The translations under genes were made by a program, and so were the position numbers. Below, piece after piece: positions 1-52,133 of a stretch of 52,133 bases of DNA. Source of the stretch: Gracilibacillus oryzae (lineage in GTDB: Bacteria > Bacillota > Bacilli > Bacillales > Amphibacillaceae); contig NZ_ML762428.1 in the NCBI RefSeq assembly GCF_009498735.1, positions 1-52,133 of the forward strand, given 5' to 3'. Numbering within the stretch: position 1 is the first letter of the stretch; each line of letters begins with the position of its first letter. A model generated the notes under the pieces. It was not told the origin of the DNA and made no database searches. It was given only the letters and a program-made list of their open reading frames with translations.

Positions 1-27
1 ATCGTGGTTGAAAACATTGTATCATGA

Positions 28-53
28 GGAAAGCTATAATGGCTTTTCTTTTT
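28..53 (+). terminator. weak terminator-like hairpin at left edge
   Basis: A 7-bp stem (GGAAAGC pairing with GCTTTTC, one G-T pair) is followed by TTTTT. It could end a plus-strand gene lying left of the window and converging on trp. The stem is short, so this is only a possibility. Confidence 0.3.
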
Positions 54-80
54 ACACAATTATACTGGCTTAACCCTCTT

Positions 81-380
81 CTTGCGACTTACCGCTCTCT
101 TCTTGCGACTTCCCGCTCTCTTCTTGCGACTTCCTGCTCTCTTCATGCGACTTCACGCTCTCTTCTTGCGACTTCACGCTCTCTTTTTGCGACTTCACGC
201 TCTCTTCTTGCGACTTCCTGCTCTTCTTGCGACTTCCCGCTCTTTTCTTGCGACTTCCTGCTCTCTTCTTGCGACTTCCTGCTCTCTTCTTGCGACCTCC
301 TGCTCTTCTTGCGACTTCCCGCTCTCTTCTTGCGACTTCCACTCTCTTCTTGCGACTTCCCGCTCTCTTCTTGCATCCTC
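81..380. repeat. 21-bp minisatellite, about 14 copies plus a degenerate one
   Basis: The unit CTTGCGACTTCCCGCTCTCTT recurs with starts at 81, 102, 123, 144, 165, 186, 207, 226, 247, 268, 289, 308, 329 and 349, and a degraded copy at 370. Most steps are 21 bases; two are 19 and one is 20. Copies differ mainly at the CCC/CCT/CAC position. Open frames on both strands through the array give low-complexity repeats (for example KRAGSRK) with no ribosome binding site, and the 19- and 20-base units break any one frame, so I do not call a gene. The array lies just past the trp terminator. Confidence 0.92.
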
Positions 381-382
381 CC

Positions 383-417
383 AAAAAAAGTGCCCCGCTC
401 TCCAATCGAGCGGGGCA
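383..417 (-). terminator. trp operon terminator
   Basis: On the minus strand a 10-bp perfect stem (TGCCCCGCTC with GAGCGGGGCA, 7-base loop) is followed by a seven-T run, 12 bases past the trpA stop. It is a strong intrinsic terminator. One arm contains CCCGCTCTC, the same string found in the adjacent 21-bp repeat. Confidence 0.9.
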
Positions 418-428
418 ATATCTTTCTT

Positions 429-1217
429 CTATTTAACTTTCGAAATCCGAGCTGAATCAATCAATTCCCGAATCGTATCTCTATCACCTTTATGCAATAA
501 GTCTACAACTCGGCTGCCGACTACCACTCCATCACACTGCTCTGTTAATGAAGCAACATGCTCTGGTGTAGACACACCGAATCCTGCCAGTACAGGCACT
601 TCGCATGTTTCACGCAGTTTTTCTAAATGCTCGCCTAAGTTTTCCTTGAAGGAAGAACGTTCTCCTGTTGTACCTGTCACTGTAACAGCGTATAAAAATC
701 CTTCTGTTCGCTTGGCAATCTCCTCCAGGCGATCTGCAGTACTTGTCAATGCTGCAAGACGGATCAAAGCAACTTCATTTTCCGTCAATAAATCAGTAAC
801 TAAGCCTTCTTCTTCCAGCGGCAAATCTGGAATGATCAGTCCATCTACACCAGCTTCAACACAAGTGGCAGCAAATTCTTTCACCCCATAGGCATGAATC
901 GGATTAATATATGTCATTAACACAATCGGGATGTTGCGCTCGTTTTTCTTTTCTTTTAATTTTTCTAAAACAGCCCGCAGTGACACTCCCCCAGCTAACG
1001 CCCGAATACCTGCTTCCTGAATTGTCGGCCCATCGGCAACTGGATCAGAAAAGGCAATTCCTAATTCTACTACAGTCGCGCCAGCATCTTCTAAAAAAGC
1101 AAGCTGTTCATCTAATTGATCAAGTCCGCCATCGCCTGCCATTATATATGGAACAAATGCTTTATCCCCACGTTCTTTTACTGCTTGAAACGCAGCTGCT
1201 AACTTTTCTTTACCCAT
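429..1217 (-). CDS. trpA: tryptophan synthase alpha chain
   Basis: TrpA cleaves indole-3-glycerol phosphate to indole and glyceraldehyde 3-phosphate and passes indole to TrpB through the tunnel of the alpha2beta2 complex. The 262-residue product has the normal family length. The string [18 protein letters not shown] carries the catalytic Glu (VELG) and Asp (FSDP). [10 protein letters not shown] and VVGSRVV near the end are the phosphate-binding loops. The ATG at 1217 is chosen because GGAGGTGA lies directly before it; an upstream in-frame extension has no such site. It overlaps the trpB end by 8 bases, which suggests translational coupling. It is the last gene of the operon. Confidence 0.96.
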
Positions 1218-2415
1218 TTGCTTCACCTCCAAGCGCCTCACGTACTGTTTCGACATCTTTATCCCCGCGGCCAGATAAACAGATTACCATTACTTCTTCT
1301 TCTTTCATTTCCTTGGCTAACTTCATCGCATAAGCAATTGCATGGGAGCTTTCCAATGCTGGAATAATTCCTTCTGTTCTTGATAACTCCTGTAATCCAT
1401 CTAACGCTTCCTTATCAGTAATATGGACATAGTTGACCCTGCCAATATCGCGAAGATAACTATGTTCAGGACCTACTCCAGGATAATCAAGACCCGCTGA
1501 AATCGAATGGGCTTCTTGAATCTGACCATTATCATCCTGCAGCAAATAAGACATGGTCCCGTGAAGAATTCCTTTTTTTCCATAAGTTAATGTGACAGCA
1601 TGTTTGTCTGTATCGACACCTTCACCGCCAGCTTCGACACCGTAAAGGCGGACAGCTTCATCCTCAACAAACGGATAGAACATTCCCATCGAGTTGCTCC
1701 CACCGCCAATACATGCCACAACTGCATCAGGCAAGCGTCCTTCCTTGTCCCGAATCTGTTTTTTCGTCTCTGTTCCGATCATGCTCTGGAAATCTCGGAC
1801 AATTTGCGGGAATGGGTGCGGCCCAACAACAGAGCCAATAATATAGTGCGTATCCTCGACATTACTCACCCAGTAGCGCAATTCTTCATTTACAGCATCT
1901 TTTAAAGTCCCGCTGCCCTGATCGACACTCTCGACACGTGCGCCCAACAACTCCATGCGGAAAACATTTAATTTCTGGCGGCGCACATCTTCTTTCCCCA
2001 TAAAAATCACACATTCCAGGCCTAGTAACGCACAAACCGTTGCCGTTGCTACACCATGCTGACCTGCGCCAGTTTCTGCCACGACTTTTTTCTTGCCCAT
2101 TCGAACAGTTAGAAGTGCTTGTCCTAATGCGTTATTGATCTTGTGTGCCCCCGTATGATTTAAATCCTCACGCTTTAGATAAATCTTCGGTCCGCCTAAT
2201 TTTTTTGAAAAACGTTCCGCATAATATAACGGTGTCTCACGGCCAACATATTCTTCTAGATAATAATTGAATTCATCCAAGAATGCCTCATCACTTATTG
2301 CATCTTTGTAAGCTTTCTCGAGTTCCAACACAGCCGGCATTAATGTTTCTGGTACAAAACGTCCGCCAAAATCGCCAAAATGTCCTGTTTCGTTTGGTAC
2401 ATTATATGATCCCAT
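1210..2415 (-). CDS. trpB: tryptophan synthase beta chain
   Basis: TrpB condenses indole with L-serine to make L-tryptophan using PLP. The 401-residue protein has the PLP lysine in [13 protein letters not shown], the catalytic Glu in AETGAGQHG and the glycine-rich phosphate loop GGGSNSMG. The N-terminus [18 protein letters not shown] is typical of TrpB1, the form that pairs with TrpA. Start ATG 2415 follows AAGGTGAGG. An upstream GTG at 2424 is in frame but overlaps this site. The gene overlaps trpF by 14 bases and trpA by 8. Confidence 0.97.
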
Positions 2416-3028
2416 TTGCCTCACCTTTCTTTGCAGCTAGTATAAATGCTCTTATTTTATCTAAATCCTTCACATCGTCTGTCTCTACACCGCTTGATAC
2501 GTCTACACCTGCTGGATTCACTTCGCGGATTGCTTCTTCCACATTTTCAGCATGCAATCCCCCTGCAAGCAGAATTCGCTTATTTAAAAAATCCTGCTCT
2601 TTGGCAAGCGACCAGTCAAACTTCTCGCCATTCCCGCCGCGATATTTTCCTGCAGGGCTGTCTAATAAATAATAATCACAATCATAAGCAGCGATCTTTT
2701 CCAAATCTTCAGCTGATGTTACATGAAATGCTTTAATGACAGGCACACCAACCTTTTCACAAAATTCTGGTGATTCATCTCCATGCAGCTGAACATAATC
2801 TAATCCAACAACTCTCGCAATCTCCTGAATTTCCTCAAGCTCTTCATTGACGAATACCCCTACTTTTCCTACATTCGGCGGGATATATTTAGCCAGCTCT
2901 GCTGCTTCTTCCTTTGTAATCCGCCGCTTGCTTCTCGCAAAAACAAAGCCAATAAAATCGGTTCCTGCATCAACTGCTGTTAAAATCGCTTCACGGTTCA
3001 TCAGTCCGCAAATTTTTACTTGTACCAT
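2402..3028 (-). CDS. trpF: phosphoribosylanthranilate isomerase
   Basis: TrpF catalyses the Amadori rearrangement of phosphoribosylanthranilate to CdRP. The 208-residue single-domain TIM barrel starts [11 protein letters not shown], where the Cys of KICG is the general base. [10 protein letters not shown] near the C-terminus holds the general-acid Asp and the phosphate-binding loop. ATG 3028 is preceded by AGGAGAAT. It sits between trpC (2-base gap) and trpB (overlap). It is separate from trpC, as in Bacillus and unlike the E. coli fusion. Confidence 0.95.
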
Positions 3029-3030
3029 GT

Positions 3031-3810
3031 TTATTCTCCTAACGGTATACGCAATTGATCAAATGTTGTCTTCAGATCATCAGAGCGCATCATTGTTTCC
3101 CCAACTAATATGCCTCTCGCACCTGCCTTTGCGACTCTTTCCACATCTGCTCTTATTTTCATCCCGCTCTCACTAATCAGTAAGGTCGTATTCGTATCAA
3201 CCATTTCTGCTAATCTTTCGGTAACAGCAAGATCTACCTCGAATGTTTTTAAATCACGGTTATTGATCCCAACAATTTTCGCACCAATTCTTTTGGCCAC
3301 TAGCATTTCTTCTTCATTATGAACTTCAAACAATATTTCCAGGCCTTTTTGTTCTGCATATTGATATAATTGCGCTAATCTTGCTTCAGGAAGAGCTGCC
3401 GCAATGAGTAAAATTAGATTGGCCCCAGCATCATATGCTCTGTCAATTTGTATCTCATCAATAATAAAATCTTTATTCAATACAGGAATCTCCACTACTT
3501 CACGAACAGCCTGCATGTCTTCGATTGTTCCTTTAAAGAAAGGCTGATCTGTTAAAACAGAAATCGCGCCAGCACCACATGATTCATATAATTTCCCTTG
3601 ATCGGCAGGTTCTACCCCATAATTGATTAGCCCTTTAGATGGCGAAGCACGCTTCATCTCAGCAATAATACTCATTTTCTCTGCTTTCATAAAAGTTTCA
3701 TATAAAGAGACATTCACTCTTTTCCCCTGAATGGAGCCTGGCACATAACTCTGCTTTAACTGAGCTACTTCCTTTTCTTTTTCTGCGATAATTTTATCTA
3801 AAATAGTCAT
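3031..3810 (-). CDS. trpC: indole-3-glycerol phosphate synthase
   Basis: TrpC closes the ring of CdRP to indole-3-glycerol phosphate with loss of CO2 and water. The 259-residue barrel shows the expected order: EMKRASPSKG (catalytic Glu/Lys and substrate loop), VLTDQPFFKG, VLNKDFIID (catalytic Lys), GINNRDL (Asn), and SESG with GILVGE for phosphate binding. The start at 3810 has AGAGGTGTAAT before it. One base separates it from the trpD stop. Confidence 0.96.
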   Translation of the reverse strand: MTILDKIIAEKEKEVAQLKQSYVPGSIQGKRVNVSLYETFMKAEKMSIIAEMKRASPSKGLINYGVEPADQGKLYESCGAGAISVLTDQPFFKGTIEDMQAVREVVEIPVLNKDFIIDEIQIDRAYDAGANLILLIAAALPEARLAQLYQYAEQKGLEILFEVHNEEEMLVAKRIGAKIVGINNRDLKTFEVDLAVTERLAEMVDTNTTLLISESGMKIRADVERVAKAGARGILVGETMMRSDDLKTTFDQLRIPLGE

Positions 3811-3811
3811 A

Positions 3812-4837
3812 TTACACCTCTTGCTTAATCTTATTGCTGATTGTAATAAGGTTCTCTAATTTGGCCAATGCTGCACCTGAATCAATCGACTCACGGGCCA
3901 TCGCTACTCCTTCTTGTACCGTAACGGCTTTTCCATTGGCAAAAATTCCTAATCCAGCATTCAAAAGAACGGTGTCACGATGCGGGCCTTTTTTGCCTTC
4001 AAGTACATTAAGTAAAATTTCCGCATTTTCTTTGGAGTCGCCGCCTCTGATTTGATCATTTTCAACAACAGGCAAACCGACTTCTTCTGGTTTTAATGTA
4101 AATCGCATTATTTCTCCACGATCTAATAATACCAAATGATTCTCCCCAGCTAAAGAGGCTTCGTCCATATATCCTGCACCATTAATTATCAACGAGCGTT
4201 TGCGCCCCAGCTTGTGCAGAACACTTGCCATTGTTTCCAGTGAATCACGGCGATATGTGCCCATTAATTGCGAGGTTAATTTCACTGGATTTGTTAATGG
4301 TCCAATTACATTAAAAATTGTCGGGACACCTAGTTCTCTTCTCACTTTCATTGCCCGCTTCATCGCAGGGTGAACATTTGGCGCAAACAAGAAAGCAATT
4401 CCGTTTTCTTTTAAAATGTCATATGTTTGCGGACGGGTAAATTCTAATGGAACACCGAGATGTTCGAGCACATCTGCACTGCCTGTTTTACTGGAAATAC
4501 TGCGATTCCCATGCTTTGCTACTGTAATACCTGCACCTGCGATTACAAATGCGGATGTTGTGCTCACATTAAAGCTTTGCGAGCCGTCACCACCTGTCCC
4601 GCAGTTATCCATCGCGTCTGTCAGGTCATCTGGTAAGGAAAGCGGCGATATTTCAAGCATGATATTGACAAGCCCTGTAATTTCATCAACTGTTTCCCCT
4701 TTTGTTTTTAAAGCTGCCAAGAAGGCACCAATCGCCGTGTCATTTGTTTCCTCAGAAAAAATCATTCTTGCTGCATCTTCCATTTCTGTTAACGTCAGAT
4801 TCTCTTTTTCCATCACTTTTTTCAAATAGGTCTTCAT
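3812..4837 (-). CDS. trpD: anthranilate phosphoribosyltransferase
   Basis: TrpD transfers the phosphoribosyl group of PRPP to anthranilate. The 341-residue protein has the PRPP loop NCGTGGDGSQSFNVST, the anthranilate-binding KHGNRSISS segment, and GPLTNP later in the fold. The start at 4837 overlaps the trpG stop by 4 bases (ATGA type), and AAAGGAGCGAAAAGC precedes the ATG. It is the stand-alone form without a fused glutaminase. Confidence 0.96.
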   Translation of the reverse strand: MKTYLKKVMEKENLTLTEMEDAARMIFSEETNDTAIGAFLAALKTKGETVDEITGLVNIMLEISPLSLPDDLTDAMDNCGTGGDGSQSFNVSTTSAFVIAGAGITVAKHGNRSISSKTGSADVLEHLGVPLEFTRPQTYDILKENGIAFLFAPNVHPAMKRAMKVRRELGVPTIFNVIGPLTNPVKLTSQLMGTYRRDSLETMASVLHKLGRKRSLIINGAGYMDEASLAGENHLVLLDRGEIMRFTLKPEEVGLPVVENDQIRGGDSKENAEILLNVLEGKKGPHRDTVLLNAGLGIFANGKAVTVQEGVAMARESIDSGAALAKLENLITISNKIKQEV

Positions 4838-5421
4838 GCTTTTCGCTCCTTTCTTATCGCTTCGAAGAAATTGTTTAATAGTTTTTTTCCTCTTCCTGTT
4901 CCGATCGACTCTGGGTGGAATTGTAATCCGTATACTGGTAAATAGGTATGTTTCACTGCCATGATCTCGCCATCGTCCATTGCTGTTGCTGTAATTATCA
5001 GTTCTTCTGGAATTGTTTCCCGTTCTATAACTAATGAGTGATATCTCATCACTTCCAGGGGCTGCTCTAAATAGCTGAATATTTCGTCATTGCTATGTCT
5101 GATCATCGATGTTTTGCCATGTTTTATCTGTCCTGCATGGATAACTCTTGCTCCAAACGCTTCTCCGATTGCCTGATGGCCCAAACAAATGCCGAGGATT
5201 GGGAATTTTGTTGCAAGCTGCTGCACTACTTCAATACAAATCCCTGCTTCTGCCGGTGTCCCTGGACCTGGTGATAAAATAACCGCTTCAGGATTCATCA
5301 GTTCAATTTCTTTAAGGGAAGTTTTATCATTTCTGATGACTTCTACTTCCTTACCAAGTTCTGAGATATACTGATACAAGTTATAGGTGAATGAATCATA
5401 ATTATCGATTAATAAAATCAT
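4834..5421 (-). CDS. trpG: anthranilate synthase glutaminase subunit (component II)
   Basis: TrpG hydrolyses glutamine and feeds ammonia to TrpE. The class I amidotransferase triad is visible: Cys in GICLGHQAIGEAFG and His/Glu in QFHPESIGT. The length of 195 residues is standard. In B. subtilis the equivalent subunit is shared with folate synthesis and encoded outside the trp operon. Here it is inside the operon, overlapping trpE and trpD by 4 bases each, so it is probably trp-dedicated, but sharing with PabB cannot be excluded. Confidence 0.95.
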   Translation of the reverse strand: MILLIDNYDSFTYNLYQYISELGKEVEVIRNDKTSLKEIELMNPEAVILSPGPGTPAEAGICIEVVQQLATKFPILGICLGHQAIGEAFGARVIHAGQIKHGKTSMIRHSNDEIFSYLEQPLEVMRYHSLVIERETIPEELIITATAMDDGEIMAVKHTYLPVYGLQFHPESIGTGRGKKLLNNFFEAIRKERKA

Positions 5422-6797
5422 TTTTTGCTTACCTCCAATAACGATTTGGCTTTATTTAACGTTTCCTGATATTCTGATTCAGGGTTCGAGTCAAACACAA
5501 TTCCTGCACCTGCCTGCACGTAAGCTGTATTATCTTTGATTACCATTGTTCTGATCGCTAAAGCTAAGTCTAAATCCCCGTTCATATTAATATAGCCGAC
5601 TGCCCCTGCGTAAACGCCGCGTTTCTTATCTTCCAGATCGTTGATAATCTGCATTGCGCGGATCTTCGGTGCACCTGAAACGGTACCTGCCGGCAATGTC
5701 GAAACTAATGCATCTAATCCTGTGTAGTCACTTGTCAGTTGCCCATGAACCTCTGAAACAATGTGCATCACATGCTGGTACCTTTCAATTGTCATATATT
5801 TCGGAATCGTAATCGAGCCAATTTCACAAACACGGCCAAGATCATTTCTGCTCAGGTCCACAAGCATTTTATGTTCTGCCAGTTCTTTCTCATCTGCCAG
5901 TAACTCTGACGCTAACTGCTGATCTTCTTCTACCGTCTTGCCGCGCGGTCTTGTACCCGCAATTGGATTTGTGACAACATGATTGCCAGTCGTTTTAATA
6001 AGGCTTTCTGGTGATGCTCCTAAAACAAAGTAGTCATCAAAATCAATGAAATACATATATGGTGACGGGTTGGCAACTCTTAATTTCCGGTAAAATGTAA
6101 ATGGATCTGCATCAAATGTTGCTTTCATTCGCTGTGACAGCACCACTTGAAAAATATCGCCATCAACAATATGCTGTTTTGCTGTTTCTACCATTTCAAG
6201 GAATCTCTCTTTTTTAATCGATGTTTCGAAGGAAATGTTCAAATCTTCTTCCTGGCTGATTTTTTCCGGTGTTGCTATTTGATCTGTTAATGTTTGTAAC
6301 TGCTCTGTTAGGATATCTTCATTTCTGGTTCCGTCTAAATTTATTGTTAAGACGGTTACCTTCTGTTTCATGTGGTCAAAAACGATCACATCCTGGTAAA
6401 ACAGCATATGAACATCAGGCATCTCCATTTCGTCCTCAAGCAATGTACCAATATTCTCATATTGCCTGATCGCATCATATCCGATGTATCCAATTGCCCC
6501 GCCATAAAAAGCATATGGTAGATCCAGTGCAACATTTGGAATATGTGCTTTCACTGCTTCTAAAGGTAATTGCTCGACATTTTCTGTTGTCTCTTTTATA
6601 TGATTTATAATGGTTGTTTGTTTTGCTGAACCGATGATTTCTTTATAAGGGTTTAGACCAATGAACGAAAAACGGCCTTTTTCATTATGACTGCCGGAGC
6701 TTTCCAGCAGGAATTTCTTCTTGCCATTCATGCGATTAAAGACAGAAATCGGTGTAAGTGTATCCCCATTAAGTGTCATGCTTTTATAATTCACCAT
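5418..6797 (-). CDS. trpE: anthranilate synthase component I
   Basis: TrpE converts chorismate plus ammonia to anthranilate and is the committed step. The 459-residue protein has the N-terminal feedback site FLLESSGSHNEKGRFSF (the LLES tryptophan-binding motif), then the chorismate-binding domain with VVTNPIAGTRPRGKT, LAEHKMLVDLSRND, STLPAGTVSGAPKIRAM and VQAGAGIVFDSNPE. ATG 6797 is chosen because AAAAAGGAGTC precedes it; a longer frame to 6833 lacks a site. It is the first gene of the operon, with an unusually long leader upstream. Confidence 0.96.
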   Translation of the reverse strand: MVNYKSMTLNGDTLTPISVFNRMNGKKKFLLESSGSHNEKGRFSFIGLNPYKEIIGSAKQTTIINHIKETTENVEQLPLEAVKAHIPNVALDLPYAFYGGAIGYIGYDAIRQYENIGTLLEDEMEMPDVHMLFYQDVIVFDHMKQKVTVLTINLDGTRNEDILTEQLQTLTDQIATPEKISQEEDLNISFETSIKKERFLEMVETAKQHIVDGDIFQVVLSQRMKATFDADPFTFYRKLRVANPSPYMYFIDFDDYFVLGASPESLIKTTGNHVVTNPIAGTRPRGKTVEEDQQLASELLADEKELAEHKMLVDLSRNDLGRVCEIGSITIPKYMTIERYQHVMHIVSEVHGQLTSDYTGLDALVSTLPAGTVSGAPKIRAMQIINDLEDKKRGVYAGAVGYINMNGDLDLALAIRTMVIKDNTAYVQAGAGIVFDSNPESEYQETLNKAKSLLEVSKK

Positions 6798-6900
6798 AAT
6801 AATTGACTCCTTTTTGATAATTTTATTGAACAAAAATCCGCTTTGTAAGTATGATTATACTTGCTTACTAATGTACTAATTTCAAGTGTGCAATGAAGCC

Positions 6901-7022
6901 GCTGGGGAAAAACACTCGCTTTCCGTGGGCACGGCTTCAGCTAACTTGGTAAAGGAAACCACTTCACCAAGTGGATCTTCAGCTCGCGCTGTTCCCACTG
7001 GAGTCTCGCATTTTCCCCCAGC
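6901..7022. repeat. palindromic repeat element A in the trp leader
   Basis: This 122-base GC-rich segment is bounded by inverted ends GCTGGGGAAAAA and TTTTCCCCCAGC. Inside are CGCTTTCCGTGGGC, an ACTTGGT/ACCAAGT pair and CTGGAGTCTCGC. These match, from memory, a high-copy palindromic repeat of Bacillaceae genomes. It encodes no supported protein and lies within the DNA transcribed as trp leader. Confidence 0.7.
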
Positions 7023-7161
7023 TAGTTGATGCGTCCTAAACCAATAAGAGGAACGAATTTTTATTTTTATTTACAGCATTAGTGATCAATAAGTTCAAGC
7101 ACGTAAATTTTCCACCTGTAATATCAGCATTAGCAAGATATAGAGCTCGATTCCAAGTGGA

Positions 7162-7274
7162 GTAAATTAACGAAGACTCCTGCGGGATCAGAGGCCTAGA
7201 CGAGACCCCGCAGGGAGCGGTGTTTGCGACCGAGGAGGCTCGGCAGACGCCCGCGGAAAGCGAAGTTAATTTAC
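7162..7274. repeat. palindromic repeat element B in the trp leader
   Basis: This 113-base element has perfect 10-bp inverted ends (GTAAATTAAC and GTTAATTTAC). The inner part holds GACTCCTGCGGG, ACCCCGCAGGGAG, GAGGAGGCTCGG and CGCCCGCGGAAAGCG and is far more GC-rich than the flanks. It shares the CGCTTTCC/GGAAAGCG and GACTCC/GGAGTC strings with element A, so both likely belong to one family. The ~140 bases between the elements hold nothing I recognise. Confidence 0.7.
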
Positions 7275-7345
7275 GGAACGATAATCTAGCAGTATTAGAA
7301 TTAGTCATTGTCACACACCAAACATATCTGTTTATTTTCATTTCC

Positions 7346-7605
7346 TATAAAAAAATCCCTATATATACCAGCATGATATATATAGGGACGGTTATTCTGA
7401 CCGCGGTGCCACCACTATTTGAAGCTGGCTTGTGATAAGACCGGCTTCCTCTCTTGCATCCGGTAACGGGGATGAGGCGTTGCTCTATACTTATTTTCCA
7501 GAGCACTCTCCAAGGTCCATTCGGCTTAGACTGTATACTGGTTTCCACCATTCCCAGCTCTCTACAATACACGTCGTTAAGCTTACTCTTCCTTGTCAAC
7601 GATTT
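7346..7605 (-). promoter_or_regulatory. T-box riboswitch 2 (tRNA-Trp), leader-proximal to trpE
   Basis: On the minus strand the leader shows AGAGAGCTGG of stem I, the specifier context GAATGGAC with UGG (Trp) at 7519-7517, and the T-box string GGTGGCACCGCGG around 7415-7399. It ends in a terminator with arms CCCTATATATA/TATATATAGGG followed by a T run (7388-7350). Uncharged tRNA-Trp should favour the antiterminator and read-through into trp. It is the second of two units in tandem. Confidence 0.9.
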
Positions 7606-7683
7606 TTTCTATACTTTGCGCTTCAAAATTTTTATTGCATCAGGATAATTCTTTGCTGGAAATTTTATACTTTCCAAACATAT

Positions 7684-7955
7684 ACAAAAAGGGCTTCCTC
7701 TCCTTAAAAGGACGAGGAAACCCGTGGTACCACCTTTATTAACTGCAACAGCAGTTCACTAATCACGTCAAGCTTGATCGCTTATAACGCTACCCTATTG
7801 AAACGAGTGGGTTTCTCGCCAAAGCCTACTTACAGATGTGTTCGGTTTGGGGCTCGGAAGTCCATTCACTTATTTCCACACACTGGTTTGCACCAACCAC
7901 CAGCTCTCTAAAGTGCGATATTTAAGCTACTTCTCTTCGTCTTTGCCAACGTTTT
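7684..7955 (-). promoter_or_regulatory. T-box riboswitch 1 (tRNA-Trp), promoter-proximal
   Basis: The first leader has AGAGAGCTGGTGG, a specifier loop GAATGGAC with UGG at 7864-7862, the T-box GGTGGTACCACGG near 7734-7722, and a terminator with arms GGGTTTCCTC/GAGGAAGCCC followed by TTTTT (about 7722-7684). Both units read the same codon, which points to a two-step gate on trp transcription. Confidence 0.9.
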
Positions 7956-7971
7956 ATAAATTGTTGTTATC

Positions 7972-8000
7972 ATCATATTATGAATGATAGGTTTTGTCAA
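7972..8000 (-). promoter_or_regulatory. sigma-A promoter of the trp leader
   Basis: TTGACA (8000-7995), a 17-base spacer and TATGAT (7977-7972) form a near-consensus promoter. Transcription would start about 7965, just before the first T-box. There is no clear terminator between the upstream gene (stop at 8027) and this promoter. Confidence 0.85.
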
Positions 8001-8026
8001 TGCCTTTATTTAAATTTTCAGACTTT

Positions 8027-8575
8027 TCACAATTCGATTATTTCTTCTTCTATTTTCTCCCCAAGATGTCTGCCTGGCTGATCTTTAACTATCATAATAC
8101 GATCACCCTGCTGCAAATCCAGCACTTGTTTTTCTGAACCATCATGCCCTAATACATGCACACTGTCCGCATCTTGTAAGGTTGCAGAGATTACCGCTCC
8201 CTCCGATTTCAACACAATGCGGAGAAAGGGTCTTTTCTCCATTTTGACTCTTCCAATCGCAATGTTTCTCTTCTTTCCTTCAGCTGACATTACAGCAATC
8301 TGATCGCCTGGCTTCAATTCTGCTAAATAAGAAGTTTTCCCTTCGTCAGTCAGTGCATATTGATGAATGGCGCCAGCATTCACACGAAATGGCCTGGCAG
8401 GATAAGTATCTGTTGTTCTGTTCTCGGCAAGCACCAATAAGTAACCATGCCCTGTATTACCGACAAGAATTCCTTCCGTCGGCTGTAATTTGTCAACAAA
8501 ATCTAAACATACGCGTGTCCCTTCACCAATTGACTCCATTGCCACAACTTCTGCCTCTTGTAATCTGGAATCCAC
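8027..8575 (-). CDS. stand-alone C-terminal half of 3-dehydroquinate synthase II
   Basis: The 182-residue product matches, from memory of the archaeal family, only the C-terminal half of DHQ synthase II (archaeal AroB', about 360 residues). Recognisable strings are EAEVV near the N-terminus, GEGTRVCLDFVDKL, GILVGNTGHGYLLVLAE, ARPFRVNAGAIHQYAL, YLAELKPGDQI, IGRVKMEKRPFLRI and the C-terminal GRHLGEKIEEEIIE. The full archaeal enzyme makes 3-dehydroquinate by NAD-dependent oxidative deamination in an alternative shikimate entry. The GTG start at 8575 has GGAGGAAT just upstream, and the preceding sequence does not encode the missing half in frame, so this looks like a deliberate short gene. It sits directly before the Trp-regulated trp transcript. 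Whether it is catalytic, regulatory or a relic is unknown. Confidence 0.75.
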   Translation of the reverse strand: MDSRLQEAEVVAMESIGEGTRVCLDFVDKLQPTEGILVGNTGHGYLLVLAENRTTDTYPARPFRVNAGAIHQYALTDEGKTSYLAELKPGDQIAVMSAEGKKRNIAIGRVKMEKRPFLRIVLKSEGAVISATLQDADSVHVLGHDGSEKQVLDLQQGDRIMIVKDQPGRHLGEKIEEEIIEL

Positions 8576-8681
8576 TCTATTCCTCCATTCAATTTATACA
8601 ATTTTTCCACATTTTTATCATAGCTATTTATTGGACAATCATATACAATATACAGTGATTTGACAAATGGGAGGGGTATCA

Positions 8682-8789
8682 TTGCGTAAGTTATTAGTGA
8701 TGTTATTTCTTCTATTAATAGCAAGCTTTAGTATATTTGGCTACAGCAATGCAAGTCAATCCGTTGAAAACTTCGAGATTGAAGAATAG
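8682..8789 (+). CDS. small secreted peptide candidate (35 residues)
   Basis: A TTG start follows GGGAGGGGTATCA at good spacing. The product begins MRKLLVMLFLLLIASFSIFG, a basic N-end plus a strong hydrophobic core, then YSNASQSVENFEIEE. SNA-SQ is a plausible signal peptidase site, leaving a ~12-residue acidic peptide. A strong hairpin terminator follows 25 bases after the stop. I do not recognise a family. It could be an exported signalling peptide or an orphan small membrane peptide. Confidence 0.45.
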   Translation: MRKLLVMLFLLLIASFSIFGYSNASQSVENFEIEE

Positions 8790-8814
8790 AAGAAATTGAA
8801 TAATAAAAAACACT

Positions 8815-8855
8815 AAAGGAGATTCGATTTCTGGAACAATCGAATCTCCTTTTTC
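8815..8855. terminator. bidirectional terminator
   Basis: A 15-bp perfect stem (AAAGGAGATTCGATT with AATCGAATCTCCTTT, 8-base loop) is flanked by A-rich sequence on the left and T-rich sequence on the right. It can end both the small peptide gene (plus) and the oxidoreductase gene (minus, stop at 8869). Confidence 0.88.
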
Positions 8856-8868
8856 ATTGAACTGCATT

Positions 8869-10158
8869 CTATCTTTTCAAATCTACTAATTCTTCTACTT
8901 TTACCGCTTGACCTGTTTGTAGTGATTTGTTGCCGGCAATTCCTGTAAGAATTGATATCGCACCATCAATATGGGAAGCTGCACGTTTGAATTCATCTTC
9001 TTCCGGCTCACCGAATAAATCATTTAATAATGCTGGATCACCACCGCCATGGCCGCCCTCTTTTTGTTCAACTTCTACCTCATACGACTCGCCGAACATC
9101 GGCAGCACTCGCAGTACTTTTTCCTTCAGCTTGCCTTCATCACCTTTTTCGCCACCTGAATTGATGTATGATTGTTCACGTACTTGTACTTCAATTCGCC
9201 CTTTTGTACCGTTAAAGGCGATCTGAAATCCTTCCCAAGGCAAGTAAGCGTTTAAAGAATAGGTTAAGATTGCTTTGTTTTTATATGTTACTAAAACACC
9301 TAACGTATCTTCAATATTAATCCCGTCACCGAAAACACTCTGGTCACGCTGGTATCCATCTTCTTTCTCTGCTTCTAAGTACATTTGACGCAAATGATCA
9401 TTTGCTTCTAAATCGATAGCGAATGAATCACTCTTCGCATGCTCACTGCCATGTGCTCGCTGATAAAAGTTCGTTTCCCCACGCTCTTCTGCATTTTCTT
9501 TTCCATAAAAACGCAGACCGCCAGTTGCATAAACTGTTTCCGGCTCTGAGTTCAGCCAGAAGTTGACCAAATCAAAGTGGTGAGTAGATTTGTGTACAAG
9601 AAGGCCGCCACTGTTACGCTTATCTCTGTGCCAGCGTCTGAAATAATCAGCACCATGCTGTGTATCTAATGCCCATTCGAAGTGAACAGAATTAACCTGG
9701 CCAATCACACCATCACGAATTAACTCACGGATTTTCGTATTATGTGGTGCATAGCGATAATTAAATGTTACGCGAACCTGCTGCCCTGTTCGTTCGATTG
9801 CATCAATAATCGCCTGTGTTTTTTCCGCATCGACTGTCATCGGTTTTTCTGTTATTACGTCACAACCTAGTTCCATTGCACGGATGATATATTTATGGTG
9901 GGTACGGTCCATTGATGTGACAATAACAATATCCGGTTTTTCTGTTTCAATCATTTCATCAAAACGATCTGCTGTATATGTGTTTATTTTTGCTGTATTA
10001 TACTTGTCTTCCAACAGTTTATTCGCATAATTTAATCTTGTCTGGTTAGAATCACAAAATGCCACTAATGAACTTGTCTCCTGAAAGTCACGTACCAATG
10101 CTCCGTAGAAAAACTCTGCTCGACCGCCAGTACCAACTAATACATACTTTTTCTTCAA
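8869..10158 (-). CDS. Gfo/Idh/MocA family oxidoreductase
   Basis: The 429-residue NAD(P)-dependent sugar or polyol dehydrogenase family protein has an N-terminal Rossmann fold: KKYVLVGTGGRAEFFYGALV with a GxGGR nucleotide loop, then VIVTSMDRTHHKYI and the EKP motif in DVITEKPMTVDAEKTQ. The C-terminal domain includes LLVHKSTHHFDLVNFWLNS, the usual catalytic His region. The start is a TTG at 10158 preceded by TAGGGGTG; a longer frame upstream runs through the promoter. A cre-like site lies 22-36 bases upstream of the start, so catabolite control is likely. The substrate cannot be told from sequence. Confidence 0.85.
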   Translation of the reverse strand: MKKKYVLVGTGGRAEFFYGALVRDFQETSSLVAFCDSNQTRLNYANKLLEDKYNTAKINTYTADRFDEMIETEKPDIVIVTSMDRTHHKYIIRAMELGCDVITEKPMTVDAEKTQAIIDAIERTGQQVRVTFNYRYAPHNTKIRELIRDGVIGQVNSVHFEWALDTQHGADYFRRWHRDKRNSGGLLVHKSTHHFDLVNFWLNSEPETVYATGGLRFYGKENAEERGETNFYQRAHGSEHAKSDSFAIDLEANDHLRQMYLEAEKEDGYQRDQSVFGDGINIEDTLGVLVTYKNKAILTYSLNAYLPWEGFQIAFNGTKGRIEVQVREQSYINSGGEKGDEGKLKEKVLRVLPMFGESYEVEVEQKEGGHGGGDPALLNDLFGEPEEDEFKRAASHIDGAISILTGIAGNKSLQTGQAVKVEELVDLKR

Positions 10159-10179
10159 AGAAAACACCCCTACCTTTTT

Positions 10180-10194
10180 TGTAATCGTTTGCAA
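10180..10194 (-). promoter_or_regulatory. cre-like CcpA operator
   Basis: TTGCAAACGATTACA fits the degenerate cre consensus WTGNAANCGNWNNCW at every fixed position. Its place just before the TTG start would suit roadblock or promoter occlusion by CcpA. Confidence 0.6.
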
Positions 10195-10367
10195 AATTAA
10201 TATGAAAATAACAACGTTGTTATGATTATAAATCAATTCTCGGAAAATAGCAACTGCTAATCTTTGATTTTGTTTGTCTTTTTTTGATTTTTTTTGTTTG
10301 CCTGCAACAATCCTATAATTACAAAGATGATTAGATGCTTGGGAATCGGGTAGAGATTACTAGATAG

Positions 10368-10399
10368 AAAAAATAAAAACCCTCTCCTGTTCGAGAGGG
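10368..10399 (-). terminator. terminator of the LysM-3D gene
   Basis: CCCTCTC pairs with GAGAGGG around a six-base loop, and on the minus strand this is followed by TTTTTATTTTTT. It lies 8 bases past the stop. The stretch 10195-10367 to its left is AT-rich and shows no gene. Confidence 0.85.
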
Positions 10400-10407
10400 C
10401 TGCATGC

Positions 10408-11208
10408 CTAGTTTAATATTGTTACTTGAACTTGTCTTCTTCCCCAATTTAAAGCTTCTTGCTTTGTAGGAACATGAAGGTCCACTTTATTTCCATTAAT
10501 TGCGCCGCCAGTGTCCCCTGCAATTGCTTCACCATAACCTTCCACATATACTCTTGAACCAAGTGGAATAACGTTTGGATCAACAGCAATTACTTTCATA
10601 TTAGGGTTTTCCAATAAATTGATACCTGTTGCTGTTATACCTGAACAACCAGCACATTTTGCAGTATAGGCAGTTGCTGTTACATTTATCGTTTTACCTG
10701 ACTTCTCTTGATTACTAGTCTTTTCCTGTTTTTTCACTTCTGTTGTTTTTACTTCAGCAGGATCTGTAGCTTCTGGCGTTGAAGCAACTGTTACTTTCGC
10801 CTCTTGCTCTGCCTTTTCCTGATCTGAATCTTGGTCTGAATCTTCGTTATTTTCCGCAGATTCTTTAATCGTTAACTCTTCTCCAATCAGGATTAAGTTT
10901 GTTTCAAGGTTATTCCATTCTTTTATATCATTTATCAATACATCATGTTCTTTAGCAATTTCACTTAAAGAATCACCTTTTTTCACAATGTAAGTAATTT
11001 CTCTCTCTATATTTAAAATTTGCTTAGGAATTATGATATTTGATTCTAAGCTGTTCATTTCTCTTAATTTAGCAACAGATGTATTATGATCCTCTGCAAT
11101 CTTCCATAAACTATCACCTTGCTCTACTTCGTATTCGGCTGCTTGTAATGGTGCTACTGCTAGAAAACTAGTAGCGATAAACGCTGTGGATAATAAAAAC
11201 TTTTTCAT
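10408..11208 (-). CDS. secreted cell-wall protein, two LysM motifs plus 3D domain (YocH-like)
   Basis: The 266-residue protein starts with a signal peptide (MKKFLLSTAFIATSFLAVAPLQA, cut after QAA). Two LysM peptidoglycan-binding motifs follow: YEVEQGDSLWKIAEDHNTSV (about 25-70) and YIVKKGDSLSEIAKEHDVLI (about 73-116). A charged E/D/Q/K linker (about 117-170) leads to a C-terminal 3D domain with AVDPNVIPLGSRVYVEG, AGDTGGAINGNKVDLHV and the three conserved Asp residues (VDP, GDTGG, VDLHV). This is the architecture of B. subtilis YocH, a presumed muralytic enzyme. ATG 11208 follows GGAGGCAACTCGG. The ~100-base leader includes TGTTAC and TGTAAC 22 bases apart, a weak hint of WalR control. Confidence 0.88.
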   Translation of the reverse strand: MKKFLLSTAFIATSFLAVAPLQAAEYEVEQGDSLWKIAEDHNTSVAKLREMNSLESNIIIPKQILNIEREITYIVKKGDSLSEIAKEHDVLINDIKEWNNLETNLILIGEELTIKESAENNEDSDQDSDQEKAEQEAKVTVASTPEATDPAEVKTTEVKKQEKTSNQEKSGKTINVTATAYTAKCAGCSGITATGINLLENPNMKVIAVDPNVIPLGSRVYVEGYGEAIAGDTGGAINGNKVDLHVPTKQEALNWGRRQVQVTILN

Positions 11209-11405
11209 CCGAGTTGCCTCCTTTCATGTTGACAAGCACAAATATAACATAGAAGGATCCCCCTTGTGGTTACAGGGAAATTAAGAGTCTGTAACAATAA
11301 TTACGTTATAATAGAATGCTTGTCACATTTGTCATTATGGGGCAACAATTCGTAGTTTTATACATCCACATGTAATATTTTCTATTTTTTATCCATAATT
11401 CCCTA

Positions 11406-12953
11406 TCAATCTGTCAAAATCTTATAATTATGATTGCATGTAGCAACTAGTTGTTCTTTACTTAATAGATCATCCGCAATCAGTTCTGTCATATCGATTG
11501 GAATATCCTTGACGATCTGTTTTCCCTGAAACATAAAATAGTTTCCGCCACCGCTTGCACGGTAATTGTTCATTACTACATCAAACTCTTCCTCTAATTC
11601 GAGAGGTTTCCCCTGATGGAAAAGCTTTGTTACACGCTCACCTTCAGGGCGGGAAATGTTCAACTCATATTCAATCCCTTCCCACATATCATAATTGTAA
11701 TGCTGCGGTTTTGGTTCAATAAAACTCGGATTGATGGAGACTTCGCCATTAGCATTAACTGCAAAATAACTCGCAGACTGTTCTAGTGCGTCTTTGATGT
11801 CTTGTCCCGTTAATCGCAATACCTTTAATGTATTAGGATAAATATAATTTGATACAATATCTCTCATCGTCACTTTTTCCGGAAAACCTGGTGATTTGTC
11901 ATGAAAAAGTGCGGTACATGAAATATCTGTTTTCGACACATTCATCTGCAGAAAATTCACATATTCAATAAAGGGGTGTTCTTCCAGTCTTGCATGGAAT
12001 GCATCCTGTATTGTCATCTCTCCAACAACTTCAGTAATTGGCTGATCAAGCCACTTTTGCACATTTTTTTCATCTTCCAGGATTGCTTGGGAGATTATTG
12101 GATCTGCCGGTTCATCCCCTACATAATGCAATTGCGGGTTTATTGAGCGGATTGTGTCTCCATCCCATGTAATCGAAACTTCCCCCAGTGCATGTCCATT
12201 GCTGCCAGTCTGGATTACCTTAACACCATTGATTTCTGTTGTGAGAAAGCGGTGCTGGTGACCAGTTATAAGAATATCTATCCCTTCTACTTCCTGACAG
12301 ATTTGATAGCCCTGATTTTCTCCAGTAAGAGGTTCTGTTGGTTCCCCAGTCTCCGGATCTCGTTCCAACCCGCCATGATAACATACAACGATAAGATCTG
12401 GATTCTCTGCTTCCTTTACTTTTTTGACCCATTTTTTTGCTGACACACAGGCATCTTCAAATAAAAGGCCTTCGATATTATTCGGATCTTCCCAGTTTGG
12501 GATATAATGTGTTGTTATACCAATAAAGGCAATTCTCTTTCCTTCTGTTTCTTTGATAGTATAAGCTTTTCTGAAATATGGTTCTTGTGTGCTTTTGTCT
12601 AATATATTGGCAGATAAAATGGGATAGTTTGCATTATTTACAGCATCCTGCAGGTATGGTAATCCATAATTAAATTCATGATTTCCCAACACGGCGAAGT
12701 CATAGTGTAACATGTTGCCAATTTGAACAAGTGGACTGATTCTGTCCTTATGATATTTTGCAAAATAATATGTAAAAGGGCTTCCCTGTATATAATCCCC
12801 GTTATCCATTAAGATGACATTGTTTTTTTCTCTGATGTTATTTATAATTGCTGCAATTTTAGCTAACCCCATATTTTCTTCCTGACTGTCTCGATAATTA
12901 GTTGGGGCTATATATCCATGAATATCACTTGTTATACAAATAGATAGTTGCAT
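11406..12953 (-). CDS. bifunctional metallophosphatase/5'-nucleotidase, cytoplasmic (YunD-like)
   Basis: This 515-residue enzyme of the UshA/5'-nucleotidase family probably removes phosphate from nucleotides or related esters. The N-terminal calcineurin-type domain has TSDIHGYI, MDNGDYIQGSP, LGNHEFNYG, CYHGG and TGHQHRF, a complete set of metal ligands. The C-terminal 5'-nucleotidase domain has DIVSNYIYPNTLKVLRLTG and NNYRASGGGNYFMF. There is no signal peptide, unlike the large secreted paralogue at 18471-23237. The start at 12953 follows AAAGGAGAGATTCT. It is transcribed alone; a TATAAT lies about 40 bases upstream. Confidence 0.88.
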   Translation of the reverse strand: MQLSICITSDIHGYIAPTNYRDSQEENMGLAKIAAIINNIREKNNVILMDNGDYIQGSPFTYYFAKYHKDRISPLVQIGNMLHYDFAVLGNHEFNYGLPYLQDAVNNANYPILSANILDKSTQEPYFRKAYTIKETEGKRIAFIGITTHYIPNWEDPNNIEGLLFEDACVSAKKWVKKVKEAENPDLIVVCYHGGLERDPETGEPTEPLTGENQGYQICQEVEGIDILITGHQHRFLTTEINGVKVIQTGSNGHALGEVSITWDGDTIRSINPQLHYVGDEPADPIISQAILEDEKNVQKWLDQPITEVVGEMTIQDAFHARLEEHPFIEYVNFLQMNVSKTDISCTALFHDKSPGFPEKVTMRDIVSNYIYPNTLKVLRLTGQDIKDALEQSASYFAVNANGEVSINPSFIEPKPQHYNYDMWEGIEYELNISRPEGERVTKLFHQGKPLELEEEFDVVMNNYRASGGGNYFMFQGKQIVKDIPIDMTELIADDLLSKEQLVATCNHNYKILTD

Positions 12954-13074
12954 AGAATCTCTCCTTTTCTGATCATTTCATCTCATTATAACGAAAAAAA
13001 ATAGACAAGAGGAAAAAGTTTACACTATCTTTACTTAGTTTTAACACTGAGTTTTCAATGATTTGTTATATTAA

Positions 13075-13172
13075 GAGTGTTCCAAATTGAGCAATGCTGC
13101 AAAGATTGCTTTCTCACAAAATGATAGCCCCTTTTTCTTGTTTGCCGATGACACGTCTCATCGGCATATTTT
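13075..13172 (+). ncRNA. possible small RNA ending in an intrinsic terminator
   Basis: No protein frame explains this gap. A perfect 9-bp hairpin (TGCCGATGA with TCATCGGCA, loop CACGTC, 13143-13166) is followed by TATTTTTATG, a plus-strand terminator with no coding gene before it. Upstream is an AGCAAT/ATTGCT hairpin and an unpaired AGCCCCTTTTT stretch, the layout of a C-rich Bacillus small RNA. TTATATTAAG near 13062 could be a -10. The start is a guess. Confidence 0.35.
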
Positions 13173-13257
13173 TATGTATTTTTTACTCCCCTGCTTTCTA
13201 TCACAATATATTTAAAAAATGAGACTCGAAATATCCATCCATTCCTCCCACATATAA

Positions 13258-13284
13258 AAAACCACACCTTCATCAAGATGTGGT
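13258..13284 (-). terminator. terminator of the nitroreductase gene
   Basis: ACCACATC and GATGTGGT-type arms pair (ACCACACCTTCATCAAGATGTGGT on the plus strand), and the minus strand continues as TTTTTTAT. It lies directly after the stop at 13290. Confidence 0.85.
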
Positions 13285-13289
13285 CTCTA

Positions 13290-13856
13290 TTATGATAATT
13301 CTGTTATTCGATCTGTTGCAGGTATTCTCATAACAGGACTCTGGTCTTTTGCCGGATAACCAACTTGCAGCAGTCCTATGACACGTTCATTATCTTGTAA
13401 ACGGATTAAATCTGCCGTTTCCTCACAGAATGCCAATTTACCAGTTTTCCAGAACACACTCAATCCTTTTTCCCATGCTAATAGACTGAAGTTCTGAATT
13501 AAACAGCTGGCAGACGCATAGTCTTCTTCAATTAATTTTTCGATTGGATTTACCTGATTAATAACAAAGATGATAAAAGGAACACTCATTATTTTCTGGT
13601 ATCCTATTTCCCCAATCTGTTCCAGCTCTTCTTCAGATGCATTTTTCGCCTTTTCTTTTGCAATGTCGCGATTGATTTCAGCGAGTTTCTTTTTTGTCTC
13701 ATCTGTAACAAAAACAAATCGCCACGGTTCGGTCATTTTATGATTTGGGACCCATACCGCAACATCTAATAATTCTTTCATTAAATCTGCTGATACAGCA
13801 TCCTCTTTATACGCAGCAATGGAGCGGCGATCTTTTATTAATTGTTTTAAGTCCAA
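13290..13856 (-). CDS. nitroreductase family flavoprotein (YfhC-like)
   Basis: The 188-residue protein of the FMN-dependent nitroreductase superfamily shows the N-terminal IKDRRSIAAYKEDAVS with the RRS flavin-phosphate motif, WVPNHKMTEPWRFVFV, and the C-terminal VIGLLQVGYPAK. Family members reduce nitro compounds, quinones or flavins with NAD(P)H. The start is TTG at 13856 with AAAGGTGG at correct spacing; an in-frame stop lies just upstream, which fixes it. A Fur-like palindrome sits 26-40 bases before the start, so iron control is likely. I recall B. subtilis yfhC also being a Fur target. The true substrate is unknown. Confidence 0.85.
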   Translation of the reverse strand: MDLKQLIKDRRSIAAYKEDAVSADLMKELLDVAVWVPNHKMTEPWRFVFVTDETKKKLAEINRDIAKEKAKNASEEELEQIGEIGYQKIMSVPFIIFVINQVNPIEKLIEEDYASASCLIQNFSLLAWEKGLSVFWKTGKLAFCEETADLIRLQDNERVIGLLQVGYPAKDQSPVMRIPATDRITELS

Positions 13857-13881
13857 TGTTCATCCACCTTTCGAACTTAAT

Positions 13882-13896
13882 TGAGAATCATTTTCA
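13882..13896 (-). promoter_or_regulatory. Fur-box-like 7-1-7 operator
   Basis: TGAGAATCATTTTCA differs from the Fur 7-1-7 consensus TGATAATNATTATCA by one base in each half. It lies just upstream of the nitroreductase start. PerR or Zur binding is possible, but the TGA/TCA ends favour Fur. Confidence 0.6.
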
Positions 13897-13984
13897 ATGG
13901 TAACACAAATTATTACCAAAAACAAGGTAAATTCTTTTTGAAGTTCCTTTTAAGATAAATTATTCAAATTTTCAAAAAAATACC

Positions 13985-14013
13985 TTGCTTATCATTTACA
14001 TTTCATGTAAGAT
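13985..14013 (+). promoter_or_regulatory. promoter of the SAM-riboswitch/yitJ-metE transcript
   Basis: TTGCTT (13985-13990), a 17-base spacer and TAAGAT (14008-14013) fit sigma-A. Transcription would begin about 14021, shortly before the riboswitch. Confidence 0.6.
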
Positions 14014-14037
14014 GTTGACAGCGAAAACTTTATAGCA

Positions 14038-14200
14038 AACTCTTATCAAGAGAGGTGGAGGGACTGGCCCTGTGATACCTCAGCAACCGTCTTACAATAG
14101 ACAAGGTGCTAATTCCAGCAAGCGACCATGCTTGAACGATGAGGAAACGATTTATTCCCATTAAGGGCCTTCATCAATCAAGATGAAGGCCCTTTTTTAT
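14038..14200 (+). promoter_or_regulatory. SAM-I (S-box) riboswitch with terminator
   Basis: The conserved S-box core is clear: CTTATCAAGAGAGGTGGAGG, then GGGACTGGCCCTGTGATACC, CAGCAACC, AAGGTGCTAATTCC and a closing ACGATGAGG. It is followed by a strong terminator, AAGGGCCTTCATC pairing with GATGAAGGCCCTT and then TTTTTAT (14163-14200). High SAM should stop transcription before yitJ and metE. Confidence 0.96.
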
Positions 14201-14251
14201 ACTATCATTCGCTGATAGTACGATTATTTTTATAGAAATGAGGTGAGTAGA

Positions 14252-16096
14252 ATGTCAACACTGAGGAAAGAATTACAAGAAAAAATTCTAATAGCTGATG
14301 GAGCAATCGGCACATTGCTTTATGCGCATGGATTAGAACAATGCTTCGAAGCATTTAACCTTTCGAAACAAGAGGAAGTCCTTCAGGTTCATCGTTCCTA
14401 TATCGAGGCAGGTGCAGATATTATCCAGACAAACACATATGGCGCCAACTATATTAAACTAGCTCGATACGGCCTGGAAGATCAAGTGCACGAGATTAAT
14501 GCAGAAGCAGTTAAGATTGCAAAAAAGGCAGCAAATCCCGACACTTTTGTACTTGGAACAATTGGCGGCATCAGGGGTATCCAGAAGTTAATCACATCAA
14601 AGAAAGAGATTATCCGCAGTTTTAAAGAACAGTTATTTCCATTGCTGTTAGAAGGCGTCGATGGAATCTTATTAGAAACGTATTATGATCTTGAAGAATT
14701 GCAAACAGTCTTAGAGATTGTCAGAAAAGAAACAGATCTGCCTGTTATCACAAATGTATCCATGCATGAACCAGGCATTTTGGAAAACGGAACATTGCTG
14801 ACAGATGCGTTTTATCAATTGGAGGATTCAGGAGCAGATGTTGTCGGAGTAAATTGCCGTCTGGGACCACATCACATGATAAAAGCATTAGAAGCAGTAC
14901 CATTGCTTAAATACGCTTATTTATCCGCTTTTCCGAATGCCAGCTTACCAGCATATGAAAATGGCAAACTTGTTTACAGTGACAAAACGGAATACTTCAA
15001 ACAATGTGCTATAAAGTTTCGCGATCAGGGTGTCCGTCTTATGGGAGGATGCTGTGGCACAACGCCCGAACACATTCAGGCATTGAAGGAAGGAATCAAC
15101 GGGCTTGAACCTATTACCGAAAAAACTGTAAAAGAAAATCCGCTAATTGTTACACAATCAGAGCCTCAACAAGAAACCCAACAGCCTGGAATACTTGAGA
15201 AAGTAAACGAAAGACATACCGTTATTGTTGAATTGGATGCACCCAAACATCTGGAAATTGATGAATTTATGGAAGGGGTAAAGCAATTAAATGATGCTGG
15301 TGCCGATGCAATTACTTTAGCAGACAATTCACTTGCAACACCCCGAATTAGTAATTTTGCAATGGCAATGAAAATGAAAGAATTAAACTTAAATGCCCAA
15401 CCACTTATTCACTTAACCTGTCGTGATCGTAATTTGATTGGATTACAAGCACATCTCATGGGATTACATACCATAGGTTTCCATGAAATCTTAGCGATAA
15501 CAGGTGACCCAACGAGAATAGGCGGTTTTCCCGGTGCATCTTCCGTTTTTGATGTCACCTCATTTGAGTTAATCCGCCTGATCAAACAGTGTAACCAAGG
15601 ATTATCTTTCTCAGGTGCTCCATTACGGAAAAAGACAAATTTCAAAGTTGCAGCAGCATTTAACCCGAATGTTGCCAACCTTGAAAAAGCTGTCAAACGA
15701 ATGGAAAAGAAGATTGACCATGGTGCTGATTACTTTTTAACCCAACCAGTATTCAACCATGAACAAATTATCGCTTTACACCGTGAAACAAAACATTTAA
15801 GTACACCAATTTTCCTTGGCATTATGCCATTAGTGTCACATAAAAATGCCGAATTCCTCCATCATGAAGTTCCCGGCATGAAACTTTCTGATGAGGTTCG
15901 CGCAAGAATGCAGGCACAGACTAACCGGCATGACGCAGTACAAGAAGGAATTCAGATTGCTAAAGAATTGATCGACACAGCTATTAACTATTTTAACGGA
16001 ATTTATTTAATTACGCCATTTATGCGCTATCAAATTACGACAGAATTAACCAAATATATTATAAAAGTGAGTAATAAGAAGAAAATATTACATTGA
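14252..16096 (+). CDS. yitJ: bifunctional homocysteine S-methyltransferase / methylenetetrahydrofolate reductase
   Basis: The 614-residue YitJ-type fusion has an N-terminal domain (about 1-295) that is a zinc-dependent homocysteine methyltransferase: DGAIGTLLYAHG, QTNTYGANY, and the zinc cysteines in VGVNCRLG and MGGCCGTTPEH. The C-terminal domain (about 315-610) is a MetF-like flavoenzyme: HLTCRDRNLIGLQAHLMGLH, ILAITGDPTRIGG and YFLTQPVFN. Together they supply methyl groups for methionine. ATG 14252 is preferred because GAGGTGAG precedes it; a GTG 9 bases upstream overlaps this site. It is the first gene after the S-box and is followed by metE. Confidence 0.95.
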   Translation: MSTLRKELQEKILIADGAIGTLLYAHGLEQCFEAFNLSKQEEVLQVHRSYIEAGADIIQTNTYGANYIKLARYGLEDQVHEINAEAVKIAKKAANPDTFVLGTIGGIRGIQKLITSKKEIIRSFKEQLFPLLLEGVDGILLETYYDLEELQTVLEIVRKETDLPVITNVSMHEPGILENGTLLTDAFYQLEDSGADVVGVNCRLGPHHMIKALEAVPLLKYAYLSAFPNASLPAYENGKLVYSDKTEYFKQCAIKFRDQGVRLMGGCCGTTPEHIQALKEGINGLEPITEKTVKENPLIVTQSEPQQETQQPGILEKVNERHTVIVELDAPKHLEIDEFMEGVKQLNDAGADAITLADNSLATPRISNFAMAMKMKELNLNAQPLIHLTCRDRNLIGLQAHLMGLHTIGFHEILAITGDPTRIGGFPGASSVFDVTSFELIRLIKQCNQGLSFSGAPLRKKTNFKVAAAFNPNVANLEKAVKRMEKKIDHGADYFLTQPVFNHEQIIALHRETKHLSTPIFLGIMPLVSHKNAEFLHHEVPGMKLSDEVRARMQAQTNRHDAVQEGIQIAKELIDTAINYFNGIYLITPFMRYQITTELTKYIIKVSNKKKILH

Positions 16097-16123
16097 TAAA
16101 TTTTATACAGGAGAGTGACAATA

Positions 16124-18415
16124 ATGACAACATATATTAGTTCAAGCTTGGGATATCCACGGATAGGTGAAGACAGAGAATGGAAAAAGGCATTAGAATC
16201 TTATTGGAGAAATGAGATTACAGAAGAGGAATTAAAAACAGAAACAAAGCGCCTGCGTTTGGCGAATTTGAAAAAGCAGCAAGAGCTTAATATTGATTTA
16301 ATCCCTGTAGGTGACTTTTCTTTTTATGATCATGTGCTTGACACAGCATTTTCATTCGGTGTGATACCAAATAGATTTCAGCATTTAGATGATCAATCGA
16401 TTGATACGTACTTCGCAGTCGCACGAGGAAATAAAGAAGCCGTTGCTGCAGAAATGACCAAATGGTTTAATACAAATTATCATTATATTGTACCGGAACT
16501 AAATGACATCAAACCCAGATTAGTAGAGAATCGTGCCCTGTCTTACTACAAGGAAGCAAAAGAAGAGCTAGGTATTAACGGCAAGCCTGTGCTTGTCGGT
16601 CCGGTAACTTTTGTGAAATTATCAAAAGGTTATGAACAGAGTCAGTTCGAATCAATTGTGGAATCATTCTTACCACTGTATGTGCAAGTATTACAAGAGC
16701 TTGCAGATGCTGGAGCTGACTGGATTCAAATCGACGAACCTGTCCTTGGCACAAACCTGTCCGAAAGTGAAATTGCCCTGCTTCAGTATGTCTATCAAAA
16801 ATTGGCTGCAGAAGTACCAAATGCCAAGATTATCTTACAAACATATTTCGAAACAGTACAGCAATACGACAGAGTCATCCAGTTGCCTGTTGCAGCTATA
16901 GGTTTAGATTTTGTTCATGGCAATCATTTAGAAGCAATTCAAAAGTGGGGCTTCCCGAAAGATAAGATCCTTGCTGCCGGTATTATCAATGGCCGAAATG
17001 TCTGGCGGTCAGATTTAGACAGCAAATTGGCGCTAATAAATGAAATTCAGTCTATTATTGAGGCAGAAACGATCATTATCCAGCCATCCTGTTCTTTATT
17101 ACATGTACCTGTTACGAAAAAAACAGAAAGCCAGATTGACCGTGTCATATTAGATGGGTTAAGTTTTGCTGACGAGAAACTTGTCGAGATTGATACATTA
17201 GTTCAAGGTGCCAACAAAGGGAAATCAGTGATTGAGAATGAGCTGAATGAAAGTAAAAACGCCAGAGAAACGCTTGCAGCATCCCCTTACCGCCAAAATC
17301 GCCAAGTAGCAGAAGAACTGGCTCAAATTGGCCATGATGAGGTAAAACGTGCACTGGCATTTGCTGATCGAATCAAAATACAGCAAGAAGAATTGAAATT
17401 ACCACTATTGCCTACGACGACAATCGGAAGTCTTCCGCAAACTAGTGAAGTAAAAGGAACGCGGACTAAATGGCGTAAAGGGGAAATAAATGACCAGGAA
17501 TATCAAAATTTCATTGAATCAGAAACAAAAAAATGGATTGAAATTCAGGAAGAACTGGAAATCGATGTACTGGTTCATGGCGAATTTGAACGGACAGATA
17601 TGGTCGAATTTTTCGGTGAGAAACTAGATGGATTTGCTGTAACAGAATTCGGCTGGGTTCAATCTTACGGATCTCGTTGTGTGAAGCCACCTTTAATTGT
17701 CGGAGATGTTTCCTGGGCAGGCCCAATGACTGTGAAAGAAATCGTTTATGCCCAATCCCTTACAGATAAACATGTCAAAGGGATGCTTACAGGTCCTGTT
17801 ACCATCCTGAACTGGTCATTTGTACATGAGGAATTGCCGCGATTCACGATTCAGGATCAGATTGGTTTAGCTTTAGAAAAAGAAGTATTAGCACTTGAAA
17901 CTGCAGGGGTAAACATTATTCAGGTTGATGAGCCGGCGTTACGCGAAGGACTGCCACTTGATCGTCTGAAATGGCCGGCATATTTCGATGCAGCAACAAG
18001 ATCTTTTAGAATTTCGACTGCATCAGTCAAACCTTCGACTCAGATTCATACACATATGTGCTATTCCGAATTCAGTGAAATTTTTGAAGTCATTGATGCA
18101 TTGGATGCTGATGTCATCTCCATTGAGACATCAAGAAGTCATGGTGAATTAATTGACACATTTGAAGTAAATGACTATGACAAAGAGATCGGTCTTGGTG
18201 TATATGATATTCACAGTCCAAGAGTGCCAAGTGTTGAAGAGATTAAAGCCAATATTGACAGAGCGCTACGCACCATTGATGTGAAACAATTCTGGATTAA
18301 TCCTGACTGTGGATTGAAAACAAGAGGAAAAGAAGAAACCGTCGCAGCATTGCGTAATATGATTGAAGCGGCTAAGCAAGTGCGTGAAGAAGTGACAGCG
18401 AAAGTGATTGGATAA
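16124..18415 (+). CDS. metE: cobalamin-independent methionine synthase
   Basis: MetE moves the methyl group of 5-methyltetrahydropteroyltri-glutamate to homocysteine. The 763-residue protein has the duplicated barrel of the family. The N-terminal part has [19 protein letters not shown]. The C-terminal part has [44 protein letters not shown] and HTHMCYSEF, with the zinc-binding His/Cys in the last and the final Cys in [12 protein letters not shown] 16124 lies after ACAGGAGAG. It is co-transcribed with yitJ under the S-box (27-base gap) and converges on the nuclease gene. Confidence 0.97.
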
Positions 18416-18433
18416 GATAAGCCTTGATAAATG

Positions 18434-18470
18434 AAAGAAGCACATTTCGTCAGGAAATGTGCTTTCTTTA
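18434..18470. terminator. bidirectional terminator between metE and the nuclease gene
   Basis: AAAGAAGCACATTTC pairs with GAAATGTGCTTTCTTT across a 5-base loop with one bulge. It serves metE on the plus strand and, starting at its stop codon, the large nuclease gene on the minus strand. Confidence 0.85.
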
Positions 18471-21400
18471 CTATTTACTATAGATACTGAACCAAAAAAT
18501 ATTGGACCAACGGAACAAATCAAAGATGTAATTCGTCATACCTGTCACGATTTTGTCGATTTTATCCTTTTTTGGATCTTTATCTTTATTCGAATCTTTG
18601 TCTTTGTCTTTGTCCGAATCCTTATCTTTGCCGGAATCTTCATCATCGTTCGAATCATCACCACTACCTGGGTTACCATTACCTGGTCCATTGTCCTTCT
18701 TTGCTGCAACAATACCAGATGGATCAATTGGCTTCAGTTGGTACGTGCCTTCGTATTCACTTGCAACCCCAGTGATATCAACCTTGTCACCATTTTCAAA
18801 TTCAAAATCAGCAAATGCCACTCCAATTCGATTATCAACACGTACTAGCAATGATTGACTGCCTTTTGTTGCAGTAAATTCAAATGTTCCATAATCGTTC
18901 ACTTCTGTTAATTCTGAAATAGTAACATTCTTCATTTGAACTAATCGTCCCTGATGCTTGTCTCCCAGTGTTCCAGGATTAACGTTTTTCGGTTTAGGGA
19001 GATTATCTTGTCCAACTACTTCAAGGTTTGAAATGCTGCTTAACTGCAACTCTCCATTATACTCTCCCACTTTTGCAGTAATCTTAACTTTATCACCTGG
19101 AGATACATTATCATCCCCAAATACATAGATTCCTGCTTTTTTATCTTGTATATAGAACCCATTCCCGCCAAAGATTCCTGGAGTTGATGTCACAATACCT
19201 TCAACCGTTACCTGTGCTCCAATTTCAGCATTTCTTGCTTCTGAAATCGTTACTTCTCCTAAATCCGTACCAGGTTCTGCTTCCACTGTTTCAATCCGGC
19301 CTTCTGAGCCAATGACAATCGGATTTACTTCCGTTGTATTTAAATGTTTCACATACTCTACAAAAGCATCTAAATCGACAGGACCCATTTCCTCATTTGT
19401 ACCAAGTTCACCAATTGGACGATATTTGTCACCTGAAGAAGTACCCATATAATTGTTGACGACTAATGTATATGTCTCTTCAGGATCAATTGGTGTTCCA
19501 TCAGGCAATGTAATCTCCACTACTTTCGTTGTTGCTTCATCCCATGTATAATGCAAGCCTGCAACACTATAGTCAGGACCATAGACTGGTGAAAGCTGAG
19601 CATTTAAAATGGTGTATAAGTCTTCACCTTTTACATCAAATTTCATCAAAGTGTTACCAAATGGCATGATGTTATATAAATCTCCCCAAGTTACTTCACC
19701 TGCTAATAAGGCATCACGGATTCCCCCACCATTCATCATAGCAAAGTCTGTATCCATTGCCCAAAGCATTCCGTCAGCAATCAGGTTTCCTAAACCATGA
19801 TCTCCGTCATTTGTATAATCACCTGTTAAGTCTTGTGCATTAGGTTCAATCATTGTCTGGTATTTCTCAAGGATTGCGCTCACTTCAGCATCTGGTTCCA
19901 CTTGGCTTTGATCAACCCAGACTATTTCTGCTTCTTTCGTTACAATGTCACCAGTTTCACGGTCAATTTGAATATTTACATCAGCAAAGGCTTTGCCATA
20001 TTCACTAGCTTGAACAATTAGTTTATTATCGACAACACCATTCACAACCTGATGATTATGTCCGGCAAAAATTATATCTACTGCATCATTTACACTTCTA
20101 GCAAGATCAGCCGTGTCACCAGTCACACTATCACCATTCTGTTCTGCAGGCAAGTGTGCTAAAACAACAATAGCTTCTACGCCTTCTGACTGCAATGCTT
20201 CTACTGATTCGTTTACTGCTGCTGCTTCATCAGTAAATTCAATATCCTGGATTCCTGCCGGCATAACCATCCCTGCAGAAGCCTGTGTATTAATTCCAAT
20301 GAATCCAACCTTAACTCCCTCAATTTCAGTTACAGTATGTGGTGGCAGAATCGGTTCTCCAGAGTCTTTGTATACACAGTTTGCACAAAGATTTGCAAAG
20401 TTCATCCCGTCATAATTTTCTGTTCCTAAACCTTCCGGATGCTCCCCGCCATTTACCATTCTTAATAACTCGGCAGTTCCTTCATCAAATTCATGATTTC
20501 CTACTGTACCAAAGTCAAAGCCAATTGCTTCCATAATTTCTACAGTTGGTTCATCCTGAAACAGTCCAGACACAGGTGAACTTCCGCCAATCATATCACC
20601 AGCATGAACAATAAGAGAATTTGGATGCGCCTGATCACGATCCTTTAAATAACTGGCAGCATAATCCATTCTGCCGTAAACACCATCATTTTCACCGTCG
20701 CCATTAATATCTAACTCATATTGCTGATCAATTTTTCCATGAAGATCATTCATGCTAAGCAACTGTAAATCTAGTAAACCTTCAATTGGCTCATCAGTTG
20801 CTGGTGTGTAACCTTGGTTTTCTGCTTCTTGTGCACTTGCAAAGAAAATTCGTTTTTCCACTGGTACCTCATCATATTCTGTCGGCATAACATATTCTTT
20901 CGTATCAGAATTACCGACGTAACGATGGAAATCGCCGCCTTCACTTATTGCACGATACTCAAAAGGCAGTTCTTTTAATGGGTTCTCCGGATTCCAAATA
21001 CCTCTCTCTGCATCAATCGCTTCTTTTACAGCATTTTGATATGTCTGGTAATTTTCTTCATCCCCAATAGGCCAAATAAAATATGAACTTGCGTAGCCTT
21101 CTTTAACCATTTGCAGGTTTGTATTGATTCCATCTTCATTAATTACCTCTGCCAGTAACCTGCCATAATCATCAGTAGGTTCTTGACCAAGCTTTAAGGT
21201 AACTTGAGATCCATCAGGTAATAGTTCCTTCAACCTTGCTGTAGCATATTCACCGTGTTCTTTCTGATTGGCTTCATCTACACCATTTCTGCCTGCAACA
21301 TTTGTTTCAGGGGTATCCATATTAACAAAACGGACACGATCTGCACCTAAAACAGGTGAAGTGATGCGAATGGTATCCCCATCTGTTACATACTCCACTG

Positions 21401-23237
21401 TAGAGGTGTATTCTCCGCTAGCATCTGGCGCTTCAGGCTGCTCAGCTGCCAGTGTAATATCCTCAGCATTTCTTGGTAACAATTGATAGCTGTTATATTG
21501 GCTTAGTACTGCTGTAATATCATACCATTTGCCTGCTTCCAAGCTGCTTATATCCATTGTACCTTCCATTATTCTTAATGTTGTCCCATTGAAGTCAGAA
21601 TCCATTAATGAGACATTGTAGCCGCCGCCAGCAGGACTGGACGGGATATTCTGGACATAACCATTTACAGTGACCAATTGGCCTTCTAACGGTTCTGCTA
21701 TTTCTTCATTATTTAAATCTGCCAGTGTTAACGTTGCTGGTTCTGGAATTGATTCGTTATTTGCTAAAATTTCCATATCACTTGCACTGTTTGGAATAAT
21801 TTCTGTCAATCCATTATATACATCGATCTCACCAGTCAGCTTCACACGATCGCCTTGCTGCAGTTCAGGATAACCTGTTCTGTCAAATGAAAAGATGTTC
21901 ATTCCTGCCGATTCGTCCTGAATATATACAGATAATTGATTGCTCGCTGTATTCGCCAGATTATTCGTCGTAATAACCCCTTCGATTGTCACTTGGCTTC
22001 CTTGTGCCAGTTGACGGGCATCCGCAATTGCAGTCACCTCATCAGGGTTTGGTTCTGGATCTGGTTCTCCAGGATTGCTGTCAGCTGATTTGATATCCTC
22101 TGCTTTTGTCGGCTTTAATTGATAAGTACCGTTAAAAACACTGGAAATCCCTGTGATATCTACTATGTCTCCTGACTGATAAGTAAAGTCATCATATGCT
22201 AAACCTGTGCGGTTATCTACTCTTATAAGCACAGATTCACCGTCTTTAGATGCAGTAAATTCAAATGTTCCATAACTGTTTACTTCGTCTAAATTTGAGA
22301 TTGTCGCATCTTGAATTGCCACTAACTGACCCTGGCTGCTGTCATTCACTTGACTTGGTGTTATTTCTCGTACTTCAGGAAGTTCGGATTGCACAATAAC
22401 ATCCAATGAATTAACCGAGCTTAATTGAACTTCCCCATTATGTTCTCCGACACTAGCGGTGATTCTAATAAGATCTCCAGGTTTAACTTCATCATCCCCA
22501 AAGACATAAATCCCTGCAGTTTCATCCTGCATATAGAATCCATTGCCACCCCAGCTTCCTGGCGTTGTTGTAACAACACCTTCGACTGTTATGGTCTCAC
22601 CATCCATTGCTCTAACCTCACTAATGGATGGATAGCTTTCTTCAGGAGGATCATCGTTTTCTTCTGTCAAATGCTCGCCCAAATTATCAAACACATTTCT
22701 GCCGAGATCATTCCATTCTGCTGCGTCATATGTCGAGCTGGGATTAGTAATATCACTGTTTCTAATCAGTGTTTTATCAGTTCCAAATTTCGCTCGGACA
22801 CCGATTTCACCTAAAACATCAATGAGTGTATCACCATGAAACAGTGCAAATGCATCATCACCATTAAAGTTAATTACTGAATTATTTGTTTCATCTGCAA
22901 CATTTAATATAGCTTGATCTGCACTATTATGCGCTATAACGAACAATTCACCATCTGACAGACTGCCACTCAGATCTGCTGATTGAGAAATCTCCGCACT
23001 CCCATTGGAATATAATGCGATGCTGTACTCTGATAAATCCACCTCAGAGCCTGTCCCATTATAAATTTCAATGGCTTTGTTATAGCTGCTGCCCTCAATA
23101 TATTCTGAGATAATCAACTCTTGAGCAGGACTCGCTGCTTTAACACTGACGAAAGGGATAAAAGCACTTGAGACCTGTGTAAAGAATAAGACAATTGCAA
23201 CGAGCAGGAAACTAACAGAATTCAGCTTCTTTTTCAT
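18471..23237 (-). CDS. giant secreted multidomain nuclease / 5'-nucleotidase (YhcR-like)
   Basis: The 1588-residue extracellular protein probably degrades nucleic acids and dephosphorylates nucleotides. Order: signal peptide (1-34, ending VSVKA), lamin-tail-like domain (about 36-190, ELIISEYIEGSSYNKAIEIYN), OB-fold pair (about 200-395), a further OB pair (about 405-590), thermonuclease domain (about 605-760: VTDGDTIRI, VRFVNMDTPE, YGRLLAEV), metallophosphatase (about 822-1080: SMNDLHG, HAGDMIGGS, VGNHEFDEG, AGHNHQ), 5'-nucleotidase C domain (about 1110-1320: NGGGIRD, MPFGNTL), and another OB pair (about 1332-1525) strongly resembling the first. A K/D/S-rich linker follows. No LPxTG-type signal is present, only a short hydrophobic tail. 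ATG 23237 follows GGAGGATTTTG. PhoP-like repeats lie upstream. Confidence 0.9.
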   Translation of the reverse strand: MKKKLNSVSFLLVAIVLFFTQVSSAFIPFVSVKAASPAQELIISEYIEGSSYNKAIEIYNGTGSEVDLSEYSIALYSNGSAEISQSADLSGSLSDGELFVIAHNSADQAILNVADETNNSVINFNGDDAFALFHGDTLIDVLGEIGVRAKFGTDKTLIRNSDITNPSSTYDAAEWNDLGRNVFDNLGEHLTEENDDPPEESYPSISEVRAMDGETITVEGVVTTTPGSWGGNGFYMQDETAGIYVFGDDEVKPGDLIRITASVGEHNGEVQLSSVNSLDVIVQSELPEVREITPSQVNDSSQGQLVAIQDATISNLDEVNSYGTFEFTASKDGESVLIRVDNRTGLAYDDFTYQSGDIVDITGISSVFNGTYQLKPTKAEDIKSADSNPGEPDPEPNPDEVTAIADARQLAQGSQVTIEGVITTNNLANTASNQLSVYIQDESAGMNIFSFDRTGYPELQQGDRVKLTGEIDVYNGLTEIIPNSASDMEILANNESIPEPATLTLADLNNEEIAEPLEGQLVTVNGYVQNIPSSPAGGGYNVSLMDSDFNGTTLRIMEGTMDISSLEAGKWYDITAVLSQYNSYQLLPRNAEDITLAAEQPEAPDASGEYTSTVEYVTDGDTIRITSPVLGADRVRFVNMDTPETNVAGRNGVDEANQKEHGEYATARLKELLPDGSQVTLKLGQEPTDDYGRLLAEVINEDGINTNLQMVKEGYASSYFIWPIGDEENYQTYQNAVKEAIDAERGIWNPENPLKELPFEYRAISEGGDFHRYVGNSDTKEYVMPTEYDEVPVEKRIFFASAQEAENQGYTPATDEPIEGLLDLQLLSMNDLHGKIDQQYELDINGDGENDGVYGRMDYAASYLKDRDQAHPNSLIVHAGDMIGGSSPVSGLFQDEPTVEIMEAIGFDFGTVGNHEFDEGTAELLRMVNGGEHPEGLGTENYDGMNFANLCANCVYKDSGEPILPPHTVTEIEGVKVGFIGINTQASAGMVMPAGIQDIEFTDEAAAVNESVEALQSEGVEAIVVLAHLPAEQNGDSVTGDTADLARSVNDAVDIIFAGHNHQVVNGVVDNKLIVQASEYGKAFADVNIQIDRETGDIVTKEAEIVWVDQSQVEPDAEVSAILEKYQTMIEPNAQDLTGDYTNDGDHGLGNLIADGMLWAMDTDFAMMNGGGIRDALLAGEVTWGDLYNIMPFGNTLMKFDVKGEDLYTILNAQLSPVYGPDYSVAGLHYTWDEATTKVVEITLPDGTPIDPEETYTLVVNNYMGTSSGDKYRPIGELGTNEEMGPVDLDAFVEYVKHLNTTEVNPIVIGSEGRIETVEAEPGTDLGEVTISEARNAEIGAQVTVEGIVTSTPGIFGGNGFYIQDKKAGIYVFGDDNVSPGDKVKITAKVGEYNGELQLSSISNLEVVGQDNLPKPKNVNPGTLGDKHQGRLVQMKNVTISELTEVNDYGTFEFTATKGSQSLLVRVDNRIGVAFADFEFENGDKVDITGVASEYEGTYQLKPIDPSGIVAAKKDNGPGNGNPGSGDDSNDDEDSGKDKDSDKDKDKDSNKDKDPKKDKIDKIVTGMTNYIFDLFRWSNIFWFSIYSK

Positions 23238-23276
23238 CAAAATCCTCCTTATTTTTTATATTATTGACACATTTCT

Positions 23277-23330
23277 ATCTTATCAGTTAATAATTGTAAA
23301 TTTATTAATTTAATGTAAACAATCTGTAAG
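23277..23330 (-). promoter_or_regulatory. nuclease promoter with PhoP-box-like repeats
   Basis: On the minus strand CTTACA (23330), TTTACA (23319) and TTAATA (23308) repeat at exact 11-base steps, followed by TTTACA (23300) and TTAACT (23290), directly before a -10 TAAGAT (23282-23277). This matches the B. subtilis PhoP pattern TT(A/T/C)A(C/T)A with about 5-base spacing just upstream of -10, and fits phosphate starvation control of a nucleotide-scavenging enzyme. AT-rich sequence makes chance matches easier. Confidence 0.5.
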
Positions 23331-23361
23331 TTTCCCTTCACATTTCCCGCTCAAAATATTA

Positions 23362-23415
23362 TTGTCATTTACTCCAATATCAGCTACAATATAGTTAGTT
23401 AATTAAATTAATTAA
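23362..23415 (+). promoter_or_regulatory. gal operon promoter and AT-rich palindromic operator candidate
   Basis: TTGTCA (23362-23367), 17 bases and TACAAT (23385-23390) form a sigma-A promoter. The perfect odd palindrome TTAATTAAATTAATTAA (23399-23415) lies at about +2 to +18, ideal for repression. The wider AGTTAATTAA/TTAATTAAGT arms resemble operators of ROK-family repressors, and a ROK gene lies at 48736. The match is suggestive only. Confidence 0.6.
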
Positions 23416-23451
23416 GTCACAACCTATACTATATAAAGGAGGATTTGGACA

Positions 23452-24639
23452 ATGGAACTTACCACACTAGTTAATAAATTTCATGATATTTTTCATACAA
23501 GCGCCACTCCACGGGTCTTTTTTGCACCAGGCCGAATTAATCTGATTGGAGAACATACAGATTATAACGGCGGGCATGTCTTCCCTGCTGCCATCTCTTT
23601 TGGCACATATGCACTTGCCCTGCCGAGACATGATAAGAAATTGCGCTTTTACTCAGATAATTTCCCCGACAAAGGAATAATAGAAGTTTCTTTAGACGAA
23701 TTAGATTATAAAAAGGAAGATGACTGGACCAATTATCCAAAGGGAATGGTTTACTATTTTTTGAAAGAGGGCTTTGCGATTGAGCATGGTTTTGATGTGC
23801 TTTTCTCTGGCAATATCCCTAACGGTGCCGGTCTCTCCTCTTCTGCTTCGATTGAGCTTGCGACAGGTGTTTTATTAGAAGGTTTGTATTCTATTAATCT
23901 GGACAGAGTAAGAATGATCCAGATTGGTCAAATGGTAGAAAATCATTATATTGGCGTGAACAGCGGTATTATGGATCAGTTTGCCATCGGGATGGGGAAA
24001 ACAGATCATGCGATGTTGCTGGATTGTGATACTTTACAATTCGAGTATGCCCCAATTATTCTGGAAAATCATGATATTATCATTATCAATACCAATAAGC
24101 GCAGGGAACTTGCCGCATCAAAATATAATGAACGCAGAAGCGAATGTGAGCAGGCTTTAGCAGACTTACAAAATGAATTGTCAATTAGAAGTCTTGGTGA
24201 GCTTACACCAGACCAGTTTGAACAGCATAAAACACTGATCAATGATCCAATTCACCAGAGAAGAGCAAAACATGCCGTCTATGAAAATGCCCGGACATTG
24301 GAAGCCTTACAGAAATTAAAAGCAGGGGAACTGGAAGCATTCGGCGAATTAGTTAACCAGTCACACATCTCTTTACGTGATGATTATGAAGTAACCGGAG
24401 TGGAATTGGATACAATTGCCGAAACTGCTTGGCAGCAAAAAGGGGTGCTTGGTTCACGAATGACAGGTGCCGGATTTGGCGGATGCGCGATCGCTATTGT
24501 GGAAAAATCAGAAACAGAGACTTTCAAACATAACATTCTGGAAGACTATAAAACGAAAATAGGTTATGAACCAACATTCTATGTTGCGGCAATCGGTGAT
24601 GGAGCGAAGGAATTAAATATTGAGGAGGATTTTACATGA
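23452..24639 (+). CDS. galK: galactokinase
   Basis: GalK phosphorylates alpha-D-galactose to galactose 1-phosphate with ATP, the entry of the Leloir pathway. The 395-residue GHMP kinase shows the galactokinase signature GRINLIGEHTDYNGGHVFP, the ATP loop PNGAGLSSSASIE, GVNSGIMDQFA with the catalytic Asp, and the third motif GSRMTGAGFGGCAIA. The start at 23452 follows AAAGGAGGATTTGGACA. It is first in galKETM and overlaps galE by 4 bases. Confidence 0.97.
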   Translation: MELTTLVNKFHDIFHTSATPRVFFAPGRINLIGEHTDYNGGHVFPAAISFGTYALALPRHDKKLRFYSDNFPDKGIIEVSLDELDYKKEDDWTNYPKGMVYYFLKEGFAIEHGFDVLFSGNIPNGAGLSSSASIELATGVLLEGLYSINLDRVRMIQIGQMVENHYIGVNSGIMDQFAIGMGKTDHAMLLDCDTLQFEYAPIILENHDIIIINTNKRRELAASKYNERRSECEQALADLQNELSIRSLGELTPDQFEQHKTLINDPIHQRRAKHAVYENARTLEALQKLKAGELEAFGELVNQSHISLRDDYEVTGVELDTIAETAWQQKGVLGSRMTGAGFGGCAIAIVEKSETETFKHNILEDYKTKIGYEPTFYVAAIGDGAKELNIEEDFT

Positions 24640-25631
24640 GAATTTTAGTACTGGGCGGTGCTGGCTACATTGGGTCGCACGCAGTTTACCAGCTGCACGA
24701 TCAAGGACATGAAGTGATTGTAATTGATAATCTGGAAACAGGCAATAAGGGAGCGGTTCATCCAGATGTCAGCTTCTATCAAGGCGATATACGTGATATT
24801 GAATTTTTGCGTAAGGTATTTTCTCATGAACAAATCGATGGTGTCCTTCACTTTTCGGCAAATTCATTAGTTGGCGAATCGATGGAAAATCCTTTGAAAT
24901 ACTTTGACAATAATGTTTACGGCACCCAAGTTTTATTACAGGCAATGACCGAATTTAATATTAAGCATATTGTCTTCTCCTCCACTGCAGCAACATATGG
25001 AGAGCCTGAACAAATCCCTATAACAGAAACAATGCCAACAGTACCTGCAAGCACTTATGGTGAAACAAAGCTGACAATGGAAAAAATGATGCACTGGTGT
25101 GAAAAAGCTCATGATATCCGTTTTGTTTCCTTACGTTATTTTAATGTTGCCGGAGCAAGAAGCACAGGTGAAATCGGGGAAGATCATACCCCTGAGACAC
25201 ATCTTATTCCAATCGTCCTGCAAGTGGCACTTGATCAGAGAGAACATATTTCGATTTTTGGGGATGATTATAACACGCCTGATGGTACATGTATCCGTGA
25301 CTATATCCATGTGGAAGACTTAATTGATGCCCATATTCTTGCACTCAACTATTTAAAAAATGGCGGGGAAAGCAATATCTTCAACCTTGGAAGCAGCCAA
25401 GGGTTCACTGTCAAAGAAATTATTGATGCAGCACGCGAAGTTACAGGCCACGAAATCCCGGCAAAAGTGGCGCCAAGACGTGCCGGTGATCCCAGTACCC
25501 TGATTGCATCTTCAGATAAAGCGAAAGACTTCCTTGGCTGGAATCCCACAAGAACAGACATTAAACGAATTATTAAAGATGCATGGAATTGGCACCAGAG
25601 CAGGCCAAATGGTTACAATGAGGAGGCATAA
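24636..25631 (+). CDS. galE: UDP-glucose 4-epimerase
   Basis: GalE interconverts UDP-galactose and UDP-glucose. The 331-residue short-chain dehydrogenase has the NAD loop GGAGYIGSHAV, VFSSTAATYGEPEQIP, the catalytic YxxxK in STYGETK, RYFNVAGA, and GDDYNTPDGTCIRDYIHV. TTGAGGAGGATTTTAC precedes the ATG. It overlaps galK by 4 bases and ends 2 bases before galT, so the three are translated together. Confidence 0.96.
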   Translation: MRILVLGGAGYIGSHAVYQLHDQGHEVIVIDNLETGNKGAVHPDVSFYQGDIRDIEFLRKVFSHEQIDGVLHFSANSLVGESMENPLKYFDNNVYGTQVLLQAMTEFNIKHIVFSSTAATYGEPEQIPITETMPTVPASTYGETKLTMEKMMHWCEKAHDIRFVSLRYFNVAGARSTGEIGEDHTPETHLIPIVLQVALDQREHISIFGDDYNTPDGTCIRDYIHVEDLIDAHILALNYLKNGGESNIFNLGSSQGFTVKEIIDAAREVTGHEIPAKVAPRRAGDPSTLIASSDKAKDFLGWNPTRTDIKRIIKDAWNWHQSRPNGYNEEA

Positions 25632-25633
25632 AT

Positions 25634-27121
25634 ATGGCGGACATTTCCCAAATCGTTGAATCACTTGTAAAAAAAGCAATCGATAAACAACTCATTCAGC
25701 CTTGTGATGCCATCTATGCCCGAAACCAACTATTGGGCATAGTGAAAATAGATAACTATGAGGAAAAAGGTAGTCCTGATTCTGATCAATCGATTCCTGA
25801 TTTATTAGAACTCCTTACAGATGATGCTGTGAACAGGGGAATTATCGAAAACCTGCTTGATGAAAAAGAAAAACTGCAGGCACTTGTGATGAATGTCTTT
25901 TTATCAAAGCCTTCTGAAATAAATCACCTATTCTACGAGAAATATAAGGAATCACCAGAGCAGGCAACCAATTACTTTTATCAGTTAAGTAAAGACAGCA
26001 ACTACATTCAAACAAAAAGGATTGCCAAAAACATTCACTTTAAAACAGAATCTGATTATGGGGAGCTGGATATTACGATAAATCTGTCAAAGCCTGAAAA
26101 AGATCCTGAACAGATCCGGCGCGAACGGGAAATGAAACAGGATCTTGCTTATCCGAAAAATCTCCTAAGTGTGGAGAACGAAGGATATGTCGGGAGAATC
26201 GGACACCCTGCAAGATCCAATCACCGTATTATTGAAGTGCCATTAGAAGGTGAAAAGTGGTTCCTGCAATATTCTCCCTATGTCTATTATAATGAGCATT
26301 GTATTGTGTTAGCAGAAGAGCATCGCCCAATGAAAATCAATCGTGATTCATTTACAAGACTAACCGAATTTGTGGAGAAATTTCCCCACTATTTTATTGG
26401 ATCGAATGCGGACTTGCCGATTGTCGGCGGGAGCATCTTATCACATGATCACTATCAAGGCGGTCATTACACATTCGCAATGACAAAAGCAGAAGATGAA
26501 TTTTCTTTTCAAATCGAAAAATTTCCAGATATAGAGGCCTCTGTTATTCAATGGCCAATGTCTGTAATCCGTTTGCGTCACAATGACCGCCACCTTCTTA
26601 TTGATACTGCTGACTATATTTTGCAGAAATGGCGAACATACAGTGATGAAGCTGCAGAGATTCATGCTTTTACAAATGAAACACCACATAATACGATTAC
26701 CCCTATTGTCAGGATGAGGGATAATCAGTTTGAAATCGACTTAGTTCTGCGCAACAACAGACAAACAGAAGAACATCCGATGGGATTATTTCATCCGCAC
26801 GAAGATGTTCATCATATTAAAAAAGAAAATATCGGCCTGATTGAGGTAATGGGTCTTGCTGTTCTTCCTCCACGTTTGAAAGATGAATTAGTTGAAATTA
26901 AAAAACATTTACTTAATCCAAGTGTAAACATTGCAGAATACCATCAGGATTGGGTACAATCGATTAAGAAAAGGCATTCAAATTTCACAACAGAAAATGT
27001 TAACCTAATAGTAGAACAAGAATTAGGTCTTAAGTTTGCTAGAGTATTAGAAGATGCTGGTGTATTTAAAACAACAGCAGATGGCAGAAGTAAATTTAAA
27101 CGTTTCCTAAACCATCTTTAG
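25634..27121 (+). CDS. galT: UDP-glucose--hexose-1-phosphate uridylyltransferase, Firmicutes type
   Basis: GalT exchanges UMP between UDP-glucose and galactose 1-phosphate. The 495-residue protein is the type 2 GalT of Firmicutes, longer than the ~350-residue E. coli form. GRIGHPARSNHRIIEVPL and GGSILSHDHYQGGHYTFA, containing the histidine-rich active-site segment, are visible, with HPMGLFHPHEDVHHIKKENIGLIEVMG near the end. It follows galE by 2 bases with AATGAGGAGGCATAAAT before the ATG. Confidence 0.95.
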   Translation: MADISQIVESLVKKAIDKQLIQPCDAIYARNQLLGIVKIDNYEEKGSPDSDQSIPDLLELLTDDAVNRGIIENLLDEKEKLQALVMNVFLSKPSEINHLFYEKYKESPEQATNYFYQLSKDSNYIQTKRIAKNIHFKTESDYGELDITINLSKPEKDPEQIRREREMKQDLAYPKNLLSVENEGYVGRIGHPARSNHRIIEVPLEGEKWFLQYSPYVYYNEHCIVLAEEHRPMKINRDSFTRLTEFVEKFPHYFIGSNADLPIVGGSILSHDHYQGGHYTFAMTKAEDEFSFQIEKFPDIEASVIQWPMSVIRLRHNDRHLLIDTADYILQKWRTYSDEAAEIHAFTNETPHNTITPIVRMRDNQFEIDLVLRNNRQTEEHPMGLFHPHEDVHHIKKENIGLIEVMGLAVLPPRLKDELVEIKKHLLNPSVNIAEYHQDWVQSIKKRHSNFTTENVNLIVEQELGLKFARVLEDAGVFKTTADGRSKFKRFLNHL

Positions 27122-27157
27122 CAGCTTAACCTACACTCAAGCAGGAGGAATGACGAT

Positions 27158-28204
27158 ATGGAAATGAAAGCAGAAGCAATTACGGTTAATGACCAACAAT
27201 GGAAAGAATTCACTTTAGTGAATAATAACGGCATGGCTGTGTCTATCCTGGATTTCGGCGGGATCATTACAAAAATTCTCGCACCAGATCGTGACGGTAA
27301 ATTAGAAAATGTCGTAATCGGATTTGATAATTATGCGGACTATTTAGATAATCCCGGATATTTTGGTGCACTAATCGGACGTGTAGCAGGTCGAATTGAA
27401 AACGGTCAATTTGAGATTGATGGTAAATCCTACACTGTACCAAAGAATGAAGGCGAAAATCACCTGCACGGCGGTGAGCCTGGCTTCCATAAATCAATCT
27501 GGTCAGCAGAACCTTTTGAAAAGGATGAGGAAGTTGGCTTAACGTTGACTTTAAGAAGTGCGGATGGGGAAAATGGCTATCCTGGCAACCTTCGTATGAC
27601 AGTGAACTACACGTTAAACAATCAAAATGAATTATCCATTGCATATGAAGGAATAGCAGACCAGAAAACTGTTCTGACTGCAACGAACCATTCGTATTTT
27701 AACTTAAGTGGAAATTTAAAAACAGATATTCAGGATCATGAAATCAAGCTCGACAGCAGCAAATTTGTGGAATTAGATGAAGCCTTAATTCCAACAGGTA
27801 AGATAGTAGATGTTGATAATACTGCCTTTGATTTTCGTCAAGGCCGTCCAATGAAAGACGGAGTTAGCTCTGAATTCAAGCAAAATCTTGTCGCGAATCA
27901 TGGGTATGATCATTACTTCCTATTTGATCATTCACAAGATGTGAGTGCAACAGTACGTGATACAGCAAGCGGCCGTGAGCTGAAAGTTATCACAGATCAG
28001 CCAGGTGTTGTAATGTATACTTCCAATAACTTGCCTGAAGGATTAAAACTGCGTGAACGTGAATCAGTAAGATATTTAGGTTTATGTTTAGAAACGCAAG
28101 CCTCCCCAGCATCAATTCACCATGACGGATTCCCTTCTGTATGGCTGGATAAAGATGAAAAGTATTCTGCTAAAACTACTTTTGTGTTTGGTGTAATAGA
28201 ATAA
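27158..28204 (+). CDS. galM: aldose 1-epimerase (galactose mutarotase)
   Basis: GalM converts beta- to alpha-galactose so that GalK can use it, which suits galactose released by beta-galactosidase. The 348-residue beta-sandwich enzyme shows GRVAGRIENGQFEIDGK, NHLHGGEPGFHK, TATNHSYFNLSG with the catalytic His, NHGYDHYF, and LCLETQASPASIH with the catalytic Glu. AGGAGGAATGACGAT precedes the ATG. It is the last gene of the operon. Confidence 0.94.
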   Translation: MEMKAEAITVNDQQWKEFTLVNNNGMAVSILDFGGIITKILAPDRDGKLENVVIGFDNYADYLDNPGYFGALIGRVAGRIENGQFEIDGKSYTVPKNEGENHLHGGEPGFHKSIWSAEPFEKDEEVGLTLTLRSADGENGYPGNLRMTVNYTLNNQNELSIAYEGIADQKTVLTATNHSYFNLSGNLKTDIQDHEIKLDSSKFVELDEALIPTGKIVDVDNTAFDFRQGRPMKDGVSSEFKQNLVANHGYDHYFLFDHSQDVSATVRDTASGRELKVITDQPGVVMYTSNNLPEGLKLRERESVRYLGLCLETQASPASIHHDGFPSVWLDKDEKYSAKTTFVFGVIE

Positions 28205-28223
28205 TTAAGCACTAATGGAATGA

Positions 28224-28257
28224 ACCGCTTGGCATAAAACTGTCAGGCGGTCTTTTT
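28224..28257 (+). terminator. gal operon terminator
   Basis: ACCGCTTGGCA pairs imperfectly with TGTCAGGCGGT around an A-rich loop and is followed by CTTTTTTAT, 20 bases after galM. Confidence 0.8.
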
Positions 28258-28291
28258 TATAAAAGTTGAATCACGGGGCTTCCTAACTTAC

Positions 28292-28603
28292 ATTTCCAGT
28301 TTATTTTCATATTAACCGGAAATCTCCACTCTCCTCCACCTTCATTTCCGCTTTATCTCCATATTAACGGGAAATCCCCGCTCTCCTTCACCTTCATTTC
28401 CGCTTTATCCTCTTATTAACCGGAAATCTCCACTCTCCTTCACCTTCATTTCCGCTTTATCTCCATATTAACCGGAAATCTCCGCTCTCCTTCACCTTCA
28501 TTTCCGCTTTATCTCCATATTAACTGGAAATCTCCGCTCTCCTTCACCTTCATTTCCGCTTTATCTCCATATTAAAGGGAAATCTCTCATTTTCTTCCCT
28601 CAC
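28292..28603. repeat. six tandem copies of a 52-bp repeat with internal inverted arms
   Basis: Copies start at 28292, 28344, 28396, 28448, 28500 and 28552, exactly 52 bases apart. Each begins ATTTCCGCTTTAT and contains TTAACCGGAAATC, so every unit carries an imperfect inverted repeat (ATTTCCG ... CGGAAAT), then CTCTCCTTCACCTTC. The first and last copies are diverged (ATTTCCAG; AAGGGAAAT). No frame on either strand is convincing. The array lies between the gal terminator and the converging hydrolase gene. Confidence 0.95.
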
Positions 28604-28674
28604 TTTTCCAGTTTAATTTATTTTAACTAAAATATTCCTCTTAAAGCCGATACAATCATATAACTCTCATTTTA

Positions 28675-28704
28675 AAAAAGCCAATGGCATAAAAACCATT
28701 GACT
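28675..28704 (-). terminator. terminator of the alpha/beta hydrolase gene
   Basis: On the minus strand AGTCAATGG pairs with CCATTGGCT around an 8-base loop, then TTTTTTAAAA follows. One mismatch lies in the stem. Confidence 0.85.
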
Positions 28705-28735
28705 AAAATAGCGTTTTCTATTAAATTCCAATCAT

Positions 28736-29695
28736 CTAATCAATATATCGATCAACAAACCTCCAAATCGTTGTCCAATATAACTCTGGATCAACTTGAA
28801 CACTCTCCCCGTGCCCCGCATTTGGAATGATTAATCTTTCTTTTTCCACATTTGCAGCATTATACACTTTATCCAGCATTTCAAATGGTACAAAACTGTC
28901 TTCTTTCCCATGAATAAAAAGCATCGGAACTTTACATTGGCTTACCTTCTCTATAGCTGAAGCTTTATACAAATCAAATCCTGCCTTTCGTTTGGCAACT
29001 GTACTGGCAGCATTGATCACAGGAAACTTCGGCAATTTAAATAAGTCTTTTAGCTGATAAGCAAAAATTTCATCAACGGAAGAATAACCGCAATCCTCCA
29101 CAATCACCTTTACATTCGGGGGCAAGTCTTCCCCTGATGTCATCATAACAGTAGCTCCCCCCATTGAAATCCCGTATAACGCAATATCCGCATCTGGATT
29201 GATAGCCAGCACTTCATCAATCCATAATAAAAGATCCAGACGATCATGCCAGCCCATTCCAATATAATTGCCTTCACTTTTTCCATGCCCGCGAAGATCT
29301 GGGACAAGTACATTATATCCCTTTTCATAAAAGCCGCGCACCCATCTGACCATATCGGCCGCTTTTGATCCATATCCATGTACAACAATGGCCCATTTTT
29401 GATTTTGCTCTTCCTGATGATAGAGATTCGCATGTAACTTCAGTTTCAGCTTATCATGCGAAATGACCGACAAACTGGATATGGGCACCTGCTCTCTAAA
29501 CCTTTTATCACTATGTTTTGCTGCTTCTGCCACCTCTTCCAGTATTGCTTCACTTTTTGCCAAGTGAGGATTATCTGTGATGAATTCCTTTTCTTTTTTC
29601 GCATTAAGGGCAAAATTATAAAAATAATTGCCGATCCAGAAGTATGCAACTACTAGTATGATGGCTATCACTATGAGTAAAATAATTATTTCCAT
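28736..29695 (-). CDS. membrane-anchored alpha/beta hydrolase
   Basis: The 319-residue protein begins with a hydrophobic anchor (MEIIILLIVIAIILVVAYFW), placing the catalytic domain outside the membrane if it is not cleaved. The hydrolase fold is clear: oxyanion region VVHGYGSKAADM, VPDLRGHGKSEG, the nucleophile elbow YGISMGGATVMM (Ser), the Asp in GKEDSFVPF and the His in NAGHGESV. It resembles uncharacterised Bacillus proteins of the YqkD type. The substrate is unknown. It is monocistronic and converges with the gal operon. Confidence 0.82.
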   Translation of the reverse strand: MEIIILLIVIAIILVVAYFWIGNYFYNFALNAKKEKEFITDNPHLAKSEAILEEVAEAAKHSDKRFREQVPISSLSVISHDKLKLKLHANLYHQEEQNQKWAIVVHGYGSKAADMVRWVRGFYEKGYNVLVPDLRGHGKSEGNYIGMGWHDRLDLLLWIDEVLAINPDADIALYGISMGGATVMMTSGEDLPPNVKVIVEDCGYSSVDEIFAYQLKDLFKLPKFPVINAASTVAKRKAGFDLYKASAIEKVSQCKVPMLFIHGKEDSFVPFEMLDKVYNAANVEKERLIIPNAGHGESVQVDPELYWTTIWRFVDRYID

Positions 29696-29913
29696 CTCTT
29701 TCTAATCCCCCTATATTTCACCATACAGCTCCATAATATCATAAAGTGAGATGTATCAAAATCCTTAGCGTCCTCATTTCTTTTCCTTGTTTGAGAGGGT
29801 TAGCTGCTAGAAAAACAATTCGCTTATCACCATTATTAACTACATTGCCTGTATATAATCATGCCCTACTTGTTAATCTTCTCGCATCCTATGTAAGGTA
29901 TTTGTATATTCCA

Positions 29914-29963
29914 TGTTAACTAATCTAACATAACAATAGAGTTAAAGTCGCTTCATTGATAAT
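29914..29963 (+). promoter_or_regulatory. TnrA/GlnR operator and promoter of urtABCDE
   Basis: TGTTAACTAATCTAACA (29914-29930) is a perfect match to TGTNA-N7-TNACA. A -10-like GATAAT follows at 29958-29963, so the operator centre is about 48 bases from the expected start, the spacing seen at TnrA-activated promoters. Nothing else is seen in 29696-29913, which is AT-rich. Confidence 0.75.
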
Positions 29964-30005
29964 CTTATATTTGTAAATTAATTTAACGATATGGGGGCAG
30001 GAACG

Positions 30006-31295
30006 ATGAAAAAGAAACTTACATTATTCATGCTAATGTTATTGTTCACATTAGTAATGGCAGCATGTTCGGCAGCGGACAACGCAGCAAATGCCGATAA
30101 AGCGGAAGAAACAAATGAAGCAAAACCAACAGAAACAGGAAGCGAGACAGAAACTGCTACAGAAGAAAGTGACACAATTAAAGTCGGAATCTTACATTCT
30201 TTAAGCGGAACAATGGCAATCAGTGAAACTTCCGTACATCAAGCTGAATTACTGGCAATTAAAGAAATTAATGAAAATGGCGGTGTGCTTGGGAAACAAA
30301 TTGAGCCAGTGATTGAAGATGGTGCATCCGATTGGCCGACATTTGCTGAGAAAGCTAACAAACTATTACAGCAAGATCAGGTTGCCACTATTTTTGGTGG
30401 TTGGACATCAGCCAGCCGAAAAGCAATGCTGCCAGTTGTCGAAGAAAACAATGGGCTGTTATTCTATCCTGTTCAATATGAAGGAATGGAAGCATCACCA
30501 AATATCTTCTATACAGGTGCAGCACCAAACCAGCAGATTGTACCAGCAGTGAATTGGTTATTGGAAAACAAAGGATCATCATTTTTCTTATTAGGTTCTG
30601 ATTATGTCTTCCCAAGAACTGCCAATGCAGCAATTAAAGCACAATTAGAAGCAGAAGGCGGCGAATTGACTGGTGAGGAATACACACCATTAGGCCATAC
30701 CGATTACAATACGATCATTGCAAAAATTAAAAGCGAGAATCCAGATGTGATTTTTAATACATTAAATGGGGACAGCAATGTTGCTTTCTTCAAACAATTA
30801 AACGATGCAGGAATTTCCTCTGATGACATCACTGTCCTTTCAGTAAGTGTAGCAGAAGAAGAAATTAAAGGTATCGGCGCAGATGTCATTGCAGGACATT
30901 TAACAAGCTGGAATTACTATCAGACAACAGATACGCCTGAAAATGAAGAGTTTGTAGCAAATTATAAAGCAGAATATGGCGAAGATGCAGTAACAGCTGA
31001 CCCGATCGAAGCTGGTTACTTTGGAGTCTATCTATGGGCACAAGCGGTAGAAGCGGCTGGCACAACAGATGTTGATGCAGTGAGAGAAGCGGCAAAAGGA
31101 ATTACATTCGATGCACCAAATGGTACAGTTACGATTGACGGAGATAATCAGCATGTTTACAAGACTGTCCGAATCGGAGAGGTACAGAGTGATGGTTTGA
31201 TTAATGAAGTCTGGAGCTCTGATGAACCAATTAAGCCGGATCCATATCTAGAAGAATATGAATGGGCAAGTGAGTTAAGCGAATCTTTAGAATAA
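30006..31295 (+). CDS. urtA: urea/short-chain amide ABC transporter, substrate-binding lipoprotein
   Basis: The 429-residue lipoprotein has a signal peptide with lipobox LVMAAC (acylated Cys) and an acidic tether (about 22-60), then a Leu/Ile/Val-type periplasmic-binding fold: [55 protein letters not shown] and [16 protein letters not shown]. These strings are typical of the UrtA/FmdD/AmiC group. ATG 30006 (MKKKL) is preferred over ATG 29991, since GGGGGCAGGA lies before it and the lipoprotein signal begins there. No urease genes are in the window, so the ligand could be urea or an amide. Confidence 0.92.
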
Positions 31296-31305
31296 CCAAT
31301 TGAAC

Positions 31306-31337
31306 AGAGAATGAAGAAAAACTAATCTTCATTCTCT
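31306..31337 (+). other. intercistronic hairpin after urtA
   Basis: AGAGAATGAAGA pairs perfectly with TCTTCATTCTCT across an 8-base loop and is followed by a CTCTCATTAG tract without a T run. It probably stabilises urtA mRNA or gives partial termination, so that binding protein exceeds permease. Confidence 0.65.
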
Positions 31338-31389
31338 CTCTCATTAGTAAAGAAAAAACGATTCGAATGAAACAGAGAGGAACTTTTCT

Positions 31390-32292
31390 ATGACTGAGAT
31401 GATATTAACATTGTTTAACGGAATCAGCTTAGGTTCCATCCTTCTGCTTATCGCATTAGGCCTTGCCATTACATTCGGATTAATGAATGTAATCAACATG
31501 GCGCACGGGGAACTGATCATGGTTGGTGCCTATATTACCTATCTGGTCCAGAATATTTTTATGCAGTATGCACCTGAAAAGTATTTCGATTTATATTTTA
31601 TCTTGTCTATCCCTCTAGCATTAATTGTCGCTGCCGGGGTTGGTGTGTTACTGGAAGTTTCCTTAATCCGCCATTTGTATAAACGGCCATTGGACAGTTT
31701 GCTGGCAACATGGGGTGTTGGACTTATCTTGCAGCAGCTGGCTCGAACGATCTTTGGTGCGCCCAATGTTGGGGTACAAAGTCCGAGCTTTTTAAACGGA
31801 GGTTTGGAGTTAGGTTCGATCACCTTCCCCTACTCCAGAATATTTATCCTGCTATTATCCCTTATTTGTTTAGCCTGTATTTTCTATTATTTCTATCGTA
31901 CAGCAAGCGGAAGACGTGTCCGTGCAGTAATGCAAAACCGCCAGATGGCTGAATGTCTGGGTGTCTCAACACGGAAAGTAGATATGCTTACATTCGCGAT
32001 TGGTTCCGGATTAGCTGGAGTTGCTGGATGTGCCCTGACATTATTAGGAGCAATTGGTCCAACCATCGGAACAAGTTATATTATTGATGCATTCATGGTC
32101 GTTGTTGTCGGAGGTGTCGGTGCTCTGTTTGGCGCAGTTGCCGGAGCATTTGGTATCGGAATTTTTAATACGATATTTGAATTTTTAACAAATGCAACTT
32201 TAGGAAAAGTATTGATTTTCATCCTGATTATTGCCTTCTTGCAATGGCGCCCTTCAGGAATTGTTATCAATCGATCAAGATCATTAGATTAG
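31390..32292 (+). CDS. urtB: urea ABC transporter permease UrtB
   Basis: The 300-residue LivH-type inner-membrane permease has about eight hydrophobic helices. The strings FGLMNVINMAHGELIMVGAY, TWGVGLILQQLARTIFG, GRRVRAVMQNRQMAECLGVS and VVVVGGVGALFGAVAGAFGIG are typical of UrtB. The start ATG at 31390 follows AGAGAGGAACTTTTCT. It forms a heterodimer with UrtC. Confidence 0.92.
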   Translation: MTEMILTLFNGISLGSILLLIALGLAITFGLMNVINMAHGELIMVGAYITYLVQNIFMQYAPEKYFDLYFILSIPLALIVAAGVGVLLEVSLIRHLYKRPLDSLLATWGVGLILQQLARTIFGAPNVGVQSPSFLNGGLELGSITFPYSRIFILLLSLICLACIFYYFYRTASGRRVRAVMQNRQMAECLGVSTRKVDMLTFAIGSGLAGVAGCALTLLGAIGPTIGTSYIIDAFMVVVVGGVGALFGAVAGAFGIGIFNTIFEFLTNATLGKVLIFILIIAFLQWRPSGIVINRSRSLD

Positions 32293-32304
32293 GAGAGTTA
32301 AAAT

Positions 32305-33384
32305 ATGATTAGTCAAAAACTCTTTAATAATAGAATTATATTCAGTGTCATTTTGATACTTTTATTATTTGCCCCATTATTTTTAACAGATTTTCGTTTG
32401 AATCTACTAGGAAAGTTTCTGGCATTTGCTATCTTGGCGATCGGGCTGGATTTACTGTGGGGATACACGGGTGTGTTGAGTTTAGGTCATGGAATCTTCT
32501 TCGGGCTTGGTGCATATGCAATGGCAATGTACTTGAAACTCGAAGCAACAGGCGGACAGTTGCCTGACTTTATGGCATGGAGCGGCATGTCGGAATTGCC
32601 ATTGATCTGGATTCCTTTTCAATATCCCATTGTCGCTATCGCCCTCGGTATATTGATTCCTGCGGCCATCGCCTTTTTCTTAGGTTACTTAACCTTCCGC
32701 AATCGGATTAGTGGTGTTTATTTTACGATTTTGTCACAGGCACTTGTCCTTGTGCTTGTCACACTATTTGTTGGTGCACAGAATTTAACAGGCGGTACAA
32801 GCGGATTAACCAATTTTAAGACACTTTTCGGATATTCTGTTAACTCCCCTGCTTCACAAATGGTCTTTTACTTCATTACAGTTGGAGTACTTGCCATTAT
32901 TTTCATTAGTTGCCGCATTCTTGTCAAAGGTAGATTTGGCAAGGTATTAGTTGGTATACGTGATGGAGAAAACCGGATGCGGTTCTTGGGCTACAATCCA
33001 TCAACTTATAAAACATTTGTTTACACACTGTCTGCAGCTATTGCCGGAATTGCCGGAATGCTGTTTGTCTTACAAGTCGGGATTATCTCACCAACAATGA
33101 TCGGCATTATCCCTTCGATTGAAATGGTGCTTTGGGTTGCATTAGGCGGACGCGGGACATTGATCGGACCAGTAATCGGAGCTGTGTTTGTCAATGCAGC
33201 GAAAACAGGCTTTAGTGAATCCTATCCGGAATTCTGGACATATTTCTTAGGCCTAATGTTCGTATTAGTTGTCGTCTTTTTACCAAAAGGCATAACAGGA
33301 CTTTTCACGAAATGGAAGGAAAGGAGACAAAAACAAAATGACACAGCCAGTATTGAAGTTAGCAAAAGTTATAGTAGACTTTAG
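32305..33384 (+). CDS. urtC: urea ABC transporter permease UrtC
   Basis: The 359-residue LivM-type permease shows LDLLWGYTGVLSLGHGIFFG, FGKVLVGIRDGENRMRFLGY, MVLWVALGGRGTLIGPVIGA and a long run of hydrophobic helices. TTAGGAGAGTTAAAAT precedes the ATG. The gene continues 47 bases into urtD, a deep overlap: its charged C-terminal tail (KERRQKQNDTASIEVSKSY) is encoded over the urtD N-terminus. Confidence 0.92.
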   Translation: MISQKLFNNRIIFSVILILLLFAPLFLTDFRLNLLGKFLAFAILAIGLDLLWGYTGVLSLGHGIFFGLGAYAMAMYLKLEATGGQLPDFMAWSGMSELPLIWIPFQYPIVAIALGILIPAAIAFFLGYLTFRNRISGVYFTILSQALVLVLVTLFVGAQNLTGGTSGLTNFKTLFGYSVNSPASQMVFYFITVGVLAIIFISCRILVKGRFGKVLVGIRDGENRMRFLGYNPSTYKTFVYTLSAAIAGIAGMLFVLQVGIISPTMIGIIPSIEMVLWVALGGRGTLIGPVIGAVFVNAAKTGFSESYPEFWTYFLGLMFVLVVVFLPKGITGLFTKWKERRQKQNDTASIEVSKSYSRL

Positions 33385-34111
33385 TGGTTTTAAGGCCATC
33401 AATCAGCTTGATTTCTCTGTACAACCTAATCGTGTCCATTTTGTTATCGGTCCAAATGGTGCAGGGAAAACAACCTTATTGGATGTTATTTGCGGAAAAA
33501 CAAGGGCAACGCAGGGGAACATTCAATTACACGGAAAGCGCGAATTATCAAAAATGAGTGAAAATCAGATTGTTCATCAAGGTATTGCGAGAAAGTTTCA
33601 GGCACCATCGATCTTCCCGCAGCTAAAAGTAATCGAAAATCTGGAAATCGCGATGAAACAAAAGAAAGGCTTGTTCTCCATACTAAGGGCGAAATGGACC
33701 AAACAGGAGAAGGATAAAATAGAGGAAATGCTGAACCTGATCGGTTTGGAAAAAGTCCGAAACGAATTAGCCGGTTCACTGGCACATGGGCAAAAGCAAT
33801 GGCTGGAAATTGCCATGGTTCTCATCCAGGAGCCTGATATTATTCTGCTTGACGAGCCAATTGCCGGTATGTCAAAGAAAGAACGAGATAAAACCGGGGA
33901 ACTGATAACACAGATTGCGAAAGAACGTGCAGTATTGATCGTTGAGCATGATATGGATTTTGTCAAAGAATATGCGGACGTTGTCACCGTAATGCATGAA
34001 GGTCAATTATTATTTGAAGGAAGTATGGAGCAAGTTCAAAATAACAGTAAAGTGCGTGAAGTTTATCTGGGAAGAAAGGTTGAGTCAGATGTTGTCAATA
34101 CAGGATCTTGA
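33338..34111 (+). CDS. urtD: urea ABC transporter ATPase UrtD
   Basis: The 257-residue ATP-binding subunit of the LivG type has Walker A GPNGAGKTTLLD, Q-loop region ARKFQAPSIFPQL, a modified signature LAHGQKQWLEIAM, Walker B IILLDEPIAGMSKKE and switch His in IVEHDMDFV. The LAHGQ signature in place of LSGGQ is normal for this group. The start at 33338 follows AAAGGAGACAAAAACAAA inside urtC. It overlaps urtE by 23 bases. Confidence 0.93.
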   Translation: MTQPVLKLAKVIVDFSGFKAINQLDFSVQPNRVHFVIGPNGAGKTTLLDVICGKTRATQGNIQLHGKRELSKMSENQIVHQGIARKFQAPSIFPQLKVIENLEIAMKQKKGLFSILRAKWTKQEKDKIEEMLNLIGLEKVRNELAGSLAHGQKQWLEIAMVLIQEPDIILLDEPIAGMSKKERDKTGELITQIAKERAVLIVEHDMDFVKEYADVVTVMHEGQLLFEGSMEQVQNNSKVREVYLGRKVESDVVNTGS

Positions 34112-34778
34112 AGCTGGTTATGAAGACAGTATGGTCATTCGGTCAATCAATATGAATGTGGAAGAAAATCAGGTTATTTGCGTGATGGGCAGAAATGGTG
34201 TTGGAAAAACAACACTGCTGAAAACGATAATCGGTCTGATCCAGCCGAAGAATGGCAAAATTCAATACAAATCAGGAGATATTACGAAAGACCGGCCCTC
34301 ACAGCGTGCCCGGAATGGCAGTGGATATGTACCACAAGGAAGAGAAATTTTCCCGAAATTAACGGTGCTTGAAAATCTCCAATTAGGTTTAGAAGCTGGT
34401 AATGTAAAGACAATTAATGAGCAAGTCTATGAATACTTCCCTATCCTGAAAGATTTTGCCAAAAGAAATGGCGGTGATTTGAGTGGCGGGCAGCAGCAAC
34501 AGCTGGCAATCGCCCGGGCACTTGTCTCTAATCCTTCGTTTTTATTACTGGATGAACCAACAGAAGGAATTCAGCCAAATATCGTTGAAGAAATTCAAGC
34601 GGTAATTATGGATATTAAACAATCCTCCCAAACATCGATGATTTTAGTTGAACAAAATCTGGATTTTGTGAAAAATGTGGCGGACCACCTTTATGTTATT
34701 GATCATGGATCGATAGTTTACAGCAGTCCGATAGCGAATGTGGAAGATGAGGAAGTGTATCGGTATTTAACGGTTTAG
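34089..34778 (+). CDS. urtE: urea ABC transporter ATPase UrtE
   Basis: The 229-residue LivF-type ATPase has Walker A MGRNGVGKTTLLKT, QGREIFPKLTVLENL, signature LSGGQQQQLAIARAL, Walker B FLLLDEPTEGIQP and switch MILVEQNLDFV. The ATG at 34089 (MLSIQDLEAGYED) is chosen because AAAGGTTGAG precedes it and homologues begin here; a longer frame runs back into urtD. It is the last gene of the urt operon. Confidence 0.92.
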   Translation: MLSIQDLEAGYEDSMVIRSINMNVEENQVICVMGRNGVGKTTLLKTIIGLIQPKNGKIQYKSGDITKDRPSQRARNGSGYVPQGREIFPKLTVLENLQLGLEAGNVKTINEQVYEYFPILKDFAKRNGGDLSGGQQQQLAIARALVSNPSFLLLDEPTEGIQPNIVEEIQAVIMDIKQSSQTSMILVEQNLDFVKNVADHLYVIDHGSIVYSSPIANVEDEEVYRYLTV

Positions 34779-34792
34779 TTGATGTTTTGGAA

Positions 34793-34829
34793 TCCCCTTT
34801 TTTTAAAGAGAGGGGGCTCTTTTTTTGTA
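34793..34829 (+). terminator. urt operon terminator
   Basis: CCCCTTT and AGAGGGG-type arms form a G/C-rich hairpin followed by CTCTTTTTTTG, 15 bases after urtE. Confidence 0.75.
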
Positions 34830-34868
34830 TTCAAGGCTTTCTGCTTCTTCGTCTCGTGACTTTTTTCA

Positions 34869-34897
34869 TTGTATCATTCGCTATATCTCATTATAAT
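34869..34897 (+). promoter_or_regulatory. modAB promoter
   Basis: TTGTAT (34869-34874), a 17-base spacer and TATAAT (34892-34897) fit sigma-A well. The start would be about 34904, leaving a short leader before modA. No ModE-like palindrome is evident. Confidence 0.7.
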
Positions 34898-34930
34898 TAG
34901 GATAATTAATACAACAACAGGAGCATAACT

Positions 34931-35701
34931 ATGATCAAAAATATATCCATCTTAATGATATGCATTATATTAATGATAAATTTAGCCGGCTGTGCCAAGA
35001 ATCAGGCTACATCAGAAGAAGTGGAACTTACCGTTTCTGCTGCTGCAAGTTTACAAGATGCCTTAACCGAAATTGGGGCTGATTTTTCACAAGAATACCC
35101 GGACATTCAAGTAAATTACAATTTTGGTGGTTCGGGTTCCCTGCAGCAGCAAATCACACAAGGTGCCCCAGTTGATTTATATTTTTCAGCAGCTGAAGAT
35201 AAATTTGCTCTACTATTGGAAGAAGAGCTGATTGATGAAGCGAACAGCACTGCTCTCCTGCAAAATCAGTTAGTGTTAATCACACCAAAAGATTCTGAGA
35301 TCAGCAGTTTTGCAGAACTTAGTAAAGCTGCTAAAATTTCAATTGGAACACCAGCATCAGTACCTGCCGGGAAATATGCAAAAGAAACATTAGAGAACTT
35401 AAAAATATGGAATACGGTTGAAGAAAAAATGGTTTATGCCAAAGATGTTCGGCAAGTCCTTGCATATGTGGATACAGGCAATGTCGATGCAGGCATTGTC
35501 TATCAAACAGATGCACTTGTTTCCCAGGAGGTAGAGGTCGTCGCAACTGCTGAAGCAGACTTACACACACCAATTGTTTATCCTGTTGGTATCATAAAAA
35601 ATACACCTTATCCTGAAGAAGCAGAACAATTTTACGAATACCTTCAATCAGAGCACGCTCTAGAGATTTTTGAAAATTACGGATTTAAAGGACTGAAATA
35701 A
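34931..35701 (+). CDS. modA: molybdate ABC transporter substrate-binding lipoprotein
   Basis: The 256-residue protein has a lipoprotein signal (MINLAGC lipobox) and the ModA fold: LTVSAAASLQDALTEIG, YNFGGSGSLQQQITQGAPVDLYFSA, IGTPASVPAGKYAKETL, DVRQVLAYVDTGNVDAGIVYQTDAL and YPVGIIKNTPYPEEA. It binds molybdate or tungstate outside the membrane. The start at 34931 follows ACAGGAGCATAACT. The oxyanion-binding Ser/Ala residues expected of the family are present in AASLQD and GGSGSLQ. Confidence 0.93.
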   Translation: MIKNISILMICIILMINLAGCAKNQATSEEVELTVSAAASLQDALTEIGADFSQEYPDIQVNYNFGGSGSLQQQITQGAPVDLYFSAAEDKFALLLEEELIDEANSTALLQNQLVLITPKDSEISSFAELSKAAKISIGTPASVPAGKYAKETLENLKIWNTVEEKMVYAKDVRQVLAYVDTGNVDAGIVYQTDALVSQEVEVVATAEADLHTPIVYPVGIIKNTPYPEEAEQFYEYLQSEHALEIFENYGFKGLK

Positions 35702-35705
35702 TACA

Positions 35706-36362
35706 CTGCCCGCCAATTTCTGGTCACCTGTCAAACTGTCATTAGAAGTAGCTTCCCTGTCGATTCTGATTGTAGTTGTATTAGCATTGATTATCGGAAG
35801 ATTTATGGCAAACAAGAAGTTCAAAGGGAAATCGCTGCTGGAAACAATTTTCCTATTGCCATTAGTATTGCCGCCAACTGTTGTCGGTTTTTTATTAATT
35901 ATCATTTTCGGAAGAAACAGCCTGATTGGCCAGATGATTGAGACACTCTTTCAGCAGCCTGTGATGTTTACCTATTGGGCTGCCGTGATTGCCTCTACTG
36001 TCGTTGCTTTTCCATTGATGTATCAATCGTTTAAGACAGGACTGGAAGCTGTTGATCAAGATATTGAAAATGCCGCACGTGTCGATGGTGCTGGAGAATG
36101 GAAATTATTCTTGTTCGTCTCTATCCCGCTTGCAAGCAAATCACTGATCTCTGGCGGGATTTTAAGTTTTGCCCGTGCATTAGGAGAATTTGGTGCTACT
36201 CTGATGTTTGCCGGAAACATTCCAGGAAAGACACAAACAACCCCGACAGCCATTTATATCGCAATCGATTCCGGTGATATGCAAATGGCATGGCTATGGG
36301 TTGCTTGTATGGTTGGGATCTCTTTTGTTATGTTATTTTTGGTCCATTTCGTTAGGTCCTGA
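35706..36362 (+). CDS. modB: molybdate ABC transporter permease, non-standard start
   Basis: The ~218-residue permease has about five helices and the EAA loop ENAARVDGAGEWKLFLFVSIPLA with LPLVLPPTVVGF upstream. Homology-like sequence (ANFWSPVKLSLEVASLSILIVV) extends back to about 35712, yet between the in-frame stop at 35694 and the TTG at 35787 there is no ATG, GTG or TTG. The TTG start would delete most of the first membrane helix. I place the start at CTG 35706, 13 bases after AAAGGA, as the best guess. It directly follows modA. No modC ATPase is next to it; as I recall, B. subtilis modAB (yvgLM) likewise lacks one. Confidence 0.8.
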   Translation: MPANFWSPVKLSLEVASLSILIVVVLALIIGRFMANKKFKGKSLLETIFLLPLVLPPTVVGFLLIIIFGRNSLIGQMIETLFQQPVMFTYWAAVIASTVVAFPLMYQSFKTGLEAVDQDIENAARVDGAGEWKLFLFVSIPLASKSLISGGILSFARALGEFGATLMFAGNIPGKTQTTPTAIYIAIDSGDMQMAWLWVACMVGISFVMLFLVHFVRS

Positions 36363-36367
36363 ATTCT

Positions 36368-36399
36368 CACCACTTCTCCTTATTAGAGGAGAAGCGGTG
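36368..36399. other. hairpin between converging modB and aldolase genes
   Basis: CACCACTTCTCCT pairs with AGGAGAAGCGGTG (one mismatch) around a 6-base loop. There is no T run on either side, so it is a weak terminator at best. Confidence 0.5.
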
Positions 36400-36444
36400 C
36401 TTGTGATCAGAAGTTATCATCAAACGAAGTGCATCAACTCACGA

Positions 36445-37089
36445 TTATTCTTCCCTGCTTATTCCTGTTAATTTTTCCACATACATTTTTGCCCTGTTCG
36501 TCAATTCGGTTAAATCCTCTTCACGATAACTATCCTTTGCTTTCACAAGTGAGCTGCCCAGTCCTGCCGCTACTGCTCCTGATTTAAAATAGTCATTTAC
36601 ATTATCAAGGCTTACACCGCCAGTAGGCATTAATGGAATATGAGGCAGGGGACCATTCACATCTTTCATATATGCGGGACCTGCTGCTCTTGCCGGAAAC
36701 ACTTTTATAACATCTCCGCCAGCTTCATATGCTGTAAGTATTTCTGTCGGTGTCAACGCCCCCGGAATACTTACAACACCATAACGTTTCGTCATTTGAA
36801 TGGTATCGATGTTTACTGTAGGCGAAAAAATAAACTGTGACCCTGCCATAATGGCTGCTCGTGCTGTTTCGGCATCCAGCACTGTACCAGCTCCGACAAT
36901 CACTTGTTCTGGTAATTCCCTTCTTAACTTTTCAATTATTTGTAAAACCTGAGGTGTATCAACTGTTACTTCCAATGTGTGGATCCCGCCAGCATGCAGA
37001 GCCTTCGCAACAGGTAAAATATCGTCAGGCTTTATCCCGCGAATAATCCCTACTAATCTATTTTGATAAATTGTTTGTAGAATGTCCAT
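36445..37089 (-). CDS. 2-dehydro-3-deoxy-6-phosphogluconate/galactonate aldolase
   Basis: The 214-residue class I aldolase of the KDPG/KHG family cleaves 2-keto-3-deoxy-6-phospho-sugar acids to pyruvate and glyceraldehyde 3-phosphate. The motifs are GIIRGIKPDDILPVAKAL, IHTLEVTVDTP with the catalytic Glu, GAGTVLDAE, FIFSPTVN, DVIKVFPA with the Schiff-base Lys, and PTGGVSLDNV. ATG 37089 follows AAGAGGTGGACAA. It follows the kinase by 13 bases. Given the dgoD partner, the 6-phospho-galactonate epimer is the likely substrate, but the family often accepts both. Confidence 0.88.
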   Translation of the reverse strand: MDILQTIYQNRLVGIIRGIKPDDILPVAKALHAGGIHTLEVTVDTPQVLQIIEKLRRELPEQVIVGAGTVLDAETARAAIMAGSQFIFSPTVNIDTIQMTKRYGVVSIPGALTPTEILTAYEAGGDVIKVFPARAAGPAYMKDVNGPLPHIPLMPTGGVSLDNVNDYFKSGAVAAGLGSSLVKAKDSYREEDLTELTNRAKMYVEKLTGISREE

Positions 37090-37102
37090 TTGTCCACCTC
37101 TT

Positions 37103-38056
37103 TTAGCGACTGACATCGTCTTTCGCTGGTTTAATAAAACGATCAATTTCCGCCTTTTCCGGTAACCCCTCGACGTCTCCATTCACCATTGTTACCATTG
37201 CACCAATCGCATTTCCGCGTTGTACCGATTCCTCAAGCGTCATGCCGTCTAGTAATCCAGAAATAAAACCAGCAGCAAAACCGTCCCCTGCACCGACTGG
37301 ATCTACAACCTGCTCAACAGGAAAACTTGCAGCAAATCCTGATTGTGCTTCTGAATAATAATAGGTTCCTTCCTTGCCAGCTTTTAAAATCACAAACTCT
37401 GCACCAAGTTTGAAAAAGCTTTCGGCATAGTCAGCAGGCTCTTTCTCACCGAAAAGATAGGCTGCTTCACTCATTCCCGGCAAAATAATATCTGATTGAG
37501 AGGCAATCTCGAGCAAAACTTGTTGTGCTTTTTCTTTGCTTACCCACAGTTTTTCTCTTAAATTCGGGTCAAAAATAACTTTCACATTATTCCTTTTCGC
37601 GATTCTAATTGCTTCCAACATTGTCTCATAACAACTTTCACTCAGTGCAGGAGTAATCCCTGTTATGTGTAAATAGCTTGCCTGTGCGATGTATTCCTCT
37701 GAAACATCTGATTTCGCCATCGTGCTGGCCGCTGATCCTTTACGGTAATATTGCACCCTTACATCAGAACTCTTACGCAATTCCTTGAAATAAATTCCTG
37801 TTGGAGCACTAGGGGCGGATTTTACTTGTGATACATCCACTCCTTCCCCTCTGATAAAGGAAATCATCGCACGTCCAAACTCATCATCACCAACTTTGCT
37901 AATCCAGCCTGTTCGATATCCCAGTCTTGCCAGTCCAATCGCAACGTTTGATTCAGCCCCACCAATCTTCCTCGAAAAAACTGGCGCATATCGCATCAGG
38001 CCATTCGATTCTGGTGTGAATAATATCATGGATTCCCCTAATGTGACGACATCCAT
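37103..38056 (-). CDS. 2-keto-3-deoxy-sugar-acid kinase, PfkB family
   Basis: The 317-residue ribokinase-fold kinase probably phosphorylates 2-keto-3-deoxy-galactonate or -gluconate. The sequence has VVTLGESMILFTPE, KIGGAESNVAIGLARLG, SAPTGIYFKELR, VIFDPNLREKLW and the catalytic loop VDPVGAGDGFAAGFISGLLDG with the conserved DPVGAGD. Length and motifs fit KdgK. E. coli DgoK belongs to a different family, so this is a KdgK-type enzyme doing the equivalent job. ATG 38056 follows AAAGGAGGAGGGAATA. It lies between dgoD and the aldolase. Confidence 0.87.
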   Translation of the reverse strand: MDVVTLGESMILFTPESNGLMRYAPVFSRKIGGAESNVAIGLARLGYRTGWISKVGDDEFGRAMISFIRGEGVDVSQVKSAPSAPTGIYFKELRKSSDVRVQYYRKGSAASTMAKSDVSEEYIAQASYLHITGITPALSESCYETMLEAIRIAKRNNVKVIFDPNLREKLWVSKEKAQQVLLEIASQSDIILPGMSEAAYLFGEKEPADYAESFFKLGAEFVILKAGKEGTYYYSEAQSGFAASFPVEQVVDPVGAGDGFAAGFISGLLDGMTLEESVQRGNAIGAMVTMVNGDVEGLPEKAEIDRFIKPAKDDVSR

Positions 38057-38072
38057 TATTCCCTCCTCCTTT

Positions 38073-39221
38073 CTACCATTCAGCAACCGTTCCATCTTCA
38101 TGACGCCAAATCGGGTTTCTCCAATTATGACGTTTCTCTGCCATTGCCTTCACTTTTTCTTCATTTATTTCGATTCCCAGTCCCGGACCTTGCGGGATCT
38201 TGACATGCCCATCCTTATAATCAAAAACTGATCGATCTAAAATATAGTCCAATAAATCACTTCCCTGGTTGTAGTGAATACCCAGACTTTGTTCTTGAAT
38301 AAATGCATTATGCGTTGTCGCATCCACTTGCAAACAGGCAGCCAGTGCAATTGGGCCTAAAGGACAGTGTGGTGCAATAGCTACATCATACGCTTCAGCC
38401 ATTGAAGCAATTTTCTTCACTTCTGTAATTCCACCTGCGTGTGATAAATCAGGTTGAATGATATCGACATAGCCATCTGCTAACAAATGTTTAAAATCCC
38501 ACCTGGAATACATTCTTTCCCCTGTTGCTATCGGAATGCTTGTATGATTGGCAATTTCCCGCAATGCTTCATTGTTCTCGGATAAAACCGGCTCTTCGAT
38601 AAACATTGGGCGAAATGCTTCCAATTCTTTCGCTAAAATTTTTGCCATTGGCTTATGCACCCGGCCATGGAAGTCGACGCCTATCCCAATATAATCGCCT
38701 ACAGCCTCCCTTATTGCAGCAATTCGTTCAATTGTCTGATCAATTTTTTCATATGAATCAATGTACTGTAATTCTTCTGTCCCGTTCATCTTCACAGCTG
38801 TAAAACCTGCATCAACAACAGCTTTAGCTGCTTTTCCGACATCACTTGGCCGGTCTCCGCCTATCCAGGAATAGACGCGGATCGATTCCCGACATGCACC
38901 GCCAAGTAATTGATAAACAGGTGCGTCAAAGTACTTCCCTTTTATATCCCATAATGCCTGGTCAATCCCTGCAATCGCACTCATTAAAATTGGTCCGCCA
39001 CGATAAAAGCCTGCACGGTACATGACGTTCCAATGATCTTCAATTCGCATTGGATCTTTGCCTCTTAAGTAATCCGCTAACTCATGTACAGCTGCCTCAA
39101 CCGTTGCAGCGCGACCTTCGACAACAGGCTCTCCCCAGCCAACTATTCCTTCATCTGTTTCAATTTTTACAAAACACCATCGTGGTTCAACTAAATATGT
39201 TTCTATTTTAGTTATTTTCAT
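38073..39221 (-). CDS. dgoD: D-galactonate dehydratase
   Basis: This enolase-superfamily enzyme converts D-galactonate to 2-keto-3-deoxy-D-galactonate. The 382 residues equal the E. coli DgoD length, and large parts match DgoD as I remember it: [91 protein letters not shown], and the C-terminal [11 protein letters not shown]. Metal-binding Asp/Glu and the His of DFHGR and APHCP are all present. The start at 39221 follows AAAGGTGTGGTGAG. It is downstream of the GH42 gene in the galactan locus. Confidence 0.93.
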
Positions 39222-39256
39222 CTCACCACACCTTTCTATGAAACGTATTTGTGTTC

Positions 39257-41308
39257 TTATTTTTTCAGAACTTCCACTCCATAGCCTTCCAGCAACAACG
39301 GCTGTGACACTTCACTTCCAGTTAACATATCCACATATGACTGATCAGGAAGAAAGACTTCTTTTGTTTCATTAGAAAAATTCATTAAAAATAGAAAATC
39401 ATTTTTTCCATCTGTTCTTATCTGTGCGCTCACTTCTTTTGGCAATACTCCATCTATTGCTTTTTCAAGTTGCAACTGATCCGCTAACTCACTGTAAAAA
39501 TCCTGATGAAAGGCATGATCATTTCTTGAAGCAATGTAATATGCTTTTCCTTCACCAAAGTTATTCACCGTAAGTGCCGGTCTGCCTGCATAAAAATCGT
39601 CTTTATAATAAGCTAATGCCTCAGCACCTTCCAGATGGATAAGATCACATAGCTCTCTTGCCTCATATTCTCCTTCTAAACCGAACGAATTATTGGATGC
39701 AGCTTCCATTATGTTTATTTCACCTTCATATAAACTGTCAATTTCTTCTGACCAGATTCCCAGTGTTTTACGTAAAGGACCTGGAAATCCATTTAGAAAA
39801 GTTAAGTCTGTTTCATTTACAACCCCTGACCAGTATGTTGCAACAAAGGTACCCCCATTTTGAACAAATTGCTCGATCTTCTCACCAACACCTTGTCTCA
39901 CCATATACAACATTGGAGCAATTACCAGTTTGTATTTCGAAATATCCTTCTCCATGTCAATGACATCTACACTAATGCCCTGTTCCCAGAATGCCTGGTA
40001 ATGTTCTCTCACCGTTTTTTCATAGTGAATCCCGCTGTTTCTTGGACCTTGTGCATCTTTAACAGCCCAGCGGTTTTCGGTATCAAAAATGACCGCAACT
40101 TCAGCATTTACTGTTGTTCCTGCTATTTCATCTAATTTGTCAAGATTTGCACCAAGTTCCTTCACATCCTGGAAAACGCGTGTATTTTCATGCCCGACAT
40201 GATCTACTACTGCACCATGAAACTTCTCACTTGATCCCCTGCTTTTCCGCCATTGGAAATACTGCACCGAATCAGCACCATGAGCCACTGCCTGCAAGGA
40301 TGACAGCTTATGCATTCCCGGCTTTTTCAGCTTACTGATCGGCTGCCAGTTTGTCATACTTGGTGTGCTTTCCATTAACAAGAATGGTTTCCCGTCTTTA
40401 ATGGAACGGAACCAGTCATGATTCATCGCCGTCCATGCGGCTAATGCTGTCGCATCTTCTTCCCCATGCCATTTCGGATAAGAATCCCATGACACAACAT
40501 CTAAATCATCAGCGAACTTTGCATAATTGAGTCCAGAGAACGCTTCCATAAAATTCGCTGTTACAGGAATATCCGGATTCACCTGCTTGAATGGTTTTAC
40601 TTCATGACGATAAAAGTCTAACGTTTGATCTGTAACAAAGCGCCGCCAATCCAGATTCTGCCCATGCACCATTGTTTCCCCGTGGGGTGCAGGTGATTCG
40701 ACTTGGGACCAGTTTGTATACGTATGACTCCAAAAAGTTGTCCACCACGCATCATTCAAAGCATCCAATGTTTTATATTTTTCCTTGAGCCAGTTTCGGA
40801 AAGCATCCTGACAATAAGAACAATGGCAATCTCCGCCATATTCATTCGAAATATGCCAGCCAATCACAGCAGGATGATCGGAATAACGCTCCGCTATTTT
40901 TGTATTTATGATCTCTGTCTTCTCAAGGTAAACGGGTGAAGTGTAACAATGATTATGTCTTCTGCCATGCAGGTTCCGTACACGATTTGCTGCTACTCTC
41001 AAGACCTCCGGATATTTTTCCGACATCCATGCAGGTCTAGCCCCTGTTGGTGTTGCTAAAAAAGCGTATATCCCATTTTCTGAGAAGGTATCTAAAATAT
41101 TATCCATCCATTCAAAGTTAAACGTTCCTTCTTCGGGCTCTAACTTCGCCCATGAGAAAATCCCGACAGACATCACATTGCAATTAGCTAGCTTCATCAA
41201 ACGAATATCTTCTTTCAGTACTTCAGGGTATTTCTCCCACTGTTCCGGATTATAATCTGCTCCATGCAGCATTTTTGGTATTTTTTCGCTCACTGGTTTG
41301 AATTTCAT
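39257..41308 (-). CDS. ganA: GH42 beta-galactosidase
   Basis: The 683-residue intracellular beta-galactosidase has the GH42 layout: catalytic barrel (about 15-390), a trimerisation/amidotransferase-like domain (about 395-610) and a small beta domain. [29 protein letters not shown] with the acid/base Glu and zinc cysteines, and [12 protein letters not shown] with the nucleophile Glu are visible. It likely removes galactose from galacto-oligosaccharides, as GanA does in B. subtilis. ATG 41308 follows AAAAGGAGAATAAT; no signal peptide. It lies 17 bases after the secreted GH53 gene and 35 bases before dgoD. Confidence 0.93.
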
Positions 41309-41325
41309 ATTATTCTCCTTTTGCA

Positions 41326-42957
41326 TTAGTTACTTTTAAAGAACTTGACATTATCCACGTTAATCCAATTGTTAGCATGTGCATACGATATAATACCTAT
41401 ATCACATTGACCGTTAGTCACATTTATATCTTTTATCTCTATTTTAACCCACTTAGACGGGCTTACAGGTAATTTCGTCTGAAGTTCTTGGCCACCATAA
41501 TTCTTTGCGTAAATATATGCATCATCTTGTCCACCACTATTTAATACCCACGCTGAAAATGTATAATTGCCATCCTCAAGATCAGTTATTGTTTGATATG
41601 TAGAGACAGTATAATCATTGTTACTCCAATGGGTTAGCTTATAGTCCCCATTAATACCCGGGTCTTCAACAAATACAGCATTTGTATCTGCGCTATCTTC
41701 TGCCCATACTCCCCAATCTGAAGGTGTATTCGTCCACCCGTCATTTTCAAAGTCATTATTTTTCACGAAGTTATTTTTAGTGGTTTTATTTCTAAATATT
41801 GACACACTCTCTAATACATTTCCATTGAAATCGAATAGTGTTTGATTATCCCATGGATTGGATAGTAATCCAGTGTCATTATTATATAACTTACCTGCTT
41901 CAGTTCCCCAATTAGCACCCTCTACTGGTATCCATGTTGGTTCCCACCAGAAAATACCTCGTCCTCGATTGTTAGGAATGTCTTTTACAATTTCTTTTAA
42001 ATCATTCATATATTGAATTTGCCCTTCTGGGGTAGCTGGGTAACCCCCAACACTCTCTTCTGTTTCAAAAAATGAATTACCCAATCCATCCCCATCGTCT
42101 AAAGTAAATCCGTATGCAGTCTCTACTATCATAACATCTTTATTATACCGTTTACTAATATTATTTAGATTGTAATGTAACTCACCCATCGTACCATGCC
42201 AGAATGGATAATAAGACAAACCAATTATATCGAAATCTACTCCTAATGCAGTTATATTATCAAACCACCATTGATATAAGCTATTATCCCCTCCATGATC
42301 AAGATGTAAAACTATTTCTATATCTTCTTCACTGGTTAGAGCATCCTTTATACCTGATATTCCGGCTGAAAATAGTTCCGCTAACTGAGTGAAGTTATTA
42401 TTACCTTCACCTACTTTACCATCAGCCCATAATACCCCTGCAGTCGTTTCATTACCGATTTGAACCATATCTGGAAGTATATTTTGCTGCTCCATGCGCT
42501 CAATAACATTTTTAGAATATTGATAAACTTGAGTTTTTAACTCAGGGTAGGACAGCTCTTGCCATGCTTTAGGTTTAGTTTGAGTTCCTGGGTCTGCCCA
42601 AAAATCACTGTAATGGATATCTAATAAAATATTCATTCCAAGGGCTTTAGCTCGCTTAGCTAATGAAATAGTTGTATCTAAGTCATTGGTACCTCCACCG
42701 TAAGGATTCCCTTCACTGTCATATGGATCTACCCACAATCTTAAGCGCACATAGTTCATACCATTAGAACTTAATATCTCCATTGCATCTTGCTCTATGC
42801 CATCTTCATAAAATTTTCCACCTAAATCCTCTACTTCTTCTAACATCGATATGTCTCCTCCCATAATGAATTCATTCGCTAATAATTCACTATCATTTAG
42901 ATTAAAAGCTATAAACAATAAACACATAAAAAAACTAATTACTATTTTCCTTATCAT
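41326..42957 (-). CDS. ganB: secreted GH53 endo-beta-1,4-galactanase with C-terminal galactan-binding-like module
   Basis: The 543-residue protein begins with a signal peptide (MIRKIVISFFMCLLFIAFNL..., cut near LLA-NEF). The GH53 domain (about 30-390) has FIMGGDISMLEE, YVRLRLWVDPYD, LLDIHYSDFWADPG, MVQIGNETTAG with the acid/base Glu and MIVETAYGFTL with the nucleophile Glu. The last ~145 residues (from NFVKNNDFENDGW) form a beta-rich module resembling CBM61. It would cut galactan outside the cell. ATG 42957 follows AAAAAGGAGAATTAAT. Confidence 0.9.
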   Translation of the reverse strand: MIRKIVISFFMCLLFIAFNLNDSELLANEFIMGGDISMLEEVEDLGGKFYEDGIEQDAMEILSSNGMNYVRLRLWVDPYDSEGNPYGGGTNDLDTTISLAKRAKALGMNILLDIHYSDFWADPGTQTKPKAWQELSYPELKTQVYQYSKNVIERMEQQNILPDMVQIGNETTAGVLWADGKVGEGNNNFTQLAELFSAGISGIKDALTSEEDIEIVLHLDHGGDNSLYQWWFDNITALGVDFDIIGLSYYPFWHGTMGELHYNLNNISKRYNKDVMIVETAYGFTLDDGDGLGNSFFETEESVGGYPATPEGQIQYMNDLKEIVKDIPNNRGRGIFWWEPTWIPVEGANWGTEAGKLYNNDTGLLSNPWDNQTLFDFNGNVLESVSIFRNKTTKNNFVKNNDFENDGWTNTPSDWGVWAEDSADTNAVFVEDPGINGDYKLTHWSNNDYTVSTYQTITDLEDGNYTFSAWVLNSGGQDDAYIYAKNYGGQELQTKLPVSPSKWVKIEIKDINVTNGQCDIGIISYAHANNWINVDNVKFFKSN

Positions 42958-42974
42958 TATTAATTCTCCTTTTT

Positions 42975-44117
42975 TTAAAATAATTTAAAAACATTTAATG
43001 ACTTTAGTGCATTTCCCTTAAAATCAAACAAACTCTGATTTGCCCAATGATTACCAGGATTTCCTATATCATTTCCATATTTCATCCCTTCTAGGCTTGC
43101 CCAACTTGTATTTTTCACCGGTAACCATGCTGGTTCCCAATAAACAATCCCTAGACCTTTATGGGTTTGGTTATCAATTTTTTTTAATATATCCATTAAG
43201 TCTGTTAGAAATTGTACTTGCCCATCAACGGTGGGTGGATATCCGGCAATATCCGCTAATTCCTTACTAAAAATACTGTCTTCCCCTTCTGGAACTTTAT
43301 CTGTGAAGGCATAGGCAGTCTCTACAACCATTAAATCCTTTTCATAGCGTTTTCCGATATCTAATAAATTAAATTCTAATTCTTCTAGACTTCCATGCCA
43401 ATAAGGGTAATAGGAGAGACCGATAATATCATAATCTACATTTCTGTCACTTATCTCATCAAACCAAATTCTATATAAATTATTCGCCCCCCCAAAATCT
43501 AAGTGAAGAATTATCTTTAATTCAGAACTTATCTCTCTAACTGCCTTAGTACCCGCATTTAATAAATTTGCTAACTGATCATATGATTTCCTTCTCTCCT
43601 CTCCCCTCCATTCCTCAAATTCTTTTTCTTTCCACAGAAATGTTGGTGTTTTTCCATATGGCCATAACATTCCATTTGTAATCTCATTTCCTATTTGTAT
43701 ATATTCGGGAGTTACCCGATTTTGCTTACAAGTTATGAGTACATCTTTTGTATATTGATATACTTTATCTTCTAACTCCTTTCCACTTAAATTTTCCCAA
43801 CTCTTTGGTTTCTGTTGCTTTTTTGGATCTGTCCAAAAGTCGCTATAATGAAGATCCAGCATGAATTTCATGCCCTTTTCTTTAATTCTTTTCGCTAAGC
43901 TTATTGTTGTAGCTAAATCATTCGTTCCACCCATGTAAGGATTACCCATAGCATCATATGGATCTACCCATAATCGTAATCTTACTAGATTGATCCCCTT
44001 AGTTCTCAATATCTCTATTAAATCTTCTTTTTTGTCATCTAAGAAATATTCACCTCCGAATCTTTCTATTTCATTTAAGATAGATATATCTACACCTTTT
44101 ATAAAATGCTGTGTCAA
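42975..44117 (-). CDS. intracellular GH53 galactanase
   Basis: The 380-residue GH53 enzyme has no signal peptide: it starts TTG at 44117 (TQHFIKGVDISILNE), with an in-frame TGA 9 bases upstream ruling out an extension. GVDISILNEI, LVRLRLWVDPYDAMGNPY, MLDLHYSDFWTDP, YIQIGNEITNG (acid/base Glu) and MVVETAYAFTD (nucleophile Glu) are all present, with an insertion LWKEKEFEEWRGEERRKS near 170-187 not seen in the secreted paralogue. It is likely to shorten imported galacto-oligosaccharides inside the cell. The ribosome site (AAGAAGGGC) is somewhat distant, suggesting modest translation. Confidence 0.88.
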   Translation of the reverse strand: MTQHFIKGVDISILNEIERFGGEYFLDDKKEDLIEILRTKGINLVRLRLWVDPYDAMGNPYMGGTNDLATTISLAKRIKEKGMKFMLDLHYSDFWTDPKKQQKPKSWENLSGKELEDKVYQYTKDVLITCKQNRVTPEYIQIGNEITNGMLWPYGKTPTFLWKEKEFEEWRGEERRKSYDQLANLLNAGTKAVREISSELKIILHLDFGGANNLYRIWFDEISDRNVDYDIIGLSYYPYWHGSLEELEFNLLDIGKRYEKDLMVVETAYAFTDKVPEGEDSIFSKELADIAGYPPTVDGQVQFLTDLMDILKKIDNQTHKGLGIVYWEPAWLPVKNTSWASLEGMKYGNDIGNPGNHWANQSLFDFKGNALKSLNVFKLF

Positions 44118-44165
44118 AATAAATCATGCCCTTCTTAATTCAGTAAATTTTGCGAATTTCTATTT

Positions 44166-45008
44166 TTATCCTTTTGTCCCACCAGCTGTAAGCCCTGTTA
44201 TCAAATATCTTTGTAAAAACAAATAAAGTATTGACACAGGTGCTGCGATTAATATTGCTCCCGCGGCAAATCTAGTAAAGTTGTTTGAAAATTGATCATT
44301 AATAAAATTAAATAATCCTAATGCTAGCGTGTAATTATCTGAACTCTGTAAAATAATTGATGGTAATAAAAAGTCAAATAAAGGTGTCATAAAATTGAAT
44401 AATGCTACTACTGCTAATATTGGCTTTGCTAGAGGTATGATAATTCTTAAAAAGATCGTCATATGACCAGCACCATCAATTTTAGCTGATTCATCTAATT
44501 CTCTTGGAATTGTATCCAAGTATCCTTTTACTAGCCATGCATTAAAGGGGATTTGTCCACCTACATAAATCAAAATTAAGCCCGTTAACGTATCTAATAG
44601 TCCTACAAGATTTAACAATATATATAGCGCCACCATCGCCATCATTGCCGGAAACATTTGTAGGATTAGAAATGTATATAATCCAGTTTTCTTCCCTACA
44701 AAGTTATATCTTGAAAATGCATAAGCTACGAGTGAAGTCATAATCACTGAGAATACAGCCGAACAACCAGAAACGATCATACTATTTTTATACCAAAGTA
44801 AATAATCACTATTTGGATCTGTAAAAAGCCATTTATAGTGTACTAAAGACCATTTTTCAGGAATAATAGTCGATGAGTAAAAACTTGTACTTGAATTTAA
44901 TGACATACCTATTGCCCAAACTATAGGATAGATGATAATAACAGCCATAAAAGTGAAAATTAGATAAATCCCTACTACTTCTAAATTTGATTTCATTTTT
45001 GAATTCAT
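44166..45008 (-). CDS. ganQ: galactan oligosaccharide ABC transporter permease, MalG type
   Basis: The ~280-residue inner-membrane permease has six helices and the EAA loop ELDESAKIDGAGHMTIFLRIIIPLAKPI. FILQMFPAMMAMVALYILLN and the C-terminal RYLITGLTAGGTKG are typical MalG features. ATG 45008 overlaps the ganP stop by one base (TGATG), and GGAGGGGAAAATTTG precedes it. It pairs with GanP. The ATPase is probably the shared MsmX, as none is encoded here. Confidence 0.9.
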   Translation of the reverse strand: MNSKMKSNLEVVGIYLIFTFMAVIIIYPIVWAIGMSLNSSTSFYSSTIIPEKWSLVHYKWLFTDPNSDYLLWYKNSMIVSGCSAVFSVIMTSLVAYAFSRYNFVGKKTGLYTFLILQMFPAMMAMVALYILLNLVGLLDTLTGLILIYVGGQIPFNAWLVKGYLDTIPRELDESAKIDGAGHMTIFLRIIIPLAKPILAVVALFNFMTPLFDFLLPSIILQSSDNYTLALGLFNFINDQFSNNFTRFAAGAILIAAPVSILYLFLQRYLITGLTAGGTKG

Positions 45009-46348
45009 CAAATTTTCCCCTCCTGTTTAAATGAACTTGTCCGACGGAATTGGAATATAGCAAATACGGAAACTAATAATCCAATGATTAATGAAATTGC
45101 TGCAGCCATACTATAATTATTTGTCTCAAATGTTAATTTATAGACCCATGAAATTAATATGTCTGTTCCTCCTGCATTTTGCCCCTGGACTGCTGGACCA
45201 CCTTCATTAAAAAGATAAATAACATTAAAATTATTAAAATTAGTTGTGTATTGAATAATCAATAAAGGCGCAGTTGCAAATAATACATGAGGTAAAGTAA
45301 TATTTCTGAATTTCTGCCATCTTGTTGCACCATCAACTTCTGCTGCTTCATACCAATCTTTTGAGACGCTTTGCAACACACCTGAAAATAAAGCAAAAAT
45401 AAATGGATAGCCTAACCATGTCTGAATTAAAATTAGAACTATTCTTGTATAAAATGGATCTGATAACCAAGGTATTCCATCTCCACCAAATAGAGGGATA
45501 ATTATATCTCGATTTATCGTCCCAAAATCATTATTAAACATTGCAGCAAATATCAAAATAGATACAAACCCCGGAACAGCCCATGGCAGTATCAATATAG
45601 TACGAATTAACTTTTTAAATTTAATTCGACTGTCATTAGCAAGCAATGCTAAAAATAAACCTAAAATTATTTGTAAACTTGTAGCAACCAATGTCCAAAT
45701 AATTGTCCATGAAAACACACTGAAGAACGTATCCTTCCATATTGGTACACTTATCAGTTGAGTAAAATTTTCAATACCAACCCAGTCTAGCAAATTTCTT
45801 GGAGGGGAATTATATAAATCATAGTTAGTGAACGCTAATGAAATAGCAAATAACAATGGTAATAAAACTGTAAAAATAAGTAGAGTGAATCCTGGAACAG
45901 TTAACCAGTATACAAAAGAACGATCATACCCTATTCTTATAGATTCTCTTAATCCTGGAGGCTCCCAACCTTGAGCAATTAATTTAGCTTGCTTTCTTGC
46001 ATCCTTAACATTTAAAATATAGAATGCAACAACAAACACTAACATGATGATAGAAATTAACCCATAGACAAGTAAGAAAATAGAATGATCTACTCCCTGG
46101 ATTGTACCTAATGTTCTGATTCCCCAAATTCCTAAATTGATAAAATCACCACATGTCATAATGAAAGCAATCTCAAGAATAATAAAAACTATCCCTTTGA
46201 AAAACCTTCTATTATAGATCTGTCCACAACCAGCAAAGATTATGGATAAAATTGTCGCAAGGACAGCATTATGTTTTACAGATTTAGGTTTATTATTATT
46301 TCCCTTTTCATTAAGAGGATTATCTATTACCCTTTCTCTTTCAAGCAT
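45008..46348 (-). CDS. ganP: galactan oligosaccharide ABC transporter permease, MalF type
   Basis: The 446-residue permease has an extra N-terminal segment with about three hydrophobic stretches (LATILSIIFAGCGQIYNRRFFKG and following) before the MalF core, as in GanP of B. subtilis. The EAA loop is YEAAEVDGATRWQKFRNITLPHVLFA. ATG 46348 is preferred to the ATG nine bases upstream because AAAGGATG lies at good spacing. It is separated from ganS by a strong hairpin. Confidence 0.9.
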   Translation of the reverse strand: MLERERVIDNPLNEKGNNNKPKSVKHNAVLATILSIIFAGCGQIYNRRFFKGIVFIILEIAFIMTCGDFINLGIWGIRTLGTIQGVDHSIFLLVYGLISIIMLVFVVAFYILNVKDARKQAKLIAQGWEPPGLRESIRIGYDRSFVYWLTVPGFTLLIFTVLLPLLFAISLAFTNYDLYNSPPRNLLDWVGIENFTQLISVPIWKDTFFSVFSWTIIWTLVATSLQIILGLFLALLANDSRIKFKKLIRTILILPWAVPGFVSILIFAAMFNNDFGTINRDIIIPLFGGDGIPWLSDPFYTRIVLILIQTWLGYPFIFALFSGVLQSVSKDWYEAAEVDGATRWQKFRNITLPHVLFATAPLLIIQYTTNFNNFNVIYLFNEGGPAVQGQNAGGTDILISWVYKLTFETNNYSMAAAISLIIGLLVSVFAIFQFRRTSSFKQEGKI

Positions 46349-46370
46349 TGTTATCATCCTTTATATACCT

Positions 46371-46397
46371 AGAGTGAAAAGGAGACCTTTTCACTCT
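46371..46397 (-). other. intercistronic hairpin between ganS and ganP
   Basis: AGAGTGAAAAGG and CCTTTTCACTCT form a 12-bp perfect stem with a 3-base loop and no T run. It likely protects ganS mRNA or attenuates the downstream genes, keeping the binding protein in excess. Confidence 0.75.
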
Positions 46398-46402
46398 GGA
46401 AA

Positions 46403-47689
46403 TTACTGTGCTGACATATCTATTTTCTGCTTTATATTACTAACTACATCGTTTAACACTTCTTCTACGTCCCCACCATTTACTATCAGTTCAATAGCAT
46501 CATCAATATCCCATACAATTGACATTTCAGGAATATTTGGCATTGGTGTGCCATTAGGAATTTGTTTAGTATACCCCTCATAAATTGGGTCATCAATTTG
46601 TTTTAATATTTCTGGTCTCGGTGGCATTTCACCAGTAGAATCATAATTTAGTTGAGAATTTTCACTATTTGTCATGAATTTTGCTAAGTCCATTGCCCAT
46701 TTAGGATGTTCACTATATGAAGACACCAACCAAGATTTAACACCTACAAATGATGGAGCTGTTTTACCATTAATCTTAGGTAACGGTGCAGTTGCTAAAT
46801 CATCACCAAGTGCTTCTTGGTAGATTGGAATGTTCCATGGACCACTTACAACCATCCCTACTTTACCTTCAGTAAATAATCCATCTATTACGTCTACTGT
46901 TAAACTTTTAGGTATAAGCCCTTCATCAATAAACTTTTTGAATTCTTGTAACCCTTTGATAGAACCATCATTATTTAAGCCAATATCTGATGGATCATAT
47001 ACTCCATTTTCCTCACCAAAAACGTAACCACCGTAACTATTCATAAAAGAATATAAGTAATAAAACTCAGGCGAAATTAAAAATCCAAATTGATCTTTGC
47101 TAGCATCTGTCAATTCTTTTGCTAGGTCATATACTTCTTCAATAGTCTCTGGAGGAGCATCAACTAAACTCTTGTTATAATAAATAAAGTAAGTATCAAT
47201 TGTTACCGGTGCCCCATAGATTTCACTTTCGTAGGTAAAGGCATCAATTGCTACATCACTAAAACCACTAAGGTCCTCATCCGTGTATTCCATTGGAACA
47301 GCAAGCCCTTGCGCCACCACATCACCAAGACGATCTTGAGGTTGGAAGAATAGGTCTGGCCCATCTCCCGTTGGGCCTGCTAAGCTAAGTTTTTGCAGTT
47401 GATCAGGCATCGGCACTTTTTCATAAACAACTTCAATTCCAGTCTCCTCTTTATAGGCAGCAAACATTTCCTCTGCTGCAGCAATTGCTTCTTCTTCATC
47501 GTTCATCCAAACTTTAAGTTGCTCCGGCTTTTCTGCTTCTTCAGATTCTTTTTCTTCTGAATCTCCTTCTCCACTGTTTTGTGATGTTTGTCCTACTTCT
47601 TCACGTTCAGGCGCGCATGCCGCGAGCACGAATAGAAGTGACACAATTAATAATAAATCCCATAAAGTTTTGTTTTTAAACAAATTCAT
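46403..47689 (-). CDS. ganS: galactan oligosaccharide ABC transporter substrate-binding lipoprotein
   Basis: The 428-residue lipoprotein has lipobox VLAAC, an E/S-rich tether (about 27-52) and the family 1 sugar-binding fold: LKVWMNDEEEAIAAAEEMFAAYKEETGIEV, GPDLFFQPQDRLGDVVAQGLA, GMVVSGPWNIPIYQEAL and WAMDLAKFMTNSEN. These fit the GanS/MalE group. ATG 47689 follows TAAGGAGGTC. It leads the operon ganSPQ-GH53-GH53-GH42 and the galactonate genes, with a cre-like site over its promoter. Confidence 0.9.
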   Translation of the reverse strand: MNLFKNKTLWDLLLIVSLLFVLAACAPEREEVGQTSQNSGEGDSEEKESEEAEKPEQLKVWMNDEEEAIAAAEEMFAAYKEETGIEVVYEKVPMPDQLQKLSLAGPTGDGPDLFFQPQDRLGDVVAQGLAVPMEYTDEDLSGFSDVAIDAFTYESEIYGAPVTIDTYFIYYNKSLVDAPPETIEEVYDLAKELTDASKDQFGFLISPEFYYLYSFMNSYGGYVFGEENGVYDPSDIGLNNDGSIKGLQEFKKFIDEGLIPKSLTVDVIDGLFTEGKVGMVVSGPWNIPIYQEALGDDLATAPLPKINGKTAPSFVGVKSWLVSSYSEHPKWAMDLAKFMTNSENSQLNYDSTGEMPPRPEILKQIDDPIYEGYTKQIPNGTPMPNIPEMSIVWDIDDAIELIVNGGDVEEVLNDVVSNIKQKIDMSAQ

Positions 47690-47732
47690 GACCTCCTTAA
47701 TAAATTAATTTTATTATCTCTACACTCATTAT

Positions 47733-47748
47733 TATAAAGCGTTTACAA
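47733..47748 (-). promoter_or_regulatory. cre-like site over the gan operon promoter
   Basis: On the minus strand TTGTAAACGCTTTATAAT contains TGTAAACGCTTTAT, matching the cre consensus TGWAARCGYTWNCW at all but one position, and runs directly into a TATAAT -10. CcpA bound here would block polymerase, so the galactan genes should be glucose-repressed. Confidence 0.7.
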
Positions 47749-47790
47749 AATGGTGGATATATCAAATTCTTCTAACTTACTTTCAAATAA

Positions 47791-47824
47791 CGAAACCTGC
47801 ATCATTTTACTGATGCAGGTTTCG
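47791..47824 (-). terminator. hairpin overlapping the araC-type gene stop
   Basis: GAAACCTGCATCA and TGATGCAGGTTTC form a 13-bp perfect stem with a 6-base loop; the regulator's TAA stop (47809-47807) lies in the loop. The following GTTATTTG is a weak T run. It separates the regulator from ganS. Confidence 0.7.
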
Positions 47825-48646
47825 ATAAGTGGTTGGTGTTATTCCCTCACGCTTTTTGAATGTTGTAACGAAATGACTGAGACCATTAAATCCAACTTGT
47901 TTCGCTATTTGTTTTAAAGATAAGTCTGGATTTGTAATAAGAATTCGTTTGGCTTCTCTAATTCTTAATTGCACAAGGAATGAGTATGGGCTTATACCGA
48001 AAGTATCATGGAACATTGTGTTTAAATGTTGGGCACTCACCTGCGCCTTATCAGAAATTTCCAACAACCCAATATCTTCATGATAAACTTGTTCGAGCCA
48101 TTCAACGATTGAACGGATTTTCTCATATGATTGTAAAATGGATAGCTTATCATTCATCTGTCCATATTTTTTTAAATAGACTAAAAATTGATATAAATCA
48201 GATGAAATTTCGTGGGCAATATGATGCGGCGCTGCATTTTGTTCCAATTTTAGTAACATTTTCTCTACATGGTCAGAAAAAGCTATCTGATTCGTTTCTT
48301 CATAAAAAGCAGAATAATTCATATCCAGGGAGTTCAATATTGGATCAATTGCTGCTCCTGTAAATGTTATATAATAGGTTTGCCATAGTCCCCCTGCCTG
48401 ATGATCTGAATAGTAGGCATGCGGTGTATAAGGAGTCAATAAAATCCCTTTACCTACAGGAAGAGAGAAAGTTTGATTTTGTAACTCGATCAAACCTTCT
48501 CCCTTGATTGTTTGTAACCAATGATAATAAGGATAGCCTTCAGGACGGTGAAAGTCTAATTCTTGTGGATTATAACCGATACTTTCAATATATAGTGGTA
48601 AAGGATTCTCAGAATTAGAAAAAGTAAATCTTTTTTTCACATTCAT
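47807..48646 (-). CDS. AraC-family transcriptional regulator
   Basis: The 279-residue protein has an N-terminal cupin-like sensing domain (about 10-150: GYPYYHWLQTIKGEGLIEL, GKGILLTPYTPHAYY) and a C-terminal double helix-turn-helix (about 180-279: ISDKAQVSAQHLNTMFHDTFGISPYSFLVQLRIREAKRIL, QIAKQVGFNGLSHFVTTFKKREGITPTTYR). Such proteins usually activate sugar operons on binding the sugar. It lies immediately upstream of ganS, same direction, so it is the best candidate activator of the gan operon. ATG 48646 is taken; a TTG nine bases upstream is also possible. Confidence 0.88.
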   Translation of the reverse strand: MNVKKRFTFSNSENPLPLYIESIGYNPQELDFHRPEGYPYYHWLQTIKGEGLIELQNQTFSLPVGKGILLTPYTPHAYYSDHQAGGLWQTYYITFTGAAIDPILNSLDMNYSAFYEETNQIAFSDHVEKMLLKLEQNAAPHHIAHEISSDLYQFLVYLKKYGQMNDKLSILQSYEKIRSIVEWLEQVYHEDIGLLEISDKAQVSAQHLNTMFHDTFGISPYSFLVQLRIREAKRILITNPDLSLKQIAKQVGFNGLSHFVTTFKKREGITPTTYRNLHQ

Positions 48647-48735
48647 TGGCAACAACTCTTTTCATAAAGGGTATCTATTATTCTATTATATGAGAAATAA
48701 GTACACATTTAAAGCAAACTTCTTAAGAATATATT

Positions 48736-49935
48736 TTACCCAATATTTGGTTCAAACAATTCACTTAATATCAATGCTACCGAACCTAAGGAGGATCCGT
48801 AACTACCTAATTTTGATATCAAAATTGCTGTGGTTTGAGCTTTCTCCGTAATCACTCTTTCCATTAACGTTTCTTTTATCGCTGTTAAAATAAAATCTCC
48901 CGCTTTAGAGACCCCGCCACCTATAATGATTTTGCTTGGATTCCATACATGGACAAGGTTAGTTAGTGCAATACCAATATATACACCCGTATCATGAAGT
49001 ATTTCTATCGCTAAGGAATCATTATTCATTGCTGCTTTGTACACGAGTTCTGCTGTTATTGCTTGCTCTTCTTCTATCCAATTGATTAATATACTTTCGT
49101 TTCCATAGTTTAGTTGCTCCAAGATCCGCTCCGCAATCGCCGGGCCTGAAACTAAAGTTTGCAGACAGCCATAATTGCCGCAGGAACATTTTTTCCCATT
49201 AATATCAATCATCATATGGCCGATTTCACCGGCAATACCATGCTCCCCATTATATAATTTCCCATCAATCACAATCCCTGCACCGACACCGAGTCCGATA
49301 TTAATTGCAACCATACTTTTGTGACTGACCCGATCCTGGAACCAGGCTTCTCCCAGCGCAAAAGCTTTGGCATCATTCTCGACTTTTACATCCATTTGAA
49401 ATTTTTCTTCCAGATCTTTTTTTATCGGAATATCTCTCAATTGCAAGTTCGGAGCAAAAATCGAAACACCTGATTCAGCATCAACAATCCCGTGCATTGC
49501 CACTCCGATGCCAATGAACTCAAGATCACTGTGCTGCTGCATCAAATGCTGAACACCTTTTGTTAAAATGGAAAGAAATGACTCCTCCGTCACATTTTCA
49601 TCTAAAAGTTCTTCCGATTCATCCATCACCTTACCAGATAAATCAGAAATAATGAATTGGATCTTACTTAAACCAACATCACTGCCAATCACATGGAAGC
49701 CAGATGTATTCAAAATCAACATCGTCGGCTTCCTTCCACCTTGTGATTCGCCTAATGTACTTTCCAGTATCAACCTCTGTTCTAAGAGCTCCTTGACGAT
49801 CGATCCGACTGTCGGCGGTGTCAATTTCGTTTCTTTTGCAATTTGAGCTCGTGATATTGGCTCAGATGTACGAATTTTATTTAAAATGATTGCTTTATTT
49901 AATGATTTCATCCATTGAAAACTGCCACGCTGCAT
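48736..49935 (-). CDS. ROK-family repressor (NagC/XylR type)
   Basis: The 399-residue protein has an N-terminal winged helix (about 15-75: NKAIILNKIRTSEPISRAQIAKETKLTPPTVGSIVKELLEQ) and a C-terminal ROK sugar-binding domain: GVAMHGIVD, VENDAKAFALGEAW, INIGLGVGAGIVIDGKLYNG, GEIGHMMIDINGKKCSCGNYGCLQTL with the zinc-binding CxCGxxGCxxT motif, and IIIGGGVSKAG. The ATP-type motif DVGLSKIQFIISD is degenerate, as in repressors. It could control the gan or gal operon in response to galactose. Its target is not shown. Confidence 0.9.
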   Translation of the reverse strand: MQRGSFQWMKSLNKAIILNKIRTSEPISRAQIAKETKLTPPTVGSIVKELLEQRLILESTLGESQGGRKPTMLILNTSGFHVIGSDVGLSKIQFIISDLSGKVMDESEELLDENVTEESFLSILTKGVQHLMQQHSDLEFIGIGVAMHGIVDAESGVSIFAPNLQLRDIPIKKDLEEKFQMDVKVENDAKAFALGEAWFQDRVSHKSMVAINIGLGVGAGIVIDGKLYNGEHGIAGEIGHMMIDINGKKCSCGNYGCLQTLVSGPAIAERILEQLNYGNESILINWIEEEQAITAELVYKAAMNNDSLAIEILHDTGVYIGIALTNLVHVWNPSKIIIGGGVSKAGDFILTAIKETLMERVITEKAQTTAILISKLGSYGSSLGSVALILSELFEPNIG

Positions 49936-49983
49936 GAAGTTACCTACTTTCTAAAGATACTTCATTAAGTATAACATATATAG

Positions 49984-52005
49984 CTAAGAGGCCTGAACAC
50001 CTTTCTTCCCTAGCTGCATCTCATACATTTTGAAGTATTCCCCATGGTCGGCTAGCAGTGTTTCGTGATTGCCTTCTTCAATTATTTCACCATGACTTAG
50101 AACAAAAATCTGATCCGCCTGCTGGATTGTGGATAACCTGTGGGCAATGACAAGTGTTGTACGACCCTTTTTTAGTACATTTAGAGCTTTTTGGATCATG
50201 CCTTCTGTTTCTGTATCAATATTAGCTGTTGCTTCATCCAGAATCAGAATTGCCGGATCAAATGCCAATGCACGCGCGAAAGACAGTAATTGACGCTGTC
50301 CTGTGGAAAATTCATTCCCTTTTTCTTTCACAGGTTCATCATACTGGTTAGGCAGTTTTTCAATAAAACGATCGGCTCCAACTGCCTTTAATGCCTGAAT
50401 CGCCGTTTCTCTGCTGACAGATGGATCATTCATCGTGATATTGGACAGGATCGTCCCAGTAAAAATAAACGGATCCTGCAAAACAATACCGATATGCTGT
50501 CTGATCTGCTGCTTCGCAAAATCACCTGTATCGATTCCATCAATCAGAATCTTGCCTTTTGTCGGATCATAAAAACGGAACAGCAAATTCATAATCGTAC
50601 TTTTCCCGGAACCAGTATGACCGACAAATGCCGCTGTCTGACCTGCTTTAATCTCGAAGCTTAAGTCTTTTAATACATAGTCTTCTTTATTATAGGCAAA
50701 AGAAACGTGATCAAAGCTGACATTTCCCTTATAGCGGTTAATTGGTGTATCACTCATATCCTCTGCTTTTTCATCCAATAAATGAAACACCCTTTGACCA
50801 GATGCTCTTGCTAATTCCAATTGTTCAAGTTGGCTGACGATTTGATTAACTGGCTCAAACAAACGGGTTAATAAGTCAACCAAGGCATAAAGCAAACCTG
50901 CAGAGGCAAGCGTAGTACCATCAAGTGCTCCTCCGCCAAAATAGAGAATAACTACAACGAAAGCCACATTACGCAAAAGATCAACAAGATTAAAAGAGGA
51001 AAATGCGTTAAATGTGTTCATTTTTGTCTGGAAATGGCGCTGCTTCTCATTTAAAACTTCGAATTCCCCAGCCATTCTTTCCGTTTGATTATATGCCTGT
51101 ATCACTGTCATTCCCTGAATCGATTCATTAATATTCGCATTAATGTTACTGTTCGTTTCCCGGATGATCCGGTTATATCTGCCGCCAATTTTTTTATAGA
51201 CATTCATCCAGATAAATAAAATTGGAACAAGCAATAATGAAATCAATGCTAATTTTACATCTAAAATAAACAGGGCGATAAAGATACCGAACATATAAAT
51301 AATTCCAGATGCAAAGACTTCAAGGACTTTAACATAAAGCTCTCTGATTGCTTCCGTATCGTTCGTTACCCGTGCCAGTATTTTTCCTGCCGGCTGGTCG
51401 ACAAAATACTTGATCGGAATACGCTGAATATGATGAAACACATCATGGCGCATTTTCTGAATGATGCGGTTGGAAGCATATTGCAGCAAGTAAGTTTTGT
51501 AATAAACAAACACCGATGAAATAAGAATTAGACTAATATAGAGTACAAGCAGCCAGATAATCGACTTTACTTCCTGTTGGAAAAAGGTAAAGACTTCACT
51601 TGTGGAAAGCTTTTCACCCTCTACCGCAATTGGACTTCCATCATTTTCAAGCATGACTTCTCCATTACTGTATTCCGTGAATGTTGCTTGTAATGATACT
51701 TCATCCCTTAACAAATAAAAGTCGAGCCCATCTTGAAATAAGGTAACAACCTGACCTTCCGCTTCATCTGCACGGTCAACTCTTACATAATTTTCCCCTT
51801 CAAACGCAATGCCTGACCCGTTATCTGTTACTACATAATGATTAGCCACACCCACGATATGCTGATCAATTAGTCTTTTCGCAATAAAAGGCCCGCTCAA
51901 TTCGAGAGCTACCGCAAACATTAAACAAACAAGCCCAATAATAATCGTCTTTCTATAGTTCAGTGCATATTGAAATAACCGCTTTTCTGTCGACACTTTT
52001 TTCAT
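49984..52005 (-). CDS. heterodimeric ABC exporter subunit (YheH/BmrD-like)
   Basis: The 673-residue protein has a six-helix membrane domain fused to an ATPase. The length equals that of B. subtilis YheH (BmrD) as I recall, and like it carries an ~100-residue extracytoplasmic insertion between helices 1 and 2 (about 55-145, NHYVVTDNGSGIAFEGENYV...). The ATPase has Walker A GHTGSGKSTIMNLLF, signature FSTGQRQLLSFARAL, Walker B ILILDEATANID and switch IAHRLSTI. The signature FSTGQ rather than LSGGQ suggests one composite site is modified. It starts one base inside the upstream partner's stop, so they are translated together. Substrates are probably drugs or lipids. Confidence 0.9.
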   Translation of the reverse strand: MKKVSTEKRLFQYALNYRKTIIIGLVCLMFAVALELSGPFIAKRLIDQHIVGVANHYVVTDNGSGIAFEGENYVRVDRADEAEGQVVTLFQDGLDFYLLRDEVSLQATFTEYSNGEVMLENDGSPIAVEGEKLSTSEVFTFFQQEVKSIIWLLVLYISLILISSVFVYYKTYLLQYASNRIIQKMRHDVFHHIQRIPIKYFVDQPAGKILARVTNDTEAIRELYVKVLEVFASGIIYMFGIFIALFILDVKLALISLLLVPILFIWMNVYKKIGGRYNRIIRETNSNINANINESIQGMTVIQAYNQTERMAGEFEVLNEKQRHFQTKMNTFNAFSSFNLVDLLRNVAFVVVILYFGGGALDGTTLASAGLLYALVDLLTRLFEPVNQIVSQLEQLELARASGQRVFHLLDEKAEDMSDTPINRYKGNVSFDHVSFAYNKEDYVLKDLSFEIKAGQTAAFVGHTGSGKSTIMNLLFRFYDPTKGKILIDGIDTGDFAKQQIRQHIGIVLQDPFIFTGTILSNITMNDPSVSRETAIQALKAVGADRFIEKLPNQYDEPVKEKGNEFSTGQRQLLSFARALAFDPAILILDEATANIDTETEGMIQKALNVLKKGRTTLVIAHRLSTIQQADQIFVLSHGEIIEEGNHETLLADHGEYFKMYEMQLGKKGVQAS

Positions 52006-52133
52006 TATTCCAGACCTCCTTCCATCTGCTGGATCATGAACTGATGATAATACCAGCCTCTCATCAGCATCAATTCTTCATGCGTACCATGTTCCGTTAT
52101 TTTCCCGTCTTCAAGGACAATGATTTGATCCGC
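52005..52133 (-). CDS. partner ABC exporter subunit, C-terminal end only (YheI/BmrC-like)
   Basis: The last 42 residues of an ABC transporter ATPase enter from the right edge: ADQIIVLEDGKITEHGTHEE then LMLMRGWYYHQFMIQQMEGG and LE before TAA. The pattern after switch His (ADQIIVLEDGKITEHGTHEEL) is diagnostic. The TAATG junction links it with the downstream subunit. The rest of the gene is outside the window. Confidence 0.85.
   Translation of the reverse strand, partial: ADQIIVLEDGKITEHGTHEELMLMRGWYYHQFMIQQMEGGLE

Follow-up and report, generated by a model that had tools for sequence, protein, structure and literature searches.

What does half of an enzyme do when it is encoded by itself? Contig NZ_ML762428.1 of Gracilibacillus oryzae (assembly GCF_009498735.1, positions 1 to 52,133; this whole stretch of DNA is what we call the window) encodes, just before a tryptophan operon, a protein of 182 residues that resembles only the C-terminal half of 3-dehydroquinate (DHQ) synthase II, an archaeal-type enzyme of the shikimate pathway and the Pfam family PF01959, to which MJ1249/AroB' belongs. 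The original prediction, made from the sequence alone, saw in this half-length protein either a regulator or metabolite-binding protein of aromatic synthesis, or the partner of a separately encoded N-terminal half. We prefer to read the protein as a HINT-like descendant of DHQ synthase II that stands alone and acts on a small molecule, as an enzyme or by binding it; to this statement, taken as a whole, we give about even odds (a probability of roughly 0.5).

A C-terminal domain translated on its own

The open reading frame at positions 8027-8575 is a minus-strand one, and the plus strand across these positions has several stop codons (Table 1). Its product aligns from residue 4 to residue 181 with positions 166-343 of the 344 in the Pfam DHQS profile (E 4.5e-61), with a score of 207.1 bits against a gathering score of 22.2. 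The match to DHQ synthase II is therefore clear and, as had been predicted, extends only over the C-terminal half, the beta domain, the N-terminal barrel of the full-length form being missing. Six NCBIfam models of DHQ synthase II also aligned by their C-terminal part alone and far under their full-length cut-offs. The GTG start has a putative ribosome-binding site of its own (Table 1), which agrees with the predicted independent translation, and purine-rich sites resembling Shine-Dalgarno sequences, recognized by eye, precede the starts of many relatives. In 31 short loci, two of which are the window's own, the frames open near the same residue, often with a stop shortly upstream. A frameshifted full-length gene, the alternative raised together with the prediction, was rejected because homologues in many genera share the half-length form with close starts of their own. 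An annotation made from profile matches would call such proteins '3-dehydroquinate synthase II', a name that is in all likelihood wrong for them; a literature search for that name found, by title, no treatment of a half-length form.

The predicted place just before a trp T-box promoter was confirmed: the gene is followed by a promoter-like site, by tandem T-box leaders and by trpE. The promoter-like site next to the first leader is likely the trp promoter on the strength of its sequence; the region holds six promoter-like sites, hardly above the 4.3 expected from shuffles. Tryptophan would be the signal of both T-boxes, to judge from the genes behind them. In the window, 1194 bases separate the half-length gene from trpE, compared with 606-1080 bases in other loci without an intervening gene. 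Before trpE, at window positions 6880-7290, lies GC-rich sequence (gactcctgcgggatcagaggcctagacgagaccccgcagg...), which presumably resembles dispersed Bacillaceae repeats. Farther along the window, a SAM riboswitch of the ordinary kind (14040-14145, plus strand, 94 bits) stands ahead of a homocysteine methyltransferase/MTHFR fusion and metE.

Table 1. Positions in the window of the half-length gene, its parts and its neighbours on the way to the trp operon.
Feature	Position	Strand	Basis
Promoter-like site TTGTCA-17-TATGAT, upstream of the half-length CDS	8638..8666	-	consensus match only
GGAGG resembling a Shine-Dalgarno sequence, six bases upstream of the GTG	8582..8586	-	sequence
Half-length CDS with GTG start (C-terminal domain of DHQ synthase II as a protein of 182 aa)	8027..8575	-	ORF, Pfam, relatives
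First segment (codons 1-64), resembling intein C-terminal blocks F/G by eye	8384..8575	-	weak hhalign match; kind of the top Foldseek matches
Region like intein N2/block B (HINT-like), codons 101-170	8066..8275	-	hhalign
Promoter-like site TTGACA-17-TATGAT (11/12), between the half-length CDS and the first T-box	7972..8000	-	consensus match
T-box leader 1 (neighbour)	7705..7952	-	Rfam RF00230, 132.7 bits
T-box leader 2 (neighbour), in tandem with leader 1	7381..7608	-	Rfam RF00230, 122.7 bits
trpE, with which the downstream trp operon opens (neighbour)	5418..6833	-	Pfam PF04715, PF00425

Distribution of the half-length proteins

Half-length proteins are present in 45 of the 159 genomes of the window's family and in 17 of its 46 genera. 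We read 34 of these 45 genomes; 33 carry the half-length gene and one (G107) a remnant DHQS match of 80 residues only. The 33 genomes provided 34 loci, one genome (G008) having an identical gene near the ends of two contigs (L049 and L050); a repeat, or an overlap in the assembly, is the probable cause. In a sample of the order, 38 of 397 genomes had a DHQS match; it was full length in five of them, and in the other 33 it started no earlier than profile position 133. The sample of the phylum yielded matches in 20 of 398 genomes, namely the window's half-length protein, 17 in frames of 371-392 codons, a partial one of 309 codons and a weak one below the cut-off; in the class of a Thiosymbion, five of 321 genomes matched, with the half-length protein of the Thiosymbion and four long ones.

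A scan of titled genomes, in which only carriers were counted, gave 65 loci, nearly all of them from Bacilli and there from genera that are haloalkaliphilic or fond of salt, such as Gracilibacillus, Aquibacillus, Amphibacillus, Halobacillus, Salimicrobium and Marinococcus. The outliers were Candidatus Thiosymbion, a Mariprofundus bin, a Verrucomicrobia bin labelled GSL and two records named Paenibacillus. The scan relied on one half-specific peptide pattern, so that the full spread cannot be read from it. A search of plasmids returned 13 records, counted regardless of length; all are below 60% identity and bear the name 3-dehydroquinate synthase II.

Conservation and selection

The gene is real, conserved and under purifying selection. 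An alignment of 47 half-length proteins, chosen from 57 rows after exclusion of close or duplicate rows and of a broken draft copy (L055, from G022), has 36 invariant columns, and its members are 43-70% identical to the window protein. Residue counts were made over all 57 rows, including L055 and the identical pair L049/L050 from one genome, and compared with 12 full-length rows, from which L117 was left out as no ORF there matched the half-length protein. Thirty-six positions keep the same residue in both groups (in at least 85% of the 57 and at least 80% of the 12). Other positions are fixed in all 57 half-length rows and differ in the full-length ones: G42 (Ser in 12 of 12), Y58 (Met in 11 of 12), P59 (Asn in 10 of 12), E86 (Asp in 11 of 12) and S138 (His in 12 of 12). 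Some half-like residues can be seen by eye in gammaproteobacterial full-length rows (L189-L191), so not every difference between the two groups is tied to length. In an unrooted tree of 56 half-length proteins and 16 full-length C-terminal domains, whose bootstrap had not settled, the two groups are split by a branch with support of 98/95, and the half-length proteins are probably of single origin.

Within the genus, the dN/dS of the half-length gene is about 0.13, a value computable for 14 of 36 pairs. Five trp genes have a dN/dS of 0.03-0.08, and the gene encoding a LysM-3D protein has one of 0.17; these values are rough, as synonymous sites are near saturation. Such selection, together with a half-length form that is common to many genera with close starts, and with residues fixed otherwise than in full-length relatives, argues strongly against a decaying, functionless remnant of DHQ synthase II. 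The missing N-terminal domain and the short match in G107 are what decay would leave behind, and we consider this explanation very improbable.

Neighbourhood and the link to tryptophan genes

Of the 33 family genomes that we read, 30 have the half-length gene upstream of trpE on the same strand, and between the two genes a pattern search found either a single T-box motif or two in all 30 linked loci; Rfam recognized 28 T-boxes in 14 of 20 short loci and none in the remaining six. This arrangement, which several genomes keep despite a helicase gene and a second gene in between, is what would be expected if the half-length protein sensed a metabolite of the shikimate or tryptophan pathway and controlled the trp operon next to it, or the enzymes encoded there. 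We find this unlikely on the evidence of loci where the two are apart. Three genomes of the same family (L058, L059 and L061) carry the gene away from trp, and in other families seven trp clusters were absent from the stretches read in all 23 loci, which represent 23 of 26 half-carrying genomes. Conversely, 18 relatives without the gene at their trp locus keep trpE and T-box motifs there, five of them (L223, L229, L234, L238 and L239) with the upstream LysM-3D gene in place, and trpA exceeds its cut-off in 143 of the 159 family genomes, against 45 with the half-length gene. Since the trp neighbourhood is kept in relatives from which the gene is absent, the gene looks to have been gained into, or lost from, an older neighbourhood. 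The link is most simply explained by descent from one insertion site; the neighbouring trp genes are probably not the reason for the presence of the half-length gene, and its product is probably not a trp regulator.

Control of the half-length gene itself by the T-boxes was rejected, as it precedes the leaders in 30 of 30 linked loci. The part of the original prediction that proposed a metabolite-binding protein falls within the class of role that we prefer, which includes an enzymatic one, but the special tie to aromatic synthesis is not supported: the trp neighbourhood appeared in a single family and at none of the 23 loci of other families, the gene stands before the T-boxes, and relatives lacking it retain their trp genes.

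No neighbour gene is common to the half-length loci of all families. In one other family (f175), an ABC-type ATPase recurs along with further genes (clusters 10, 28 and 33-35) at several loci. A DEAD-box helicase cluster occurs one or two genes after the half-length gene in seven loci of the window's family (L039, L040, L042, L043, L051, L052 and L064) and three to eight genes before it in seven f175 loci (L086, L088, L090, L092, L093, L097 and L098); the helicases of the two groups are only 34-51% identical and are possibly paralogues. Six loci from other bacteria (L147, L150, L168, L173, L174 and L184) revealed no shared neighbour by eye.

Divergent from the half-length gene, at window positions 8682-8789 on the plus strand, is a conserved ORF of 35-48 residues (MRKLLVxLFLLLIxSFSVxGY...), found in 27 of 34 family loci, and in one more by a second search, mostly 90-160 bases from the start of the half-length gene (for example at L033:10545 and L047:9538). 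It seems to encode a small peptide, membrane-bound or secreted, that annotation has missed. A pairing of the two genes was rejected, as the small ORF is also found at the trp loci of L238 and L239, where the half-length gene is absent.

Separation from the parent enzyme and its partners

The half-length protein is not the DHQ synthase of the organism, and its replacement of AroB was rejected: classical AroB (PF01761) is above cut-off in 159 of 159 family genomes, including its own. The predicted N-terminal partner was not found either. A search of the own genome (53 contigs, 4.63 Mb) with the DHQS family at E of up to 10 returned this gene as its single match, seven named half-carrying genomes had no N-terminal half at E of up to 0.01, and in the 33 half-carrying genomes of the order all matches (E of up to 0.001) start at profile position 133 or later. 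At these limits, a separate N-terminal half is absent from the half-carrying genomes searched, and we reject it.

The missing domain could still be supplied in trans by a barrel protein unrelated to the N-terminal domain of DHQ synthase II, which would rebuild a two-domain enzyme. Full-length relatives carry the domain fused to a predicted TIM-barrel, so a barrel-facing surface may persist in the half-length form; TrpC, TrpF and TrpA are barrels. We think such a subunit improbable, given the absence of any PF01959 N-terminal half in the genomes searched, a domain that is predicted to fold well alone (see below), and the fact that, outside the trp operon, no barrel was noticed among the neighbours, which are mostly unannotated.

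Full-length and half-length genes also keep different company. A DeoC-type aldolase cluster is present in 13 of 13 full-length loci (L108-L120) versus none of 57 half-length loci; in the 12 neighbourhoods inspected the aldolase, typed by Pfam, adjoins the full-length gene. An aldolase next to DHQS relatives fits two-step ADTH or aminohydroxybenzoate routes. A search of the own genome with one bacterial query gave no close copy of the aldolase (best E 0.0055), and so no MJ0400-like partner. Gammaproteobacterial full-length relatives with some half-like residues (L242, about 6800-7600; L243, about 7300-8120) appear near metK- and ahcY-like genes, and L243 also near a metF-like gene, all named by eye; this neighbourhood may hint at a substrate, and it led to no conclusion on role.

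Predicted fold and likeness to inteins

AlphaFold2 predicted from the 47 half-length proteins a single all-beta domain (mean pLDDT 93.5, pTM 0.90). The model of a full-length protein, made from 12 sequences and poorer (pLDDT 77.0), has an alpha/beta domain and, after it, strands in a series like that of the half-length model; the PDB entries that match it best are, by title, TIM-barrel proteins, and there is no intein among the 50 matches listed. For the half-length model, the first five Foldseek matches (5ol1, 5ol5, 5ol7, 5ol6 and 5i0a) are all inteins, each with a probability of 1.00, and three more inteins (1.00, 0.33 and 0.69) are among the 50 listed, where non-inteins reach at most 0.14. 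The similarity is moderate: the best E value (7.8e-4) is the only one below 0.001, and the TM-scores of the five, by query, are 0.39-0.51 at an rmsd of 4.6-7.1 A, which makes the intein likeness a lead rather than a proof. The first four matches are SICLOPPS constructs. In such constructs the C-part of an intein precedes its N-part (PMC3762901).

As a separate test, we built one profile for each of the two splicing segments, N-terminal and C-terminal, from 30 intein loci. The half-length family matched the N-terminal profile with P 5.9e-5 and the full-length C-domains with P 0.0006. Of 61 other families taken from these loci, the full-length DHQS family itself scored best (0.0019), followed by one at 0.0046 over ten columns. 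Residues 101-170 matched the block-B half of the profile (P 4.5e-6), with none of 149 control windows as good, and residues 61-106 matched the same half (P 2.7e-5) over 13 columns around a GD motif, but not the block-A half (P 0.13, 48 of 150 controls as good). The sequence therefore backs a block-B region and not a block A. Residues 1-64 matched the C-terminal profile weakly (P 0.0049 over nine columns, one of 150 controls as good), and the full-length C-domains did not match it (P 0.079). Around the GD motif there is an internal repeat, residues 61-122 resembling 122-182 (P 2.3e-4), which would fit the pseudo-symmetry of HINT domains.

The resemblance to inteins could instead be a convergence of small beta folds, with the half-length protein having an unrelated fold of its own. 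The TM-scores are moderate and block A has no counterpart. Single-sequence Pfam scans found Hint only at E 0.012, in four of 47 members, and unrelated families equalled or surpassed it (SURNod19 0.0014, PUA 0.0054, KOW5_SPT5 0.0069); in an NCBIfam scan an unrelated model (0.0015) ties with an intein-containing one (0.0018). A profile search of PDB sequences gave 11 matches up to E 10 without an intein, the best being a designed repeat protein that sums weak repeats, and of two other PDB sequence searches one found nothing and the other five weak matches, with no convincing relative. Against convergence stand the Foldseek list, headed by inteins well above every non-intein, the separate profile test that picks the intein family over its controls, and the GD-motif repeat. 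We hold convergence to be a real possibility, though one with less than an even chance.

In our view, the evidence supports, but does not prove, that the C-terminal domain of DHQ synthase II has a HINT fold, probably circularly permuted and without splicing residues. The probable permutation is read from the kind of the top Foldseek matches and, by eye, from the segments. In a correspondence also made by eye, the presumed first intein residue is N66 and the presumed block-B His is S138, each in 57 of 57 rows; the half-length proteins would thus have neither the Cys or Ser nucleophile nor the block-B His. With an invariant Asn at the one place and a Ser at the other, splicing by the half-length protein appears unlikely.

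Proposed role and comparison with known systems

On the preferred reading, that of a free-standing small-molecule enzyme or binding protein, the half-length protein would keep the conserved residues of the parent enzyme as a pocket. This pocket might include R21, C23, D25, E51, R61, R64, N66, H71, Y73 and Y83, and further R109, K111, E113, R115, Q134, the PGRH stretch and E181. With its own fixed changes (among them G42, Y58, P59 and S138), the half-length protein could alone convert or bind a small metabolite; its invariant polar residues fit a binding protein as well as an enzyme. A more far-reaching proposal, which we put forward only tentatively, would make the C-terminal domain of DHQ synthase II a metabolic relative of inteins that does not splice and is circularly permuted by nature; the half-length proteins would then be cases in which this HINT-type domain acts alone on small molecules. 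Literature pairing DHQS with inteins was, by title, unrelated, and a search combining DHQS with 'hint domain' gave no match. If the HINT relation holds, a domain of an enzyme of primary metabolism shares the fold of protein-splicing elements, and the origin of inteins gains a testable link to metabolism. At 182 residues, and in a family without a convincing PDB relative by sequence, the window protein is a convenient target for a first structure.

Compared with DHQ synthase II, the half-length protein corresponds over residues 4-181 to the C-terminal half and has the 36 conserved positions in common with it. Unlike the full-length enzyme, it has no N-terminal TIM-barrel domain and no adjacent aldolase, it occurs alongside classical AroB, and it has S138 where all full-length rows have His. 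The 3,4-AHBA synthases of the BagC/FevH type (NF041224) are also matched in their C-terminal half (E 1.9e-37), and they share a context with the full-length Bacillota relatives, which adjoin a DeoC-type aldolase, the known partner in 3,4-AHBA pathways; the half-length protein differs in scoring 128.9 bits, where the cut-off is 750, and in the lack of that aldolase from its 57 loci. To the HINT superfamily (inteins and Hedgehog autoprocessing domains), the half-length protein is likened by a predicted fold whose nearest matches are inteins, by the block-B-like region and by the GD-motif repeat; it differs in N66 at the first position and Ser at the block-B His, both assigned by eye, and in an order of segments that is seemingly permuted.
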